A stretch of 64,000 nucleotides of DNA, taken from NCBI GenBank assembly GCA_003222395.1, contig QHWB01000032.1, positions 186,001-250,000 of the forward strand, read 5' to 3'. Made by a program: the position numbers and the translations under genes. The DNA comes from Acidobacteriota bacterium (GTDB lineage Bacteria > Acidobacteriota > Vicinamibacteria > Vicinamibacterales > CAVVIG01). This document shows, piece by piece, positions 1 to 64,000 of this stretch. Position 1 is the first letter of the stretch; every line of letters starts with the position of its first letter. Under the pieces are notes generated by a model. The model saw nothing but the letters and a program-made list of their open reading frames with translations. It was not told the origin of the DNA and did no database searches.

Positions 1-1712
1 GGCACCACGTTCAGCTCCATGCGCTTGTCGCCGTTGTAAATGTCCCTCACATACCGGTATTGGATCGGCAGCTCTTTGGTCACGTCGACATCGCCGGCTT
101 TCACATGGAACGTCGCGCGGAATGGCGTCGGCGCGAAGGGCACGCCGAAGGGCACATCGGGATCGAACGTGTTGATCGCCGGCTTGGACGGGTCCTTCCA
201 GTAGACGTCGGAAAAATACGGCGTCGTCAACTTCGCGTTCCTCGGCACGCGGGTGTCCGAGCTGCACGTGTAGACCGCATCCTTCTTCAGGTCTCCTGGG
301 GCGCACGGCGACGCGCCCTCGAGGCCGGCGATGGCGACGCGGCTCACCGCGACATCCGTTCGGCCGCGGTTGGCCGCAAGCAGCGACAGCTTCACCCCTT
401 GTCCGCCAACCACGAGTCCATCGTCTGCGACGGCGTCGAACGTGAGGCCGTGCGCCGCGAGAACGGCATCCGAGTAGTCGCGCTCCTTGACGCCGAGCCG
501 GAAGTCGATCTCGTAGCGAGCGGCGTCGCTGAGAGACATCGATGCGAGGCGGGCGCGCAGCGATCGGATTGCGGCGAGACCCGCTTCGATCGGAGCGGCG
601 GTCGCCGCGTCGTTGCCTTCGTCGAAGGCGCGCTTCGCGCGCTCGGCCTGGTCGACGATGGCGGCCACTGCAGACCTCAGCGAATCCGGTGGGTTGGCGC
701 CGGCGAACTGCACGATGCCCGCGAGGCTGGTGTCGATGGCGTCGAAGAGCCCGGCTTCGTCCTTTTGCATCTGACCGGGAATCGTCGAGTCGACGAGTTG
801 ATACGACGGCGTGCCACCCCCGAATCCGCGGCCGCCGCCAAATCCTGGCAGCGCCGGCAGACCGCCGGTACCCTGGCACTTGTGATTACTGTGCGCGTCG
901 GCGCCGATCTCCGCGTATGTGCGGCCAAGGAGCTCGTCGTACGCTGCGGTGCTCACGCGCGTGACTTTCAGTCGTGGCGTTTGCGATTCGGGCGCGATCG
1001 GTGGCGGTGCCTGCCCTGAGCCGCGTCCGCCTCGTCCAAAGCGTCCGCCGGCCGGGACGACGCCGAATCCTGCGGCGAAGTACAGCTTCTTCGGCTGCCA
1101 CGCGTGCAGCCCCTGGCGAACCTGCTCCGGATACCGATTCGGATCGCCCGCGGCGCGATACGCCTCACGCGCCAGGATCGTCGTCGCTTCATGCGCGCGG
1201 TCGCCGCCGCGCCCCTGGATGTTCATCGTGACGACGACGTCGGGTCGCAGCATGCGGATCAGGCGAACGTAATCGCCAGTGATTTCGTCGCGCCCCCACC
1301 TGTTGATCACTTCCTCGGGATCGAACGAGTAGCCGTAATCGATCGCGCGCGTGAAGTACTGCTCCGCGCCATCGATGCGATGCGCCGACAGCAGCTCGGA
1401 GGTGCGCAGCACGCCGAGGTCGCGGAAGAGCTCGGGGCCGATCTCGTTCTGACCGCCTTCGCCGCGGTTGTTCTGCACGTCGATCGATCGCAGCCCCATA
1501 CCGTGTGTGAACAGCGCGAACAGCGCGTTGGTCTCGTCGTCGGGATGTGCGGGCATCTGCATGAACGTGCCCGACACATTGAGCTTTCTGATGGCGAGGC
1601 CGAGCGCCACGTGTCCGTTCTGCGGCGACACGACCGAGTAGGTCATCCGGTTCTGCGCGTGAACGGTCGGAATGAGAACGGCGGTCGCGAGAAAAACGAG
1701 GACGCGTTTCAT
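1..1712 (-). CDS. Secreted PIG-L (LmbE-like) family deacetylase, 3' end outside window
   Basis: About 570 residues are visible, read from the ATG at 1712 and still open at base 1, so the C-terminus is missing. The N-terminus (MKRVLVFLATAVLIPTVHAQ) is a signal peptide, so the protein is exported. The zinc-binding motif PAHPDDE lies near residues 54-60, and GRGGDRAHEA further on fits the third metal ligand region of PIG-L amidohydrolases, which remove N-acetyl groups from GlcNAc-type sugars. The long region after the catalytic domain is Gly/Arg/Pro-rich, then beta-rich and resembles the extensions seen in large acidobacterial PIG-L proteins. Family assignment is firm; the substrate is unknown. 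A deletion of the metal site was not seen, so activity is plausible. Confidence 0.85.
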   Translation of the reverse strand, partial: MKRVLVFLATAVLIPTVHAQNRMTYSVVSPQNGHVALGLAIRKLNVSGTFMQMPAHPDDETNALFALFTHGMGLRSIDVQNNRGEGGQNEIGPELFRDLGVLRTSELLSAHRIDGAEQYFTRAIDYGYSFDPEEVINRWGRDEITGDYVRLIRMLRPDVVVTMNIQGRGGDRAHEATTILAREAYRAAGDPNRYPEQVRQGLHAWQPKKLYFAAGFGVVPAGGRFGRGGRGSGQAPPPIAPESQTPRLKVTRVSTAAYDELLGRTYAEIGADAHSNHKCQGTGGLPALPGFGGGRGFGGGTPSYQLVDSTIPGQMQKDEAGLFDAIDTSLAGIVQFAGANPPDSLRSAVAAIVDQAERAKRAFDEGNDAATAAPIEAGLAAIRSLRARLASMSLSDAARYEIDFRLGVKERDYSDAVLAAHGLTFDAVADDGLVVGGQGVKLSLLAANRGRTDVAVSRVAIAGLEGASPCAPGDLKKDAVYTCSSDTRVPRNAKLTTPYFSDVYWKDPSKPAINTFDPDVPFGVPFAPTPFRATFHVKAGDVDVTKELPIQYRYVRDIYNGDKRMELNVV

Positions 1713-1876
1713 ACTTCGGGATTCTACCCTCATCCATCAGAAGTCCCCCTTCATCGGATTGCCTGAGCGCTCGCGTCGCGTGTTAGCGATGATGCCCGAG
1801 TGACGGACGGACGCAAACAGTGGCATCCGCCTTCAGTCGGATAAGCCAAGCTTGAAAGCGAGAAGCGCCTGCGGCA

Positions 1877-1946
1877 ATGCCCGCCCGCAACGCGCCTTCG
1901 AGCGTTGCGGGCAAGGCATCAGCGCGCGGGGGTGGGGCCCCGCGCG
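1877..1946 (+). promoter_or_regulatory. Two consecutive strong hairpins in the leader of the TPR/CxxCH gene
   Basis: The first stem pairs GCCCGCAACGC (1883-1893) with GCGTTGCGGGC (1902-1912) around an 8-nt loop, and flanking bases extend it. The second pairs GCGCGGGG (1924-1931) with CCCCGCGC (1938-1945) around a 6-nt loop. Both lie just upstream of the ribosome binding site (AAGGA near 1956) of the gene starting at 1970. They could act as an attenuator or RNA-stability element, or be a mobile palindromic repeat; only the pairing is observed. Confidence 0.4.
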
Positions 1947-1969
1947 AAAGTAAGAAAGGACAGCGGGAC

Positions 1970-2647
1970 ATGACATTCTTCACATGGTTGGCGACGCTGG
2001 TTCTCACAGCGGCGCAAGTGCCGGCAACGCAGCAGCCGCAGCGCTTCGACTATCAAGTGCGCGCCGACTTCTTTGCCGGCGTCGCGGGCGACGAAGCGCG
2101 AATGAACGAGGCGATGGACCTCTGCGAGCGGACGCTCGCCGAGAACCCGAAGCACGCGGAAGCGATGGTGTGGCACGGCGCCGGCGCGTTCGTTCGTGCG
2201 GGTCAGGCATTCCAGAAGGGGGACATGGCTGCCGGCGGCCAGCTGTTCGGGCGCGCGATGAAGGAAATGAATGACGCCGTGGCGCTCGCGCCTGATAATC
2301 CCGGCGTGCTCATTCCGCGAGCCGCTGTGCTGTTCGAAGGCACACGTGCGATGCCGCCCGACACCGCGCGGCCGCTCGTCGAATCGGCGGTCGCCAACTA
2401 CGAGCACGTCCTCGACATCCAGGCGCCGATTTGGCCGACGCTCGGCGATCACGCCAGGGGCGAGCTGCTCTTCGGCCTCGCTGAAGGGTCGGCGCGCGTC
2501 GGCCGGCTCGACAAGGCGCGGCTGTATTTCGAACGCTTGATCAAGGATGCGCCGACTTCCGGTCAGGCCCCAAAGGCCGAGCAATGGATCTCCACCGGCA
2601 CGCTGCCGAAGTCGAACGGAACGAGCTGCGTCGGATGCCACAAATAG
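1970..2647 (+). CDS. Exported TPR-type protein ending in a heme-c-like CxxCH motif
   Basis: 225 residues. The ATG at 1970 is preferred over the longer frame because AAGGA sits 10 nt upstream and a short hydrophobic leader (MTFFTWLATLVLTAAQ) follows. The body has helical repeats of TPR character (for example the CERTLAENPKHAEAMVWHG and MNDAVALAPDNPGVLIPRAA stretches). The last residues are SCVGCHK, a CxxCH motif that in exported proteins normally attaches heme c, here placed at the extreme C-terminus. It overlaps the histidine kinase gene by 13 nt, so the two are probably co-transcribed and translationally coupled. Function unknown; a role as a redox-linked partner of the kinase is only inference. 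No distal Met ligand can be assigned. Confidence 0.75.
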   Translation: MTFFTWLATLVLTAAQVPATQQPQRFDYQVRADFFAGVAGDEARMNEAMDLCERTLAENPKHAEAMVWHGAGAFVRAGQAFQKGDMAAGGQLFGRAMKEMNDAVALAPDNPGVLIPRAAVLFEGTRAMPPDTARPLVESAVANYEHVLDIQAPIWPTLGDHARGELLFGLAEGSARVGRLDKARLYFERLIKDAPTSGQAPKAEQWISTGTLPKSNGTSCVGCHK

Positions 2648-3753
2648 GACCGTCTCGACACGACCTTCGCTATTGGATGCGCATGCTCGGCTGGAGCATC
2701 GCGGCGGCCATCACCGCCGTCGCGATCTTCAGCGGCGCGACGTGGCGAACGCCGTGGCGCCAACTGATCGAACCATTCACGATCTCGATGCTCTTCACCG
2801 TCTGCATCGTGCCGCCGGCCGCGTTCGCCATGCCGCGGCTGGCGCCGATGGTCTGGTCGCGGTTCCGTTTTCCGTTCAACTGGGGCGTCGTAATCGTCGT
2901 GATGGTCGCCGTCGCGCTCACCGGCAGCGCGATCGCCATCGGCCTGCTCCGCGCCGTCGGCTACATCCATCCGGGTCTCGTCCAAACGTGGTTCCTGGGA
3001 TCGCTGCGAACGTCGATCATCATGACGTTGATCTTCGGCGTGTCGATCTCAGCGATCGAAGCGATGCGGGCCAGGCTCGACGACACGATGATGGCGCTGC
3101 GGACGAAGGAGCGCGACGAAGCGGAGGCGCGCCGGATCGCCGCCGAAGCGCAGCTGGCGGCGCTCGAGAACCGCGTTCAGCCGCACTTTCTGTTCAACAC
3201 GCTCAACTCGATCGCCGCGCTCGTCCACGACGACCCGGCGCGCGCCGAGCGCATGACGATGCAGCTCGCGTCGCTGCTGCGATCGTCGCTCGATCAAGAG
3301 GGCTCGCCGCTCGTGCCGCTCGGCGAAGAGATCCACGTGGTGCGCAACTACCTGGAGATCGAGCGGGTGCGATTCGGCGATCGGCTGCGGTATGCGATCG
3401 AGGTCGACCAGGCGTGGAGCGCCAGCCGCGTGCCACGGCTGGCGGTACAGACGCTGGTCGAGAACAGCGTCAAGTACGCCGTCTCGCCGCGGCGTGAAGG
3501 CGGATCCATCACCGTCCACGCGGCGGGGCGCAGGAATCGGGTGCAGATTGAGGTCCGCGACGATGGTCCCGGGTTCGGTGCGGCAGCGCTCGAGGAAGGG
3601 CACGGCCTCGCGCTGCTGCGCGCCCGCCTCGCGATGCTCTTCGGCGACGACGCTTCGCTCGGCATCGCGAGCGCGCCCGGCGCGACGTCGGTCACGCTCG
3701 ATCTGCCGCACCTCATGGCTCGTGTAAAACCGTACTGGCGACGACAGGACTGA
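2635..3753 (+). CDS. LytS-family sensor histidine kinase
   Basis: 372 residues from the ATG at 2635; a start a few codons later (2677 or 2683) is possible. Four hydrophobic segments lie at about residues 20-35, 48-66, 83-105 and 123-141, so it is an inner-membrane protein with little extracytoplasmic sequence. The His_kinase domain carries the phosphoacceptor His184 in NRVQPHFLFNTLNSI, and the ATPase domain has the N box (LVENSVKYA) and G1 box (RDDGPGF). This is the LytS/YehU class that pairs with LytTR regulators. It ends 5 nt before the cognate regulator gene and starts inside the upstream TPR gene, which suggests a three-gene operon. The signal sensed cannot be told from sequence. Confidence 0.9.
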   Translation: MPQIGPSRHDLRYWMRMLGWSIAAAITAVAIFSGATWRTPWRQLIEPFTISMLFTVCIVPPAAFAMPRLAPMVWSRFRFPFNWGVVIVVMVAVALTGSAIAIGLLRAVGYIHPGLVQTWFLGSLRTSIIMTLIFGVSISAIEAMRARLDDTMMALRTKERDEAEARRIAAEAQLAALENRVQPHFLFNTLNSIAALVHDDPARAERMTMQLASLLRSSLDQEGSPLVPLGEEIHVVRNYLEIERVRFGDRLRYAIEVDQAWSASRVPRLAVQTLVENSVKYAVSPRREGGSITVHAAGRRNRVQIEVRDDGPGFGAAALEEGHGLALLRARLAMLFGDDASLGIASAPGATSVTLDLPHLMARVKPYWRRQD

Positions 3754-3758
3754 AGACC

Positions 3759-4541
3759 GTGCGCGCCTTCGTCGTTGACGACGAGCAGCTCGCGGTGCAG
3801 CGGCTGACGCGGATGCTCGCGGCGACCGGCCGCGTGGAGATCTCCGGGAGCGCGACCGATCCGGAACAGGCGCTCGCCTTTCTTCGCGCCCGTCCGGTGG
3901 ACGTTCTGTTTCTCGATATCCAGATGCCGGGGATGACCGGATTCGAGCTCCTCGAGCGGCTCGACCGCGATCCGGTCGTCGTCTTCACCACCGCCTACGA
4001 TCGGTACGCGTTGAATGCGTTCGAGGTGAACTCGGTCGATTACTTGTTGAAGCCGATCGAACGCGAGCGGCTCGATCGGGCGCTCGACAAGCTCGATCGA
4101 TTATTCCGGGCGGGAACCGACCTCGTCAGCGACGGAAAACGAGGTCCGACCCCGGATGTGCGCATGCTCGCGCGCCAGCTCGCGGCCGAGCTCGCGCCGA
4201 GCCGGAGGCTCGAACGGATTGCGTCGCGCGTCGGCGAACGCACGACGATTCTCGACACCGCGCGCATCAGTCATTTCTTCTCGAAGGACAAACTGACTTT
4301 GGCGGTCGCGAACGGACGCGAGCACGCAATCGACTACACGCTCGCACAGCTCGAGGAGCAGCTCGATCCGCGCCGCTTCACCCGAATCCACCGCGCGACC
4401 ATCGTCAACATCGGCCTCATTCAGGAGCTGTTTCCAGCCATTGACGGCGGCGTGGTCGTCAGGCTGAAAGATGAGAAGAAGACGGAGCTGAACGTCGCGC
4501 GCGATCGCGTCCGCGATCTCAAGGCTCGCCTGGGGATTTAG
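3759..4541 (+). CDS. LytR/AlgR-family response regulator (REC-LytTR)
   Basis: 260 residues, GTG start at 3759 placed 5 nt after the kinase stop. The receiver domain has the acidic pair DD at residues 7-8, phosphoacceptor Asp53 in LFLDIQMPG, and the conserved Lys in YLLKPIE. The C-terminal 100 residues form a LytTR DNA-binding domain (conserved RFTRIHRATIVNI segment). It is expected to be phosphorylated by the adjacent LytS-type kinase and to bind promoter DNA in the major groove through LytTR beta-strands. Targets are not evident in the window; the next gene downstream starts 400 bp away. Confidence 0.93.
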   Translation: MRAFVVDDEQLAVQRLTRMLAATGRVEISGSATDPEQALAFLRARPVDVLFLDIQMPGMTGFELLERLDRDPVVVFTTAYDRYALNAFEVNSVDYLLKPIERERLDRALDKLDRLFRAGTDLVSDGKRGPTPDVRMLARQLAAELAPSRRLERIASRVGERTTILDTARISHFFSKDKLTLAVANGREHAIDYTLAQLEEQLDPRRFTRIHRATIVNIGLIQELFPAIDGGVVVRLKDEKKTELNVARDRVRDLKARLGI

Positions 4542-4948
4542 TGTAGGGTGCGAGTTCAGCCGATTGAGCGTGATGCAACCGCTGTCAGCTCAACGTAACC
4601 ACGCGTGGTGAAGCGACGCGCTACACTGATGATTCACACTTCGCTGCCGCGATGACAGTTTGTCGATCGCGGATCGCATAATCCTTAGCGACCGGGTCAG
4701 GTGCTCTTGGTACGTGAGTTGCGACTGAATCTTCACTTCAGCACAACACGCGGCGAAACGGAGCCCGCCGAGACTGTGGCGCAGTCTTGCACCTCACGCG
4801 CGAACACACATACGCCCAGATTCGTCCTGCACGGGTCGGCACTGAGCACAGAACGCTCGAGCGGCGCGAGGAGCAAACCGCAGACAGCCTCGAACTGGTG
4901 CTCGTAAGAACCGCGGGCATCGAAACCCCAACAGCTAAAGGAGGTTGA
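4542..4948. other. Intergenic region without a recognised gene (407 bp)
   Basis: No credible coding frame, RNA gene or repeat was found here. It ends with a strong Shine-Dalgarno sequence AAAGGAGGT (4937-4945) for the Gln-rich gene. Its length compared with the usual 0-100 bp spacers nearby suggests a promoter/leader region for the gene pair at 4949-6151, but no clear -35/-10 pair could be defended. Confidence 0.4.
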
Positions 4949-5365
4949 ATGGCAACTGCATTAGGATTTGGATCACAGCAGACCCCGTGGGGACTCTCCC
5001 CGTACGGCGGCCAGACGATCGGCGCCTATCCCGGACAGGGGATTGGCATCGGTCAGCCGTCCACGCAGCCGCTGCAGCAAATCTTTCAATCGCTGCAGAC
5101 CGTGCCGCAACAACTCCAACTGCTGCAGCAACAACTACAGCAATTGCAGCAATTGCAGTATGTTCAGCAGCAGCACCTGCACCAGCTGCTTCAGGTCGTC
5201 CCGGCGCAGCTCCAGCAGCTTCAGCAGCTGGTTCAGTTCATTCCTCAACAGATCCAACAACTGCAGCAACAGCCGTTCGGCCTGCCACTCGGGGTGACAG
5301 GCGGCGTGTTCCAGCCGATGTCAACAATCAACCCGTTTGCCGGCCAGGGGGCGTCGGTGATGTAG
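4949..5365 (+). CDS. Gln-rich low-complexity protein lacking charged residues
   Basis: 138 residues, about 30 percent Gln, and no Lys, Arg, Asp or Glu at all. The N-terminal third is Gly/Pro/Tyr-rich (GYPGQGIGIGQ-like); residues about 40-108 are runs of Q with Leu/Ile/Val every third or fourth position (for example LQLLQQQLQQLQQLQYV) broken by Pro about every 10-25 residues, which would give short uncharged amphipathic helices or coiled coils. There is no signal peptide. The coding is real rather than a microsatellite: CAG and CAA codons are mixed while the protein pattern is kept, and an exceptional SD (AAAGGAGGT) precedes the ATG. It is followed 75 bp later by a BON-domain gene of related composition. 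No known family recognised; a self-assembling, coat-like or phasin-like role is speculation. Confidence 0.75.
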   Translation: MATALGFGSQQTPWGLSPYGGQTIGAYPGQGIGIGQPSTQPLQQIFQSLQTVPQQLQLLQQQLQQLQQLQYVQQQHLHQLLQVVPAQLQQLQQLVQFIPQQIQQLQQQPFGLPLGVTGGVFQPMSTINPFAGQGASVM

Positions 5366-5440
5366 ACAGCGGAGGTCTGCGGTCGATGGCGATCGACCGC
5401 AGGCCTTGCATGAACGCGCACGAGAGGGAGGAGGATCCCG

Positions 5441-6151
5441 ATGAACGAATCGCCTTTCGCTGCTGGAACCCCGATGTGGTCTGGAACGCCACCCGTTGGA
5501 TTTGGATGGCCTGGCGGACTCGGCCCGATGTCTTTCGGCAGCCGCATGGTAAACGTGGGCCCGTTAGGGTTTAGCTCACCGCAGTTTCCGCAGACCGGCC
5601 CCATCGGAACCAATGTGCCAGGTCAGCAGATCGTCAACGCCGTGACACCCGATCCGTACGGACTCGGTTCGCCGATGAACTTCCCGCAGCAGACTCAATT
5701 CCTGCCGCAGCAGATTCCGTTCGGTGCCGGATTCAATTCAGGACTGCCGCTTGGACCGACTCCGTTCGGCACGCCTGCCGCGTTTCCTTCATACGTCAAC
5801 CAGGAGTTGGTGACTGCCTACGGCACTCCCGCACTGCTCGCTGCCGTCGCCATCAGGCGCGGCCAGCCGATGGGCCCCAGCAACGATCAGGAGTGCGAAG
5901 ACTTCATCTACGACGCGCTCGAATTGCTGCCGGGAACGAGCGAAGTAGAGGTGCGTTGCGAGAGTGGGCGCGTGACGCTCACAGGCAGCGTGCACCACAA
6001 GCGCCTGAAGCGCGACGTTGGGGAGATCGGCTGGGCGATTCCGTCTGTCAGCGATGTGCAGAACAACGTGACGATTTCGACGAAGAGGCGATCGCGGGGC
6101 TCTGCGCGTGAAAGCGAGCCTCACGGAACCGGCAGTCGAAAACAAAGCTGA
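5441..6151 (+). CDS. Low-complexity Pro/Gly/Phe-rich protein with C-terminal BON domain
   Basis: 236 residues; ATG at 5441 is preceded by a purine-rich SD (GGGAGGAGG). The first 145 residues are rich in Pro, Gly, Phe, Asn and Gln with repeated PFG/FGTP-like motifs and very few charged residues. Residues about 150-220 form a BON domain (EDFIYDALELLPGTSEVEV, then RCESGRVTLTGSVHHK), a small alpha/beta fold that usually binds membranes or lipids or mediates oligomerisation in OsmY-type proteins. The tail is basic (KRRSRGSAR). No signal peptide is visible, unlike OsmY. It lies downstream of the Gln-rich gene on the same strand and shares its odd composition, so a joint function is likely. The BON call is confident, the role is not known. 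Confidence 0.8.
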   Translation: MNESPFAAGTPMWSGTPPVGFGWPGGLGPMSFGSRMVNVGPLGFSSPQFPQTGPIGTNVPGQQIVNAVTPDPYGLGSPMNFPQQTQFLPQQIPFGAGFNSGLPLGPTPFGTPAAFPSYVNQELVTAYGTPALLAAVAIRRGQPMGPSNDQECEDFIYDALELLPGTSEVEVRCESGRVTLTGSVHHKRLKRDVGEIGWAIPSVSDVQNNVTISTKRRSRGSARESEPHGTGSRKQS

Positions 6152-6173
6152 AAAGGGAGCGCTCCCGGCCGAC

Positions 6174-6458
6174 CTATTGAACGCGGTCCCGAACCGCAGC
6201 TGACGGTGCCCCGGCGTCGAGCCACTCTTCGAGTGGGTCGACAACGTACCATCTATGTTCCTCGTCGTAGCGAATCTCGCCGCGCAGGACGATGAGGGCC
6301 CCGATCGGCGGCAGCGGCACGGGGCTCGACGCGCGAATTTCGGCGGCCGCGAGCGCTCCGCCGGTCTCGGCCAGCCGCACGCGCCATCCTCCACCGCGGC
6401 GGGCGCGCACGCGGACGACCCGGCCTTCAACGGTAACGTCTGTTCGCCAACCAGGCAT
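6174..6458 (-). CDS. Small protein of unknown function, possible OB-like fold
   Basis: 94 residues from the ATG at 6458 (MPGWRTDVTVEG...). The frame stays open upstream to 6557 but the extra residues look non-coding. The pattern of alternating hydrophobic strands (VTVEGRVVRVRARRGGGWRV, then LIVLRGEIRYDEEHRWYVV, then DPLEEWLDA) is like an OB-fold nucleic-acid-binding module, in which an RG-E-YD-WYVVDP signature closes the barrel. This is a fold impression only. It converges with the BON-domain gene (22 bp apart) and no SD is obvious. Confidence 0.5.
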   Translation of the reverse strand: MPGWRTDVTVEGRVVRVRARRGGGWRVRLAETGGALAAAEIRASSPVPLPPIGALIVLRGEIRYDEEHRWYVVDPLEEWLDAGAPSAAVRDRVQ

Positions 6459-6737
6459 ATGGCTCAGCACCGCAACCAGTAGTGTGTCGGACGACGCGCA
6501 ACACCAGATTAGCACGGCTGACCCCGACTTCTCCGAACAATTTGAACGACCGTCCAAAACGTGACCGTTCCTGATCGGACCGCTGTGGTGCGACGTTCAC
6601 GCGGTTGCTCGCGCCTCGCCCATATCTTCGCGTCTTTCCGGTCGGCGGAATATCGGACGAAGGTGGTACGTTTTGGCCATTCCAAGTACGACTGCTGCCC
6701 GTTCGCTGCAGGAAAAGCCCGTTCGCTGAATTTGTAA

Positions 6738-6765
6738 TTGGGACAAGCCGTGTCTCTTCTATGCT
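6738..6765 (+). promoter_or_regulatory. Candidate sigma-70 promoter giving a near-leaderless transcript
   Basis: TTGGGA (6738-6743) and TATGCT (6760-6765) are separated by 16 bp. The predicted transcription start falls at about 6772, next to the ATG at 6773, and no Shine-Dalgarno sequence lies in front of that ATG. The radical SAM gene may therefore be translated from a leaderless mRNA. Support is a sequence match only. Confidence 0.35.
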
Positions 6766-6772
6766 TTAGCGC

Positions 6773-8835
<2,063 letters not shown>

Positions 8836-8836
<1 letters not shown>

Positions 8837-8870
8837 GGTTCGGGGTTCGGCGAATCCCAAATCCCGGGTT
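8836..8870. repeat. Period-7 repeat GGGTTCG-type hairpin
   Basis: Consecutive heptamers read GGGTTCG, GGGTTCG, GCGAATC, CCAAATC, CCGGGTT. The first G is the last base of the radical SAM stop codon. The units on the two sides are roughly complementary, so the array can fold back. One of several sequence-unrelated period-7 arrays in this window. Confidence 0.6.
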
Positions 8871-8944
8871 ACCGCGCGCTCTTCACGAACGCGACGGTCT
8901 TTCGATCGGAGCAGTTGTTCGATCGCGCGGTAGTAGAATTCCGC

Positions 8945-9000
8945 GCGATCGTCGGCGAGCGCACCGCGGCTGCGCTCGTCTGTCAGCGAGCGACGATCGC
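8945..9000 (-). terminator. Large GC-rich stem-loop between convergent genes
   Basis: Outer arms GCGATCGTCG (8945-8954) and CGACGATCGC (8991-9000) pair perfectly, and inner arms GAGCGCA (8957-8963) and TGCGCTC (8971-8977) nest inside. It begins 2 nt after the restored stop codon of the minus-strand TPR gene. There is no clear T-tract, so it may be a Rho-independent-like or RNA-protecting stem. Confidence 0.4.
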
Positions 9001-9001
9001 C

Positions 9002-10094
9002 TTAGAGGCTCGCGACGGCGTTCAGATACGACGCCAGCGCCGCGTCGTTCCTGCCCTGCATCTCGTTCAGGTTACCTTCGATGAACTGCACGCGGCCGGC
9101 CCACGCCGCCGAGGGGTCCAAGCTTCTGCTGCTGTTGTGCCGATTGCTGGTACTGCGCGATGAGCGCCGGAGGAATCTCACCTGCCGACCAGCGCGACAC
9201 GAATTGCTGCGTGACGAGCACGTCAGACGCGGCTTTCGGATGGAAGACCTTCCCCATGTTCTGCGTTTGCTCGTGCGACGTCTCCTGCCACTTGATCAAT
9301 TGACGGCGCACGTCGAGCTCTTTGAGGAAATCGTCGGTTTGCCGGACCAACGCGGCGTATCCAAGCTGGCTCGCCACCGTCCGCGCCTGCTGCAGGTCAG
9401 CCAGGGAGTGGTCGACGGCCTCGTAACACGGCGCGAATTCGCGCTGCACGTCGCACTTCTCGGCGACCTTCAGATAGACATCGGAGCGGTTGAGATACGC
9501 GTAATACGGCGCGCTGCGATGGTTCACCGTATCGGCAGCACCCGCGAGATTGCCCTGCGCGATCTGCACCGCGGCGAGGATATCCAGGGTTTTCGCGAGC
9601 ACGTCCTTGTCCATCGTCGTTTCGGCAAGGCGGACCGCTTGGGTGCCATCCGCGAGCGCCGCGCCGCCGGTTCCTCGCGAGCTGTGAGTAAGCGCACGCC
9701 AGGCCACGGCCTCCGCCTGGTGGACGACATCCCGCATCCCCGCAGCCACCTGCTCGGCAAGATCGTAGAAAGGGATCGCTTCGTTCCACCGCCCCTGCAT
9801 GCGGTAGACGTGCCCGCGTTTGATGAGGCCTACGGCGAGAGCACGGCCATCGCCGCGCTGGGTCAGGAGGCGGTTGCTTTCGGCGAGCTCAAGATCGGGC
9901 TGCGCAAGGTCGCCGATTCGCGACCGGAAATCGCCAGTCCTGCGGAAGTTGTCAACGAACGCGTCAATTCGCTCGACGGCCCGTTTCTGCAATGCGGCCG
10001 GATCTGGTTGCGACCATGCGGGTCCTGCATGTGCTACGGCAAGACACGCGAAGACGCACCCGATCCCAGCGGCGAAGTAACGGCGACGTCTCAT
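9002..10094 (-). CDS. Exported TPR protein, apparent frameshift near 9120
   Basis: The ATG at 10094 is chosen because GGGGGAG lies 5 nt upstream and a signal peptide (MRRRRYFAAGIGCVFACLAV) follows; an in-frame ATG at 10106 is the alternative. TPR-like helices run through the protein (for example VGLIKRGHVYRMQGRWNEAI). The annotated frame stops at 9072 with a low-quality tail (GPLGGVGRPRAVHRR). Shifting by one base at about 9115-9125, in QQQQKL, restores a natural continuation SLDPSAAWAGRVQFIEGN followed by LNEMQGRNDAALASYLNAVA and a stop at 9002-9004, immediately before a stem-loop. So a one-base indel, either a sequencing error or a real lesion, sits next to a CAG run. Function unknown; protein-protein interaction is typical of TPRs. 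Confidence 0.7.
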
Positions 10095-10264
10095 CTGCTC
10101 CCCCATCGCGCCACGCGCCGGCGGCCATGATACCTGTAAGGCCACGCGCGAAAATCCATAAATCCGTTCAGATACACGGCTCGGTGGCGGGGGCCTTCGC
10201 ATTTCCTTGCGAACTGCCTCCTGAAAACGGCGATAGTGTTCGCCTCGACCAAGGAGGGTGATTG

Positions 10265-13200
10265 ATGCGGCGAATGTTTCGCGCCACGCGGTGGTTCGTG
10301 ACCCTCGGTGTCGTCGTTCTCGGCAGCCTCGCGCCCGCATGGGCACAATCAACGGCCACGCTTCAGGGCACGATCACCGACACACAAAGCGCAGTCATGC
10401 CCGGCGTTTCGGTCACCATTCGCAATCAGGCGACCGGCATCGAACGGGCGACGGTGACCGACGCGGCCGGCCAGTACGTCGCGGCGTCGCTGCAGCCGGG
10501 TCACTACGCGATCGTGGCGCACATCGAAGGGTTTCAGGATCAGACGCGCGAAGTCGATCTCAGTCCGGCGCAAACGGTGGAACTGAATCTGCGGCTCGGC
10601 GTCGCCGCGCTCGCGGAAAATGTCACGGTCAGCGGCAGCTCGCCGCTCATCGACACCGCAACGGTCTCGGTCGGACAGGCGATGGCGGAGCGCACCGTGC
10701 AGGAGATTCCGCTCAACGGCCGTCACTTCGTCGACCTCGGTCCGCTGATGCCCGGCGGCTCGACGGCGCCGCAGAACGCCGGGCTGAGCGCGCCGCTGCG
10801 CGGTCAGGGCTCGTTTTCGTTCATGTCGGCGGGCAACCGTGAAACGTCGGTCAACTTCATGATCAACGGCATCAACCTCAACGACCTGTCGAACTCGCAG
10901 GTCACCTTCCAGCCGTCGATCAACACCGTCTCCGAGTTCAAGGTCGACAACTCGACGTTCAGCGCCGAGTACGGCAGGAACTCGGGAGCGATCGTCAACG
11001 TCGCGACAAGGTCCGGCAGCAACGCGATGCACGGCGAAGCGTTCGACTTCTACCGCGACGACAAATACGACTCGCGCAACTATTTCAACCCGCCGCCGGC
11101 GCCCCAATCGGTGTTCAACCGCAAGCAGTTCGGCGTCAACCTCGGCGGACCGATTGTGAGAAATCGGACGTTCTTCTTCCTCAGTTATGAAGGCCTTCGC
11201 CATCTGCAGGCCGTCGACCTCAACTCCGGAACGCTGACCACAGCGCAGCGCGCCGGCGTCACCGATCCGCTGGCGAAGAGACTGCTGCAGTACATCCCGG
11301 AGGCGAACGACTCCACCGGTTCGCGTGTCATCGGGTCGGCGCTCGCGCCGGTCAATATCGATCAGTACACGATGGATCTCCGGCACAATCTGCGGCAGAA
11401 CGACGAATTCCATTGGTATTACGCATTTCAGCGGGATCTCCGACAGGAGCCGAACGCGCAGGGCAACACCGTGCCCGGATACGGCGACCAGCGCGGCGCG
11501 CATCGCCAAGTGATGACCGTCAACGAGACGCACGTCTTCAGCCCGGCTCTGGTGAACGAAGTTCGGGTCGGCTTCAACCGGATCAACATCAGTTTCAATC
11601 CGCTGACGCTGGTCGACACCTCCGCTGTGGGGATCAACGTTGGACAAACCAGCATGCCGATCGCGCTGCCACAAATCACGATTACGGGGCCTGGATTGAA
11701 CTTCGGCGGACCGGCGGGTTTCCCGAGCGGCCGGATCGTGACGACATTCGCGGCGGGAGACACCGCGACGTACCTGCGCGGCAACCACATCATCAAGTTC
11801 GGCGGCGAGTTCCGCCGCGTCAAGCACAACAGCGCCAACGGAGATCCCGGAAACTTCACCTATCCGAGTGTGGCGGCGTTTCAGCAAGGATTCGGCAGCA
11901 CGTTCGGGATCACGCTGGGCGATCGAGCGTTCAATGCGTACGTGAACGCGATCGGCGGCTTCGTGCAGGACTCCGTCTCGCTCGGATCGAATGTGAAGCT
12001 GGATCTCGGCCTGCGCTACGACTTCCTGCCGTCGCCAACCGAGGCCGACAACAAGCTCGTCGAGTTCGATCCGACGACCGTGTCGCTGCTGCGGATCGGA
12101 TCCGGATTCAGCCAGGTCACCAAGAACGGCAGCGATTTCCAGCCCCGCATCGGCATGATCTGGAATCCGACGGGTGACGGCAAGCTCGCCGTTCGCGGCG
12201 CGTACGCCGTCATGGTCAACCAAACCAACACCGGCTACTTCACCGGAGAGGCTGGCAATCCGCCGCTCGTCACGCCGCTGTCGGCGCAGGCAGCGGGTAC
12301 AGCGACGAGCAACATCAAGCTCGATAACGCGATCGGCGGTGCGGCGGGCGCCGCAACGCTGTCGCCGACAACAACGGATCCGAACTTCCTGCCGGGCCGC
12401 ACACAGACCTGGAACGTGAACGTCGAGCGCGAGTTCGGCGGCACCGGCCTGATGGTCGGTTACTTCGGGTCGTACGGCGATCGCCAGCGCATTCCGGTCA
12501 ACCTCAATCAGTTCATCACGCCGGGCGGCACCGTCCGTCCGTTCCCGCGGTTGTCGGCGGCGAGCCCGATTCTACCCGGCGCGACGCCGACGCTCGGCAA
12601 CATCATCGAGATCGCGAGCGCGGGCTGGTCGCATTACAAGGGACTCTGGGTGACGGCGAACCGCAGGCTGTCGAAAGGGCTGCAGCTTGCGGGCTCGTAC
12701 ACGCTCTCGAAGTCGACCGATACGAACTCGTACGACGGCACAGGCGCCAACAACAACGGTTCGCTGCAGGACAGCACCAACATCGCCGGCAGCGAAGGAC
12801 TTTCGGACTTCGACGTTCGCCATCGCTTCTCGCTGAACGCCAGCTACGACCTGCCGTTCCATGGCAACCGATGGAAGGACGGATGGCAGGTGGTCGTCGT
12901 CGAGCAGGCGCAGACCGGGAACCCACTGAACGTCATCACAAATATCTCGACGATCACAGGCTTGTTGTCGGTGAGACCCGACCTTATCGGCACGCCGACG
13001 ATCACGCCGAAACCGAATCTGGACGCGAATGGCAACGTGATCAGCTATCAATGGTTCGACAACAAGACCGTTTGCGATCCACGCGTCGCCGGTTCCTGCA
13101 CGTCGTCGTCGGTCTTCGCGCTGCCGTACTCGGCGAATGGCGTTGCGCATTTCGGGAATCTCCCGAGGAACGCCATCATCGGTCCGGGGTTCGGCAATAC

Positions 13201-13420
13201 CGACCTGTCGTTCATCAAGAACGTGATCCTGGCGGGCAGCGCGCGCGCGCAGCTCCGCATCGAGATCTTCAACCTGTTCAACCAGGCGAACCTCGGTCAA
13301 CCGGGCCGCATTGCGACGGTGGGCAGCACGTCGCTTGGGGTGATCAGCAACACGAGATTCCCCACCGGCGATTCAGGATCGGCCCGGCAGATCCAATTCG
13401 CCGCGAAATTCTTGTTCTAG
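10265..13420 (+). CDS. TonB-dependent receptor with N-terminal carboxypeptidase-regulatory-like domain
   Basis: 1051 residues. The ATG at 10265 follows AAGGAGGGTG and begins a signal peptide ending near PAWAQ. Residues about 30-115 are a CarboxypepD_reg-like beta-sandwich (ATLQGTITDTQSAVMPGVSV), then a plug domain (PLNGRHFVDLGPLMPGG) and a long outer-membrane beta-barrel ending in aromatic F (KFLF). This architecture is the enlarged OmpA/TonB receptor type abundant in Acidobacteria and thought to import oligosaccharides or other large nutrients with TonB-ExbBD energy. No substrate-binding or susD-like partner lies next to it. Substrate unknown. It converges on the BNR-repeat gene across a strong palindrome. 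Confidence 0.92.
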   Translation: MRRMFRATRWFVTLGVVVLGSLAPAWAQSTATLQGTITDTQSAVMPGVSVTIRNQATGIERATVTDAAGQYVAASLQPGHYAIVAHIEGFQDQTREVDLSPAQTVELNLRLGVAALAENVTVSGSSPLIDTATVSVGQAMAERTVQEIPLNGRHFVDLGPLMPGGSTAPQNAGLSAPLRGQGSFSFMSAGNRETSVNFMINGINLNDLSNSQVTFQPSINTVSEFKVDNSTFSAEYGRNSGAIVNVATRSGSNAMHGEAFDFYRDDKYDSRNYFNPPPAPQSVFNRKQFGVNLGGPIVRNRTFFFLSYEGLRHLQAVDLNSGTLTTAQRAGVTDPLAKRLLQYIPEANDSTGSRVIGSALAPVNIDQYTMDLRHNLRQNDEFHWYYAFQRDLRQEPNAQGNTVPGYGDQRGAHRQVMTVNETHVFSPALVNEVRVGFNRINISFNPLTLVDTSAVGINVGQTSMPIALPQITITGPGLNFGGPAGFPSGRIVTTFAAGDTATYLRGNHIIKFGGEFRRVKHNSANGDPGNFTYPSVAAFQQGFGSTFGITLGDRAFNAYVNAIGGFVQDSVSLGSNVKLDLGLRYDFLPSPTEADNKLVEFDPTTVSLLRIGSGFSQVTKNGSDFQPRIGMIWNPTGDGKLAVRGAYAVMVNQTNTGYFTGEAGNPPLVTPLSAQAAGTATSNIKLDNAIGGAAGAATLSPTTTDPNFLPGRTQTWNVNVEREFGGTGLMVGYFGSYGDRQRIPVNLNQFITPGGTVRPFPRLSAASPILPGATPTLGNIIEIASAGWSHYKGLWVTANRRLSKGLQLAGSYTLSKSTDTNSYDGTGANNNGSLQDSTNIAGSEGLSDFDVRHRFSLNASYDLPFHGNRWKDGWQVVVVEQAQTGNPLNVITNISTITGLLSVRPDLIGTPTITPKPNLDANGNVISYQWFDNKTVCDPRVAGSCTSSSVFALPYSANGVAHFGNLPRNAIIGPGFGNTDLSFIKNVILAGSARAQLRIEIFNLFNQANLGQPGRIATVGSTSLGVISNTRFPTGDSGSARQIQFAAKFLF

Positions 13421-13425
13421 ACGTG

Positions 13426-13495
13426 AAAGGTTAGAGGTCGGAGGTCAGAGGTGAGGGGCGCCACGATCGATCGTGGCGCCCTTTCCCCTTTCCAG
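13426..13495. repeat. Period-7 repeat array flanking a perfect palindrome
   Basis: Five heptamers run AAAGGTT, AGAGGTC, GGAGGTC, AGAGGTG, AGGGGCG (13426-13460), then the palindrome at 13456-13481, then CCCTTTC-type units on the other side. Same 7-nt periodicity as the other arrays but a different unit. Confidence 0.6.
13456..13484. terminator. Bidirectional terminator-like palindrome
   Basis: A perfect 13-bp inverted repeat with no loop bases (GGGCGCCACGATC against GATCGTGGCGCCC) is followed by TTT and lies between two convergent genes. It could end transcription from both sides. Confidence 0.6.
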
Positions 13496-13497
13496 AG

Positions 13498-14856
13498 TTA
13501 CTGCTCCGTCGCAAGAACGATCTGGGGTAGCGGGTGGCCGTCGCTGGTCCTCGTGAGCATGTCATCGGTGTAGATGATCGCCGCCTTGCCCGCGGCGTTG
13601 ATCGCGACCTCGAATAGATCGAGCAGGTTTCGCGTGCCCGGCGCGCAGCCGGTTCCATTCGTGCAGATGACGCCGACGTGATTCGTCTTGCGGTTCACCA
13701 GGCTCTGCGCGAACGACGCGCCGCCGTCGAACGTCTGCGCCAAGTACACATTCCACGACGCCGACGCATCGTCCTTGCTCGATGCGGTCGTGCCGTAATA
13801 TACGACGTCGATCTTGCCGTTGCGTGCGGCCACCCACGGGAATATTGCCGTCGTCGCTGGCGCGACGTTGACTGCCACCGCCGACGACCAGGTGTTTCCC
13901 TGATCGGCGGATGCCGCGAAGAACACCTGGTGTCCATCGGACCAGACCGCCGCGAGGTTGCCGTTCGACGGATCGACGGCAAGGGACGGGAATACGTTGC
14001 TCAAGTCGGTGAACAGCGGGCGGTGCGCGACGAGCGTCGCCGTCCACGTCTGGCCGCCGTCGCTGCTGCGCGACACGATCACGTTGTTGAACGCCGCGCT
14101 CGTTCCCTTCTGCACGCTCGGCTCGCCGGCGGTGTAAATCGCGTACACATTATGAGTGACCAGGTCAGCGACGATCGGCCCCTGCGTGTTGTTGAACGTC
14201 GCGTCTCCGGTCGTCTTGCCTTGACCGACGATGGGATCTCCGACCTTGGTCCACGTAAAGCCGTCGTCGTCCGATCGCTGGACGTGGATGAGGGTGCTGT
14301 TCACTGAGTCGTGGTACGAGATGAATACGCGCGGGCCGTCGGAGGTGATCCACTGGCGATCGGCGCCGGCCGTGTCGATGATTTTCTTCGCGCAGTTGCC
14401 GAGATCGAACGATGCCGATTCCCCTCCCGGACACGCGATGGCCGACACACCGAGCTGAAAGCTCTTGAACGTCTTGTTGACGATGAATATCAGCGTTGTC
14501 GCGTGGAGAGTGCCGGTGGATCCGAGATCGACGTCCGCGTCGCCACCGCCGAGCACCCTGCGTCCGGGCTGCTGAAGACCAGCGTCGACCGCGCCGCGGA
14601 AGGTCGGCGTCGATCCGAACGGACCGGTCCAGAGATTGGTGTTGAATTCGAGCCAGCTCAATCCGGTGATTGCCATCGTGCCGCCGGGGCCGATCGCGAT
14701 TGCCGGCTCGCTGTCGCCGTCGGGTGTCAGCAGCGGCGCGATGGTGAACGACAAGCGCCCTGGCGTCGTCGCCGCCTTCAACGACATCGCCATCGACGCG
14801 GCGACGCCGGCGATCAGCACGGCGACTGCGAAGGCTCGAACGTACCGAAAATACAT
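13498..14856 (-). CDS. Secreted BNR/sialidase-like beta-propeller protein
   Basis: 452 residues with a signal peptide or membrane anchor (AFAVAVLIAGVAASMAMSL). Several Asp-box-like S-x-D-x-G-x-x-W motifs are seen: RSDDDGFTWTKV, RSSDGGQTWTA, ASADQGNTWSS, and QTFDGGASF. These mark the blades of a six-bladed sialidase-type propeller. The catalytic Arg triad and Tyr of true sialidases could not be assigned, so a non-catalytic BNR protein is equally possible. The ATG at 14856 is preceded by AGGAGGAAG. It converges with the first TonB receptor gene. Confidence 0.75.
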   Translation of the reverse strand: MYFRYVRAFAVAVLIAGVAASMAMSLKAATTPGRLSFTIAPLLTPDGDSEPAIAIGPGGTMAITGLSWLEFNTNLWTGPFGSTPTFRGAVDAGLQQPGRRVLGGGDADVDLGSTGTLHATTLIFIVNKTFKSFQLGVSAIACPGGESASFDLGNCAKKIIDTAGADRQWITSDGPRVFISYHDSVNSTLIHVQRSDDDGFTWTKVGDPIVGQGKTTGDATFNNTQGPIVADLVTHNVYAIYTAGEPSVQKGTSAAFNNVIVSRSSDGGQTWTATLVAHRPLFTDLSNVFPSLAVDPSNGNLAAVWSDGHQVFFAASADQGNTWSSAVAVNVAPATTAIFPWVAARNGKIDVVYYGTTASSKDDASASWNVYLAQTFDGGASFAQSLVNRKTNHVGVICTNGTGCAPGTRNLLDLFEVAINAAGKAAIIYTDDMLTRTSDGHPLPQIVLATEQ

Positions 14857-14930
14857 GGGCTTCCTCCTGTTGTGGAAGCAGCCATTCTACTCGCACCAAT
14901 ATTTTCGGTTCGCTTAGCACCGGGTCGTCG

Positions 14931-15155
14931 TCAAATCGTTTTCACGACTTCCTGACGGCGGTGAGGACGAGCGACGGGTCGTGAATCGCCAGGTTCATCG
15001 ATCCATTGGCCCCATTCACCGACGTAAAGCGGATTCTCACGGCGGATGAGCACCTGCGCCGGCTGCGACTGCAGGCGCACGAGCTCGCCACCGCGCCGCA
15101 GCTCGCCGGTCACGGTGTCGAACTCGAAGTCGGCAAAGAATTTTTTCTGGTTCAT
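14931..15155 (-). pseudogene. Truncated OmpR/CadC-type winged-helix regulator fragment
   Basis: The first ~35 residues (FADFEFDTVTGELRRGGELV then RLQSQPAQVL) are the start of a Trans_reg_C winged helix, as found in CadC-like acidobacterial regulators. The expected recognition helix (REEL...WG) is absent; the frame continues with unrelated sequence and stops after 74 codons. Its ATG overlaps the stop of the RidA-like gene (ATGA). It is probably a remnant of a once-coupled regulator gene. A short functional peptide cannot be excluded. Confidence 0.45.
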
Positions 15156-15643
15156 TCCTGCCGCGCGGGCACGATGGCTGGACCGGCGGCGACGGCGGCG
15201 ATCACCTCGATTTCGAGCATGAATTCGGGTCGCGCGAGGTGCACGACCTGCACCAGCGTGCTCGCGGGCGTCACATTCCCGAAGTAGCGCGCGCGGACGT
15301 CGCGAATCGCCTGCGCTTGGCTGATGTCGGTCGTATAGGTGTTCATCTTCACGACGTCGGTGAACTTCGCGCCGGCGGCCGCGAGAGCGGCCTCGAGGTT
15401 CTTGAACACCTGCTCGGCCTGCGCCTTCATGTCGCCCGCGCCGACGACCGCACCGTTCCTGTCGAGCGCAATCTGGCCGGAGACGTAAATGGTCTTCACC
15501 GGGCCGGCCACCTCGACGACGTGCGTGTAGCCGGTCGGCGTCGAGAGCATCGGTGGATTGGTGCGCTTCACGCGTGGCGCGGCACCCTGCGCGAAGGCGA
15601 ACATGGGCGTCAGTACGAGTATCAATGTGAGTAGTGAACGCAT
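15152..15643 (-). CDS. Exported RidA/YjgF/UK114-family protein
   Basis: 163 residues. MRSLLTLILVLTPMFAFAQG is a signal peptide, so unlike classical cytoplasmic RidA (an enamine/imine deaminase that protects PLP enzymes) this copy is exported. The core is typical: IYVSGQIALDRNGAVVG, then QAEQVFKNLEAALAAAGA, VVKMNTYTTDI and a C-terminal MLEIEVIAAV. The usual catalytic Arg near the C-terminus (R-x-x-x-P-x-x in LARPEFMLEIE) is retained as Arg-Pro-Glu. It follows a secreted unknown and an S9 peptidase on the same strand, with a 26-bp gap to the former. Function outside the cytoplasm is uncertain. Confidence 0.85.
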   Translation of the reverse strand: MRSLLTLILVLTPMFAFAQGAAPRVKRTNPPMLSTPTGYTHVVEVAGPVKTIYVSGQIALDRNGAVVGAGDMKAQAEQVFKNLEAALAAAGAKFTDVVKMNTYTTDISQAQAIRDVRARYFGNVTPASTLVQVVHLARPEFMLEIEVIAAVAAGPAIVPARQE

Positions 15644-15669
15644 GGTGATTAGATTCCTTCCCATCTGAT

Positions 15670-16344
15670 CTACCCGCCTCTCCTGCCCCTCCCGCCCGTC
15701 CTGCCCTGCTTCGGCGGCGGCGCCGGTTTGTACTCGATCATGATGTTGCTGACGTCCGCGATCGGGCGGCCGGGCTGCGCGAACGTGGCGGTGCCGTCCT
15801 GGCGCTCCACGGTGAGCTTCTCGCCGAGGATGCTGACCTGATCCTCGCCCTCGGGAATCGTGATGACGATCGCTTCCGTTCCGGTGGGCGCCACGGCTTT
15901 GACGCCGGCGGGCCCCGCGCCGCCTCCGATGCGATCGACGAGATCGCGCGCGGTCCTGAACTCGCTCTGAACGATCGCCCGGCTGATGAGCGTGTTGTCC
16001 ATCGTCAGGACGCCGATGCTCGCCGTGTAGCGCGCGAACGCACGGTGACCCCTCACGTCTTCTTCCGAGTAGGTCTGGCGGTTGTGCAGATCGAAGGTGA
16101 GGGTCACCGGCCCCTTGTGCGGCGGCAGCTTGATGAGGATGCCGGCGGCCGGGTCGCGCTCCGTCATCACGTCGCAGAAGCTGATCTTCGTTGTCACGCC
16201 GACGCCGAGCGGCGTGGGACAGGTCATCTCCGGCGCTTCTTTCTTCAGCACGGGAGGCGGAGGCGCGGCCGCCTTTCGGGCCGGCCGGCGTGTCTGTGCT
16301 GAGAGCGGAATCGCGAGACAAAGCACGAACAGGACGATCCGCAT
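15670..16344 (-). CDS. Secreted protein of unknown function
   Basis: 224 residues. The N-terminus (MRIVLFVLCLAIPLSAQ) is a signal peptide, followed by a basic/Pro linker (RRPARKAAAPPPPVLKK). The mature part has a conserved-looking ITTKISFCDVMTERDPAAG-type stretch and alternating beta-strand pattern (VTLTFDLHNRQTYSEEDV). The C-terminal tail (QGRTGGRGRRGG) is encoded by a 9-bp repeat-like GGGCAGGAC/GGGCGGGAG run and may be repeat-derived. It starts 4 bp after the S9 peptidase stop. I do not recognise the family. Confidence 0.65.
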   Translation of the reverse strand: MRIVLFVLCLAIPLSAQTRRPARKAAAPPPPVLKKEAPEMTCPTPLGVGVTTKISFCDVMTERDPAAGILIKLPPHKGPVTLTFDLHNRQTYSEEDVRGHRAFARYTASIGVLTMDNTLISRAIVQSEFRTARDLVDRIGGGAGPAGVKAVAPTGTEAIVITIPEGEDQVSILGEKLTVERQDGTATFAQPGRPIADVSNIMIEYKPAPPPKQGRTGGRGRRGG

Positions 16345-16348
16345 ACAA

Positions 16349-18436
16349 CTACTGCGACGTTGTCGTACCCGATCTGAGGTTGGCGTCGAAAAAATCCTCG
16401 ACGCGGTGCCATGCGTCGCGGAGCACGTGCTCGCGCGTGAAGTAGTGGAACTCGCCCGGGTAGGTCATGAAGGAAACGAGGTCGCCTTTCCTGTGCTTCA
16501 ACAACTCATCGATCAGCCGCACGGAGTGGAGGTACGGAACGTTGACGTCCGAGGTGCCATGGAGCACCAGCAGCGGCCGCGCGAGACGGTCCACGCGAGA
16601 CAGCGGCGACGCCTGCGCGTACACCTTTGGATTCTGCTCCGGCGTGCCGATGCGGCTCGCCGTCCATCCGCCGTGATATGGATCCTCGTAGTACATCGCG
16701 TAATCGACGACGCCGGCGACGTCGACGGCGGCGCGGTAGAGCGTCGGCTGATCGGTCGCCGCAATCAGCGTGAAGAAGCCGCCGTAGCTCAATCCCCACA
16801 CGCCGACGCGATCCATGTCGACATATCCGAGCGTCCTCAGATAGTTGGCCGCCATCCATGCGTCCTTCGCATCGTTGCCGCCGACATCCATGTAGACGCC
16901 TTGCCGCCACGCGCGGCCGTAGCCGATGCTGCCGCGATAGTCGGGCGCGAAGACGACGTAGCCCTTCTGCAGCAAGTACTGGTGAAAGCTGTAGTAGACG
17001 GCGTAGTTCCGCTGCACGTGCCAGCCGTCGTAGTTCTGGTTCACGCCGTCGCCATGAATCCAGACGATCGCGGGATGCTTCCTCGTGCGATCGAGGTTCT
17101 TCGGGACGAACAGCCAGCCAGGCACCTGCTGGCCGTCGGGACCCGGATAGTGGACGAACTGCGGCTCGACGAACGCGGCTCGATCGATCGATGCAGGCAT
17201 CGAATCCGACAGCCGGACCGATGTCCGCGCGGCGACATCGACGATGAACAGGTCAGCGGAATTGTGCGCGTCGGTGTGCTGATAGACGATCTTCGTTCCG
17301 TCGGGCGCCCAGACCGGCGACGTGTCGGTGCCGCGGCCGCTCGTGATCCTCATCACGGACGGGTGCGAGGGATCGTTGTTGATCGTGGCGACGCCGATGT
17401 GGCGATCGCCGGGACGGTCGGGTTCGTTGGCATCGAACGCGATGCGCGTGCTGTCGCGAGACCACGCGGGACGCCACGCCTCGAATTTGCCTTTCGTAAT
17501 CTGAATCGCTTCGCTCGGCTGAAGCCTTCGCGCTCCATCTGAGGGCATCACGTAGAGATGATCCCAGCCGTCGCGATCGCTGATGAACGCGATCCATTTG
17601 CCATCGGGCGACGGCAGCGCGTTCGGCTCCGCCTGACCGGGGATGCTCCAGAACTTTTCGTCGCGCTCTTCATAGACCGGGCGTCCGCTTTCCGGCGTGA
17701 GACCTCCGATGATGATCTCTCGATCTTTGAAGTCGGATACCCGCTCGCTGACCCAGTGCGCCGCGTCGATCCACCGCAGATTGCCGAGCGCGGTGCGGGC
17801 GATGCGAACCGGTTGGCTATCTCCCGGGACCTGCCACGTCTCGCCGGGCCGGCGTTCGAAAATCGTGTAGGTGATTTTGGCGCCGCTGTAGTCCGGCGTC
17901 TGCTCGTGACGAATAGTTTTCGCGCCGGCGTCGAACACGATGTGCTTGCCATCAGGCGCCCAGCTGATCGCGCCGATTCCCTCCGGCAAGCGCACCCAAA
18001 CTGTCTCTTTACCGTCGACGAGCGAGCGGACGATCAGTTCGCGCGAGCGCGCGAACGCGACCGAGCTTCGATCCGGCGACGGGGTGATGTTCGTCTCCGC
18101 ATCCTTCGTTGTCCACACCGCCGTCGGCGATCCGCCGGCAATCGGCGCCTGCCACAGGTCGCCGGCGCGGGGGAAATAGACGCGCGAGCCGTCGGCGCTC
18201 CAGAAGAAGCCGCCGCTCACGCCGTCTAAGAAGTTCGTCAACGGCCTCGCGTCGACGTAGATGTTCGCGACGCCGGCACGCTCCGACAGGTATGCGAGGT
18301 GCGCGCCATCGGGCGACCACGACGGACTCGACGGATGACGGGTGTCGATCAGCTGCTCGATGGCAAGGCGCTGGCTCGTCGGCGGCTGCTGCGGAACGAA
18401 GAGCAGCGAGGCGGCTGCGACAAAGAGACGCTTCAT
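16349..18436 (-). CDS. S9 family (dipeptidyl-peptidase IV-like) serine peptidase
   Basis: 695 residues. A short hydrophobic leader is followed by WD40-like PD40/TolB-type beta-propeller repeats (for example HPSSPSWSPDGAHLAYLS, and SPVWAPDGTKIVYQ) up to about residue 430, then an alpha/beta-hydrolase domain. The nucleophile Ser is in VWGLSYGGFF, the His is in YPGEFHYFTREH, and the Asp is expected near VLHGTSDVNVPY. Such enzymes cleave short peptides with a penultimate Pro or Ala in the periplasm. It leads a minus-strand operon with the secreted unknown and the RidA-like gene, and is divergent from the second TonB receptor (131-bp shared promoter region), which suggests joint peptide use. Confidence 0.9.
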   Translation of the reverse strand: MKRLFVAAASLLFVPQQPPTSQRLAIEQLIDTRHPSSPSWSPDGAHLAYLSERAGVANIYVDARPLTNFLDGVSGGFFWSADGSRVYFPRAGDLWQAPIAGGSPTAVWTTKDAETNITPSPDRSSVAFARSRELIVRSLVDGKETVWVRLPEGIGAISWAPDGKHIVFDAGAKTIRHEQTPDYSGAKITYTIFERRPGETWQVPGDSQPVRIARTALGNLRWIDAAHWVSERVSDFKDREIIIGGLTPESGRPVYEERDEKFWSIPGQAEPNALPSPDGKWIAFISDRDGWDHLYVMPSDGARRLQPSEAIQITKGKFEAWRPAWSRDSTRIAFDANEPDRPGDRHIGVATINNDPSHPSVMRITSGRGTDTSPVWAPDGTKIVYQHTDAHNSADLFIVDVAARTSVRLSDSMPASIDRAAFVEPQFVHYPGPDGQQVPGWLFVPKNLDRTRKHPAIVWIHGDGVNQNYDGWHVQRNYAVYYSFHQYLLQKGYVVFAPDYRGSIGYGRAWRQGVYMDVGGNDAKDAWMAANYLRTLGYVDMDRVGVWGLSYGGFFTLIAATDQPTLYRAAVDVAGVVDYAMYYEDPYHGGWTASRIGTPEQNPKVYAQASPLSRVDRLARPLLVLHGTSDVNVPYLHSVRLIDELLKHRKGDLVSFMTYPGEFHYFTREHVLRDAWHRVEDFFDANLRSGTTTSQ

Positions 18437-18567
18437 GTCAGAACAGTCTATACCCGCCGCAATCCAACTTTTCGGACACGTCGGTCAGTTGGGAATCGTC
18501 AACTCAAAGACAATGACAGCGCGGCTCGGCACTCTGCTACATTTGCGCGATTCGCAGGAGGATCTGC

Positions 18568-21459
18568 ATGAGAAGTCTGATCACGTTCCTCGCGGCGCTG
18601 TCGCTCGTCGCCTCGGCGGCGCCCGCTTCGGCGCAGGTGCAGACCGGAAGCATCCTTGTCCGCGCTACGGACGAGCAGGGTGGGGTTACGCCAGGCGTCG
18701 GCGTCACGATCAGCAGCCCGGTACTCGTGTCGGGCACGATGACCGGCATCACGGATGCCGGCGGCGTGTACCGCTTCCCGTCGCTCGTTCCCGGAATCTA
18801 TACCGTGAAGCTCGAGCTGCAGGGATTCCAGTCGGTCGTGCGCGAGAACGTCGCGGTGCTCGTCGGCCAGACGACGCCCGTGGAACTGCAGTTGAAGGTC
18901 GCGACCGTCGCGGAGACGGTCACGGTCAGCGGCGCCTCGCCGGTCGTCGATACGACGAGCGCCAACGTCAACGTCAATTTGAGCGAGCAGCTGCTCCAGG
19001 GTACGCCCGGCGGACGCGACATCTGGGCGCTGGTTGAATACAAGGTGCCGAGCCTGACAATCACGCGACCCGATGTGGGAGGTACGTCAGGAGGGCTGCA
19101 AGGCACCTACAGCGCGCGCGGGACGACGAGCGCGCAGAATTCGCAGTACCTGAACGGCATCAACGTCGGCGATCCGAGCGCCATCGGCGCCGCCGGCTAC
19201 TACTACGATTTCGACGCCTTCGACGACATCCAGGTGTCGACCGGCGCGCACGACATCACCGTTCCGACCGGCGGCGTCTTCCTCAACATGGTGACCAAGA
19301 GCGGTGGCAACAAGTGGGCGGGGCGCACGACGTTTGCCTGGGAAGGCAGCGGCACGCAGAGCTCGAACATCGACGACAACCTGCTGAAATACGGTTTCCT
19401 GCCAGCGACGAACAAGGTCGACTTCGTCTCGGACGTGAACTTCAGCGTCGGCGGTCCGGTCGTCACGAACAAGCTGCGCGCGTTCGGATCGCTGCGCGAC
19501 TGGCGCGTGCACGTAAACGTCCCGGCGGCCTTCTCGGCAACGGTCCTCGATCAGACCAACATCGATTCAGGATTGCTGAACGTTACCTATCAGCTGAACG
19601 ACAACAACAAGCTGACCGGCTTCTACTCGCGGCAGCGCTACAGCAAACCCAATCGGTTTCTGCAGTCGCCCACGACGACGCTCGTGAAGGACTCCACGAG
19701 CGACGAAGAAGACATCTTCAATGTCTACCAGGCTCTGTGGAACACGATTCTCAGCAAGAACTTCTTCGTCGACGCCCGACTCGGATACAACACCATCCTG
19801 TTCCCGACGTACTTGAACGGCGGCGCACAATCGCTGACGGACAACGCGACGAACATCATCACCGGCAACTACACGGCCAACACCGTTCGGCATCGCCCGC
19901 GCCTGCAGGCGAACGCGACCGGCCAGTACTACGTCGACCGGGCGCTTGGCGGCAGACATGAATTCAAATTCGGGTTCGATCAGACGCACGCGGCCGGCCG
20001 CGTCGAAACCACGCGTTTCGACGATCTGACGGCCAACTGGAACAGCCAGACCAGCCTGGCGCAGAACGTCACTCTGTACGCCACGCCATTCCAGACGGCT
20101 ACCACGCTCGACGTGACGGCGCTCTTCGCGCAGGACAGCTATTCCGTGGATCGACTGACCGTCACCGGTGGCATTCGATACGAGCACCTGCACGGCTACC
20201 TGCCCGATCAGTCGAGTCCTGCGACTCGATGGACCGCGCTCGGCCTCCAGGCGTTCCAGAACGTGCCGCGCACGTTGTCGCGGGCCGACGTGGTGACGTG
20301 GAACACCGCCGGCCCTCGGTTGAGCGTTGCGTACGATGTCACTGGCGACGCGCGCACCGCCTTGAAGGCTTCTGCCGCGCGGTACTACTACGTCATCAGC
20401 ACGACCGGAACGCCGCTCGATGCGCTGAACCCGAACTCGACCTACCAGGCCACCTACACGTGGAACGACGCGAACCACGATCTGGTTTTTCAGCCGGGCG
20501 AGCAGACGGGCATACCCGTCATCACGTCGGGCACGACGACTTCCGTCGATCCGAATTACCGGCGGCCGTACACCGATGAATACACGGTCGGAGTCGATCG
20601 CGATCTGGGACAGGCGCTGAAAGTCAGCGCGGTGTACTCGTACCGCCGCGAACGATTCCAGCAAGGAACGCTGAATGCGAGCGGCGCGTACGCGACCGCC
20701 CTGACGACGCGCGCCGACACCGGGCCCGACGGCGTCGCGGGCACGGCCGACGACACGACATACTCGTTCTTCGATCGAATCGGCAGCGGAAACCTGGTCG
20801 TGGTGACGAACGACCCGACGAGCGTTCAAAGCTACAAGGGGCTCGAGCTGACCGCGAACAAGCGATTCACGAACCGGTGGCAGATGCTCGCCGGGTACAC
20901 GTTTGCCCACACGACCTGGAACAATTTCTCCGTGCCGAACCTGACGACGCCGAATCCCAACAGCGCAATCAATCAGAACGGTCCCGTGGTGACGAACCAA
21001 TACGGCACGAGTGCGGGACAGACCGGCGATCGTCCGCACCAGTTCAAGCTGACCGGCTCGTACATCCTGCCGTGGCAGAACGTCGAGCTGGCGGCGAATT
21101 TCCGATCGCAGAGCGGCGTCGCGTTGACGAGGTTCATCAACACGCGTCCGACCGTCGGCGGGACGTTCAACGTCAGCGTCGCGCCGGTCGGCGCGCTGCG
21201 GCTCGATCCGGTGACGACGCTCGATCTGCGCGCGAGCAAGCTCATGAAAGTCGGCTCGCAGTCGATCGAAGGATCGGTTGATTTCTACAACATCGCGAAC
21301 GCGAACACGATCTGGGATGCCCGCACCGGCAGCGGCACGCTGACGTTCCTGCAGGGCGGCGATCCGAACGGCGCGCGCAACGTCCTGCCGCAGTTCGGCT
21401 CACCGGCATCGGTGCTGGCGCCGCGCATCATCCGCTTCAACGTGGCGTTCAGATTCTGA
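18568..21459 (+). CDS. TonB-dependent receptor with N-terminal carboxypeptidase-regulatory-like domain
   Basis: 963 residues; ATG at 18568 follows AGGAGG. Signal peptide ends near APASAQ. A CarboxypepD_reg-like domain (GSILVRATDEQGGVTPGVGV) spans about residues 25-110, followed by the plug and a beta-barrel ending in VAFRF, with the terminal Phe needed for outer-membrane insertion. It differs strongly from the receptor at 10265 and so is not a recent duplicate. It is divergently arranged with the S9 peptidase, which makes peptide or protein fragments a possible substrate class; this is inference. It ends 10 bp from the convergent folE stop. Confidence 0.92.
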   Translation: MRSLITFLAALSLVASAAPASAQVQTGSILVRATDEQGGVTPGVGVTISSPVLVSGTMTGITDAGGVYRFPSLVPGIYTVKLELQGFQSVVRENVAVLVGQTTPVELQLKVATVAETVTVSGASPVVDTTSANVNVNLSEQLLQGTPGGRDIWALVEYKVPSLTITRPDVGGTSGGLQGTYSARGTTSAQNSQYLNGINVGDPSAIGAAGYYYDFDAFDDIQVSTGAHDITVPTGGVFLNMVTKSGGNKWAGRTTFAWEGSGTQSSNIDDNLLKYGFLPATNKVDFVSDVNFSVGGPVVTNKLRAFGSLRDWRVHVNVPAAFSATVLDQTNIDSGLLNVTYQLNDNNKLTGFYSRQRYSKPNRFLQSPTTTLVKDSTSDEEDIFNVYQALWNTILSKNFFVDARLGYNTILFPTYLNGGAQSLTDNATNIITGNYTANTVRHRPRLQANATGQYYVDRALGGRHEFKFGFDQTHAAGRVETTRFDDLTANWNSQTSLAQNVTLYATPFQTATTLDVTALFAQDSYSVDRLTVTGGIRYEHLHGYLPDQSSPATRWTALGLQAFQNVPRTLSRADVVTWNTAGPRLSVAYDVTGDARTALKASAARYYYVISTTGTPLDALNPNSTYQATYTWNDANHDLVFQPGEQTGIPVITSGTTTSVDPNYRRPYTDEYTVGVDRDLGQALKVSAVYSYRRERFQQGTLNASGAYATALTTRADTGPDGVAGTADDTTYSFFDRIGSGNLVVVTNDPTSVQSYKGLELTANKRFTNRWQMLAGYTFAHTTWNNFSVPNLTTPNPNSAINQNGPVVTNQYGTSAGQTGDRPHQFKLTGSYILPWQNVELAANFRSQSGVALTRFINTRPTVGGTFNVSVAPVGALRLDPVTTLDLRASKLMKVGSQSIEGSVDFYNIANANTIWDARTGSGTLTFLQGGDPNGARNVLPQFGSPASVLAPRIIRFNVAFRF

Positions 21460-21469
21460 CAGGACTGTC

Positions 21470-22090
21470 TTAGTCTTCTTCTCCGACGCAGGCGAGCGTC
21501 GCGGCGCGGTCGGCGATGCCTGGCACCGCGCTGCGCAGTTTGATCAGCTCGAGGAATTCGATCCGCGTCCGCGCGTTGTTGCGGAATGCGCCGACCATCG
21601 CGCTGGTGACGGCGAACGAGTTCTGCTTCTCGACGCCGCGCATCGACATGCAGAGATGCGTCGCTTCCATGACGACGGCCACGCCGAGCGGCGCGATCTT
21701 GTCGCGGATCGTGTCGGCGATCTGGTTCGTCAACCGCTCCTGCACCTGCAGGCGCCGCGCGAAGACGTCGACGAGCCGCGGAATCTTGCTCAGCCCGATC
21801 ACCTTGTTGCTCGGAATGTACGCGATGTGGCACTTGCCGAAGAACGGCAGCAGATGATGCTCGCAGAGGCTGTAGAAGTCGATGTCCTTGACGATCACCA
21901 TCTCGCTATAATCGACGGTGAACAGGGCGTTGTTCAGTACGTGATCGATATCCGCGTCGTATCCACTGGTCAGGAATTTGTACGCCTTCTCCACGCGCTT
22001 CGGTGTATCGAGCAGCCCTTCGCGCGCCGGATCTTCGCCCATCTCCGCCAGCAGCCGCCTGATCAGATCCTGCATCACGTTATTGTACAT
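21470..22090 (-). CDS. folE: GTP cyclohydrolase I
   Basis: 206 residues, or 201 if the second Met (MQDLIRRLL) is used. It makes 7,8-dihydroneopterin triphosphate from GTP, the first step of folate (and queuosine/biopterin) synthesis. The zinc ligands are in place: C76 and H79 in [10 protein letters not shown] and C147 in [11 protein letters not shown]. The [20 protein letters not shown] signature and the C-terminal TRIEFLELI strand are intact. It stands alone here, convergent with a TonB receptor gene, and its 5' end touches the divergent TatT-like frame. Confidence 0.97.
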
Positions 22091-22772
22091 CTCCTCATTT
22101 GAGGCGACGGGGTACGCGCAGGTTGCAGATGCGCTCTACGCCGATCGCGCCAACCTCGCGAGCGCGCGCCGCGCGGCGCAGCTGTGGAGCGCGGACCTCG
22201 CGCGCGATCCGAACCAGTTCGACGCTGCGTGGAAGCTGTCGCGCGTCGACTACTGGCTCGGCCGACACGCATCGGAAGCCGAAGGACGGCGGCTGTTCGA
22301 GCAGGGCATCGAGGCGGGACGCAAGGCTTCAGCGCTGCAACCGAATCGGCCCGAAGGTCATTTCTGGACGGCGGCGAACATGGGCGAGCTCGCCGAATCG
22401 TATGGCATGCGCCAGGGAATCAGGTATCGATCACCGATCAGGCAGGAGCTGGAGACGGTGCTTCGAATCGCTCCGGCGTATCAGGCCGGCTCCGCCGACC
22501 GCGCGCTCGGCCGCTGGTATGCGAGGGTGCCGCGACTTTTCGGCGGCAGCCGCAGACTTGCGGAAGAGCATCTCCGCGCGTCGCTGAAGTACGACCCGAA
22601 CAGCACGCTCTCGCATCTCTTTCTCGCGGAACTGTTCCTCGACGACGGGCGGAAGGACGAAGCGCGCCGCGAGCTGCAAGCAGTCATCGACGCGCCGCCC
22701 GATCCGGACTGGATGCCGGAGGATACGGAGTACAAGGAAAAGGCTAGGAAGATGATGGCAAGTCTGAAGTAA
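22083..22772 (+). CDS. TatT-like helical-repeat protein, start uncertain
   Basis: About 229 residues from a TTG at 22083; the frame is open back to 21978 but that part is antisense to folE and looks non-coding. The body has TPR-like helices ([20 protein letters not shown], then [20 protein letters not shown]) and the [20 protein letters not shown] and [18 protein letters not shown] segments typical of TRAP-associated TatT-type proteins. Those normally have a signal peptide or lipobox, which is missing, so the 5' end may have been lost or an upstream start replaced. No TRAP transporter genes are adjacent. The last codons (SLK-stop) are part of a period-7 repeat arm. Confidence 0.6.
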
Positions 22773-22897
22773 GAAGTACGGAGTAGAACGCCGAGTTTGC
22801 AAAGATCGCAGAGCAACGTGATCCTGTGTGATCTTTGCGTCCTCTGCGTTTTGTTGTACTTCGTACTTCGTACTTCGTACTTCAGACTTCGTACTTG
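22760..22897. repeat. Inverted repeat built of GTACTTC heptamers
   Basis: The right arm (22852-22897) has the heptamer GTACTTC in tandem, with one unit changed to AGACTTC. The left arm (22760-22788) carries the complementary AAGTCTG/AAGTAAG/AAGTACG units. Between them is a second pair of complementary blocks (GCAAAGATCGCAGAG and GATCTTTGCGTCCTCTGCG). The arms overlap the 3' ends of both convergent genes. Confidence 0.65.
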
Positions 22898-23736
22898 TAA
22901 AAACCCCTGCCCGTTTTGCGTCCGTGGTAGCCGGCGAGCACCATCCGCTTCAGCAGCGGCGGCGGCGCGTATGCCGGCTCGCGGAACTCCTCGAACATGA
23001 TGTTCGCGATGTAGTAGGTCGTGTCGAGGCCGACGAAGTCGAGCAGCGTGAAAGGCCCCATCGGATAGCCGCATCCGAGCGTCATGCCCTTGTCGATGTC
23101 CTCGAGCGTGCCTAGTCCGTTCTCGTACGCGCGGACGGCATCGAGCAGATACGGAACCAGCAGCCGGTTGACGATGAACCCGGGCCGATCGGGCGCGGTG
23201 ATCGCCGTCTTCCCGAGCGACTCGGCGAATGCGTAGAGCGTCCGATATGTCTCGTCGCTGGTCGTCAGCGCGCGGATCACTTCCACGAGCTTCATGATCG
23301 GGACGGGATTGAAGAAATGGAGTCCGCCGAAGCGATCCGGCCGCTTGGTCGCGGCCGCCAGCTCGGTGATGCACAGCGACGACGTGTTCGAGACGAGAAT
23401 CGTCTCGCGCCTGACGACGTGCTCGAGCTCGGCGTAGGTCTGTTTCTTGTCGGCGAGGCTCTCGATAATCGCCTCCACGATCAGGTCGCAGCCATCCAGC
23501 GCGTCGAACGTCGTCGTCCCGGACAGATTGGCCATCGTCTTGTCGCGCGATTCGACGGTCGCCTTGCCCTTCGCGACGCCTTCGTCGAGGAACTTTCTGA
23601 TCCGTCCGAGGCCCTTGTTCAGAAACGCGTCGTCCACCTCGCGCACAATCGTCTTGTAGCCCGCAGCGGCGCAGACTTGCGCGATCCCCGATCCCATCAG
23701 CCCACAACCCAGAACGCCGACTGTCTTGATTTGCAT
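22882..23736 (-). CDS. 3-hydroxybutyryl/3-hydroxyacyl-CoA dehydrogenase
   Basis: 284 residues from the ATG at 23736. It oxidises (S)-3-hydroxyacyl-CoA with NAD+ in fatty-acid or butyrate metabolism. The Rossmann motif GCGLMGSG is at the N-terminus. SSLCITELA, HFFNPVPIMKLVEVI (with the catalytic His) and GFIVNRLLVPYLLDA are family signatures, and the C-terminal TGRGFYKYEV is typical. Codons of the final KYEV-stop are AAG TAC GAA GTC TGA, the same bases as the heptamer array beyond the stop. It is 4 bp downstream of the dehydrogenase gene at 23741, so both are co-transcribed. Confidence 0.93.
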   Translation of the reverse strand: MQIKTVGVLGCGLMGSGIAQVCAAAGYKTIVREVDDAFLNKGLGRIRKFLDEGVAKGKATVESRDKTMANLSGTTTFDALDGCDLIVEAIIESLADKKQTYAELEHVVRRETILVSNTSSLCITELAAATKRPDRFGGLHFFNPVPIMKLVEVIRALTTSDETYRTLYAFAESLGKTAITAPDRPGFIVNRLLVPYLLDAVRAYENGLGTLEDIDKGMTLGCGYPMGPFTLLDFVGLDTTYYIANIMFEEFREPAYAPPPLLKRMVLAGYHGRKTGRGFYKYEV

Positions 23737-23740
23737 AGGC

Positions 23741-24832
23741 TCAATTCTTTGTCTGCTCTGCATCCGTTCTGTCTTTCATGTCTTTGCGTTCTATGAGCCT
23801 GGCGACGTAATCGCCCGTCTCTTTCGTGCCGAGCGTGCCGCCGATCTCCGCGGTGCCGTTCTTCGAGACGACCGACTGTTTCACGGCGGCCTCGATCGCC
23901 GCTGCTTCCTGTTTCAGTCCGAGATAGTCGAGCATCAGTGCGGCTGAGAGGATCGCGCCTACGGGGTTCGCAACGTTCTTGCCCGCGTACTTCGGCGCCG
24001 AGCCATGGACCGGCTCGAACATCGACGTCCGCCCGGGATGCAGGTTGCCCGACGCCGCCATGCCGAGCCCGCCCTGCAACTGGGCGCCGAGGTCGGTGAT
24101 GATGTCGCCGAACATGTTGTTGGTGACGATGACCTCGAACTGCGCGGGGTTCTTCACCATCTGCATCGTGAGCGCGTCGATGTACATGTGGGACGCCTCG
24201 ACGCCCCCGTACTGGGCCGACAGCTCGGCGAAGACACGCTGCCACAACGCGTGTCCCTGCGTCATCGCGTTGCTCTTGTCGGCCATCAGCACTTTCTTCA
24301 ACCCGTTGGCCTCGGCGTACTCGAACGCATGCTTGACGATCCGGTGCACACCTTTGAACGTGTTGATCTCCTCCTGCACCGCGATCTCGTCTGGGGTCCC
24401 CGCCTTGAAGCGGCCGCCGACGTTCACGTACACGCCTTCGGTGTTCTCGCGAAAGACCACGAAATCGACGTCTTCGGGCCCGCGGTTCTTCAGCGGACAC
24501 AGCCGCTCGTCGAGCAGCCGCACGGGCCGGTGATTCACGTAGAGATCGAGCTCGAAGCGCGTGCCCAGCAGGATGTCGCGCGCGTGACGCATGTCGGGGA
24601 TCCGCGGATCGCCGAGCGCGCCGATGTAGATGGCGTCGAACTGATCGCGCAGCATCGCGTAGCCGTTCGGCGGGAGGCTGATGCCGGTCTGCAGGAAATA
24701 GTCCGCGCCGTACGGCAGCATCTCGAGGTCGAAGGTGCGGCCGAACACGCGCCCGACCGCGCGGACCACCTTGACCGCTTCCGCCGTGACGTCAATGCCA
24801 ATCCCGTCGCCGGGAATCACCGCGATGCGCAT
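23741..24832 (-). CDS. Isocitrate/isopropylmalate dehydrogenase family, tartrate dehydrogenase-like
   Basis: 363 residues from the ATG at 24832. Beta-decarboxylating NAD(P)-dependent dehydrogenase. Visible motifs are AVIPGDGIGIDV, the substrate loop RFELDLYVNHRPVRLL, FRENTEGVYVNVGG, and the metal-binding NNMFGDIITDLGAQLQGG with EPVHGSAP. The loop is closer to tartrate dehydrogenase (D-malate/tartrate type, RP-RLL) than to classical LeuB, so leucine synthesis should not be assumed; no leuACD genes are present. It shares a transcript with the hydroxyacyl-CoA dehydrogenase and lies 12 bp upstream-adjacent to the histidine kinase stop on the same strand. Confidence 0.85.
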   Translation of the reverse strand: MRIAVIPGDGIGIDVTAEAVKVVRAVGRVFGRTFDLEMLPYGADYFLQTGISLPPNGYAMLRDQFDAIYIGALGDPRIPDMRHARDILLGTRFELDLYVNHRPVRLLDERLCPLKNRGPEDVDFVVFRENTEGVYVNVGGRFKAGTPDEIAVQEEINTFKGVHRIVKHAFEYAEANGLKKVLMADKSNAMTQGHALWQRVFAELSAQYGGVEASHMYIDALTMQMVKNPAQFEVIVTNNMFGDIITDLGAQLQGGLGMAASGNLHPGRTSMFEPVHGSAPKYAGKNVANPVGAILSAALMLDYLGLKQEAAAIEAAVKQSVVSKNGTAEIGGTLGTKETGDYVARLIERKDMKDRTDAEQTKN

Positions 24833-24843
24833 TGGATAATTGG

Positions 24844-26889
24844 CTAGGCCTGCACCGGACCGGGAAATCCGGCGCCTGGAAGCGTGAGGCGGAAACATGC
24901 GCCGACAGCGGTCGGCACGAGCTCGAGCTTGCCGCCGTGCGCGTTGGCGATGCCGAACGATGACGAGAGACCGAAGCCGGTGCCGCTCACCTCCGGCTTG
25001 GTCGTCACGAACGGTTCGAAGATTCTCGGCGTCACGTCCGGCGCGATGCCAGGCCCGTCGTCGCTGATCTCGAGTGCGGCCTGCTCACCGACGAGATACG
25101 TCCGCACTCGAAGAATGCCGCGGCCGTGGGCGCTGGCCATGGCGTGATGCGCGTTGATGATGAGATGCGCGACCAGCTGCTGGATCTGTTCGCGATTGGC
25201 CATGACGAGTGGGAGATTCGGCGCGTAGTCCTCGTGGATTTTGATGGCCGCCATCTCGAGCTCGTACGCCCGTACCCGGACGGCGGCCTCGACGACCTCG
25301 TTCAGGTCGACGAGCAGCCGCTCGTCGGCCGACTTCCGCGCGAACGTCAGCAGATTGCGGATGATCCGTCCGGCACGCGCGCCCTCGGCGCGGGCGCGAT
25401 CGATGTCGGCGCGCGTCGTCGGATCGACGGCGTGATTCCGCAGCACGTCGAGCGTGCCGATGATCGACTGGAGCGGGTTGTTCAGCTCGTGGGCGACGCC
25501 CGACACCAGCTCGCCGATCGCCGACAACCGCTCGCCGCGCACCAGCTGCTCGCGGACGCGAACGTCGTCGGTCATGTCGCGGATGACGCCGACGATGTAG
25601 GCGATCCGACCGCCGGCGTCGAGCATCGGCGCCGCCGACCACGCCGCCTGAAAAGTCGAGCCGTCCTTGCGCGCAATCCACGTCGTGGCGCGGACGACCT
25701 GCGGCTTCGCGCGCAGCCGCTCGCGCAGCGCCGGCAGCTCGGCCTGAGACTCGGGCGCGACGAGCTGCGCCGGCGTCAGCGACTGCAGTTCCTCCCGCGT
25801 GTAGCCGACCGCGCGGCAGAACGCATCGTTCGCGTACTCGATGCGCTTCCCCTGCGCAATGAGGATGAGATCGCCGGCGTGCTCGCACGCCGTCGCGAGC
25901 AGACGTACGCGATCGTTCGCCCGATCGACGGCCCGTTGATCGACGCGCAGCCGAACCATCACCAGGCCGATGCCGGCGACGAGCGCGCAGGCCGTCGCGA
26001 GATCGCGCATGCGATCGACAGGATCGCCGAGCGGCATCAGATAACGCAGTCCGTAGCCCACGCCGGTGACGATGAGGATGGCGGTAAACAAGAGCAGCGG
26101 CGACGCGTGACGGGGAACCGACGCCGTAATCGAGTGGGTTTCGACGACCGAGGCCGGCGCCGTGTCCGCCGCCCATGCTGCGAACCAGAACGGGAGCATC
26201 CAGCCGACGTCGGCCGGTGACCCGGTCTGGTAGTCGCCGCGCAGCGTGATGAAGGAGAGGACGATCAGCACGGCGAACGCGAGGATCAGGCCGGCGGCGA
26301 GACGCGCATATACGGCGCGCCACTGGTTTTGGCCAGCCATTGCCGCCGCCGCCACGAGCCCGACGACCGACGCCAGCCGCACGCTCGGGCCGATGAACGC
26401 GAGGGACCGAAACGCCAGTGACGCATGCGACGCGTCCATTCCCGGCGCGATGATCAACGACCAGTACAGAAACCCGGTGAGCGATACGAGCACGGCGATG
26501 TCGAGCGTGGCGGTGAGCGCCGTCTCGCTGCGCGGTCCGCGATGCGGCCAGGCCACGATGGCAATAAGCGGCAGCGCCGAGCCCGAAAGCTGCAGGATGA
26601 TGTGCCACTTGAACCACGGCAGCGGCATCGACCGGAGGACTTCGTCGCTGGCCCATCCCACTTGTCCGATCAGCCACAGCGCCGCCCACGCCGCAATGGC
26701 ACCGAAGAAGACCGCCTGCCGGCCGCGCCACGCCGCCCGCCGCCGAATGATGACGGCGAGCGGGACGAACGGCGGCAAAAGCAGCGCGGCGTTGCCGACG
26801 AGCAGCCGCGCGGACGTACGATCGCCGAGCGCCCACACGAGCGCGGCGTACAAGCCGCAATACGCGAGACCGGCGATCGCCCAGTTCAT
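24844..26889 (-). CDS. Membrane histidine kinase with PAS domain
   Basis: 681 residues from the ATG at 26889. About eight or nine hydrophobic segments fill the first ~330 residues, a 7TM-like sensor with no large periplasmic loop. A PAS domain follows (ACEHAGDLILIAQGKRIEYA, then GYTREELQSLTPAQLVAPES), then HisKA with the phosphoacceptor in VSGVAHELNNPLQSI, and HATPase_c with EISDDGPGIAP and GTGFGLSSSFGI. No response regulator is adjacent, so it is an orphan kinase here. It is on the same strand as the genes 12 bp downstream. Confidence 0.9.
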   Translation of the reverse strand: MNWAIAGLAYCGLYAALVWALGDRTSARLLVGNAALLLPPFVPLAVIIRRRAAWRGRQAVFFGAIAAWAALWLIGQVGWASDEVLRSMPLPWFKWHIILQLSGSALPLIAIVAWPHRGPRSETALTATLDIAVLVSLTGFLYWSLIIAPGMDASHASLAFRSLAFIGPSVRLASVVGLVAAAAMAGQNQWRAVYARLAAGLILAFAVLIVLSFITLRGDYQTGSPADVGWMLPFWFAAWAADTAPASVVETHSITASVPRHASPLLLFTAILIVTGVGYGLRYLMPLGDPVDRMRDLATACALVAGIGLVMVRLRVDQRAVDRANDRVRLLATACEHAGDLILIAQGKRIEYANDAFCRAVGYTREELQSLTPAQLVAPESQAELPALRERLRAKPQVVRATTWIARKDGSTFQAAWSAAPMLDAGGRIAYIVGVIRDMTDDVRVREQLVRGERLSAIGELVSGVAHELNNPLQSIIGTLDVLRNHAVDPTTRADIDRARAEGARAGRIIRNLLTFARKSADERLLVDLNEVVEAAVRVRAYELEMAAIKIHEDYAPNLPLVMANREQIQQLVAHLIINAHHAMASAHGRGILRVRTYLVGEQAALEISDDGPGIAPDVTPRIFEPFVTTKPEVSGTGFGLSSSFGIANAHGGKLELVPTAVGACFRLTLPGAGFPGPVQA

Positions 26890-26903
26890 TCGTGATGTTG
26901 TCG

Positions 26904-26980
26904 GGCGGGAAGGGCAGGAAGGCATGATGGGCGGGACAAGCCCTGGTCTCCCGCCTATCCCGCCGTCCTGCCCTTCCCGC
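26904..26980. repeat. 34-bp inverted repeat, GGGCAGG/GGCGGGA-type
   Basis: Left arm 26904-26937 and right arm 26947-26980 pair over about 34 bp with a few mismatches (GCGGGAAGGGCAGGA at both outer ends) around a 9-nt loop. It lies between the histidine kinase and the aldehyde dehydrogenase gene. Composition resembles the repeat-like tail of the gene at 15670. Confidence 0.55.
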
Positions 26981-26983
26981 GCG

Positions 26984-28495
<1,512 letters not shown>

Positions 28496-28717
28496 GGTGC
28501 TGAGAGTGCCGTACTGTGGACTTCGCCTGCAACAGAACACCAAAAAGTCCGCTGCGGCAGGGATTTACGTCTCCTCCTGCGCTGCAACCTTTTGGAGTCA
28601 ACCACGACCAAAGCGACAGGCGGAGCCGCAATTGGCCGATAAATGAGAGCAAATGACCGCGGCCGTCGTGGCATGAATCCTGAATTATAGATAGCTGTCC
28701 GTGGAGACGGACCACCG

Positions 28718-29113
28718 ATGCTGCCAAACGCTGGGACCACCAACACGCTCCGCAGGGCCAATGCCGCTGCCACCGCCCAGAAGGTGGTCATCGTCAACGG
28801 CAGTCCGGAGATCCTCGAGCTGCTCGAAACGGTTCTGGACGCCGGTCGGTACGACGTCGTCTTTGTCGAATCGAGTCAGCATGCGTATTCGCAGATCAAG
28901 CGGGTGCAGCCCAATCTGGTCATCCTGTGCGTCCGCATCGACGACGGCGACGGTTTTCAGGTGCTGTCGATGCTCAAGCTTGACGAGGAGACCCGCGCGA
29001 TTCCGGTTCTCACGTATACGAGCGAGTACGAAGGGCGCGAATCGCAGGACGAGGTAGCCGAACCGGCAGAGGCGGAAATGTTCGCGGCCAAGCCGGCGGT
29101 GTGGATGAACTGA
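28718..29113 (+). CDS. Degenerate receiver-domain protein (phosphoacceptor Asp replaced by Cys)
   Basis: 131 residues, a single CheY-like domain. The fold is recognisable (KVVIVNGSPEILELLETVLD, NLVILCVRIDDGDGF, PVLTYTSEYE, AAKPAV), but the acidic pair that binds Mg2+ is Asn27-Gly28 and the phosphoacceptor position is Cys71 (LCVR in place of LDxR). The Lys-Pro near the C-terminus is kept. It is therefore unlikely to be phosphorylated in the usual way and may act as a constitutive or redox-responsive adaptor. It lies 32 bp upstream of a PilZ gene on the same strand. Confidence 0.8.
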   Translation: MLPNAGTTNTLRRANAAATAQKVVIVNGSPEILELLETVLDAGRYDVVFVESSQHAYSQIKRVQPNLVILCVRIDDGDGFQVLSMLKLDEETRAIPVLTYTSEYEGRESQDEVAEPAEAEMFAAKPAVWMN

Positions 29114-29145
29114 CGGCTCAGGTGCCTATGCTATAGTCCGGCCGG

Positions 29146-29493
29146 ATGCCAGGTGCCGATAAGCGAGACTCCGAACGGATTCTGATCCTCGGGGAACTCC
29201 ACGGCGAAGTCATGGTTTTCCAGCCGATGGCGATCAAGGACATCAGCCGCGGCGGCGCTCAAGTCGAAACGACCTTCCCCCTTCAACTCGATTCTCTCCA
29301 CGACTTCCGGCTGACGCTCGGCGAGCGTTCCATCGTCGTCAAAGGTCGCGTGACGCACTGCAGCATCAGCGACGTCGAGCAGGAAGGCGTCCTCTATCGA
29401 TCGGGTGTGGAGTTCATCGAGCCATCCGATCGCGTCGCCGGCGTCATTACCGATTTCATCGACGCGGTCGCCAACGGCCGCCGGGCGCCGTAA
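29146..29493 (+). CDS. PilZ-domain protein
   Basis: 115 residues, a single PilZ domain. The motif KDISRGGAQVET fits the D/N-x-S-x-x-G c-di-GMP signature, and ERILILGELHGEV is the region expected to contain the R-x-x-x-R switch, which is not clearly present, so c-di-GMP binding is likely but not certain. The preceding pseudo-receiver gene suggests the two work as a pair. c-di-GMP enzymes elsewhere in the window (GGDEF at 62258, HD-GYP at 46653 and 50242) make a signalling link plausible. Confidence 0.82.
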   Translation: MPGADKRDSERILILGELHGEVMVFQPMAIKDISRGGAQVETTFPLQLDSLHDFRLTLGERSIVVKGRVTHCSISDVEQEGVLYRSGVEFIEPSDRVAGVITDFIDAVANGRRAP

Positions 29494-29531
29494 CGGCGCC
29501 GAGCGCACGTCGCAGAATCACTGACGCCCTC

Positions 29532-29592
29532 TGGTAGCACAGGCCTTCACGGCTGCGAACGGTCGCCGGCAGCCCGAAAGAGTGCGCTACCA
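29532..29592. repeat. Degenerate copy of the palindromic element
   Basis: TGGTAGCACAGGCCTTCACG at 29532 and the complementary GCAGCCCGAAAGAGTGCGCT near 29569 form imperfect arms of about 24 nt, matching the arms of the elements at 39005 and 60989 in their GTAGCGC...GGCTTTC core. Confidence 0.45.
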
Positions 29593-29597
29593 CTCAG

Positions 29598-29753
29598 TTT
29601 CGGGCGCGTGAAGTTCTCTCGCGACTCGCGGAAACCGACCGCCGTGAAGCCGAGCTGGGTGTACGCGGAATGATCGCCGCCGCGTTCGAAACGATCGGGC
29701 CGCGCCATCGGGCGAACCCTGTGCGACGGGACGTAGCGTCCACCCCACCCGTT
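29598..29753 (-). pseudogene. Relic of an M28-family peptidase
   Basis: In one minus-strand frame the translation contains RPDRFERGGDHSAYTQLGFT followed by AVGFRESRENFTRPK. RGGDH, GF-AV-F-E and the EN-F/Y motif are the C-terminal metal-site signature of acidobacterial M28 aminopeptidases. There is no start codon or preceding domain and the frame runs into the palindromic element, so only a fragment of ~50 codons remains. Confidence 0.5.
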
Positions 29754-29804
29754 GAATGAACCGTGCGAGGGCGCGCGACGCGAGCCGGACGGGTCGCCTC
29801 ATCA

Positions 29805-30245
29805 TCATTTCACCTTCAGATGTTGAAGATAGTCCCCCGACTCGATCCGCTGCGCGCGTCCGAGCGGCGCGTTGTAGAAGTACGCCCAGGCGGTGGCGAC
29901 GTGACCGTCCTCGAACGTCACCGCTGTCTCGACTCGCGTATAGAGGCTGGCATCAGGCTCGCCTGGACGAAATCCTTCGAGCTCGTCGAGCGCTTCGAGT
30001 ACCGTCTCGACGTCGAGCATCCGGTACACTTCACCCCACACGCGCCCATCGTCGGCGGGGACTGCTGCGGGGTAGATGCCGAGATCGAAGAGCGCGGCGT
30101 GAATCGATCCGCGCCCCTGCGGCTGCAGCTTGGTCTCGATGCGCGATCGCCCGGGACGCCTGAAGCCGCTCATGAGCGTGCCGTAGAAGAAGACGAGCTC
30201 GGTCAAGCTGCGGCGAGTGTAGAAGTCACGGAGCGGGACGGTCAA
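29805..30245 (-). CDS. Gamma-glutamylcyclotransferase-like (AIG2/GGCT fold) protein
   Basis: 146 residues. The substrate-binding loop VFFYGTLMSG is the family YGSL-type motif and LDELEGFRPGEP carries the conserved catalytic Glu. These small cytoplasmic proteins convert gamma-glutamyl amines to 5-oxoproline and the free amine. In this organism the substrate is unknown. It is a monocistronic minus-strand gene, convergent on nothing and 113 bp from the next gene; an alternative start a few codons into the frame cannot be excluded. Confidence 0.85.
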   Translation of the reverse strand: MTVPLRDFYTRRSLTELVFFYGTLMSGFRRPGRSRIETKLQPQGRGSIHAALFDLGIYPAAVPADDGRVWGEVYRMLDVETVLEALDELEGFRPGEPDASLYTRVETAVTFEDGHVATAWAYFYNAPLGRAQRIESGDYLQHLKVK

Positions 30246-30358
30246 GCATGTCCTTGACCGCTCATTCGCTCGTCGGAAAGCTCAGATCGCGAGAGCAGGC
30301 CGGCAGACGCGCGGATCTGTCGGAGACAAACGGTGACGTGTGTGAGAGGTCGGTGAAA

Positions 30359-31384
30359 TCAATGCACGGGCGGGCGGATGCCCTTCTGGCCCGCAATTGC
30401 GCCGATCGCATCGAACACCTGCGACGGCACGTCGAAGGACAGTGCCACGGTCTTTCCGGCGCCACCAAGCTCCAGCGACTGCATCATCGCCTGCATCTCG
30501 GGCCGCGATCCTGCCTGCATCTTCGCCAGCGCCATGAAGCCGCGCACGACATCGCGCAGGTTATTGGCCGCCTCTTCGTCGCGCGCGTCGGCGCGAATGA
30601 CGCCTCTGATGCCGCCGTCGATGTGCGTGCTCACCGAGAACCAGGTGATGGCTGGAAGCCGAGTCGAGAGATCATCGGGAAGGTGCGCTTTCGACGTCAG
30701 CGCGTCGAAACGGCCGACGGCCCACGCGTTGTTCCCGGTGTCGAGCGCGTGAACGAGGTCCATCAGTTCCTCGTTGCCGACAACGCTCTGAAGACCGGCC
30801 TGCGGGTTGTCGCCCGCCTGGTGAAGATCGATCGCCGAGCGAACCAACTTCGTGCTGCCGAACACTGCGAGCCCGGGCTCCATGAACGACAGCGCGAAGC
30901 TGTTGCCCTGCGCTTCGTGGAACTCGCCGACGATGAGCCGCTTGCTTCTGTAGTCCTCGACATGCGCGCCGTGATCGCGCATCAGCGCCTCGATTTTCGC
31001 CTCGTCGAAGCGACCGCGCGCGAGGATCATTCCGGCGCCCGGCATGTTGGTCGTTGTCGTGTCGGGATGCAGACAGGCGACGACGCGATCGACGTCGCTT
31101 TCGAGGTTGATGCCGGTCCTATCCTGAAGCTCGCGCTGGCCGTCTTCCTTCAGAGGCAGCCTGCTGCGAAGTCTCTGACGCACGTCCGAGGTCATGATTT
31201 CCTGAACGTTCGCAAAGGCGATGACCGTCGCGTCGCGAGGGATGAATCCAAGCTCTTCGGGCCCTGCATGCTTCGCGAAGGCGCCGGCGGGGAACCCGAC
31301 GTAATACGCCACGAGCCCGGTGCCGAGACCGATTCCGAGCACCAGCAGCGAGACAATCACGAAATAGCGGGTTCTCGTTGTCAT
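30359..31384 (-). CDS. Membrane-anchored protein of unknown function, linked to ABC operon
   Basis: 341 residues. One N-terminal transmembrane segment (YFVIVSLLVLGIGLGTGLVA) is followed by a large soluble domain of repeated alpha/beta pattern (LGFIPRDATVIAFANVQEIM; GMILARGRFDEAKIEALMRD; VVGNEELMDLVHALDTGNN; AWAVGRFDALTSKAHLP). It looks like two or more copies of a domain found in acidobacterial extracytoplasmic proteins, but I do not recognise a named family. It is the last gene of the ABC-export run, 38 bp after the permease stop, so it may assist or be exported by it. Confidence 0.7.
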   Translation of the reverse strand: MTTRTRYFVIVSLLVLGIGLGTGLVAYYVGFPAGAFAKHAGPEELGFIPRDATVIAFANVQEIMTSDVRQRLRSRLPLKEDGQRELQDRTGINLESDVDRVVACLHPDTTTTNMPGAGMILARGRFDEAKIEALMRDHGAHVEDYRSKRLIVGEFHEAQGNSFALSFMEPGLAVFGSTKLVRSAIDLHQAGDNPQAGLQSVVGNEELMDLVHALDTGNNAWAVGRFDALTSKAHLPDDLSTRLPAITWFSVSTHIDGGIRGVIRADARDEEAANNLRDVVRGFMALAKMQAGSRPEMQAMMQSLELGGAGKTVALSFDVPSQVFDAIGAIAGQKGIRPPVH

Positions 31385-31422
31385 GGGAAGAGGCCTCTAG
31401 ACCTTATACGGGACGCCCCAAA

Positions 31423-32247
31423 TCATTGTTCCAGAACGTATTCGCGATTTTCGACCGCCCGCCCCGACAGCCACAGCGTACCCGCGACGATCGCAGCCAA
31501 ACACACGAGGCTGGCCGCCACGGACGGCACCTCGCGGAATACCTGCATCAGCACGCTGACGGCCGAATCCTGCGGCATCTCATGCTTGACCAGTGCCTGT
31601 AAATAATAGGCCACTGTGAGCCGCTTGAGATAGCCCGGCAGCAGGAGCACGGTCGGTTCCCAGCCGAACGAAAACACCAGGCCTACGATAAGCGGCCGTT
31701 TTACGCGAGTGCCGACGAACGCGAACACGGCGCCATAAGCCGCCAGGCCGGCAATGAGCATCCCGAAGTCGCCGACCAGCGAGGGGAACGCGGCACCGAT
31801 GCTGCCGCCGCCGGTCGGGACCACCAGAAAGAACACGAGCATGACCGACGGCAGCACGAGGAGCACGGTACAGGCAAGGTATGCGAGAAACTTGCCGAAG
31901 AGCACCGCGCGTCTCGGAATCGGACGCGTGAACAGATACGTAATCGTTTTGTCGTCGACCTCGTCGGCAATAAGCGCCGTTCCGTAGAAGACACCCAGAA
32001 TCGGTACGATGAACCGCAGGTACAGCAGCCAGATCATCATGCCGAAAATCGACGCGCCGGCGGCGCGGACGCCGTTGATGCGGAAGCCGGCCTCGTACAG
32101 CGTCGAGACGATGCGGAGCGCGAGCGCCAGCAGGACCGGCCCGCCGAGCAGCACGCCCAAAAACACCGAGCGGCGCGACCACAGCATCTGACCCAGCGAC
32201 AGATCGAAGATGCGGACCGACGACTGAACGAGCGGCGGCGGTTTCAT
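31423..32247 (-). CDS. ABC-2 type transporter permease
   Basis: 274 residues with about six membrane segments (for example VFLGVLLGGPVLLALALRIV and LLVLPSVMLVFFLVV). The cytoplasmic loop DKTITYLFTRPIPRRAVLFG is typical of ABC-2 export permeases. Its ATG overlaps the stop of the upstream ATPase gene by 4 nt (ATGA), which shows the pairing. Substrate unknown. Confidence 0.88.
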   Translation of the reverse strand: MKPPPLVQSSVRIFDLSLGQMLWSRRSVFLGVLLGGPVLLALALRIVSTLYEAGFRINGVRAAGASIFGMMIWLLYLRFIVPILGVFYGTALIADEVDDKTITYLFTRPIPRRAVLFGKFLAYLACTVLLVLPSVMLVFFLVVPTGGGSIGAAFPSLVGDFGMLIAGLAAYGAVFAFVGTRVKRPLIVGLVFSFGWEPTVLLLPGYLKRLTVAYYLQALVKHEMPQDSAVSVLMQVFREVPSVAASLVCLAAIVAGTLWLSGRAVENREYVLEQ

Positions 32248-33188
32248 GATTTCACCAGGTACTTGAAGACGGCCTGCAGGTTGTCGTCGGGAGACGTGAC
32301 TTCATGAATGGCGCCGAGCTCGCCCGACGCGGCGAGGTCGGTGAGCCGCGCGTAGAACGCATCCGGACGCCCGGTCTGGACGACAACCGCTTCGTCCTCG
32401 AAGCGCAGGCTCAGCACGTCGTCCTGCGCCAGGAACGCACGGGCGAGCCCGCGCGTCTGCTCCGCTCTGATGTACACCGTGTGCGGATGCTCGTCGATCA
32501 GATCGCGAATCTGATGAACGTTGCCCTCGGCCAGGATGCGGCCCTGGTTGATGAGCAGGATGTTCGACGTCATCGACTCGATCTCGTGCAGGATGTGGCT
32601 CGAGACGATGATGCTCTTCCCCGCGCGCGCCCAGTCCTTCACCATGCGTATCGTCTTGCGCCGCGCGATCGGGTCCATCCCCGACAGCGGCTCGTCGAGG
32701 ATCAGGAGATGCGGATCGTGGGCGAGGGCCTGCGCCATCTTCACGCGCTGGCGCATGCCTTTGCTGTAGGCGCCGATTTTCTTGTTCGCGGCGTCGGTCA
32801 GCTCGACCGCTTCGAGCGCGCGGTGCGCCATCTCGGTCGCGTCGCCGTCGCTGAGGCCGTTCAACCGGACGAGCGCCGTCACCCATTCGAGCCCCGTCAT
32901 GCGGTCGTAGAACGCGTCCTGCTCCGGGCAGAAGCCGATGCGGAAGTAGAGCGACGGGTTGTTCCAGATCGGCTCGCCGAGCACCGTGATGGTGCCTTTG
33001 CTCGGTTTCAGCTGACCGGTGATCACCTTCATGAACGTCGACTTGCCGGCGCCGTTCGGACCGAGCAGGCCGGTGATTCCGGGCGGCACCGACACCGACA
33101 CGTCATTCAACCCGATGACCTGGCCGTACCATTTTGAGAGATGATCGGCGACGACGATTCCTGTCCCCGGATCGGCCGCGTTCGTCAT
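32244..33188 (-). CDS. ABC transporter ATP-binding protein
   Basis: 314 residues from the ATG at 33188, which overlaps the stop of the upstream permease gene (ATGA). Walker A is LLGPNGAGKSTFMK, the signature is YSKGMRQRVKMAQAL, Walker B is LLILDEPLSGMD and the switch His is in IIVSSHILHEIESM. A C-terminal extension of ~90 residues (beyond NVHQIRDLI) is typical of ABC-2 export ATPases of the CcmA/NodI group. It should drive the permease encoded next to it, moving a lipid, polymer or drug out of the cytoplasm. Confidence 0.92.
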   Translation of the reverse strand: MTNAADPGTGIVVADHLSKWYGQVIGLNDVSVSVPPGITGLLGPNGAGKSTFMKVITGQLKPSKGTITVLGEPIWNNPSLYFRIGFCPEQDAFYDRMTGLEWVTALVRLNGLSDGDATEMAHRALEAVELTDAANKKIGAYSKGMRQRVKMAQALAHDPHLLILDEPLSGMDPIARRKTIRMVKDWARAGKSIIVSSHILHEIESMTSNILLINQGRILAEGNVHQIRDLIDEHPHTVYIRAEQTRGLARAFLAQDDVLSLRFEDEAVVVQTGRPDAFYARLTDLAASGELGAIHEVTSPDDNLQAVFKYLVKS

Positions 33189-34027
33189 CACGTGACGATC
33201 TCCACGCCGCGGACGCGCCGCTCGAGGACGAGGCCCGACGCGGCGATGACGCCGGCGATGACGAGCAGCGAGACCAGCCACGGCGTCTCGTACTTCGGCG
33301 GCAGGCGGAAGATGACGTCGCCGATCTGCGCAAGGTTCGCCGGAAACGAGATCCACGAGAACGACGTGCTGCGCGTGACGGCGAACAGCACGCCGTAGAT
33401 GGCCTGCGTGAAGAAGATGACCGCCGAGTAGAGGATGCCCACGTAGCGGCTGCTGTTCGACAGCGACGACAGCGCGAGCATGGCCGTGGCGACGAGCGTC
33501 ACCTGGATGAACGCGAAGACCGTGATGGCGGGAAACAGGAAGATGTTGTTGCGGAGGAACGTGAAATTGCCGGCGAACGCCAGCTGCACGATGAGCAGCA
33601 CGATCGCCGGCAGCCACGTGACGATCAGCAGGAACGTCATCAGAATGGCGAGCTTGCCGAAGACGTACTCCGAGCGCGTGAGCGGCTTCGACAGATAAAT
33701 CTGCAGCGCATTCGCACGCCGATCGTTCGCGATCAGTCCGGCGCCGACGTACACCGTGACGAAGAAGACGAAGATCTGCTGCTGATCGAGGAACTGGCGG
33801 AACGTCTCCGGCGTCGGCGCGAGGAACGCCGCCTGCGGCAGGTTCGCGGCGGCGTAAATCTGGACCGCGCGGACGAAGAACGGGAACCACGACAGCAGCA
33901 GCAGGCCGAGGAACGCGCGTTTGCCGAGCATGTGCCGGATGCCGTTGCGCGCGATGACCATCCACGCCTGACCGCGCGGCGCCTTGTCGCCCCCGTAGCG
34001 ACGGTATCCTTGGTCGTGTATAGGCAT
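33188..34027 (-). CDS. ABC-2 type transporter permease
   Basis: 279 residues with about six membrane segments (AFLGLLLLSWFPFFVRAVQI, FVFFVTVYVGAGLIAN, FGKLAILMTFLLIVTWLPAI among them) and the loop NDRRANALQIYLSKPLTRSE, the counterpart of TRPIPRR in its sister. It sits between the two ATPase genes, 29 bp after the ATPase at 34057. Low identity to the other permease indicates an old duplication. Confidence 0.88.
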   Translation of the reverse strand: MPIHDQGYRRYGGDKAPRGQAWMVIARNGIRHMLGKRAFLGLLLLSWFPFFVRAVQIYAAANLPQAAFLAPTPETFRQFLDQQQIFVFFVTVYVGAGLIANDRRANALQIYLSKPLTRSEYVFGKLAILMTFLLIVTWLPAIVLLIVQLAFAGNFTFLRNNIFLFPAITVFAFIQVTLVATAMLALSSLSNSSRYVGILYSAVIFFTQAIYGVLFAVTRSTSFSWISFPANLAQIGDVIFRLPPKYETPWLVSLLVIAGVIAASGLVLERRVRGVEIVT

Positions 34028-34056
34028 AGTGACTTATGTAAAACGCAGACGTGCGC

Positions 34057-35001
34057 TCATTGTTCTCCTACTGCATTCGCGAAGACGTCCTCCAGCGTCG
34101 GCACGCTCGGACGCAGATGACGTACCTGAACGCGCTCGGCCGCCGCGAGCGCGAACAGATCGCGCGCGCCCCCGTCGCCGGGCACGAACACGCGCATGAC
34201 GTCCTCGTCGGTCGCGTGGCACTCGAGTCCGCGCGCGCGCAGCAGCTCGATGAACGGCTCGATCTCGCCAGACGGCGTCTTGACGCGAAGCTCGTAGACG
34301 CGGCCGCGCGGCTGCTTGAGCGCATCGATGGGACCGGCGGTCGCGATGCGCCCCTTGTGCATGACGACGACGTCGTCGCAGGTGTACTCGACGTCGGGCA
34401 GCAGGTGCGACGACAGAATCAGGTTGACGCCTTTGTTGTGCGCCAGATCGCGGACGAGATCGAGCATCTCGTCGCGCCCTTTCGGGTCCATGCCGTTGGT
34501 CGGCTCGTCGAGGAACAGCAGATCGGGATCGTGAACGAGCGCCTGCGCCAGCTTGATCCGCTGCTTCATGCCGGTCGAGTAGGTTTCGACATTGCGGTAG
34601 CGCGCCTCGCCGAGGCCGACGTAGAACAGCACCTCGTGCGCGCGCTGCATCGCGTCGACGCGCGGCAGGCCGGCCAGCTCGCCGCAGTACGCCACGAAGG
34701 AGACCGCGTTCATGCCGGGAATGTGCCCGTCGGTCTCCGGCATGTAGCCGACGCGCGCGCGAATCTCGAGCGGCGATCGGGCGACGTCGAGACCGAGCAC
34801 GCGCATCTGTCCGCGATCGGGCGCGACGAAACCGAGCAGCGATTTGATCATCGTGCTCTTCCCGGCGCCGTTCGGGCCGAGCAGTCCGACGGCGCCGCCG
34901 GCGAACGCGGCCGTCACGTCGCGCAGCGCCGCGTTCCTGCCGTACATCACGGTTACGGTGTCGAGCGTGACGACCGGGGCGACGCTGCCCGTCTCAGCCA
35001 T
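34057..35001 (-). CDS. ABC transporter ATP-binding protein
   Basis: 314 residues. Walker A LLGPNGAGKSTMIKSLLG, signature YSTGMKQRIKLAQAL, Walker B LLFLDEPTNGMD, and switch His in LILSSHLLPDVE. It is the first gene of the minus-strand run ATPase-permease-ATPase-permease-unknown, all with overlaps or gaps of at most 38 bp. The two ATPase/permease pairs may form one heteromeric exporter or two related ones. Confidence 0.92.
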   Translation of the reverse strand: MAETGSVAPVVTLDTVTVMYGRNAALRDVTAAFAGGAVGLLGPNGAGKSTMIKSLLGFVAPDRGQMRVLGLDVARSPLEIRARVGYMPETDGHIPGMNAVSFVAYCGELAGLPRVDAMQRAHEVLFYVGLGEARYRNVETYSTGMKQRIKLAQALVHDPDLLFLDEPTNGMDPKGRDEMLDLVRDLAHNKGVNLILSSHLLPDVEYTCDDVVVMHKGRIATAGPIDALKQPRGRVYELRVKTPSGEIEPFIELLRARGLECHATDEDVMRVFVPGDGGARDLFALAAAERVQVRHLRPSVPTLEDVFANAVGEQ

Positions 35002-35027
35002 GCACTTGATTTATACGCACCCGCGGA

Positions 35028-35594
35028 TCAGAGCGTTCCGCGCAGGCCCAGCGCGTCGGCGCGCTCGCGCATGAACGCGATCACGTTGGCGATATGCTCC
35101 TCGAGCGGGATGCCGAGCGACTCGGCGCCGGCAATCAGGTCCTCGCGCTTCACGCCGCGCGCGAACGCCTTGTCCTTCATCCGCTTTTTCACCGAGCTGG
35201 CTTCGAGATCGAGCACGCTTTTCGTCGGCCGCACGAGCGACGCCGCGGTGACGAAGCCCGCGAGCTCGTCGCACGCGAAGAGCGTCTTCTCCAGCAGGCT
35301 GTCGCGCGACACACCCGTGATCTCCTGCGCGTGCGAGAGAATCGCGCGGATCATCCAATCGGGATACCCCTTCTCGTGGAGAATCTCGCTCCCTTTGTTC
35401 GGATGATCGCCGAGCGTCGGCCAGCGCTCGTAGTCGAAGTCGTGCAGCAGCGCGGTGATGCCCCAGGCGTCTTCGTCTTCCCCGAACTTCCGCGCGTAGC
35501 CGCGCACCGCGGCTTCGACCGCCATCGCGTGTTTCAGCAGGCTGTCGCTTTTCGTGTACTCGGTCAGGAGCGCCCAGGCGTCGTCGCGATTCAT
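35028..35594 (-). CDS. HD-domain hydrolase
   Basis: 188 residues from ATG 35594; an upstream in-frame ATG at 35609 adds five residues. HD-superfamily metal ligands are seen in LLKHAMAVEA (His), ITALLHDFDYERW (HD), and HAQEITGV, with a distal Asp in FACDELAGFVTA. The KSVLDLEASSVKKRMKDKAF segment is typical of a widespread uncharacterised HD subgroup (HDIG-type, single domain). Probably a phosphohydrolase; substrate unknown. Divergent from the permease gene at 35613 (18 bp), so their promoters must overlap or lie inside the genes. Confidence 0.88.
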   Translation of the reverse strand: MNRDDAWALLTEYTKSDSLLKHAMAVEAAVRGYARKFGEDEDAWGITALLHDFDYERWPTLGDHPNKGSEILHEKGYPDWMIRAILSHAQEITGVSRDSLLEKTLFACDELAGFVTAASLVRPTKSVLDLEASSVKKRMKDKAFARGVKREDLIAGAESLGIPLEEHIANVIAFMRERADALGLRGTL

Positions 35595-35612
35595 GATAAG
35601 TTTCTGCATCTT

Positions 35613-37097
35613 ATGCCAGCTTCGCGCAGCGAGTCACGAGCTACGGCGCTGGACACCGAGTTCCATCGCGACCTCGGCCTCTACGACTCGACGATGATCG
35701 TCGTCGGCTCGATGATCGGATCGGGCATCTTCATCGTGTCGGCCGACATGGCGCGGAACATCGGCAGCCCCGGGTGGCTGCTGGTGGCGTGGCTCGTCAC
35801 CGGCGCGCTGACCGTCGTCGGCGCTCTCTCGTACGGCGAGCTCGCCGCGATGATGCCGCGCGCCGGCGGCCAGTACGTCTACCTGCGCGAAGCATTTTCG
35901 CCCCTGTGGGGCTTTCTCTACGGCTGGACGCTCTTCCTCGTCATCCAGACCGGCACGATCGCCGCGGTGTCGGTCGGATTCGCCCGCTATTTTGGCGCGC
36001 TGGTGCCGTGGATTGCCGACGACCGTTACCTGATCCCGCCGATTCATGTGTCGACCGGGTACGCGCTGTCGCTGTCGACGACGCAGCTCGTCGCGCTGTC
36101 GATCATTGCGCTGTTGACGTGGACGAACACGCGCGGACTGGAATACGGAAAGATCATCCAGAACGTCTTCACGACGGCGAAGACCGGCGCGCTCCTCGGA
36201 TTGATTGTCGTCGGCGTCGTGCTCGGCTGGAATCACACGGCGGTCGCCGACAACTTCGGCAACGCCTGGACGGTTCGGAACGTCATCGACATCGTGCCGG
36301 GGCTGAATGCGATGACGGCATACGGGTTGTTCGTCGCCATCTGCGTGACGCAAACCGGATCGCTCTTCTCGGCCGACGCATGGAACAACATCACGTTCAC
36401 CGCAGGTGAAGTAAAAGATCCACGGCGCAACATCCCGCTCTCGCTTGCGCTCGGGACCGGCATCGTCATCGCCCTCTACGTGCTCGCCAACGTCGCGTAT
36501 CTCGCGACGCTGCCGTTCGATCAGGTCCAGCACGCGCCGGCGGATCGCGTCGCAACGGCGACGCTCGACGCGATCTTTCCGGGCCTCGGCGCGACGATCA
36601 TGGCCGTCGCGATCATGATCTCGACCTTCGGCTGCTGCAACGGCCTCATCCTCGCCGGCGCCCGCGCGTCGTACGCGATGGCTCGGGATGGACTCTTCTT
36701 CCGCTCGGTCGGACAGCTGAACAAGGCAAAGGTGCCGGCGTGGGGCCTGGTCCTCGAGGGGCTCTGGGCAGCGTTTCTGGTCCTGCCGCGGACCTACGAT
36801 GCGGCGACGCACACGTACGGAAATCTGTACAACAACCTGCTCGAGTACGTGATCTCGGCCGCGCTCATCTTCTACATCCTGACGATTGCCGGAATTTTCC
36901 GGCTGCGCGCGACGCGCCCGGCCGTCGAGCGACCGTATCGCGCCGTCGGCTATCCGCTGGTTCCGGCGTTGTACATCGCCGGCGCCGCGGCGATCCTCAT
37001 CCTCCTGTTCACGTACCGCACGGCGACGACCTGGCCGGGCCTCATCATCGTGCTACTCGGAGTGCCAGTGTACTTCGCGTGGCGTCCACGGTCCTGA
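35613..37097 (+). CDS. APC-superfamily amino acid permease
   Basis: 494 residues from the ATG at 35613 (open frame extends far upstream but is antisense to the HD gene). About twelve transmembrane segments. The helix 1 motif [16 protein letters not shown] is the unwound substrate-binding region of APC transporters, and [20 protein letters not shown] is the family signature. Likely imports or exchanges amino acids using a cation or antiport gradient; specificity unclear. The 3' end overlaps the convergent NUDIX gene by 45 bp. Confidence 0.93.
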
Positions 37098-37532
37098 GCG
37101 CACGCGATCGAATCCTTTCTGGATGACGCTGATCGTCGCGTCGGCGACGCCGTGCTGCGGCAGGTCCATCAACGGCGTCCACATCGCCTCCGCCGCGTCC
37201 GTGGCGCACGCGAGCGTGCCGCCGGTCGGCCGGCAGACGAAATCGATCAGCACGTAATGAAACATAAGACGGCCCGCCGGATCGAAACGGATCCGATCGA
37301 GGACGTCCACCATCGGTCCGACGTCGATCTCGAGTCCCGTCTCTTCACGCACTTCGCGCGCGATGGCGACCTCGAGCGTCTCGCCGATTTCGACGGCGCC
37401 GCCCGGGATGCTCCATTCGCCCTTCAGCGGCTCGTTCGCGCGCCGCACCAGCAGCACGCGGTTGCCTTCGATGATGACTGCGCCGACGCCGACGATCGGC
37501 CGATCCGGGTATTCGCGGACGGATGTTGTCAC
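37053..37532 (-). CDS. NUDIX hydrolase
   Basis: 159 residues from a GTG at 37532 that overlaps the yjbQ-like stop (GTGA). The Nudix box [20 protein letters not shown] then ETGLEI fits GX5EX7REUXEEXGU. It hydrolyses a nucleoside-diphosphate derivative; the SIPGGAVE context resembles ADP-ribose or mutT-like pyrophosphohydrolases. It is the last gene of the salvage/tsaD run and overlaps the convergent permease gene. Confidence 0.92.
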
Positions 37533-37942
37533 TCCCCCATCACCTTCACGACAACGCGCTTCCTGCGCTGGCCGTCGAACTCGGCATAGAACAGCTGCTC
37601 CCACGGTCCGAGATCGAGCTTGCCGGCGGTAATCGGCACGATCACCTGATGTCCCATGATGGTGCGCTTGAGGTGCGCGTCGGCGTTGTCTTCACCGGTC
37701 TGATGGTGACGGTAGTCGAGTCCCGCAGGCGCGAGCTTCTCGAGCCACACCTGAAAGTCGTGAATCAACCCGTCTTCCCAGTCGTTCACGTACACGCCCG
37801 CGGTGATGTGCATCGCCGATACGAGGACCATACCCTCTTTCACGCCGCTCTTCTTCACAATCGTGACGACGTCGTCGGTGATGCGCACGAACTCGTGGCG
37901 CTTCTTCGTGTTGAACCACAGGTAGTCTGTGTGAACGGTCAT
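37529..37942 (-). CDS. YjbQ-family (UPF0047) protein
   Basis: 137 residues, the usual full length. Conserved segments are [40 protein letters not shown] and [17 protein letters not shown]. The family forms trimers with a His-rich metal site and shows weak thiamine-phosphate synthase activity in complementation tests, but its physiological role is unsettled. It overlaps tsaD upstream (ATGA) and the NUDIX gene downstream, so all three are translated together. Confidence 0.93.
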
Positions 37943-39000
37943 AGTCGCAACGACGCATCGGCGTTGATGTCGAGCGGCGCCGTGACGCCTGCGCGGAACT
38001 GTCGGAGTCCCGCGGCCGCGATCATGGCGGCGTTGTCGGTCGACAGCTGAAGGCTCGGCAGAAACGTCGGCAGCTCGCGCGCTGCGCCGCGCGCCTGCAG
38101 CTCCGCGCGCAGGCGGCTGTTCGCCGACACGCCGCCGGCGATTCCGACGCTCTTCGCCTCATATCTGCGCGCGGCGTCGAACAAACGCTCGATCAGCACT
38201 GTGACGACGATCCGCTGAAAGCTTGCGGCAACGTCGGCGATTTCGCGAGGACTGAACCCGCTCCCCCCGCCTGAAGGCGGGTGCGATCGCACGTATCGCA
38301 GCACCGCCGTTTTCAGGCCGCTGAAGCTGAAATCGAGATCGCCTTTGAGCTCCGGCGCGTTTCGATCCGCGTGCGTCAACCTCGTCGTTGGCAGCTGCAC
38401 CGCGCGATCGTCGCCGCGCTGTGCGAGACGATCGATCACCGGACCGCCCGGGTACCCGAGCCCCAGCAGCTTCGCGACCTTGTCGTACGCTTCGCCTGCC
38501 GCATCGTCGCGCGTTCGGCTGAGCAGCCGGTAGCGGCCTGGCTGCTCGACGAGGTATAGGCTCGTGTGCCCGCCCGAGACGACGAGCACGACGGCTGGCA
38601 GCGGCATCTCGCCGTTCTGCAGCACGAGCGACTCGATGTGGCCGGCGAGATGGTGAACGGCGACGAGCGGCAGCCCCGATGCCGCCGCCATAGCTTTTGC
38701 GAAGGAGACGCCGATGAGCAGCGAGCCAACCAGTCCCGGTCCCTGCGTGACCGCGATGGCGCCGAGGTCACCGAGGCTCGTCGCCGCCTCGTCGAGCGCG
38801 CGCTCCACGACGCCGCAAATGTCGCGGATGTGCTGGCGAGAGGCGAGCTCCGGCACGACGCCGCCCCATTCGCGATGGATGGGCACCTGCGACGCGATGA
38901 CGTTGGAGCGGATCGTCCACGGCTTCGCGGCGTCGCCAGTTTCTTGGACGACGGCGGCGGATGTTTCGTCGCAGGAAGTCTCGATACCGAGAATGCGCAT
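37939..39000 (-). CDS. tsaD: tRNA N6-threonylcarbamoyladenosine synthase subunit
   Basis: 353 residues from the ATG at 39000 ([18 protein letters not shown]). TsaD transfers the threonylcarbamoyl group to A37 of ANN-decoding tRNAs, working with TsaB and TsaE. The metal-binding histidines are in [11 protein letters not shown], and the ATP-binding [13 protein letters not shown] and STDNAAMIA motifs are intact. Length is normal. Its 5' end lies 5 nt from the palindromic element that separates it from mtnA. Confidence 0.97.
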
Positions 39001-39004
39001 CTGT

Positions 39005-39067
39005 CGCTCGGCTGAAAGTCTGGCGCTACAGGCCAAAGATTGGTAGCGCAAGCCTTTCAGGCGAGCG
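39005..39067. repeat. Palindromic element between tsaD and mtnA
   Basis: Left arm at 39005-39030 (CGCTCGGCTGAAAGTCTGGC...) and right arm at 39041-39067 (TGGTAGCGCAAGCCTTTCAG...) are imperfect complements of ~26 nt, with a 10-nt loop. The right arm contains the mtnA stop codon (TGA at 39057-39059 read on the minus strand). Same family as 52865 and 60989. Confidence 0.65.
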
Positions 39068-40112
39068 TCACCTGTTCGAAGCCTCGCTTCAGCGATTCCG
39101 CGTACGGCGGCCTGAAAATGCCGCGCTCCGTGATGATGCCGGCGATGAGATGGTGGGGCGTGACGTCGAACGCGGGATTCCAGACGTGCGCGCCGTCGGG
39201 CGCGAGCTGCAATCCGCCGACGTGCGTCACTTCGCGCGCGTTCCGTTCTTCGATCGGAATGTGGTCGCCGTCGGCGGTGTTGAGATCGATCGTCGACATC
39301 GGCGCCGCGACGTAGAACGGAATTCTGTGCTCGCGCGCGAGGACGGCGACCGTGTACGTTCCCACCTTGTTCGCCGTATCGCCGTTGGCGGCGATGCGAT
39401 CGGCGCCGACGATCACGAGATCTACTTTTCCCTGCCGCATGAGCGCGCCCGACATGTTGTCGGTGATGACGGTCGTGTCGATGCCGTCGCGGACCAGCTC
39501 CCAGGCCGTGAGCCGCGCGCCCTGCAGGAACGGCCGCGTCTCGTCGGCGAACACGACGACGCGCTTTCCTTTCTCGACCGCGCCGCGGATGACGCCGAGC
39601 GCCGTGCCGTATCCGGCCGTGGCCAGCGCGCCCGCGTTGCAGTGCGTCAGGATGCGGGCATCGGCGGGCACCAGGTCGGCGCCGAACGCGCCCATCGCGC
39701 GACAGCTCGCGACGTCTTCGTCGTGAATCAGCTGCGCCTCCTGGTCGAGGCGATCCTGGATCTGATCGACCGACTCGCCGACCTCGACCGCCGCGGCGAA
39801 CTCGCGCTTCATCCGATCGATGGCCCAGAACAGGTTCACCGCCGTCGGCCGCGTCGCCGCCATCAGCTCGCAGATCTTGTAGAACTCCGCCGCCAGCTTT
39901 TGCGTGCCGGTCGATTTGCTGTTCCTGATCCCGAGCGCAATGCCCATGGCGGCCGCGACACCGATCGCCGGCGCGCCCCGGATGACCATCGACTTGATCG
40001 CGCGCGCGACTTCCGCCGCCGTCCTGCAGCGAACGTACACTTCTTCAGCGGGAAGCTTGCGCTGATCGATCATCACGACCGCATCAGCTTCGCGCGCTAT
40101 CGTCGGCAGCAT
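39057..40112 (-). CDS. mtnA: S-methyl-5-thioribose-1-phosphate isomerase
   Basis: 351 residues. It isomerises MTR-1-P to MTRu-1-P in methionine salvage. Active-site Cys is in [19 protein letters not shown] and the Asp in [31 protein letters not shown] is the phosphate-binding start. It follows the fused cytidine deaminase gene and precedes tsaD. No MTA phosphorylase is nearby, so the purine nucleoside phosphorylase in the same run might supply MTR-1-P, which is only a suggestion. Confidence 0.96.
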
Positions 40113-40126
40113 TCACCGATTCTACC

Positions 40127-40160
40127 GGGTTCGAGGTTCGGGGTTCCGAGTTCCGAACCC
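40127..40160. repeat. Period-7 repeat GGGTTCG/GAGTTCC-type
   Basis: Heptamers GGGTTCG, AGGTTCG, GGGTTCC, GAGTTCC, then GAACCC, so the ends are complementary and can fold back. It lies between mtnA and the fused cytidine deaminase gene. Confidence 0.6.
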
Positions 40161-40167
40161 AGACAAG

Positions 40168-41013
40168 CTACAGCAGTCGCGCATCGAACGGCAGCGGCAG
40201 CAGATTCTTCAGCTGATGCGTCCCCGTCTCTTCCTGCAGGTTGGCCAGCACGATTTCGAGATTGCCGCCGAACTCCCAGAGGATCTGACGGCACGCGCCG
40301 CACGGCGGCGTCGGCGATTCTGTGTCGGCGACGATGGCGATCCGCGTGAACATGCGGTGGCCTTCGGACAGCGCCTTGAACATCGCCACTCGCTCGGCGC
40401 AGATCGTCAGGCCATAGGTGGCGTTCTCGATGTTGCAGCCGGTGACGACGGTGCCGTCGGCGGTCTCGATGGCCGCGCCGACCTTGAACCTGGAGTAGGT
40501 CGCTTCCGCGAACTCGCGCGCGCGCCGCGCCGCCGAGACGAGGTCCACTTCGCCGGGACGATCGCGCAGCCGCCTCGGGCCGATCCGGCGGTCGCGTCCG
40601 GCGCGGCGGTCCGCGCCGGCGGGGTTGCCCGAGTCTTTCATGCGCCGATCGAACCCGGTGCGCCGATCCGCCTCGATGCGCGCGCGCCGGTCGTCGAGGA
40701 GGAGCCGGAGCATGTCCGGCCGGCGCACGCCGTTGACGACGTGCGTCACCCGCGCAATCTGGTACAGCTTCGACGTGATCGCCTGCACGTCCGGGTCGGC
40801 GTGGCACTTCTCGGCTGATTTCGCGTCGGTCCAGTTGCGCACCGCGTAGAAGCGCAGCGGGTGCGCTTCGTCGCGAACGACGACCCCGCGTCCGTAATTC
40901 TTGGCGATGAGGATCGCCTCGAAGGCGGTGGCGAGCGTCTGGAACTCCGCCTCGTGTCCTTCCATGACGTCGACGAGGGCAACCGACAGGCGCCGCGTAT
41001 CAGAGCTGCTCAA
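40168..41013 (-). CDS. Fusion: ABM-like dimeric alpha-beta barrel domain + cytidine deaminase
   Basis: 281 residues. Residues about 8-95 (VALVDVMEGHEAEFQTLATA, then RFYAVRNWTDAKSAEK) look like an antibiotic-biosynthesis-monooxygenase/heme-oxygenase-like ferredoxin fold. A highly basic linker with repeated DRR (DRRARIEADRRTGFDRRM, later DRRAGRDRRIGPRRLRDR) joins it to a cytidine deaminase domain (AREFAEATYSRFKVGAAIET; TICAERVAMFKALSEG; PPCGACRQILWEFGG) with three Cys zinc ligands, the tetrameric Cdd type that deaminates cytidine to uridine. The gene overlaps the purine nucleoside phosphorylase gene by 14 nt. The N-terminal domain's role is unknown; a gene-fusion artefact is unlikely because one frame covers both. 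Confidence 0.85.
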   Translation of the reverse strand: MSSSDTRRLSVALVDVMEGHEAEFQTLATAFEAILIAKNYGRGVVVRDEAHPLRFYAVRNWTDAKSAEKCHADPDVQAITSKLYQIARVTHVVNGVRRPDMLRLLLDDRRARIEADRRTGFDRRMKDSGNPAGADRRAGRDRRIGPRRLRDRPGEVDLVSAARRAREFAEATYSRFKVGAAIETADGTVVTGCNIENATYGLTICAERVAMFKALSEGHRMFTRIAIVADTESPTPPCGACRQILWEFGGNLEIVLANLQEETGTHQLKNLLPLPFDARLL

Positions 41014-41818
41014 CGATGTTCTCCACCAGCGCGCTGAACTGGCCGCGGATTCGACGCGCGGTCGCCATCACCTCGGCATGATCGAGCGGCTTCGGCAGCA
41101 CGCCTGCTGCCATGTTCGTGATGCACGAAACGCCCAGGACCTCCATGCCCATGTGGCGCGCGACGATGGCTTCGGGCACCGTGGACATGCCGACCGCGTC
41201 GGCGCCGATCGTTCTCAAATATCGGATCTCCGCCGGCGTTTCGTAACTGGGACCCAGCAGAGCCACATAGATGCCGCGCGGGAGGCGCAGGCCAATCGCC
41301 CGTCCGGCCTTGTCGGCAATTCTACGCAGCCGCGCCGAATACACTTCGGACATATCGGGGAATCGCGGGCCAAACCGATCATCGTTCGCACCGACGAGCG
41401 GGTTGGTCCCCATCAGGTTGATGTGATCGTCGATGATCATCAGCGCGCCCTGCGAGAAGCCGGTATTCACGCCTCCGGCCGCGTTGGTGAGAATCATCGT
41501 CCTGACGCCGAGCAGGCCGAGCGCGCGGATGGCGAACGTCACCGTCGGCCCGCCATGGCCTTCGTACATGTGGCAGCGGCCGGCCAGCGCCGCCACCGTG
41601 CGGCCGCGCACCGTTCCGATGACGAGCTTGCCGTCGTGACCGATGACGCGCGAGACGGGCCAGTGCGGAAGGTCCCCGTACGGCATCGTCACCGCGTCGG
41701 CGAGCGTTCCGGCGAAATCGCCGAGGCCCGAACCAAGCACGATTCCGATCTGCGGAACGTCGCGGATCTCCGATCGAACGGCGTCTGCAGCTTCCCTGAC
41801 CTTGTCGTAATAATCCAT
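41000..41818 (-). CDS. Purine nucleoside phosphorylase (class I, trimeric type)
   Basis: 272 residues from the ATG at 41818. It splits purine nucleosides with phosphate. Motifs are IGIVLGSGLGDFAG, GRCHMYEGH, ILTNAAGGVN, VGMSTVPEAIVARH and GVSCITNMAAG, with the Asn of SCITN that selects 6-oxopurines in PNP over MTA phosphorylase. It belongs to the salvage run, downstream of the nucleoside transporter. Confidence 0.95.
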   Translation of the reverse strand: MDYYDKVREAADAVRSEIRDVPQIGIVLGSGLGDFAGTLADAVTMPYGDLPHWPVSRVIGHDGKLVIGTVRGRTVAALAGRCHMYEGHGGPTVTFAIRALGLLGVRTMILTNAAGGVNTGFSQGALMIIDDHINLMGTNPLVGANDDRFGPRFPDMSEVYSARLRRIADKAGRAIGLRLPRGIYVALLGPSYETPAEIRYLRTIGADAVGMSTVPEAIVARHMGMEVLGVSCITNMAAGVLPKPLDHAEVMATARRIRGQFSALVENIVEQL

Positions 41819-41827
41819 CGTGAAGCC

Positions 41828-41848
41828 GAACCCGGAACCTCGAACCGT
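41828..41848. repeat. Period-7 repeat GAACCCG/GAACCTC/GAACCGT
   Basis: Three adjacent heptamers with the frame GAACC at 41828, 41835 and 41842, in the 38-bp gap between the transporter and purine nucleoside phosphorylase genes. Confidence 0.5.
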
Positions 41849-41856
41849 GTGGTCGG

Positions 41857-43098
41857 TTACAAGAGAAACCCCGCGATCGTTGCCGTCATGAAGTTCGCGA
41901 GCGTTCCGGCGAACATGGCGCGCAGACCGAGCCGCGCCAGATCGTGCCGGCGGTTCGGCGCGAGCGCGCCGATGCCGCCGATCTGGATGCCGATCGAGCT
42001 GAAATTCGCGAAGCCGCACAGCGCAAACGTGCAGATCGTGAACGACTTCGGATCGAGCTGCGCCTTGAGCGGGCCGAGCTGCGAGTACGCGACGAACTCG
42101 TTGAGCGCCATCCGCGTGCCGAGCAGGTTGCCGATCGTGGGCGCGTCGCGCCACGGCACTCCCATCGACCAGGCCACCGGAGCGAACACCCATCCGAAGA
42201 TCTGCTGCAGGCTCAGGTTCGCCAGACCGAGCAGCGCGTTGACGAGCGCGACGAGCGCGAGAAACGAGATGAGCATCGCGCCGACGTTCAGGGCCAGGTG
42301 CAGTCCCTCGCCGGTACCCCGTCCGGCGGCGTCGATCACGTTGACGTCGGTCTTCTCAACCTCCAGCTTCACCGTCCCCATCGTTTTCGGGACTTCGGTT
42401 TCCGGGACGAGCATCTTCGCCATCATGATCGTGCCGGGCGCCGTCATGATCACCGCGGTGAGCAGATGTTTGGCTTCGATGCCGAAGAGGATGTACGCCG
42501 CCATGATGCCGCCGGAGATGTGCGCCATCCCCGACGTCATCACCGTCATCAGCTCCGAGTAGGTCATCTCCGGCAGGTACGGCCGGATCGTCAGCGGCGC
42601 CTCGGTCTGGCCCATGAAGATGCTCGCCGCCACGTTCAGCGACTCGGCGCCGCTCGCCTTCATCACGCGTTGCATCACGATCGCGAACAGGTGGACGATG
42701 ACCTGCATGACGCCGAAGTAGTAGAGGATGGCGAACAGCGCGGCGATGAAGATGATGGTCGGCAGCACCTGAAACGCGAAGATCGTCGCGTACTGCGAGC
42801 CGTCGGGCCCGAGCGCGGCGGTCATCACGCGACCCCACACCGTTCCGTTGCCGAGCGGTCCGAACACGAACGCGGCCCCCACGCCCGCAAAGCCGAGCAG
42901 CTTCGTGATGAGACTGCCAAGCGTGGTGAAGACCCGCTGTCCGATCGCTGTCTTGAGGACGATGACGGCGAACACAACCTGCAGACTGACGCCCCAGGCG
43001 ACCGTCGTCCAGTTGATCGCGCGCCGGTTGGTCGAGAATCCGTAGCCGATGCCCAATATGACGAGCGCTCCGAAGATCGGCTGCAGGATCCGGAGCAT
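41857..43098 (-). CDS. Concentrative nucleoside transporter (CNT/NupC family)
   Basis: 413 residues with about ten membrane segments. GFSTNRRAINW near the N-terminus, FVFGPLGNGTVWG, SIFMGQTEAPLTIRPYLPEM and NLLGTRMALNEFVAYSQL are CNT signatures for nucleoside and cation binding. It imports nucleosides with H+ or Na+. Its start overlaps the stop of the pyrimidine-nucleoside phosphorylase gene, so uptake and cleavage are made together. Confidence 0.95.
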   Translation of the reverse strand: MLRILQPIFGALVILGIGYGFSTNRRAINWTTVAWGVSLQVVFAVIVLKTAIGQRVFTTLGSLITKLLGFAGVGAAFVFGPLGNGTVWGRVMTAALGPDGSQYATIFAFQVLPTIIFIAALFAILYYFGVMQVIVHLFAIVMQRVMKASGAESLNVAASIFMGQTEAPLTIRPYLPEMTYSELMTVMTSGMAHISGGIMAAYILFGIEAKHLLTAVIMTAPGTIMMAKMLVPETEVPKTMGTVKLEVEKTDVNVIDAAGRGTGEGLHLALNVGAMLISFLALVALVNALLGLANLSLQQIFGWVFAPVAWSMGVPWRDAPTIGNLLGTRMALNEFVAYSQLGPLKAQLDPKSFTICTFALCGFANFSSIGIQIGGIGALAPNRRHDLARLGLRAMFAGTLANFMTATIAGFLL

Positions 43099-44402
43099 CA
43101 GCGCACCTCTCCGACGATCAAGGGGGCGCGAGGCGGCTGGTCGTCGCGGATCGCGATCGCCTGCGTCGCGAGTCCCAGCGCCGTCTGGAGCCGTGCGCGA
43201 TCGCGGTAATGCAGTTCCAGCAGCGGATCGCCGGTGCGGACGGCGTCGCGAACGGTGGCTCGAATCGAGATGCCGACCGCCGGGTCGACCGCATCCTCCA
43301 CGCGATCGCGGCCGGCGCCGAGCGCGACCGAGGCACGGCCGATCAGTTCGGCGTCGAGGCGCGCCACGTATCCAGACCGCTCGGCCTCCACGACGTGGCG
43401 ATTGGGCACATGCGGCAGGCGCGAGTAGTCGTCGACGACATGTGGATCGCCGCTCTGGGCTTCGATGATCTGACGGAAGCGCTCGAGCGCGGCGCCGGTT
43501 CGAATCGTCTCCCGCGCCCGTCGATCCGCATCAGCGAGATCCTCGGCCACCTTGCCCAGCACGAGCATCCGCGCCGCGAGCTCGATCGACACGTCCACCA
43601 GGTCGGTCGGACCGCCGCCTTTCAGCACCTCCAGGCACTCGATCACTTCGAGAGCGTTGCCGACGGCGCGGCCGAGCGGCGCATCCATCGCCGAGATGAC
43701 GGCTTCGGTCTTCACGCCGGAGCCGTTCCCGATGGCGACGAGCGATTCGGCGAGCCGCCGCGAGTCGGCTTCGGTCTTCATGAATGCGCCGCTGCCAGTC
43801 TTCACGTCGAGCACCAGCGCGTCGATCCCTTCGGCGATCTTCTTGCTCATGATCGAAGCGCTGATGAGCGGAATGCTCTCGACCGTGCCGGTGACGTCGC
43901 GCAGCGCGTAGAGCCGTTTGTCGGCGGGCGCGATTTCTGCGGTCTGCCCGATCATCACGCACCGCGTCCGCGCGAGCGCGCGCTTCATCTCGGCGAGCGA
44001 CAGGTCGACGCGAAAACCGGGGATCGATTCGAGCTTGTCGAGCGTGCCGCCCGTGTGGCCGAGACCGCGGCCCGACATCATCGGTACCGGCACGCCGCAC
44101 GCCGCGGCAATCGGCGCGAGAATCAACGACGTCTTGTCGCCGACGCCGCCGGTACTGTGCTTGTCCACCTTGACGCCGTCGACGTCGCGGAGGTCGAGTC
44201 GCACGCCGGAGGCAACCATGGCCTCGGTGAGCCACGCCGTCTCCTGCGCCGTCATGCCGCGGAGCACGACGGCCATCAGCAGCGCTGCGGTCTGGTAATC
44301 GGGAACGGTACCGGCGGTTGCGCCGTCGACGAAGTAGCGAATTTCTTCTCGGGACAGCACACCGCCGCCCCGTTTCTTCAGGATGACGTCTACGGCTCGC
44401 AC
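43098..44402 (-). CDS. Pyrimidine-nucleoside/thymidine phosphorylase
   Basis: 434 residues from a GTG at 44402. It cleaves pyrimidine nucleosides to base and (deoxy)ribose-1-phosphate. The family block VKVDKHSTGGVGDKTSLIL is intact, followed by MMSGRGLGHTGGTLDKLESI, LYALRDVTGTVESIPLI and the Lys of VLDVKTGSGAFMK. First gene of the salvage operon, divergent from the HEAT/HD-GYP module (29 bp), so the two units share one short promoter region. Confidence 0.95.
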   Translation of the reverse strand: MRAVDVILKKRGGGVLSREEIRYFVDGATAGTVPDYQTAALLMAVVLRGMTAQETAWLTEAMVASGVRLDLRDVDGVKVDKHSTGGVGDKTSLILAPIAAACGVPVPMMSGRGLGHTGGTLDKLESIPGFRVDLSLAEMKRALARTRCVMIGQTAEIAPADKRLYALRDVTGTVESIPLISASIMSKKIAEGIDALVLDVKTGSGAFMKTEADSRRLAESLVAIGNGSGVKTEAVISAMDAPLGRAVGNALEVIECLEVLKGGGPTDLVDVSIELAARMLVLGKVAEDLADADRRARETIRTGAALERFRQIIEAQSGDPHVVDDYSRLPHVPNRHVVEAERSGYVARLDAELIGRASVALGAGRDRVEDAVDPAVGISIRATVRDAVRTGDPLLELHYRDRARLQTALGLATQAIAIRDDQPPRAPLIVGEVR

Positions 44403-44431
44403 GGAATTGGGGCAGTATACTTCGAGACTCC

Positions 44432-46651
44432 ATGACCCAGGCGTCCCAGTTGTCCCCGGAGCTGTCGCGCGGTCTGCTGCAGCTGGCGCGAGCGCTGATC
44501 GTCGCCGCGCGCAACTGGTCTCTCTATCCGCCCGAACATCCAACCGTCGGCGTGTCGGTGAAGCGTCTGTGCGATGCCATCCACGCGTCGTCGCTCGGCG
44601 CCGTGTTCTCGATCGGGATCACGCCCGACACGCTCATGATCGAAAGCACCGCCGCCGATTCGTCGCAGACGGCCGTCGCTGAAGCCGCCGCGCTGCTGCA
44701 CGATCGCGATCTGCTGCGCGTCACCTTTCTCGGCGACGTGCCGCCCGAAGCGATCCATGCCTTCCTGACGATCCTGGCGCTCGATCCCGCCGATCGGCGC
44801 GCGCGCGGCGGGCCGGCGCGCATCTGGGAAATGGACGGCCACCCGTCGCTCGCGCTGGAACAAATCGATTACCAGAAAGTCCTCGCGCGCGAGGCAGGCG
44901 ACATTCCCGAACCGGCCAAGCGCGACGACGTCTGGAAATCGATCGTCACGTCGATCGCGGGCGGCCAGAAAGCCTTCTTCGACGAACGGCAGCAGGCGCG
45001 GCTGCTCGAGATCGCCGGAAGCGTGCCCGACATCGCCGACCTCGCCATCGCCGTCGCGGCGCCCAAATGCACGCTCGGCGGGTCGCCGATGATCACGCTG
45101 CAGGCGGCCACCGTCCTCGCCGCCTTCCGCCACTTGACGAGCATCGTCGGCGTCATGGCGCCCGATCGCATGCCGGAGGTGATGAACAACCTCGCCGCCG
45201 CCGCCATCCAGCTCGACGCGCACCTGATGATGCAGATGATGCAGGCCGAGGAGAATCCGGCTGCGGGAATCGCGATCGTACAGGGGCTCGCCGGCGCGTT
45301 CGACGATGCGAAAGTGGCGCAGCTGCTGGCCACCGCCCTGGCGCTCGACGGCAAAGCGAGCGATCGTCTCGCCACGATCTTCAACACGATCGCTCCCGAC
45401 GAGGACCGCAAGCAGCGCGTGCTGAAGATGACGCGCAGCATGCTCACTGAGACCGACTTCGGCAAGACGGGCCAGTTCCAGGTGCTCTGGACGTCAATGG
45501 AGACGCTGCTCGTCTCCTACAACGACAAGCCGTTCGTATCCGATGGGTACAAGACCGCGCTCGACGGCCTCGGCGGCCGCGCCGACCGGATGGCAACCGT
45601 CGGCGAGCTGCCGCCGGAAGCGGGCGAATGGTTGACGAGCCTCGGGCAGGAAAACGTCCGCAGCCTCTCGGTCCGCATGCTGATCGACTTGCTGGCGCTC
45701 GAGAAGGACGCGAAGCGCGCCGCCGAGCTCGCTCAGGACATGGCGGTGCTGGTCGAGGACCTGCTGATGTCGGGCGCGTACGACGACGCGCTGACGGTGA
45801 CGACGGCGCTCGCCAGGCGCGGGAACTCGTCGCTGATCGGCCGCGACGAATGCCGTCAGGCGCTCGATCGGCTTGGGGAGTCGCTGGCTCTGCTCGAAAC
45901 GGCGGCGCTCATCGGCGACGTCGACGAGGACGGCTGGAGCGCCATCAAGGCGGTCATCGAGACGATCGGTCTCCCGGCGATCGAGTCGCTGAAGCCCGTG
46001 GTGACCGTCGAGGCCGATACGCTGACCACGTCGCGCGCCGAGGAAACAATCGTCGGGTTCGGCGCGCCGGCGGTCACGCGTCTGGCGTCGCTCGTGGCCG
46101 ACCCGCGCTGGTTCGTTCAGCGGCGCGGGGCGCGCCTTCTCGGCCGGATTGCCGCGCCCCAGGCAGTTCCGCTGCTGCAGCCGCTCGTCCGCCAGTCCGA
46201 TCCGCGCGTCGCGCGCGAAGCGATCTCGGCTCTGACGGCCATCCCCGATCCGTCGGCGGCACGCGCCATCCACACCGTGCTGCGCGCGGCGACGGGCACG
46301 CTGCGAACCGCGGTGATCGAGGCGCTGGTGGGCAGCCGCGACCCGCGCGTCGTCCCCGTGCTCGTGCGGATCATCGAAGAAAGCGATCCGCTGGGAAAGG
46401 ACCACGACGTCGTGCTGCAGACCGTCGGGGCGCTCGCGACGATGGGCACCGACGCCGCCGTCCAGCCGCTGATGGCGCTGGCCGGGCGCCGCCGCTTTCT
46501 GGGCGGCCGGAAGCTCCGGGCCCTCAAGGAGACCAGCGTCGACGCCCTCCTGAAGATCGGCACCCCAACAGCCGAAACGACGTTAAGAGAAGCTGGGCAG
46601 ACGGGCGACCGGGCCCTGAAAAAGATCATCGCCGCGCGCCTCAGAAACTGA
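44432..46651 (+). CDS. HEAT-repeat protein with LYPxxHP N-terminal domain (module copy 1)
   Basis: 739 residues. An N-terminal domain of ~120 residues starts with LARALIVAARNWSLYPPEHP (LYPPEHP at 31-37) and continues LMIESTAADSSQTAVAEAAA; the same domain opens the next three genes. The middle is all-helical without a recognised family (shared VLWTSMETLLVSYNDKPFVS segment with the homologue at 48002). The C-terminal ~200 residues are HEAT repeats (PLLQPLVRQSDPRVAREAIS, and VPVLVRIIEESDPLGK). Probably a scaffold. It is 1 bp from the HD-GYP gene, which starts with TTG and no clear SD, so translation is likely coupled. Confidence 0.8.
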   Translation: MTQASQLSPELSRGLLQLARALIVAARNWSLYPPEHPTVGVSVKRLCDAIHASSLGAVFSIGITPDTLMIESTAADSSQTAVAEAAALLHDRDLLRVTFLGDVPPEAIHAFLTILALDPADRRARGGPARIWEMDGHPSLALEQIDYQKVLAREAGDIPEPAKRDDVWKSIVTSIAGGQKAFFDERQQARLLEIAGSVPDIADLAIAVAAPKCTLGGSPMITLQAATVLAAFRHLTSIVGVMAPDRMPEVMNNLAAAAIQLDAHLMMQMMQAEENPAAGIAIVQGLAGAFDDAKVAQLLATALALDGKASDRLATIFNTIAPDEDRKQRVLKMTRSMLTETDFGKTGQFQVLWTSMETLLVSYNDKPFVSDGYKTALDGLGGRADRMATVGELPPEAGEWLTSLGQENVRSLSVRMLIDLLALEKDAKRAAELAQDMAVLVEDLLMSGAYDDALTVTTALARRGNSSLIGRDECRQALDRLGESLALLETAALIGDVDEDGWSAIKAVIETIGLPAIESLKPVVTVEADTLTTSRAEETIVGFGAPAVTRLASLVADPRWFVQRRGARLLGRIAAPQAVPLLQPLVRQSDPRVAREAISALTAIPDPSAARAIHTVLRAATGTLRTAVIEALVGSRDPRVVPVLVRIIEESDPLGKDHDVVLQTVGALATMGTDAAVQPLMALAGRRRFLGGRKLRALKETSVDALLKIGTPTAETTLREAGQTGDRALKKIIAARLRN

Positions 46652-46652
46652 C

Positions 46653-48005
46653 TTGCATATCAAGAAGGCCGAGGAACTGATACGCCGGCTTGCGGCAGCG
46701 CTGCGGGGTACCGAGCTCTATTCGCCGAACCACCCCCTCGTGCAGCGCGGACTCGATACCCTGAATGCCGCCGCGACCGAAGCGCTCCAGGCGGCGCCGG
46801 CCATCGTCATCGGCTTCATCGGCGACGAAGTCGTCGTCGACGGCGACCGCCTGCCGCGCGGGACCGCGGCGCTCGTCGGCTTCGCGCGCGATCTGCGCGA
46901 GCGCGGCATCGAGAAGATCACGCTGACGCGCGGTCTCACGCGCGACGAGATCAGGAACCTCATCGCCGTCTTCAGCGACCGGACGTCAGCGCCGCCGCTC
47001 GCCGACCGCCTCGCGGCCAGAGGCGTCCGCCACGTGACGCTCGGCCGCATCGTCGTCGAAGAGGTGACCGACGAACAGGCCGGCATCGCGGCCGCCCGCC
47101 GCGTGTACGCGACGGCGGTCGAAACCGCCGAGTCGCTGTGGGAAGCGGCCAAGGCCGGCGACAAGCCCGATCCGACCGCCGCGCGGAAGATCATCGACGG
47201 CCTCGCGAAGCTGGTCACTCAGGACCGCACCTCGCTGATGGCGCTGACGGCACTGAAGAAGTACGACAACTACACGTTCACGCACATGGTGAACGTCTCG
47301 GCGCTCGCGATGGCGCAGGCGCGGGCGCTCAACGTCGACGGAACGCTCCTGCGCGAATTCGGCTTCGCCGCGCTGATGCACGACATCGGCAAGGTCAACA
47401 CGCCGCTCGAGGTCCTCAACAAGCCGGACAAGCTCACGAAGGACGAGTTCGACGTGATGAAGCAGCACGTCGTCGACGGCGCGCACATCCTGCGGCGGAC
47501 GCCGGAGATGCCTGCGCTCGCGCCGATCGTCGCCTTCGAGCATCACCTGAAACAGGATCTGAGCGGCTATCCGGAGAACATCGGCAGCCGCAAGCTGAAT
47601 CTCTGCACGATGATCGTGTCGATTGCCGACGTGTTCGACGCGCTGCGCAGCAACCGGCCGTACCGGCAGGGGCTCGCGACGAACCGCATTCGCGCGATCA
47701 TGGGCGAGCAGGGCAACCCGGCGTTCAATCAGCCGCTGCTGAAGCGATTCGTCAACCTGATGGGCCTCTTTCCAGTCGGCAACCTCGTGCGATTGACCAC
47801 CGACGAGCTCGCGGTCGTCTCCGCGGAACATCCGACCGATCCGTTCCGGCCGCAGGTGAAAATCATTCAGGATGCGAAGGGTGAATTCCTGGAAGAGCCG
47901 CTGCTCGCGAACACGTGGGAACATCAAGGCGACGACGACGAGCGCGCCGTCGTCGAGGCGGTCGATCCCGAGCCGTTGGGCATCGATCCGTTGAAGTATC
48001 TGTGA
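46653..48005 (+). CDS. HD-GYP domain protein with LYSPNHP N-terminal domain (module copy 1)
   Basis: 450 residues, TTG start. The N-terminal domain (LYSPNHP at 22-28; IVIGFIGDEVVVDGDRLPRG) is homologous to that in the HEAT partner. The HD-GYP domain has YTFTHMVNVSALAMAQARAL, LMHDIGKVNTPLEVLNKP (HD at 243-244), MKQHVVDGAHILRR and FEHHLKQDLSGYP, close to but not identical with the HHERxDGxGYP consensus (Gly replaced by Leu). HD-GYP proteins hydrolyse c-di-GMP or related dinucleotides with a bi- or trinuclear metal centre; the change may weaken catalysis. It overlaps the second HEAT gene by GTGA. Confidence 0.88.
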   Translation: MHIKKAEELIRRLAAALRGTELYSPNHPLVQRGLDTLNAAATEALQAAPAIVIGFIGDEVVVDGDRLPRGTAALVGFARDLRERGIEKITLTRGLTRDEIRNLIAVFSDRTSAPPLADRLAARGVRHVTLGRIVVEEVTDEQAGIAAARRVYATAVETAESLWEAAKAGDKPDPTAARKIIDGLAKLVTQDRTSLMALTALKKYDNYTFTHMVNVSALAMAQARALNVDGTLLREFGFAALMHDIGKVNTPLEVLNKPDKLTKDEFDVMKQHVVDGAHILRRTPEMPALAPIVAFEHHLKQDLSGYPENIGSRKLNLCTMIVSIADVFDALRSNRPYRQGLATNRIRAIMGEQGNPAFNQPLLKRFVNLMGLFPVGNLVRLTTDELAVVSAEHPTDPFRPQVKIIQDAKGEFLEEPLLANTWEHQGDDDERAVVEAVDPEPLGIDPLKYL

Positions 48006-50245
48006 GCGAAAAGCCAGCGCCGTTGGGACCCGAGCATGCATCGCGTCTCATCGAATTCGCACGCGCCTGCAAGGCCGCGGCGCGGGCGGTCGTGCTCTAT
48101 CCATCCGGGCATCCGGCGATCACCGCGACGCTCGGTCGAATCGTGCAGATCACGTCGATAGCCTCGCTGAACGCGCCGCTTCGGTTGACGGTTCTCCCCG
48201 AGTCGCTGCTGCTCGACGAACGCGCGCTGGCGCGCCCGGAATCGGCGGTCGGCGAATTGGCCGCGCTGCTGCATAGCCACCTGATCGGCCAGCTGACGGT
48301 CAATCCCGGCGGCGATGCCGACGCCTGGCGCAGCTTCCTGCTTCTGCTCGCGCGGACGCCCGAGTCGATTCGCACCGACGGCGGCATCTCGCGCGTGTGG
48401 GCGACGATGGCGGGACGGCACGTCGAGCTGCGCGAGATCGACTACTCCGAAGTGCTGCGCGAGCGCACGGGCGGCGAGTCGGCCGTGTGGGACAAGGTGC
48501 TCGCCAATTGCCTGCAGGGCATGGCTTTCGATCTCGACGAGGCGGCGGTCAAGGAGCTGCTCGGGATCGCCGGTGACGCCGATCGCCTGGCGGACCTGAT
48601 GGCCGCGGTGGAAGAGGGCGCGTCCGATTCGGGCGGGGTCGGCGCGAAGACCACGGCGCTGATGCGGATGCTCCGCGGCATCATCGACGCGGTGTCGAAA
48701 GCCGATCCCGATCGCCTCGAGCCGGTGTTGGGGAACATGGCGTCGGCGGTCGGCCGGCTGTCGGCGGAAATGCTCATGGGGCTGCTCGAGCAGCGCGAGG
48801 TCGACGAGGGGCCGCAGCTGATGAACGCGGTGGTCAGCCGCATGACCGACGGCGCGATTGCGCGCTTCGTCGCGCGAAACGTCATCGAGGAAACGACGGC
48901 CACCGATCGCCTCGCCGTCGCGTTCCAGTCGCTCGTGCAGGATGCGGAGCAGCGGCCGCGGCTGCTCACGCTGGCGCACGAGGACGTGAAGGCATCGCCG
49001 CTCGGCAGCACGGAAGGCTTCGAATCGGTCTGGAACCATGTCGCCGGGAAGCTCCTGACGTCGTATTCGGACAAACCGTTCGTCGGGAACGAGTACGCGC
49101 GCGAGCTGTCGGGCGCGCGGACGCAGGCCATCGAAGTCGAGCAGGTCAACGACGATCCGCCCGAGCGCATTTCCGCATGGCTCAGCACCGTCGCGACCAC
49201 TCAGCTTCGGGCGCTCGACCTGACGTTGCTGCTGGATCTGCTGCGGATCGAGCCGGACGACGCGAAGTGGGGCGAGATGATGACGCCGGTCGTGCGGCTC
49301 CTCGAAGATCTGCTGCTCGTCGGCGATTTCGACGCCGCGGTGCAGCTGATCGAGGTACTCGTCGGCGAAGGGCGCACCGGCGCGACGACGGGGCGCCGCC
49401 AGCATGCGATCACCGCGATCGACATGCTCATCGCCGGCACGATGATGCGCCACATCACGACGCACCTCGCCACGATAGACGCGGCGCAGTTCGAGCGCGT
49501 CAAGGCGATGTGCGTGTCGCTCGGCGAAGTCCTCGTCCGTCCGCTGGCCGAGACGCTGTCGGTCGAAGAGCGCCCCCGTACGCGCGAGCGGCTCGCGTCG
49601 ATTCTGCTGGCGTTCGGCCCCGCCGGACGGCGGACGGTTGAACGGCTGAAGAGCTCGCCGAACGCGGCGGTGCGGCGGACGGCGATTCTGCTCATGCGGC
49701 AGTTCGGCGGGAGCGAGGCGCTGCCGGATCTGACCGAGCTGCTCGACGACAACGAGCCGCAGGTGCAGCGCGAAGCGGTCCGCGCCATCCTCAACGTCGG
49801 GACCGACGCCGCCTATCAGATTCTGCAGCAGGCGCTCGCGAGCGGCACCGAGCGGTCGCGCGAGGCGATCATGCAGTCGATCAGCCTCGTGCGCGACGAG
49901 CGCGCGACGCCGCTGTTCGGCTACATCGTCCGAAACATCGATCACCGCGGTCCGCTGGCGCCGGTGTACCTGCGCGCCATCGAGTCGCTCGGCGTCTTGA
50001 AGGATCCGGAAGGAGTCGTTCCCCTGAAGGAAGCACTGTACAAGGGCGAATGGTGGGCGCCGCGGCGCAGCGCGGTGCTGCGCGGCGCCGCCGCCGCGGC
50101 GCTCGCGCGTATCGGCACGTCGGAAGCCATCGCGGTGCTGCAGGAAGCGGCCGCGACCGGCAAGCGCGGCGTCCGCAACGCGGCGAAATCGCACCTGACC
50201 GAGGCGCCGGCGCACCGACGAGCCGCCGCGAGAGGAGACGCATGA
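48002..50245 (+). CDS. HEAT-repeat protein with LYPSGHP N-terminal domain (module copy 2)
   Basis: 747 residues from a GTG at 48002 that overlaps the preceding stop. Same architecture as the gene at 44432: FARACKAAARAVVLYPSGHP (LYPSGHP at 32-38), SLLLDERALARPESAVGELA, then VWNHVAGKLLTSYSDKPFVG, and C-terminal HEAT repeats (ALPDLTELLDDNEPQVQREA). Identity to copy 1 is modest, so the duplication is old. Ends with an ATGA overlap into the second HD-GYP gene. Confidence 0.82.
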   Translation: MSEKPAPLGPEHASRLIEFARACKAAARAVVLYPSGHPAITATLGRIVQITSIASLNAPLRLTVLPESLLLDERALARPESAVGELAALLHSHLIGQLTVNPGGDADAWRSFLLLLARTPESIRTDGGISRVWATMAGRHVELREIDYSEVLRERTGGESAVWDKVLANCLQGMAFDLDEAAVKELLGIAGDADRLADLMAAVEEGASDSGGVGAKTTALMRMLRGIIDAVSKADPDRLEPVLGNMASAVGRLSAEMLMGLLEQREVDEGPQLMNAVVSRMTDGAIARFVARNVIEETTATDRLAVAFQSLVQDAEQRPRLLTLAHEDVKASPLGSTEGFESVWNHVAGKLLTSYSDKPFVGNEYARELSGARTQAIEVEQVNDDPPERISAWLSTVATTQLRALDLTLLLDLLRIEPDDAKWGEMMTPVVRLLEDLLLVGDFDAAVQLIEVLVGEGRTGATTGRRQHAITAIDMLIAGTMMRHITTHLATIDAAQFERVKAMCVSLGEVLVRPLAETLSVEERPRTRERLASILLAFGPAGRRTVERLKSSPNAAVRRTAILLMRQFGGSEALPDLTELLDDNEPQVQREAVRAILNVGTDAAYQILQQALASGTERSREAIMQSISLVRDERATPLFGYIVRNIDHRGPLAPVYLRAIESLGVLKDPEGVVPLKEALYKGEWWAPRRSAVLRGAAAAALARIGTSEAIAVLQEAAATGKRGVRNAAKSHLTEAPAHRRAAARGDA

Positions 50246-51606
50246 CGGCGCCCCGCTTCCAGCTCGCCGACGAGTTGCTGCGGCGCCTTGCGGCGGCGCT
50301 GCGGTCGTCGCAGCTGTACTCCAAGGGTCACCCGATCATCGGGCGCAATCTCGAGCAGCTGTCGGCGGCTGTCCAATTGCTCCACAGCCTGCAGCCGACC
50401 ACCGTGGTCGGTTTCGTCGGCGACGAGATCATCGTCGACGACATGCCGGTCGCGCGCGCGGACGTGCTCGGCGGAATCGTCCGCCGGCTGCAGCAGGCCG
50501 GGATCGAGCGGATTACGTTCGACCGCGGCGTCACCAGCGACGAGCTCTCGACGTTCATCGAGGCGGTGACGGCGATCGAGGTGCGCGAGGGCGACGAAAA
50601 CGGGCCGGCGTTTCCGGCGCTGCCGCACATCCGCGTCGGCCGCGTCTCGATCGAGCAGCGCGTCGAAGGCAGCCTCACCGACATGGCGACGATCAAACGT
50701 CTGTACCACGATGCCGTGTCGGTCGCGACGAGCCTGTGGGAGAGCGCCGAAACCGAAGGCAAGCCCGACGCGACGATAGCGCGGACGATGATCGACGGTC
50801 TCGCGCAGGCGGTGGCGCAGAACCGGACGGCACTGCTGGCGCTGACGACGCTGAAGAACTACGACAACTACACGTTCACGCACATGGTGAACGTCTCGAT
50901 TCTGACGATGGGACAGGCGCGCGGGCTCGGCATCGACGGGCCGCTGCTGCGAGAGTTCGGTCTGGCGGCGCTGATGCACGACATCGGCAAGGTGCGCACG
51001 CCGCTCGAAGTGCTCAACAAGCCGGACAAGCTCACCGACGACGAATTCGCGATCATGAAGCGGCACGTCGTCGACGGCGCGGAAATCCTGCGGCAGACGG
51101 CCGACATCCCCGCGCTCGCGCCGGTCGTCGCCTTCGAGCATCACCTGCGTCTGGACGGCACCGGCTATCCGGGTGGCGCCAAGAGATCGTCGCTCAACAT
51201 CGGCACGATGCTGTGCAGCATCGCCGACGTCTACGACGCGATGCGCTCGCAGCGCGCCTACCAGCAGGCATTTCCGTCGGAGCGGATCCTCCAGGTGCTG
51301 AAACGCAACGACGGCACGCAGTTCGATCAGCACCTGGTGCGCCGCTTCGTGCAGCTGATCGGCATCTACCCACCCGGGAACCTCGTGCGGCTGAACACCG
51401 GCGAGGTCGCCGTCGTTCTGAAGGTCTACGCGCCGGATCCCTACCGGCCGCAGGTGCGCGTGCTGATTTCGCGCGACGGCACGCGGCTCGAGCTCCCCTG
51501 CGAAATCGAGTTGTGGAACGTCAGCGAGGATCCCCAGCGGCCGTCATCGGTCGTCGCGCCACTCGATCCGGCCACGTACAATCTCGATCCGCTGGTGCTG
51601 ATGTGA
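50242..51606 (+). CDS. HD-GYP domain protein with LYSKGHP N-terminal domain (module copy 2)
   Basis: 454 residues from the ATG at 50242. N-terminal domain: LLRRLAAALRSSQLYSKGHP (LYSKGHP at 25-31), VVGFVGDEIIVDDMPVARAD. The HD-GYP core has LMHDIGKVRTPLEVLNKPDK (HDIGK at 246-250), MKRHVVDGAEILRQTADI and FEHHLRLDGTGYPGGAKR, a full DGxGYP motif unlike copy 1. Likely the active phosphodiesterase of the pair. Followed by a heptamer hairpin. Confidence 0.92.
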   Translation: MTAPRFQLADELLRRLAAALRSSQLYSKGHPIIGRNLEQLSAAVQLLHSLQPTTVVGFVGDEIIVDDMPVARADVLGGIVRRLQQAGIERITFDRGVTSDELSTFIEAVTAIEVREGDENGPAFPALPHIRVGRVSIEQRVEGSLTDMATIKRLYHDAVSVATSLWESAETEGKPDATIARTMIDGLAQAVAQNRTALLALTTLKNYDNYTFTHMVNVSILTMGQARGLGIDGPLLREFGLAALMHDIGKVRTPLEVLNKPDKLTDDEFAIMKRHVVDGAEILRQTADIPALAPVVAFEHHLRLDGTGYPGGAKRSSLNIGTMLCSIADVYDAMRSQRAYQQAFPSERILQVLKRNDGTQFDQHLVRRFVQLIGIYPPGNLVRLNTGEVAVVLKVYAPDPYRPQVRVLISRDGTRLELPCEIELWNVSEDPQRPSSVVAPLDPATYNLDPLVLM

Positions 51607-51629
51607 GGGGCCTTACGAAGAACGGGGAA

Positions 51630-51709
51630 GGGCAAAGGGCAAAGGGCAAAGGGCAGGCAGGAAACAAAGGCCAGCTGCCATCTGCCCTTTGCCCTTTGCC
51701 CTCTGCCCT
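51630..51709. repeat. GGGCAAA heptamer array folded as inverted repeat; G-quadruplex motif
   Basis: Left arm 51630-51656 (GGGCAAA three times plus GGGCAG) and right arm 51682-51708 are complementary over 27 bp with one mismatch, loop 25 nt. The left arm also fits the G3N4 quadruplex pattern four times. Lies between the HD-GYP gene and the MGMT-like gene; the right arm borders the latter's start. Confidence 0.7.
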
Positions 51710-51731
51710 ACAGGGATCATTCAAAGATCGT

Positions 51732-52016
51732 GTGCTGGCCACTGTCCGCCGCATCCCGCCCGGGCGCGTCGCGACCTACGGCGACGTCGCCGAGCTCGCC
51801 GGACGTCCCCGTGCCGCGCGCGCTGTCGGCAACATCATGCGCGACTGCCGCCGCCGCGACGTGCCCTGCCACCGCGTGATCGCGGCCGGCGGCCGTATTG
51901 GCGGCTACGGCGGCAGCGAAATGTTGAAGCGGTCGCTCCTCGCGGCTGAGGGGATAATCGTGTCGGGATTGCGCATCCGCGACCTCGACCGAACCTTGTG
52001 GAGACCGCGAAGGTAA
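51732..52016 (+). CDS. MGMT/Ogt-like DNA-binding domain protein
   Basis: 94 residues if the GTG at 51732 starts it; an earlier TTG inside the repeat is possible. VRRIPPGRVATYGDVAELAG is the MGMT helix-turn-helix, and DVPCHRVIAAGGRIGGYGG keeps the PCHRV active-site Cys of O6-alkylguanine-DNA alkyltransferases. It lacks the N-terminal domain of full Ogt, so it is of the short alkyltransferase-like type that still has Cys, and could repair or flag O6-alkylguanine. No SD is visible and the start abuts a period-7 repeat. Confidence 0.82.
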   Translation: MLATVRRIPPGRVATYGDVAELAGRPRAARAVGNIMRDCRRRDVPCHRVIAAGGRIGGYGGSEMLKRSLLAAEGIIVSGLRIRDLDRTLWRPRR

Positions 52017-52050
52017 AACCTGCCGACCCTCTTCTTCGTCTTTCGTAACC

Positions 52051-52593
52051 GTGACCGCCAAGCAACGCCCGCCAATCCCTTTCCCGTCTAAGGAAACGGA
52101 GGAGACCGACCTGTTCGAGGCGATGTACCGCGAACATTCCAGGCGGATTTACACGATGGCCTGCAGGATCGCGGGATCGCCCGAGGACGGCGAGGATCTT
52201 CTGCAGGAAATCTTCCTGCAGGCGTATCGCAAGATGGGAACGTTCAAGGGCGAATCGGCGCTCGGCACGTGGCTGTACCGGCTGGCGCTCAACCATTGCC
52301 TCGATTACGTGCGCAGCAGGAGAGCGAAAATGGACAAGCTCACCGACACGCTGGACGACGAGACGTCGATCGAGCCGGTGGCGCGACGCCAGACGCCGAT
52401 TGCGAAGATGGATCTCGATCGCGCTATCGACCGGCTGCCAGACGGCTGCCGCGAGGCGTTCGTGCTGCACGACGTCGAAGGATTCGATCACAAGGAAGTC
52501 GGCGAGCTGCTGGGCATCGCGGAAGGCACGTCGAAGTCGCAGGTGTTCAAAGCGCGCCTGAAGCTGCGCGCGATGTTGGGAGGGCGGCCCTGA
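52051..52593 (+). CDS. ECF-type RNA polymerase sigma factor
   Basis: 180 residues, GTG start. Sigma region 2 is LFEAMYREHSRRIYTMACRI then GSPEDGEDLLQEIFLQAYRK (DLLQEIF) and WLYRLALNHCLDYVR; region 4 is AIDRLPDGCREAFVLHDVEG then DHKEVGELLGIAEGTSKSQV. It directs core polymerase to stress-type promoters and should be held by the zinc-finger protein encoded 5 bp downstream. Confidence 0.95.
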   Translation: MTAKQRPPIPFPSKETEETDLFEAMYREHSRRIYTMACRIAGSPEDGEDLLQEIFLQAYRKMGTFKGESALGTWLYRLALNHCLDYVRSRRAKMDKLTDTLDDETSIEPVARRQTPIAKMDLDRAIDRLPDGCREAFVLHDVEGFDHKEVGELLGIAEGTSKSQVFKARLKLRAMLGGRP

Positions 52594-52598
52594 AAGAA

Positions 52599-53396
52599 AT
52601 GAAAGGGCCGGTTGAAATGCATCCGAACGACACCGTTCTGAACGACTACGTCGACGGCACGCTCGGATCGCGCGAGCGCACCGAGGTGGAAGCGCACGTC
52701 GAGTCGTGCGCGCCGTGCCGGGCGCTCGTCGACGACCTGCGCGACATCGCGCGGACGGCGGCGTCGCTCGACCAGCGCGAGCCGCCGGCGCGCGCGTGGG
52801 CACGCATCGAGCGGGCGATCGAGCTGGAGCGGGAATCGCGAGCCGTTGGAGCGCGAGACGATGGAGCGCGAGGCTTTCAGCCGAGCGGCGGCGGTGGCGG
52901 GCCCGCTCGGCTGAAAGCCTCGCGCTACACGAAGTATGGCGCCTGGCTCGCCGCCGCCGCAGCCATCGTCATCGCGACGGTCGTCGGGCTCCGATACGTG
53001 CCGACGCGCGGCACGCAGCCGTCGAACGCGGCCGCAGGATCGAGCGCAGACGTCACGTCGCAGACGATCGAGGCGGAGCTGCGCGCGGCCGAAGCGCATT
53101 ACGACAAGGCGATCAAAGGGCTCGAGCAGATCGCAAACTCCGAGAAAGGCGCGCTCGACACGCAGACGGCGGCGACGCTGCAGAAAAATCTCGCGGTCAT
53201 CGATCAGGCGATCAGCGAGAGCCGCGCGGCCGTTCGCATGCAGCCGACCAACGAGCCGGCCCAGCAGAGTCTGCTCGAAAACTTCAAGGCGAAGCTGGCG
53301 CTGCTGCAGGACACCGTGGCGCTGATCAACGAAATGCGGAAGGGCAACGAGGCGGGTGCGGCCCGCATCGGCTCGGGACTCCGACAGAAGGGCTAA
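52599..53396 (+). CDS. Zinc-finger anti-sigma factor, membrane-anchored, with in-frame palindromic insertion
   Basis: 265 residues from ATG 52599 (52617 is an alternative). The anti-sigma zinc ligands are in EAHVESCAPCRALVDD (H-x3-C-x2-C), one TM segment follows at ~115-133 (WLAAAAAIVIATVVGLRYV) and a coiled-coil periplasmic domain closes the protein. Between them residues ~89-109 (GARGFQPSGGGGGPARLKAS) are encoded exactly by a copy of the palindromic element (52865-52926), so the gene carries a tolerated repeat insertion in the cytoplasmic linker. It should inhibit the sigma factor upstream. Confidence 0.88.
   Translation: MKGPVEMHPNDTVLNDYVDGTLGSRERTEVEAHVESCAPCRALVDDLRDIARTAASLDQREPPARAWARIERAIELERESRAVGARDDGARGFQPSGGGGGPARLKASRYTKYGAWLAAAAAIVIATVVGLRYVPTRGTQPSNAAAGSSADVTSQTIEAELRAAEAHYDKAIKGLEQIANSEKGALDTQTAATLQKNLAVIDQAISESRAAVRMQPTNEPAQQSLLENFKAKLALLQDTVALINEMRKGNEAGAARIGSGLRQKG
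52865..52926. repeat. Palindromic element inside the anti-sigma gene
   Basis: 24-nt perfect arms: AGCGCGAGGCTTTCAGCCGA and four more bases (52865-52888) and the exact complement at 52903-52926, around a 14-nt GC-rich loop. The reading frame stays open through it. Confidence 0.8.
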
Positions 53397-53408
53397 AGGC
53401 TCAGGACC

Positions 53409-54425
53409 ATGCGACTCACATTCTCGTTCGTTCTGGCGGGCGTCGCGCTCGGCGCCGTCTCCGCGGCCGCGCAGGGGCCCGACCCGCGCGAGCTGCGCGA
53501 CGCCGTGCGGCACGCGGTGACGCGCGCGTACCAGGGACGCTACACCGGCCAGGAGCAAACCGATCGGTTCTCCGGCAAGTACCGGATCGGGCGAGACGGC
53601 CGCGTCAGCATCCAGAACATTTCGGGCGATATCACCGTGACCGCCGGATCGGGAGACGAAGTGTCGGTCGAAGCGGTCAAGCGCGCGCGGCGCGATCGCA
53701 GTCAGCTCGATCAGGTGCGCATCGAGGTCGACAATGCGGCCGGCCGCGTCGACATTCGCACGTCGTATCCCCGGCTCAACAACGTCAACGTGTCGGTCGA
53801 TTACACGGTGACCGTTCCGACCGGCGTCTCCGTGGAGCTTCACTCGGTGTCCGGATCGGTGAGACTCTCCGGCGTTCGCGGTGTCGTGCGCGCCGAGACG
53901 GTGAGCGGCAACGTGACGTTGACCGATACGCCAAAGCTCGAAGTTGCCAAGAGCGTGTCGGGCGACGTGTCGTTCTCCGGCGTGTCGACCGATACCGACG
54001 TGTCGATCGCCAGCGTCAGCGGCAGCGTCCGCGGCAGAAGCGTCAAAGCGCACGGTCTCGAGTTCAACTCGGTCAGCGGCGACGTCATGATCAGCGACGT
54101 GACGTGCGACCGGCTCGGCGCGAAATCGGTCAGCGGCGCCATCGAATACTCGGGCAGCATCACGAAGGCCGGGCGATACGACATGAACAGCCACTCAGGG
54201 TCGGTTCGCCTGACGCTCATCAATCCCCCCGGCTTCGAAGTCACGGCGAACACGTTCAGCGGCTCCATCCGCTCCGATTTTCCGCTGACGATCGGCGGCG
54301 ACAGCGATCGCCGCGGCGGCCGGCCGGAGATCACCAGTCGATCGATTCGTGCCACGTTCGGCGACGGCAGCGCAACGCTTACGCTGCGAACCTTCAGCGG
54401 AAACATCGTCATCGAGAAGAGATAG
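53409..54425 (+). CDS. Exported DUF4097-like beta-helix protein
   Basis: 338 residues with a signal peptide (MRLTFSFVLAGVALGAVSAA). The body is made of repeating short strands with SVSG turns (ISGDITVTAGSGDEV, HSVSGSVRLSGVRG, KSVSGDVSFSG, FNSVSGDVMISD, HSGSVRLTL, TFSGSIRSD), typical of the DUF4097 family of right-handed beta-helix/adhesin-like proteins found next to ECF/anti-sigma pairs. It is 12 bp downstream of the anti-sigma gene and is a likely cell-surface output or sensor of that system. Exact role unknown. Confidence 0.88.
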   Translation: MRLTFSFVLAGVALGAVSAAAQGPDPRELRDAVRHAVTRAYQGRYTGQEQTDRFSGKYRIGRDGRVSIQNISGDITVTAGSGDEVSVEAVKRARRDRSQLDQVRIEVDNAAGRVDIRTSYPRLNNVNVSVDYTVTVPTGVSVELHSVSGSVRLSGVRGVVRAETVSGNVTLTDTPKLEVAKSVSGDVSFSGVSTDTDVSIASVSGSVRGRSVKAHGLEFNSVSGDVMISDVTCDRLGAKSVSGAIEYSGSITKAGRYDMNSHSGSVRLTLINPPGFEVTANTFSGSIRSDFPLTIGGDSDRRGGRPEITSRSIRATFGDGSATLTLRTFSGNIVIEKR

Positions 54426-54517
54426 CGTTTCCACGACTGAGGCGTGCTGGCACCTCGCTTGCTCGGTTTACCGTGGACGTATAATTGATCGTTAAGCTCA
54501 GCCGCGAAGTGGAGGCC

Positions 54518-54940
54518 ATGATGAAGCGAATGGTTCTTGTGGGCGCGATTGCCGCGGCGCTGGCCGCCAGCACGGCCTTCGCGCAGTCGTCGCGCGCCGC
54601 CGCGAACCTCGGCACCGTGCACATCGCCAAGAAGGTCATGGCGGATGGCAAGCCGCTCGCGCCCGGCACTTACCAGGTTCGCGCGACCGACGATGCGCCG
54701 AAGCCGGGGACAGGACAGGATCCGAACGGCGAAAAATACGTGGAGTTCCTCAGGGGCGGCAAAGTCGTGGCGCGCGAGGTGGCGACCATCGTCCCCGCGT
54801 CGGACATCAGCAAGATCGCGAAGAAAAATCCGCCGAAGGCCGGCACGTCGCGCACCGAACTGCTCAAGGGCGGCGACTATTATCGGGTGTGGATCAATAA
54901 GAGCGGCACGAACTACATCATCAACCTGCCGACTTCGTAG
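54518..54940 (+). CDS. Small exported protein of unknown function
   Basis: 140 residues from the ATG at 54518 (GTGGAGG upstream); an open frame from 54485 is possible. Signal peptide (MVLVGAIAAALAASTAFAQS) then a compact beta-rich domain with PLAPGTYQVRATDD and YYRVWINKSGTNYIINLPT segments, like small exported proteins common in Acidobacteria. It converges with the RNase E/G gene (stops abut), 92 bp after the DUF4097 gene. Confidence 0.7.
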   Translation: MMKRMVLVGAIAAALAASTAFAQSSRAAANLGTVHIAKKVMADGKPLAPGTYQVRATDDAPKPGTGQDPNGEKYVEFLRGGKVVAREVATIVPASDISKIAKKNPPKAGTSRTELLKGGDYYRVWINKSGTNYIINLPTS

Positions 54941-56509
54941 TCACACCGCCATCACATCGAACTGCTCGTGGTGGAGCTGGACGTCAGCCTTCACGGTGAC
55001 GTCCTTTCCGATTGACTGCTTCAGATCCTTCAGCACCGCCGCTTCTTCTTCCTTCAGCGCGCGCGCGATGTCGGGGTTGACGCGCAGCACCAGGCGGTGG
55101 CCGTTCAGATCCGGACCGATCTTGCGTACTTCGCTCAGAATCTCGTAGCAGATCGTCGAGCTCGATTTGATGACGCCGCTGCCCGAGCAGTACGGACACG
55201 GCTCGGTGAGGACGCGCTCGAGGCTCTGCTTCACGCGTTTGCGCGTGATGATGATCAACCCGAAATCCGACACCTGCAGCGCCTTGGACGGCGACCGATC
55301 CTTTTTCAGCTCCTGCTCGACCGCCTGGAGGACTTTCTGGCGGTTCTTCTTCTCCTCCATGTCGATGAAGTCGAGCACGATGATGCCGCCCAGATCGCGC
55401 AGCCGGATCTGACGGACGATCTCCTTGACGGCCTCGAGGTTCGTCTTGACGATGGTGTCCTCGAGGCGGCCGGCCGACTTCTTGCCGACGTAGCGGCCCG
55501 TGTTCACGTCGATCGCGACGAGGGCCTCGGTCTGGTTGATGACGATCGATCCGCCGGACTTCAGCCACACCTTGCTCTTCAGCGCCTTGTCGATCTCGGC
55601 CTGCACCCCGTATTCGTCGAAGATCGGGTAGGCCTTCGAGTACAGCTTCACTTTCGGTCCGAGGCTCGGCATGATGCGCTCGACGAGCTCCATGACGCGC
55701 TGATACTCGACGGCGTTGTCGATGCGGATCGCCTGATACTCCTCGGTCAGCAAATCGCGCAGCAGCTTGCTGACCAGGCTCGCCTCGCGGTACACGACCG
55801 CGGGCGCGCGAGAGCTCTCGGTCTTCTGCCGCATTTCCGTCCAGATCTTGTGGAACGCCTCGAGGTCGCTGACGATGTCTTCTTTCGGCCGGCCGGAGGC
55901 CGCGGTGCGGATAATGACGCCGCCGGTGAAGCCGCGCTGCTCGCGGAACTCCCGCACGATGCCGCGCAGACGGCTGCGCTCGTCGCGCGACTCGATCTTG
56001 CGCGACACGCCGACGTGATCCACCGTCGGCATGAACACGAGGAATCGTCCCGCCATCGTCACGTGCGACGTGAGGCGCGCGCCCTTGGTGCCGAGCGGCT
56101 CCTTGACCACCTGGACGAGGATTTCCTGTCCCTCGCGCAGGAGCTCTTCGATTTTCTGTTGAGGCTTGTCGCCCCTCGGCTCCGCGCGGGGCGATGGTGA
56201 CCCGGTCGAACCGTCGCGGTCTCGCTGGCCGTCGGCGCGGCTGTCGCCTTCGTCGGCTTCGAGCCTGTCGAACTCCTCGAGCGTGTCGATGACGTCGGCG
56301 ACGTAGAGGAAGCCGTCGCGTTCGAGGCCGATGTCGATGAACGACGACTGCATGCCGGGGAGGACCTTCGAGACGCGGCCCTTGTAGACGTTGCCGACGA
56401 CGCCGCGCTGCCGCTCGCGCTCGACGAAGACCTCGGCCACGAGGTCGTCCTCGAGGATGGCCACTATCGTCTCGTGGCCATTCGAGGAGACGATCATCTC
56501 CTTGTTCAT
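54941..56509 (-). CDS. RNase E/G family endoribonuclease
   Basis: 522 residues, close to RNase G in length, without the long C-terminal scaffold of E. coli RNase E. An S1-like domain (VGNVYKGRVSKVLPGMQSSF then IDIGLERDGFLY) is interrupted by a low-complexity DRDGSTGSPSPRAEPRGDKP insert, then the RNase H-like and catalytic parts (AIDVNTGRYVGKKSAGRLED, LRDLGGIIVLDFIDMEEKKN) and the zinc-link CPYCSGSG. It processes rRNA and mRNA from the 5' monophosphate end. It follows rodA across the GGGATTC hairpin. Confidence 0.95.
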   Translation of the reverse strand: MNKEMIVSSNGHETIVAILEDDLVAEVFVERERQRGVVGNVYKGRVSKVLPGMQSSFIDIGLERDGFLYVADVIDTLEEFDRLEADEGDSRADGQRDRDGSTGSPSPRAEPRGDKPQQKIEELLREGQEILVQVVKEPLGTKGARLTSHVTMAGRFLVFMPTVDHVGVSRKIESRDERSRLRGIVREFREQRGFTGGVIIRTAASGRPKEDIVSDLEAFHKIWTEMRQKTESSRAPAVVYREASLVSKLLRDLLTEEYQAIRIDNAVEYQRVMELVERIMPSLGPKVKLYSKAYPIFDEYGVQAEIDKALKSKVWLKSGGSIVINQTEALVAIDVNTGRYVGKKSAGRLEDTIVKTNLEAVKEIVRQIRLRDLGGIIVLDFIDMEEKKNRQKVLQAVEQELKKDRSPSKALQVSDFGLIIITRKRVKQSLERVLTEPCPYCSGSGVIKSSSTICYEILSEVRKIGPDLNGHRLVLRVNPDIARALKEEEAAVLKDLKQSIGKDVTVKADVQLHHEQFDVMAV

Positions 56510-56530
56510 TCACGACTCCTGTCACGCGTT

Positions 56531-56590
56531 CGGGATTCGGGATTGGGGATTCGGGATTTGCGAATCCCGAATCCCCAATCCCAAATCCCG
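56531..56590. repeat. GGGATTC/GGGATTG heptamer hairpin; G-quadruplex motif
   Basis: Left arm 56531-56559 holds GGGATTC, GGGATTG, GGGATTC, GGGATTT in strict period 7; right arm 56562-56590 is its complement with two mismatches in 29, loop 2 nt. The left arm is four G3N4 units, a canonical quadruplex pattern. It lies between rodA and the RNase E/G gene. Confidence 0.75.
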
Positions 56591-56597
56591 CCGCGTG

Positions 56598-57692
56598 TCA
56601 GTTCGTGAATCTGCGCATTCGTACGTTCAGGATCAGCCCGAAGCCGGCGAGCGTCGCGATCATCGACGACCCGCCGTAACTCATGAGCGGAAGCGTGAGC
56701 CCTTTGACGGGCGCCAGTCCGGCCGACATGGTGATGTTGTAGACCACCTGGAAGGTGAAGCTGGCGAGCACGCCGAGCACGAGGTACGAGCCGAGGCGAT
56801 CCTTGGCCAGGCGGGCCGCCTCCAGCGCGCGCAGAATCACGAACAAATACAGGCCGAGCGCCACCAGGACGCCGGCGAAACCCTGTTCCTCGGCCAGCAC
56901 CGAGAAAATGAAATCGTTGTGGGCGACCGGGAGAAAACGCAGCTGACCCTGCGTCCCCTGCCGGAACCCCTTGCCTGAAAGCCCTCCCGATCCCACGGTG
57001 ATGCGCGCCTGGATCTGCTGGTAGCCGGCGCCCTTCGCATCCTGCGACGGATCGAGGAATGTCGAGACTCGACTCTTCTGATAGTCCTTGAGCGCGAACT
57101 TCCACGCGACCGGCGCCGCGAGAAGCAGGCACAGAAACATGAGGCCGAGAATGCGCATGCGCATGCCGGCGAGATACGCCACCGCGAGGAACACCGGCAT
57201 CAGCGTCACCGCCGTGCCGAGGTCGGGCTCCTTCGCGATGAGCAGGAGCGGGACGGCCGTCAACGCGCCGCCGATCGCGAGGTCGGTCCACGACGGCGCG
57301 CCGCGATTCTCGCCGTAGAACTTGGCGAGCACGAGCGCGACGGCGATCTTCGCGAACTCCGACGGCTGCAGGTTGAAGACCCGGAGCGGAATCCACCGGC
57401 GCGCCCCCATCTGCACCATGCCGAAGAACATGACGTAAAGAAGCAGCGCGCAGACGCCGATGTAAATCAGGTGCGACTTGTCGGTGAACGTCCGATAGTC
57501 GATCGACAGCATGAAGACGAGCGCGCCCATGCCGATGACGATGGCGTAGAGCTGCGTCGTGTACATGCGCGCCGTGCCCCGCGTCGGATCGAACGTCGTG
57601 CTGTAGATCATCAGCACGCCGAGCGAGCACAACGCGATGATCGCAATGATCAGCGGCCAGTCGATGTGGTAATACAGTCGGCGCTCGAACAT
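56598..57692 (-). CDS. rodA: RodA peptidoglycan glycosyltransferase (SEDS family)
   Basis: 364 residues, about ten membrane segments. It polymerises lipid II for the elongasome together with PBP2. Signatures are MQMGARRWIPLRVFNLQPSE, the catalytic-Asp loop near FRQGTQGQLRFLPVAHNDFI then FSVLAEEQGFAG, and the C-terminal PLMSYGGSSMIATLAGFGLI. It is 3 bp from the PBP2 stop, completing the mre/mrd run. Confidence 0.96.
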   Translation of the reverse strand: MFERRLYYHIDWPLIIAIIALCSLGVLMIYSTTFDPTRGTARMYTTQLYAIVIGMGALVFMLSIDYRTFTDKSHLIYIGVCALLLYVMFFGMVQMGARRWIPLRVFNLQPSEFAKIAVALVLAKFYGENRGAPSWTDLAIGGALTAVPLLLIAKEPDLGTAVTLMPVFLAVAYLAGMRMRILGLMFLCLLLAAPVAWKFALKDYQKSRVSTFLDPSQDAKGAGYQQIQARITVGSGGLSGKGFRQGTQGQLRFLPVAHNDFIFSVLAEEQGFAGVLVALGLYLFVILRALEAARLAKDRLGSYLVLGVLASFTFQVVYNITMSAGLAPVKGLTLPLMSYGGSSMIATLAGFGLILNVRMRRFTN

Positions 57693-57695
57693 GGA

Positions 57696-59609
57696 CTATC
57701 TTTCGGTCGGCTCGACCGGCGGCGACTGCTTCTTGGCCATCGCATCGCTGAAGTCGAACCGCAGCGATTCCTTCGTGGGCGGCGGCGGCAGCGGACGGCC
57801 GTCCTGCTTGGCGAAGAACGTGTCGAGGATGTGGTGCGCGACGCGCGCCGCGTTCGGGCCGTGGATGCCGTGCTCCAGGAACACGACGCCGGCCACGGTC
57901 GGATGATCGCGCGGCGCGAAGAACACGAACCAGCCGTTGTCGCGCAGGTCCTTGCTCGTCCGCGCGGCGGCGCGTCCAGCGTTCGAGATCACCTGCGCCG
58001 ACCCGGTCTTGCCCGAAACATCCTTGCCGGCGATTCTGGCCGTCGCGCCGGTGCCAGCGCTGTTCACCACCATCCAGAGTCCGTCGCGGATCGCCTGCAG
58101 CTTTTCCGGATTGATCTCAACCTTCGATTGCGGCGCCGGCCCCGGCACCGGCTTCCAGCCGGTGCCATCGTCGACGGCTTTGAGCAGGTGCGGCGTGACG
58201 CGCGTGCCGCCGTTGGCGAGCGTCGCCATGTACACGGCCATCGACACCGGCGTCACCGACACCTGGCCCTGGCCGATGCCGACCGAAATCGTTTCGCCGG
58301 CGTACCACTTCTCGTGGCGCACGCGCATCTTCCATTCGGTGGAAGGCACGAGCCCCTGATTCTCGTTCGGCAGATCGATTCCGCTCTTCACGCCGAGGCC
58401 GAGCGCCGTCGCCCACTTGTTGATCTTGTCGACGCCCACCATGTTGGCGACGGTATAGAAATAGACGTCGCACGACTGCTCGATCGCGTGACGCAGATCG
58501 ATCGAGCCGTGGCCGCCCTTCTTCCAACACTTGAAGGGACGCCCGTAAAAGGTCGCCGCGCCGGCGCAGTGCGCGTGGAAGTCGGGGGTGATGATCCCCT
58601 CTTCGAGACCGGCGAGCGCCACGGCCATCTTGAACGTCGACCCCGGTGAATAGCGACCTTGTATCGCGCGATCGTTGAGCGGTCGATCCTCGTCGATGTT
58701 GAGCGACGCCCACGTTGCGCGATCAATGCCCGCCGCAAACGCATTCGGATCGTACGCGGGCCGGCTGGCGAACGCGAGGATGCCGCCGGTGTTGGGATCG
58801 AGGACGATCGCCGCGCCGGCGTTCGTCAGGCCGGCCGCTTCGGTCGCGTCGAAGGCGTCTTCGACTGCCTTTTGGAGGTCGTAATCGATCGTCAGCTGCA
58901 GCCGCTTTCCTTCGGTCGGCGGATCTTCCTCGAGCGTCCGAATCTCGCGCCCGACGCTGTTGACGACGACGCGCTTGGCGCCGTCCTCGCCCATCAGCAT
59001 CGCGTTGTAGACCTTCTCGATCCCGGACTGCCCGACGATGTCGCCGCTCTTCAGCCCTTCTTCGCCGGCGGCGACCTGCGCGTCGTTCACTTCGCCGACG
59101 TATCCGAACGCGTGCGCCGCCATCGTCTCGGGATACTGGCGCGTCGGCACCTCTTCGACGACGACGTCGGGCAGCTCGAAGTCGAGCCGCCGCGCCTTGA
59201 CGGCGGACACCTGCGCGAGCGTCGCGTCCTGCACGATCGTGATCGGCCGGTAGGTCGGCTCGCGGCGATGACGCTCGACGATCGTGCGCACCCCGGGCTC
59301 GTCCATGCCGAGGACGCCGGCGAGGAGACGGATCGTGCGGTTCAGGTCTTTCGTGTGCTCGCGCACGATCGAAATGCTGTAGGAGTGGCGGTTCTCGACG
59401 AGCACCTTGCCTTCGCGGTCGAAGACGATGCCGCGCGGCGCGCGCAGCGCGAGCGTCCGCTGATGGTTGTTCTCCGCCATCTCTTCGAACTGCGCGTGCT
59501 CGACGACCTGCAGCACCCAGAAGCTGACCGCGAGAATCGAGAAGATGACCGTGATGACGTACTGCAGAATGGAGAGGCGCATGCCGATGCCGCGCCGTTC
59601 TATGGTCAT
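57696..59609 (-). CDS. mrdA: Penicillin-binding protein 2 (elongasome transpeptidase)
   Basis: 637 residues. One N-terminal TM (ILQYVITVIFSILAVSFWVL), a pedestal domain, then the transpeptidase with nucleophile in YSPGSTFKMA (STFK at 324-327), SCD at 379-381 and KTGSAQ at 534-539. It crosslinks side-wall peptidoglycan with RodA. At residues ~481-489 (DGTGWKPVPGP) the coding DNA is a perfect palindrome (58144-58166), apparently a small in-frame insertion. Confidence 0.96.
   Translation of the reverse strand: MTIERRGIGMRLSILQYVITVIFSILAVSFWVLQVVEHAQFEEMAENNHQRTLALRAPRGIVFDREGKVLVENRHSYSISIVREHTKDLNRTIRLLAGVLGMDEPGVRTIVERHRREPTYRPITIVQDATLAQVSAVKARRLDFELPDVVVEEVPTRQYPETMAAHAFGYVGEVNDAQVAAGEEGLKSGDIVGQSGIEKVYNAMLMGEDGAKRVVVNSVGREIRTLEEDPPTEGKRLQLTIDYDLQKAVEDAFDATEAAGLTNAGAAIVLDPNTGGILAFASRPAYDPNAFAAGIDRATWASLNIDEDRPLNDRAIQGRYSPGSTFKMAVALAGLEEGIITPDFHAHCAGAATFYGRPFKCWKKGGHGSIDLRHAIEQSCDVYFYTVANMVGVDKINKWATALGLGVKSGIDLPNENQGLVPSTEWKMRVRHEKWYAGETISVGIGQGQVSVTPVSMAVYMATLANGGTRVTPHLLKAVDDGTGWKPVPGPAPQSKVEINPEKLQAIRDGLWMVVNSAGTGATARIAGKDVSGKTGSAQVISNAGRAAARTSKDLRDNGWFVFFAPRDHPTVAGVVFLEHGIHGPNAARVAHHILDTFFAKQDGRPLPPPPTKESLRFDFSDAMAKKQSPPVEPTER
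58144..58166. repeat. Palindrome within mrdA coding the GTGWKPVP peptide
   Basis: GGCACCGGCT (58144-58153) and AGCCGGTGCC (58157-58166) are exact complements around TCC. The site falls in a surface loop of the transpeptidase domain. Confidence 0.5.
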
Positions 59610-59618
59610 AGAATCACT

Positions 59619-60128
59619 CTACCGCCGCAGCCGCGTTCGTGCCGCGCGGCGCCGCTCAACGGCTCCAGGTAAAAGCTCGACCAGCTGAAACGCCACGACG
59701 CCGACCACCGCGTTCCCCGTCGCCTGACCGGCGACCGCCGCAACGGGCGTACCAAAGTGCCGCAAATCGAGCAGCACGTAAAGCCCGATGTAAATGATGG
59801 CGTGGAGCACCGTCGCGCCAAAAAACACCACAAAACGGGGAAGCGGCTGCGTCACGATGAACTGCGTGCCGATGATGCCCGCCAGGAATCCCACCACGGT
59901 CTTGGACAGGCCCCCGATGCCGACCACGCCGGTCGTCAGCGCGTCCTGCACCAGCCCCGCAAACGTCCCGGTCAGCAGCCCTGTCACCGGTCCCGACGTC
60001 AGCGCCACGTAGACGACGGCGACGAGCACGAGATCGACGGCGACGAGGCCGCGAATCACGAAGCGAGCCAGCGTGGTTTGCAGCGCGACAGCCAGCGCGA
60101 CCGCCAGGAAGACCCCGGCGGCCCTCAC
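59619..60128 (-). CDS. mreD: Rod shape-determining protein MreD
   Basis: 169 residues with five or six hydrophobic segments (AGVFLAVALAVALQTTLARF, VDLVLVAVVYVALTSGP, FVVFFGATVLHAIIYIGLYV). Sequence conservation is low in this family; the call rests on size, topology and position between mreC and mrdA. It overlaps mreC (ATGA-type, 4 nt) and links MreC to MreB in the membrane. Confidence 0.88.
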   Translation of the reverse strand: MRAAGVFLAVALAVALQTTLARFVIRGLVAVDLVLVAVVYVALTSGPVTGLLTGTFAGLVQDALTTGVVGIGGLSKTVVGFLAGIIGTQFIVTQPLPRFVVFFGATVLHAIIYIGLYVLLDLRHFGTPVAAVAGQATGNAVVGVVAFQLVELLPGAVERRRAARTRLRR

Positions 60129-60982
60129 TCGCGTCCCCCGCCGGCCTCGCCCGGCGCCTCACGCGCCGGCGTCGGCGTCACGACGACGAGCACTTCCTCC
60201 AGGCTCGCGAAGTCGACGGCCGGTTTCACCGTGATGGTGCGGTACGACGGCCCGTTCTTCTCGACGGTGTCGACGCGTCCGATGATGAATCCCTTCGGAT
60301 AGATTCCCTCGATGCCGGACGTGACGACGATGTCGCCGACGACAATATCGGAGGCCTCGGAGACGTTTTCCATCCGCAGCCGATCCTCGCCGCTGCCGAC
60401 GACGACGCCCTGCGCGCGCGAGCGCTCGATGATGGCGCCCGCCGCCGCGTTGCGATCGATCAGCAGCTGCACCTTCGCCGCCCGCGCGCTCGGCATGACG
60501 ATGCGCCCGACGACGCCGGCCGGCGCGATCACCGCCATGTCGGGGCGCAGCCCGTCGCGCGTCCCCTTGTCGATCGTCAGCGTGCGGAAATCGGGCGTCG
60601 CGGCCGCGCCGATGATCTCCGCTGCCGCCATGCGCAGATCGGATCGGTCGCGCATCTCGAGCAGCTGCTCGAGCCCGCGCGACCGATCGGCGAGCGCGCG
60701 CTGCGCCTGCAGCGCAACCTGCGCGTCGGCGAGCTGCCGTTTCAGGCTGTCGTTCTCCGATTTGAGTCCGCGCAGGCCGACGTAGCCATTCCACACCCGC
60801 CGCACGCCCATGATGCCGCTCGATACGCCGCGCTGCACCTCGGCGAAGATTCCGAACGTGACGGCCTCGAGGACCGGCACGCCGGTGCGCGAGTTCACCT
60901 GGGCCGAGATCAGCAGGATGTGGCCGAAGATGACGGCGAGGAACAGGTAACCCGAGCGTTGGCGGATATCGAGGACAGCCAT
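60125..60982 (-). CDS. mreC: Rod shape-determining protein MreC
   Basis: 285 residues: one N-terminal TM (GYLFLAVIFGHILLISA), a coiled-coil (NDSLKRQLADAQVALQAQRA), then the beta-rich MreC domain (IIGAAATPDFRTLTIDKGTR, and VVTSGIEGIYPKGFIIGRVD). It activates the PBP2/RodA pair from the periplasm. The palindromic element at 60989 sits just upstream of its start, between it and mreB. Confidence 0.95.
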   Translation of the reverse strand: MAVLDIRQRSGYLFLAVIFGHILLISAQVNSRTGVPVLEAVTFGIFAEVQRGVSSGIMGVRRVWNGYVGLRGLKSENDSLKRQLADAQVALQAQRALADRSRGLEQLLEMRDRSDLRMAAAEIIGAAATPDFRTLTIDKGTRDGLRPDMAVIAPAGVVGRIVMPSARAAKVQLLIDRNAAAGAIIERSRAQGVVVGSGEDRLRMENVSEASDIVVGDIVVTSGIEGIYPKGFIIGRVDTVEKNGPSYRTITVKPAVDFASLEEVLVVVTPTPAREAPGEAGGGRE

Positions 60983-60988
60983 AGGTGC

Positions 60989-61078
60989 CGCTCGCCTGAA
61001 AGGCTCGCGCTACAGGTGCGGGTGGCGCCTGCATTTGTCGCGAGCGCCGCGTCTGTAGGGCGAGGCTTTCAGCCGAGC
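60989..61078. repeat. Palindromic element between mreB and mreC
   Basis: Left arm 60989-61015 (CGCTCGCCTGAAAGGCTCGC...) and right arm 61053-61078 (CTGTAGGGCGAGGCTTTCAG...) are imperfect complements of ~26 nt, separated by 37 nt. It interrupts an operon that is otherwise tightly packed. Confidence 0.65.
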
Positions 61079-61136
61079 CTAATCGATCGAAATCTTTCTC
61101 AATAGATTGAAATCCGACAGCATCTTCGGCCCGGCG

Positions 61137-62162
<1,026 letters not shown>

Positions 62163-62257
62163 TCGGAAACTCCTTGGTCGCTCGGCCGTCGGTGCGGGTC
62201 ATGGTCAGGCTGTGCAGTTCCGCGCACGAAGAAGGGTCAATGACCAGTGACTATTGA

Positions 62258-63418
62258 TTAAATATCGGCAGGAGCAGGGGCGGCCTGAATACCGTTTTTG
62301 CCGGAATCCTTCACGGCATACATCGCCTTGTCGGCGGCCTGGACGAGCTCTTCGGCCGAAGCGGCCACATCGGGCAGCGTCGCGACGCCGACCGACGCGG
62401 TCAGATGGACGTCGAGGGCATCCTCGGCGAGGAACACGTGGGCCGCAATGCGCTCGCGGATGCGTTCTCCGACGGCGAACGCGCCTTCGCTGCCCGTATC
62501 GGGGAGGACCAGCGCGAACTCGTCGCCGCCGAACCGCGCCACGACGTCGGTTTCGCGCGCGCTTCCACGTATCACCGCCGCCGCCTCGACCAGCGCGCGG
62601 CTGCCGAACAGATGCCCGTGCGTATCGTTGATGGCCTTGAAGCCGTCGAGATCGATGAACAACAGCGACAGGGGGCGCCCGCTGCGCGACGCCCGCTTGG
62701 TTTCACGGCGCAGGACCTGGTTGAGATACCGCGAGTTGTAGAGATGCGTCAGATCGTCGGTCACCGACAGCGCCTCGGCGCGTTTGAGCTGCAGGGCGTT
62801 GTCGAGCGCCACCGAGGCCGGTTCGAGCAGCAGGCGAACGGCGCGGAGCATCGGCGCCGACAGCCGCGGCTCGCGCGCCGACGCGACGCGATCGATCCCG
62901 ATGATCGCCCCGACGCGGCGGCCGCGGGAGCTCAGAGGAAACGCGAGCACGGTCCCCATCAGCGGATTCTGCAGGCGCGCGTCTTCGCGCAGATCGGCCG
63001 TCGCGAACTCCTGGCCGTTCTTCATCACCCATTTCGCGATCGCCTGCACCGCCGGTCCCATCTCGGGCAGCAACCCGCGATCGGCGAGCACCGACAGCTC
63101 GCCCGACTGATCGGCCGACACGATCGCCCAGCAGGGCGCCGGAATCCACGTGGCGGCGCGATCGATGACGTTGTCGGCAATCTTTGCCGGTTCGAGCGTG
63201 GCGTTGACCGCCCGCACGATGTCGACCACCGCCTCGCGGCGCTCGACGCGGCTGCGCAACGCGCGTTGAAACACCCGCAGCTTCGTCGCCAGGTCGAGGC
63301 CCGGCGTCGTCAGCGAGATTTCGCTCGCGCGTCGCAATTTCGATCCGCTTTTGCCGGCGGGGCCGACGGCCTGAAAGAGGGCGACCGGCACGCGTGTCGC
63401 ACGACTGGCTGGAGACAT
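62258..63418 (-). CDS. GAF-GGDEF diguanylate cyclase
   Basis: 386 residues from the ATG at 63418. A GAF-like domain lies at about residues 70-205 (DNVIDRAATWIPAPCWAIVS). The GGDEF domain follows (SVTDDLTHLYNSRYLNQVLR, then RFGGDEFALVLPDTG) with the inhibitory I-site R-E-T-D five residues before the A-site, so product feedback by c-di-GMP is expected. It makes c-di-GMP from two GTP. It is 96 bp from mreB on the same strand and may respond to the same conditions. Confidence 0.93.
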   Translation of the reverse strand: MSPASRATRVPVALFQAVGPAGKSGSKLRRASEISLTTPGLDLATKLRVFQRALRSRVERREAVVDIVRAVNATLEPAKIADNVIDRAATWIPAPCWAIVSADQSGELSVLADRGLLPEMGPAVQAIAKWVMKNGQEFATADLREDARLQNPLMGTVLAFPLSSRGRRVGAIIGIDRVASAREPRLSAPMLRAVRLLLEPASVALDNALQLKRAEALSVTDDLTHLYNSRYLNQVLRRETKRASRSGRPLSLLFIDLDGFKAINDTHGHLFGSRALVEAAAVIRGSARETDVVARFGGDEFALVLPDTGSEGAFAVGERIRERIAAHVFLAEDALDVHLTASVGVATLPDVAASAEELVQAADKAMYAVKDSGKNGIQAAPAPADI

Positions 63419-63593
63419 GCGCTCAGTATTTCGATACTCTGCAAATATAACACGGCGCGCCGGTAACTGCTTGCCACACCGTAAGTTCATGGCGTACCAT
63501 GGATGTTTCCGCCGCCCTCGGCTGTCAGCGTCCTGCTATGAGCTCACAGTCCGAGCTCAGCCCAGTCGATGATGTTCAAGCTGAAACCAGGAA

Positions 63594-63649
63594 GCTGATA
63601 GCTGATAGCTGATAGCTGATAGCTGATAGCTGATAGCTGAAAGCTGGAA
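63594..63649. repeat. GCTGATA heptamer tandem array
   Basis: Six exact GCTGATA units from 63594 to 63635, then GCTGAAA and GCTGGAA. They end just before the purine-rich SD of the PpiD-like gene, in the 241-bp divergent region between it and the GGDEF gene. No complementary arm is present. Confidence 0.8.
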
Positions 63650-63659
63650 GAGTGCAGTC

Positions 63660-64000
63660 ATGACAATGCTCGATCGGATGCGCCGGCATATGAGTTGGCT
63701 CAAGTGGAGCCTCGGTCTCGTCTGCCTGGCGTTCATCATCTTCTACATTCCCGACTTTCTGCGTGGCAGCGGCGCCGACGCCGCGTCCGGCGAGACCATC
63801 GCGAAAGTCGCAGGCCAGGAGATCACGACCGGCGAGTTCCGCCGGACGTATCAGGCTCAACTGCAGGCGTACCGATCCGCGTACGGATCGAACATGAGCG
63901 AGCAGCTCCTGAAGCAGCTCGGGATCGAACAGCAGATCCTCTCGCAGATGGTCGACGAGCGCGCGGCGCTGGCCGAAGCCGATCGCCTCAAGATCGACGT
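63660..64000 (+). CDS. PpiD/SurA-type periplasmic folding factor, 5' part only
   Basis: 113 residues are visible and the frame is open at the right edge. One N-terminal TM (WSLGLVCLAFIIFYIPDFL) anchors it to the inner membrane, then the SurA_N-like start IAKVAGQEITTGEFRRTYQA and helices typical of PpiD/PrsA foldases. The parvulin domain would lie beyond the window. It probably helps fold outer-membrane proteins such as the TonB receptors. Confidence 0.85.
   Translation, partial: MTMLDRMRRHMSWLKWSLGLVCLAFIIFYIPDFLRGSGADAASGETIAKVAGQEITTGEFRRTYQAQLQAYRSAYGSNMSEQLLKQLGIEQQILSQMVDERAALAEADRLKID

Follow-up and report, generated by a model that had tools for sequence, protein, structure and literature searches.

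A duplicated HEAT/HD-GYP gene pair from an Acidobacteriota bacterium whose four proteins share an unnamed N-terminal domain recurrent in three phyla

In most descriptions of HD-GYP enzymes, a sensory or receiver domain belongs to the same polypeptide: the named domains at their N-termini are REC, GAF, PAS, Cache, DUF3391 and DUF3369, and RpfG carries a receiver domain. The closest systems to the locus described here are the HD-GYP phosphodiesterases PmGH (4MCW), the 3'3'-cGAMP-specific phosphodiesterase 3 (5Z7C) and Bd1817 (3TM8), whose likeness extends to the HD_5 and HD Pfam matches; unlike them, each HD-GYP gene of the locus has a gene for a HEAT scaffold coupled to it, and the N-terminal domain, which is a GAF in PmGH, lacks a Pfam match. 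RpfG works partly by protein-protein contacts that are independent of hydrolysis (PMC4159591, PMC4877007), and its contact to GGDEF proteins requires the GYP motif (PMC4159591). In comparison with RpfG and its GGDEF/PilZ partners, the contact proposed below would be made by an N-terminal domain that both partners carry for this purpose, and no receiver domain of the RpfG type (REC-HD-GYP) was found by Pfam in either HD-GYP protein at E values up to 1.

The window analysed is a stretch of 64,000 nucleotides of an Acidobacteriota bacterium (contig QHWB01000032.1), and positions 44432-51606 of it hold four open reading frames, A to D, in the order HEAT, HD-GYP, HEAT, HD-GYP. Their features are as follows.

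44432..46651, + strand: gene A, HEAT-side domain, helical region and C-terminal HEAT repeats, 739 aa (ORF; Pfam HEAT_2 E 1.6e-13)
44456..44894, + strand: shared N-terminal domain of A, LYPPEHP (hhalign against the B domain 97.7%, E 2.3e-12; AlphaFold2)
46082..46327, + strand: best HEAT_2 stretch in A, residues 551-632 (Pfam)
46653..48005, + strand: gene B, HD-side domain and HD-GYP, 450 aa, TTG start (ORF, Pfam)
46653..47072, + strand: shared N-terminal domain of B, LYSPNHP (profile comparison; model pLDDT 88.5)
47262..47762, + strand: HD-GYP domain of B, HHLKQDLSGYP, metal ligands retained (Pfam, alignments)
48002..50245, + strand: gene C, HEAT-side domain and HEAT repeats, 747 aa, GTG start (ORF, Pfam)
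48017..48472, + strand: shared N-terminal domain of C, LYPSGHP (profile comparison)
49637..49879, + strand: best HEAT_2 stretch in C, residues 546-626 (Pfam)
50242..51606, + strand: gene D, HD-side domain and HD-GYP, 454 aa, ATG start (ORF, Pfam)
50242..50676, + strand: shared N-terminal domain of D, LYSKGHP (profile comparison)
50863..51363, + strand: HD-GYP domain of D, HHLRLDGTGYP, metal ligands retained (Pfam, alignments)

The duplicated array that a preliminary description had read from the sequence is borne out by the reading frames and by Pfam. HEAT_2 matches A and C with bit scores of 51.2 and 72.6 against a gathering score of 27.7, so that both contain HEAT repeats, and HD_5 and HD match B and D; in the whole genome, a search with PF13487 returned 16 HD_5 matches, three of them module proteins. 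Like PBS-lyase/HEAT_2 repeat proteins, A and C have C-terminal repeats that score above the Pfam cut-off with HEAT_2 and HEAT_PBS; they differ from those proteins in their pairing with an HD-GYP gene and in what lies ahead of the repeats, namely the shared domain and a long stretch where Pfam gave nothing significant. A and B are separated by 1 bp, and both B/C (GTGA) and C/D (ATGA) overlap by 4 bp. Such tight coupling is not a general rule: among 18 orthologous loci the start of D lies within the 3' end of C in eight and within about 20 bp of it in seven, and the two genes lie 100-175 bp apart in the remaining three. The four-gene locus arose when an old module of two genes was duplicated locally, and is no peculiarity of one operon.

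All four N-terminal motifs (LYPPEHP, LYSPNHP, LYPSGHP and LYSKGHP) were confirmed. N-terminal profiles built from orthologues matched between the HEAT and the HD-GYP type at 95.1-97.7% probability over 115-133 columns (hhalign), and wide profiles of the two sides, from which locus L160 was left out, at 99.75% (E 2.5e-27 over 145 columns, against 0.5% for the reversed control); the maximum among reversed, column-shuffled (five per pair) and other-segment controls was 3.55%. The AlphaFold2 models of the A and B domains are confident (pLDDT 91.5 and 88.5), and their elements follow one another in identical order. Only the identity of 17-27% between HEAT-type rows and the B domain speaks for a resemblance by chance or composition; that explanation, against which stand the profile probabilities and their controls, the common predicted element order and the occurrence of a single domain family in about 250 of the 535 genomes searched in three phyla, was dropped on the profile comparisons as having practically no likelihood. 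It is therefore confirmed that the N-termini of all four proteins are one homologous alpha/beta domain, as had been claimed, although its length is nearer 140 residues than the 120 or so first given.

The domain was also supposed to be unnamed, and it has stayed so: none of the Pfam, NCBIfam, PHROGs or PADLOC scans supplied a name, and when the PDB sequences were searched with a profile, E never fell below 0.14. Over the first 140 or so residues, Pfam reported only an insignificant TPR in A (E 0.23) and a weak Arm_4 overlap in D (E 0.076, residues 136-204), and no match to REC, GAF, PAS, Cache, DUF3391 or DUF3369 in A-D; these six were likewise absent from the 11 weak families matched by 30 A3 members (best E 0.013, at most two members each). 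Foldseek returned nothing at E 0.001 or better for the A and B domain models against the PDB, nor for the A model against viral models, and no row of the Foldseek list exceeded Z 3.7 in VIA-align. A solved relative was thus not found in these searches, which would not in itself make the fold a novel one. With PADLOC, A had only a weak partial HEAT match and B weak HD matches to Cas3 models, C and D matched nothing at E 0.001, and none of the defence protein models, by which membership in an anti-phage system would be recognised, was matched specifically and over its full length.

A survey of genome neighbourhoods, also proposed in the preliminary description, found the domain next to HD-GYP repeatedly in three phyla. 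It is present in 83 of 247 genomes of the own phylum, 62 of 100 of the Nitrospirae-titled phylum and 106 of 188 of the Myxococcales-titled phylum; in the phylum of the Mariprofundus-titled genome it was found in 0 of 200 genomes by a search run without a positive control genome. Often, in the three phyla, a HEAT-side gene immediately precedes an HD gene. Adjacent same-strand copies were seen in 14 (own phylum), 19 (Nitrospirae-titled) and 17 (Myxococcales-titled, one of them as a single fused ORF) of 20 fetched regions each, sets that were hand-picked from match lists, many because two close matches showed; in these regions, every HD domain detected in such a pair belonged to the downstream gene. 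Among the places listed, 98 of 150 in the own phylum and 110 of 150 in the Nitrospirae-titled phylum have a second same-strand copy 1-3 kb away. On the other hand, solitary domain-HEAT proteins exist in regions of the own phylum (L075, L078, L080, L090) and of the Myxococcales-titled phylum (L171, L172), and the HEAT side is therefore not obligatorily paired. HEAT repeats are difficult to recognise in the Myxococcales-titled phylum: they rise above the Pfam cut-off in three of the 17 upstream-type proteins tested there, and fall below it in three more. A protein search of plasmids with B gave 538 records; in none did the match extend over 80% of B, and the top rows aligned chiefly with its HD-GYP portion.

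In the domain tree, one branch (support 94) parts the HEAT-side from the HD-side domains for 136 of the 138 labelled; three label changes were observed, whereas 500 shuffles averaged 46.1 and never gave fewer than 39, a count that omits 26 domains without a label and those of under 96 residues. The HD-side domain of L081 is placed on the HEAT side, and a less careful tree splits 122 of 138, with GGDEF-type and solitary HEAT-side domains falling with the HD side. Both halves are naturally fused in one 1182-aa ORF of one genome of the Myxococcales-titled phylum: its halves match separate-gene relatives at 36.7% (over 534 columns) and 41.8% (over 486), and its two domains fall on opposite sides of the tree. 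The HEAT-side unit is also fused to a Ser/Thr kinase in five proteins and to GGDEF and AAA_16 in five.

The best reading, which we hold with moderate confidence, is that paired sister domains let a HEAT scaffold on the input side dock onto an HD-GYP enzyme on the output side and so control it. The locus holds two copies of a two-gene signalling module, with a HEAT-type scaffold encoded upstream and a predicted HD-GYP protein of the cyclic-dinucleotide phosphodiesterase type downstream; each partner opens with one of two sister versions of the unnamed alpha/beta domain, and these most likely dock onto each other. The HEAT protein would bring the input, which may be a partner bound to it or, in other lineages, the kinase fused to it, to the HD-GYP protein, whose hydrolysis or binding of a cyclic dinucleotide it may control. 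The direct basis is the homology, the models, the gene order and repeated pairing, the two sides of the tree, the fusions and the catalytic residues conserved in B and D; we infer physical docking, the direction of control and the substrate, be it c-di-GMP or another cyclic dinucleotide. Assembly of a signalling complex, the role first suggested for the domain, is likely, backed as it is by pairing in three phyla, the tree and one gene fusion. Conserved operons may also pair proteins that never touch.

The domain could instead be a homodimerisation module, each protein pairing with itself and the HEAT and HD-GYP proteins being merely co-expressed. Separate sister groups on the tree would be expected if each side binds its own kind, solitary domain-HEAT proteins exist, and PmGH is a homodimer (PMC4159591); nonetheless, we consider this unlikely, since it leaves unexplained both the fusion of the two halves and why one domain sits on two unrelated proteins that are neighbours in three phyla. 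A sensor, by which both proteins would independently bind the same small ligand as PAS or GAF do elsewhere, would suit the N-terminal position; GAF-containing chains occur among the low-scoring Foldseek rows (best row for the B model PelD, E 0.18, TM-score 0.18), and the conserved Y (or H) and H/N-P pair at the turn between helix 1 and helix 2 could form a site. The other conserved columns, however, are mainly hydrophobic, and none of the Foldseek rows reached E 0.001 (such an absence does not rule out a fold), and we judge a sensor quite improbable.

The two HD-GYP copies were compared with PmGH, the roles of whose metal-ligand and catalytic residues are described in PMC4159591. B and D align with it at D-x-Y-T-x-x-H, HD-x-G-K, H, HH, GYP and D-x-x-D, and in the alignment to 4MCW both retain the seven shared metal ligands (PmGH H189, H221, D222, H250, H276, H277 and D305) and the equivalents of K225, D183 and D308, likewise kept in the orthologues compared (locus L033, whose A and B are broken by frame breaks, was left out of these alignments). 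The eighth ligand, E185, is Y in both; the Y/F group of HD-GYP proteins lacks it (PMC4159591), and by sequence B and D belong to that group. From the consensus HHExxDGxGYP both keep GYP and both have HHL for HHE, and the motifs differ, as first noticed, in DLSGYP (B) and DGTGYP (D). The notion built on this difference, that copy 1 is a dead regulator of an active copy 2, gains something from the one glycine at which B but not D departs from the consensus, and from module HD domains elsewhere that have lost catalytic residues. Yet B keeps its ligands and the counterparts of the catalytic K and D; all 26 B sequences compared carry DLSGYP without exception; DLSGYP, DLTGYP, DYSGYP and DFSGYP occur in other modules, with DLSGYP or a like form in L139 and L082, from genomes showing only two domain matches; and alanine mutants of the GYP motif of PmGH suffered no substantial loss of activity (PMC4159591). 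The inactive/active pair was dropped on the catalytic-residue alignment and these mutants, and is in our estimate very improbable. In the Myxococcales-titled phylum most HD domains have lost the K225-type residue, which is kept in two of 17 HD rows (two rows blank), and L156 has no detectable HD domain; therefore, hydrolysis cannot be the function everywhere.

Sister domains on a recurrent gene pair in three phyla suggest an undescribed scaffold-and-enzyme signalling module. Tentatively, and short of an even chance, the modules could form a widespread and so far undescribed class of cyclic-dinucleotide signalling, in which a HEAT receiver works on an HD-GYP effector through dedicated sister domains of uncharacterised fold; a decayed HD would serve as a nucleotide sensor or structural switch, and the receiver would be free, fused to a Ser/Thr kinase, or fused to a diguanylate cyclase and a STAND-like ATPase. 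No description of the HEAT/HD-GYP pairing was found among the papers listed, judged by title and abstract opening, with subscription papers and preprints outside that scope, nor in passages of PMC4159591, PMC4877007 and PMC7159879; an earlier description may exist. In three phyla an old unnamed domain appears to connect an HD-GYP enzyme with a scaffold on another chain, which places a name-worthy domain in sequence left blank by the profile libraries searched and, if the pairing is physical, offers a testable route for the control of second-messenger turnover in little-studied bacteria.

Around the modules, no conserved third partner gene was found at E 1e-15: the largest neighbour family occurs in seven of 80 fetched regions, five of which lack the standard pair. 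Orthologous loci share a divergent cluster upstream of A, whose gene closest to A was found in 19 of 26, the other seven beginning in or near A or B; it is not among the recurrent neighbours of modules elsewhere, and was for that reason excluded from the mechanism. Finally, the idea that locus L029 never had C and D was dropped; loss is likelier, as in a quick tree its A falls within the clade of A proteins and its B within that of B proteins.

Four same-strand genes lie at window positions 44432-51606:

Gene A, within 44432-51606: 739 aa, C-terminal HEAT_2 and HEAT_PBS repeats (Pfam)
Gene B, within 44432-51606, same strand as A: 450 aa, HD_5/HD domain (Pfam)
Gene C, within 44432-51606, same strand as A: 747 aa, C-terminal HEAT_2 and HEAT_PBS repeats (Pfam)
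Gene D, within 44432-51606, same strand as A: 454 aa, HD_5/HD domain (Pfam)

A and B are separated by 1 bp, 4-bp overlaps occur at B/C and C/D, and identity is 49% between B and D and 27% between A and C. Pfam gave no significant match over the first ~140 residues of the four proteins. The preliminary description proposed that both protein types open with one common domain, and this proved real by profile comparison: N-terminal profiles of the HEAT and HD-GYP types (19-26 sequences per gene) matched with probabilities of 97.7, 96.1, 95.9 and 95.1% over 115-133 colinear columns, and controls (one profile reversed, columns shuffled five times per pair, or 140-residue stretches taken from elsewhere in these proteins) reached at most 3.55%. 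Wide profiles of 71 HEAT-side and 65 HD-side copies from three phyla gave 99.75% (E 2.5e-27, 145 columns; 0.5% when reversed). AlphaFold2 modeled the domains of A and B confidently (pLDDT 91.5 and 88.5), and instead of unrelated folds both models follow the order helix-helix-strand-strand-helix-strand-helix-helix-strand at near-equal positions, A with extra helices; element order and sequence homology thus suggest the “same fold.”

Both HD-GYP and HEAT proteins as such are already known. A match of the shared domain to an already named one, which would have spoken against its novelty, was not found: Pfam, NCBIfam and PHROGs yielded no family, PDB sequences no match better than E 0.14, and Foldseek with the domain models no significant match. 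Among the literature matches listed for HD-GYP, HEAT repeats and c-di-GMP, judged mainly from titles and abstracts, none seems to concern the domain or the paired module, and both appear undescribed in the literature searched, which covered HD-GYP and Myxococcus xanthus papers in part. Hydrophobic residues make up most conserved positions of the shared domain, joined by a Y-x-x-x-[HN]-P turn, which would suit a small binding module better than an enzyme. The Y is kept in 69/71 HEAT-side rows and is Y (38) or H (26) in the 65 HD-side rows, and the H/N position holds one of these two residues in 56/71 and 64/65, respectively. A stand-alone open frame of 221 residues (L183:4350-5012; L handles denote fetched genomic regions) consists mostly of this domain and has no Pfam match.

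Surveying genome neighborhoods, as had been suggested, revealed that the domain recurs with an HD gene as a two-gene module in three phyla, labeled here by the record titles of their reference genomes. Among 20 regions per phylum, hand-picked from match lists and many chosen for two close matches, two adjacent same-strand copies were present in 14 (own phylum), 19 (Nitrospirae-titled) and 17 (Myxococcales-titled), and five further pairs were seen in additional regions. The upstream partner carries HEAT repeats, detected by our own profile or, for L161, by Pfam, in 12/14, 19/19 and 6/17 pairs, respectively (those of L156 sit in a separate ORF), and the downstream partner an HD domain in 13/14, 19/19 and 16/17, the exceptions being L074, which ends at a contig end, and L156, where none was found; in no pair does the HD gene come first. 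Without hand-picking, a second same-strand copy lies 1-3 kb away at 110/150 listed places in the Nitrospirae-titled phylum and 98/150 in the own phylum, and some places given as single turned out to hold pairs once read (e.g., L135, L136, L137, L140, L141). At L087:4419-6827 the HEAT-side gene is broken into two frames by a stop, a single TAG within the shared domain leaving two ORFs, and the HD-side gene is open.

The own genome (G000) holds six copies forming three modules, two in the window and one on another contig:

Third module, C30:138302 and C30:140488 (L091:5479-9293 = G000:C30:138302-141663): divergent copy

No Pfam family matches its upstream protein, and in its HD domain the D of DGxGYP is missing. 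At least 83/247 own-phylum genomes match the domain, a lower bound as up to 16 candidates were scored per genome, and 62/100 do so in the Nitrospirae-titled phylum. The Myxococcales-titled phylum gave 106/188 (up to 21 candidates per genome), or 105/187 without its reference genome, set aside because its copies all lie on a single short contig, apparently acidobacterial contamination. Beyond this reference no genome there is better than E 1e-27, many in the own-phylum sample falling below 1e-30, which suggests that this phylum is not the own phylum again. A fourth phylum, represented by a Mariprofundus-titled genome, yielded no match among 200 genomes.

A maximum-likelihood tree was built from 164 domains, of which 138 were labeled by the HMM match following the domain in the same ORF (26 unlabeled, uncounted). 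The HEAT/HD label changes three times on it, compared with 46.1 on average and never fewer than 39 in 500 label shuffles. One branch (support 94, quick search) splits HEAT-side from HD-side for 136/138 domains; of the two misfits, L081 is a true exception, and L160 owes the HD label of its first domain solely to an HD domain further along its ORF. A less careful FastTree built from these domains split only 122/138: it grouped the HEAT-side domains of GGDEF-type and solitary proteins with the HD side, and the L087 and L091 HD-side domains with the HEAT side. L160:2990-6535 is a natural fusion of both module halves in one 1182-aa ORF, its first half matching upstream partners (top match 36.7% over 534 columns) and its second downstream partners (41.8% over 486). 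The two domains of this ORF take opposite sides of the tree. From the two-sided tree and this fusion, we read the two partner types as having diverged before these phyla and having been inherited jointly since.

The HEAT-side unit also occurs behind Ser/Thr kinase domains, in 5/17 upstream-type proteins tested in the Myxococcales-titled phylum, several of them examined for their long ORFs:

L162:2135-5284: kinase-HEAT-side shared domain fusion beside an HD-domain gene
L173:2632-5637: same fusion, beside an HD-domain gene
L174:2407-5706: same fusion, beside an HD-domain gene
L175:2246-5602: same fusion, beside an HD-domain gene
L178:4634-7612: same fusion, beside an HD-domain gene

Five proteins from four genomes of the own and Nitrospirae-titled phyla line up GGDEF, an AAA_16 ATPase, the shared domain in one or two copies and, unless the contig is cut, HEAT:

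L083:582-4859: GGDEF-AAA_16-shared domain-HEAT
L084:4862-9139: same architecture
L187:3933-8219: same architecture
L182:112-3036: GGDEF-AAA_16-shared domain, contig-cut, HEAT not seen
L129:1748-5668: GGDEF-AAA_16-shared domain-HEAT

By their domains these are predicted diguanylate cyclases fused to a STAND-like ATPase, and the HEAT-side unit is therefore tied to cyclic-dinucleotide-making as well as -breaking domains.

Equivalents of the PmGH (4MCW) ligands H189, H221, D222, H250, H276, H277 and D305 are retained in B and D, as are those of D183, K225 and D308; the E185 position is Y in both, as it is in the Y/F group of HD-GYP proteins (PMC4159591). With L033 excluded from the alignments, B reads DLSGYP in 26/26 sequences and D a DGxGYP form in 19/19. 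The suspicion that the first copy is inactive finds no support here, because DLSGYP, DLTGYP, DYSGYP, DFSGYP and DMTGYP forms are also found elsewhere, for instance in the L139 and L082 modules, which come from genomes with only two shared-domain matches, and PmGH GYP alanine mutants are described as active without substantial loss (PMC4159591). Decay of the HD domain elsewhere in the family is real, judging from aligned residues: the K225 equivalent is kept in 10/13 own-phylum, 15/19 Nitrospirae-phylum and 2/17 Myxococcales-phylum rows (two of the latter blank there).

Gene order and pairing, the L160 fusion and the joining of the HEAT-side unit to kinase and GGDEF domains lead us to propose that the two sister domains would join HEAT and HD-GYP proteins, the former as input and the latter as output side; docking, direction of control and substrate are inferred. 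Against this proposal stand solitary domain-HEAT proteins (L075, L078, L080, L090, L171, L172), HEAT above the Pfam cut-off in only 3/17 upstream-type proteins tested in the Myxococcales-titled phylum, and the decayed HD domains of that phylum, so in some lineages the module may serve sensing or structural functions.

Among B relatives in one genome collection, 26/28 loci are 65-87% identical, mostly Acidobacteria-titled. Myxococcales-titled L014 and Acidimicrobiia-titled L026 are contigs with B copies 80 and 70% identical, and may be mis-binned acidobacterial contigs, because L014 shows the same identities as L015. On contigs of sufficient length, orthologous loci show the A-B-C-D order of the window. 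L029 and L025 depart from it: no C or D was seen there, and the downstream flank gene follows ~2.2 kb after B. Scoring all 46 candidates of the L029 genome found only A and B; C and D were probably lost from L029, since its copies fall within the A and B clades. Flanking genes are kept in most orthologous loci reaching them: upstream, on the other strand, what we take to be nucleoside salvage genes, and downstream presumably a methylguanine-DNA methyltransferase-like gene and a sigma factor.

39057-44435, minus strand: presumed nucleoside-salvage cluster (phosphorylases, transporter, deaminase, MtnA-like)

This cluster diverges from A near the A start, and its nearest gene is present in 19/26 orthologous loci.
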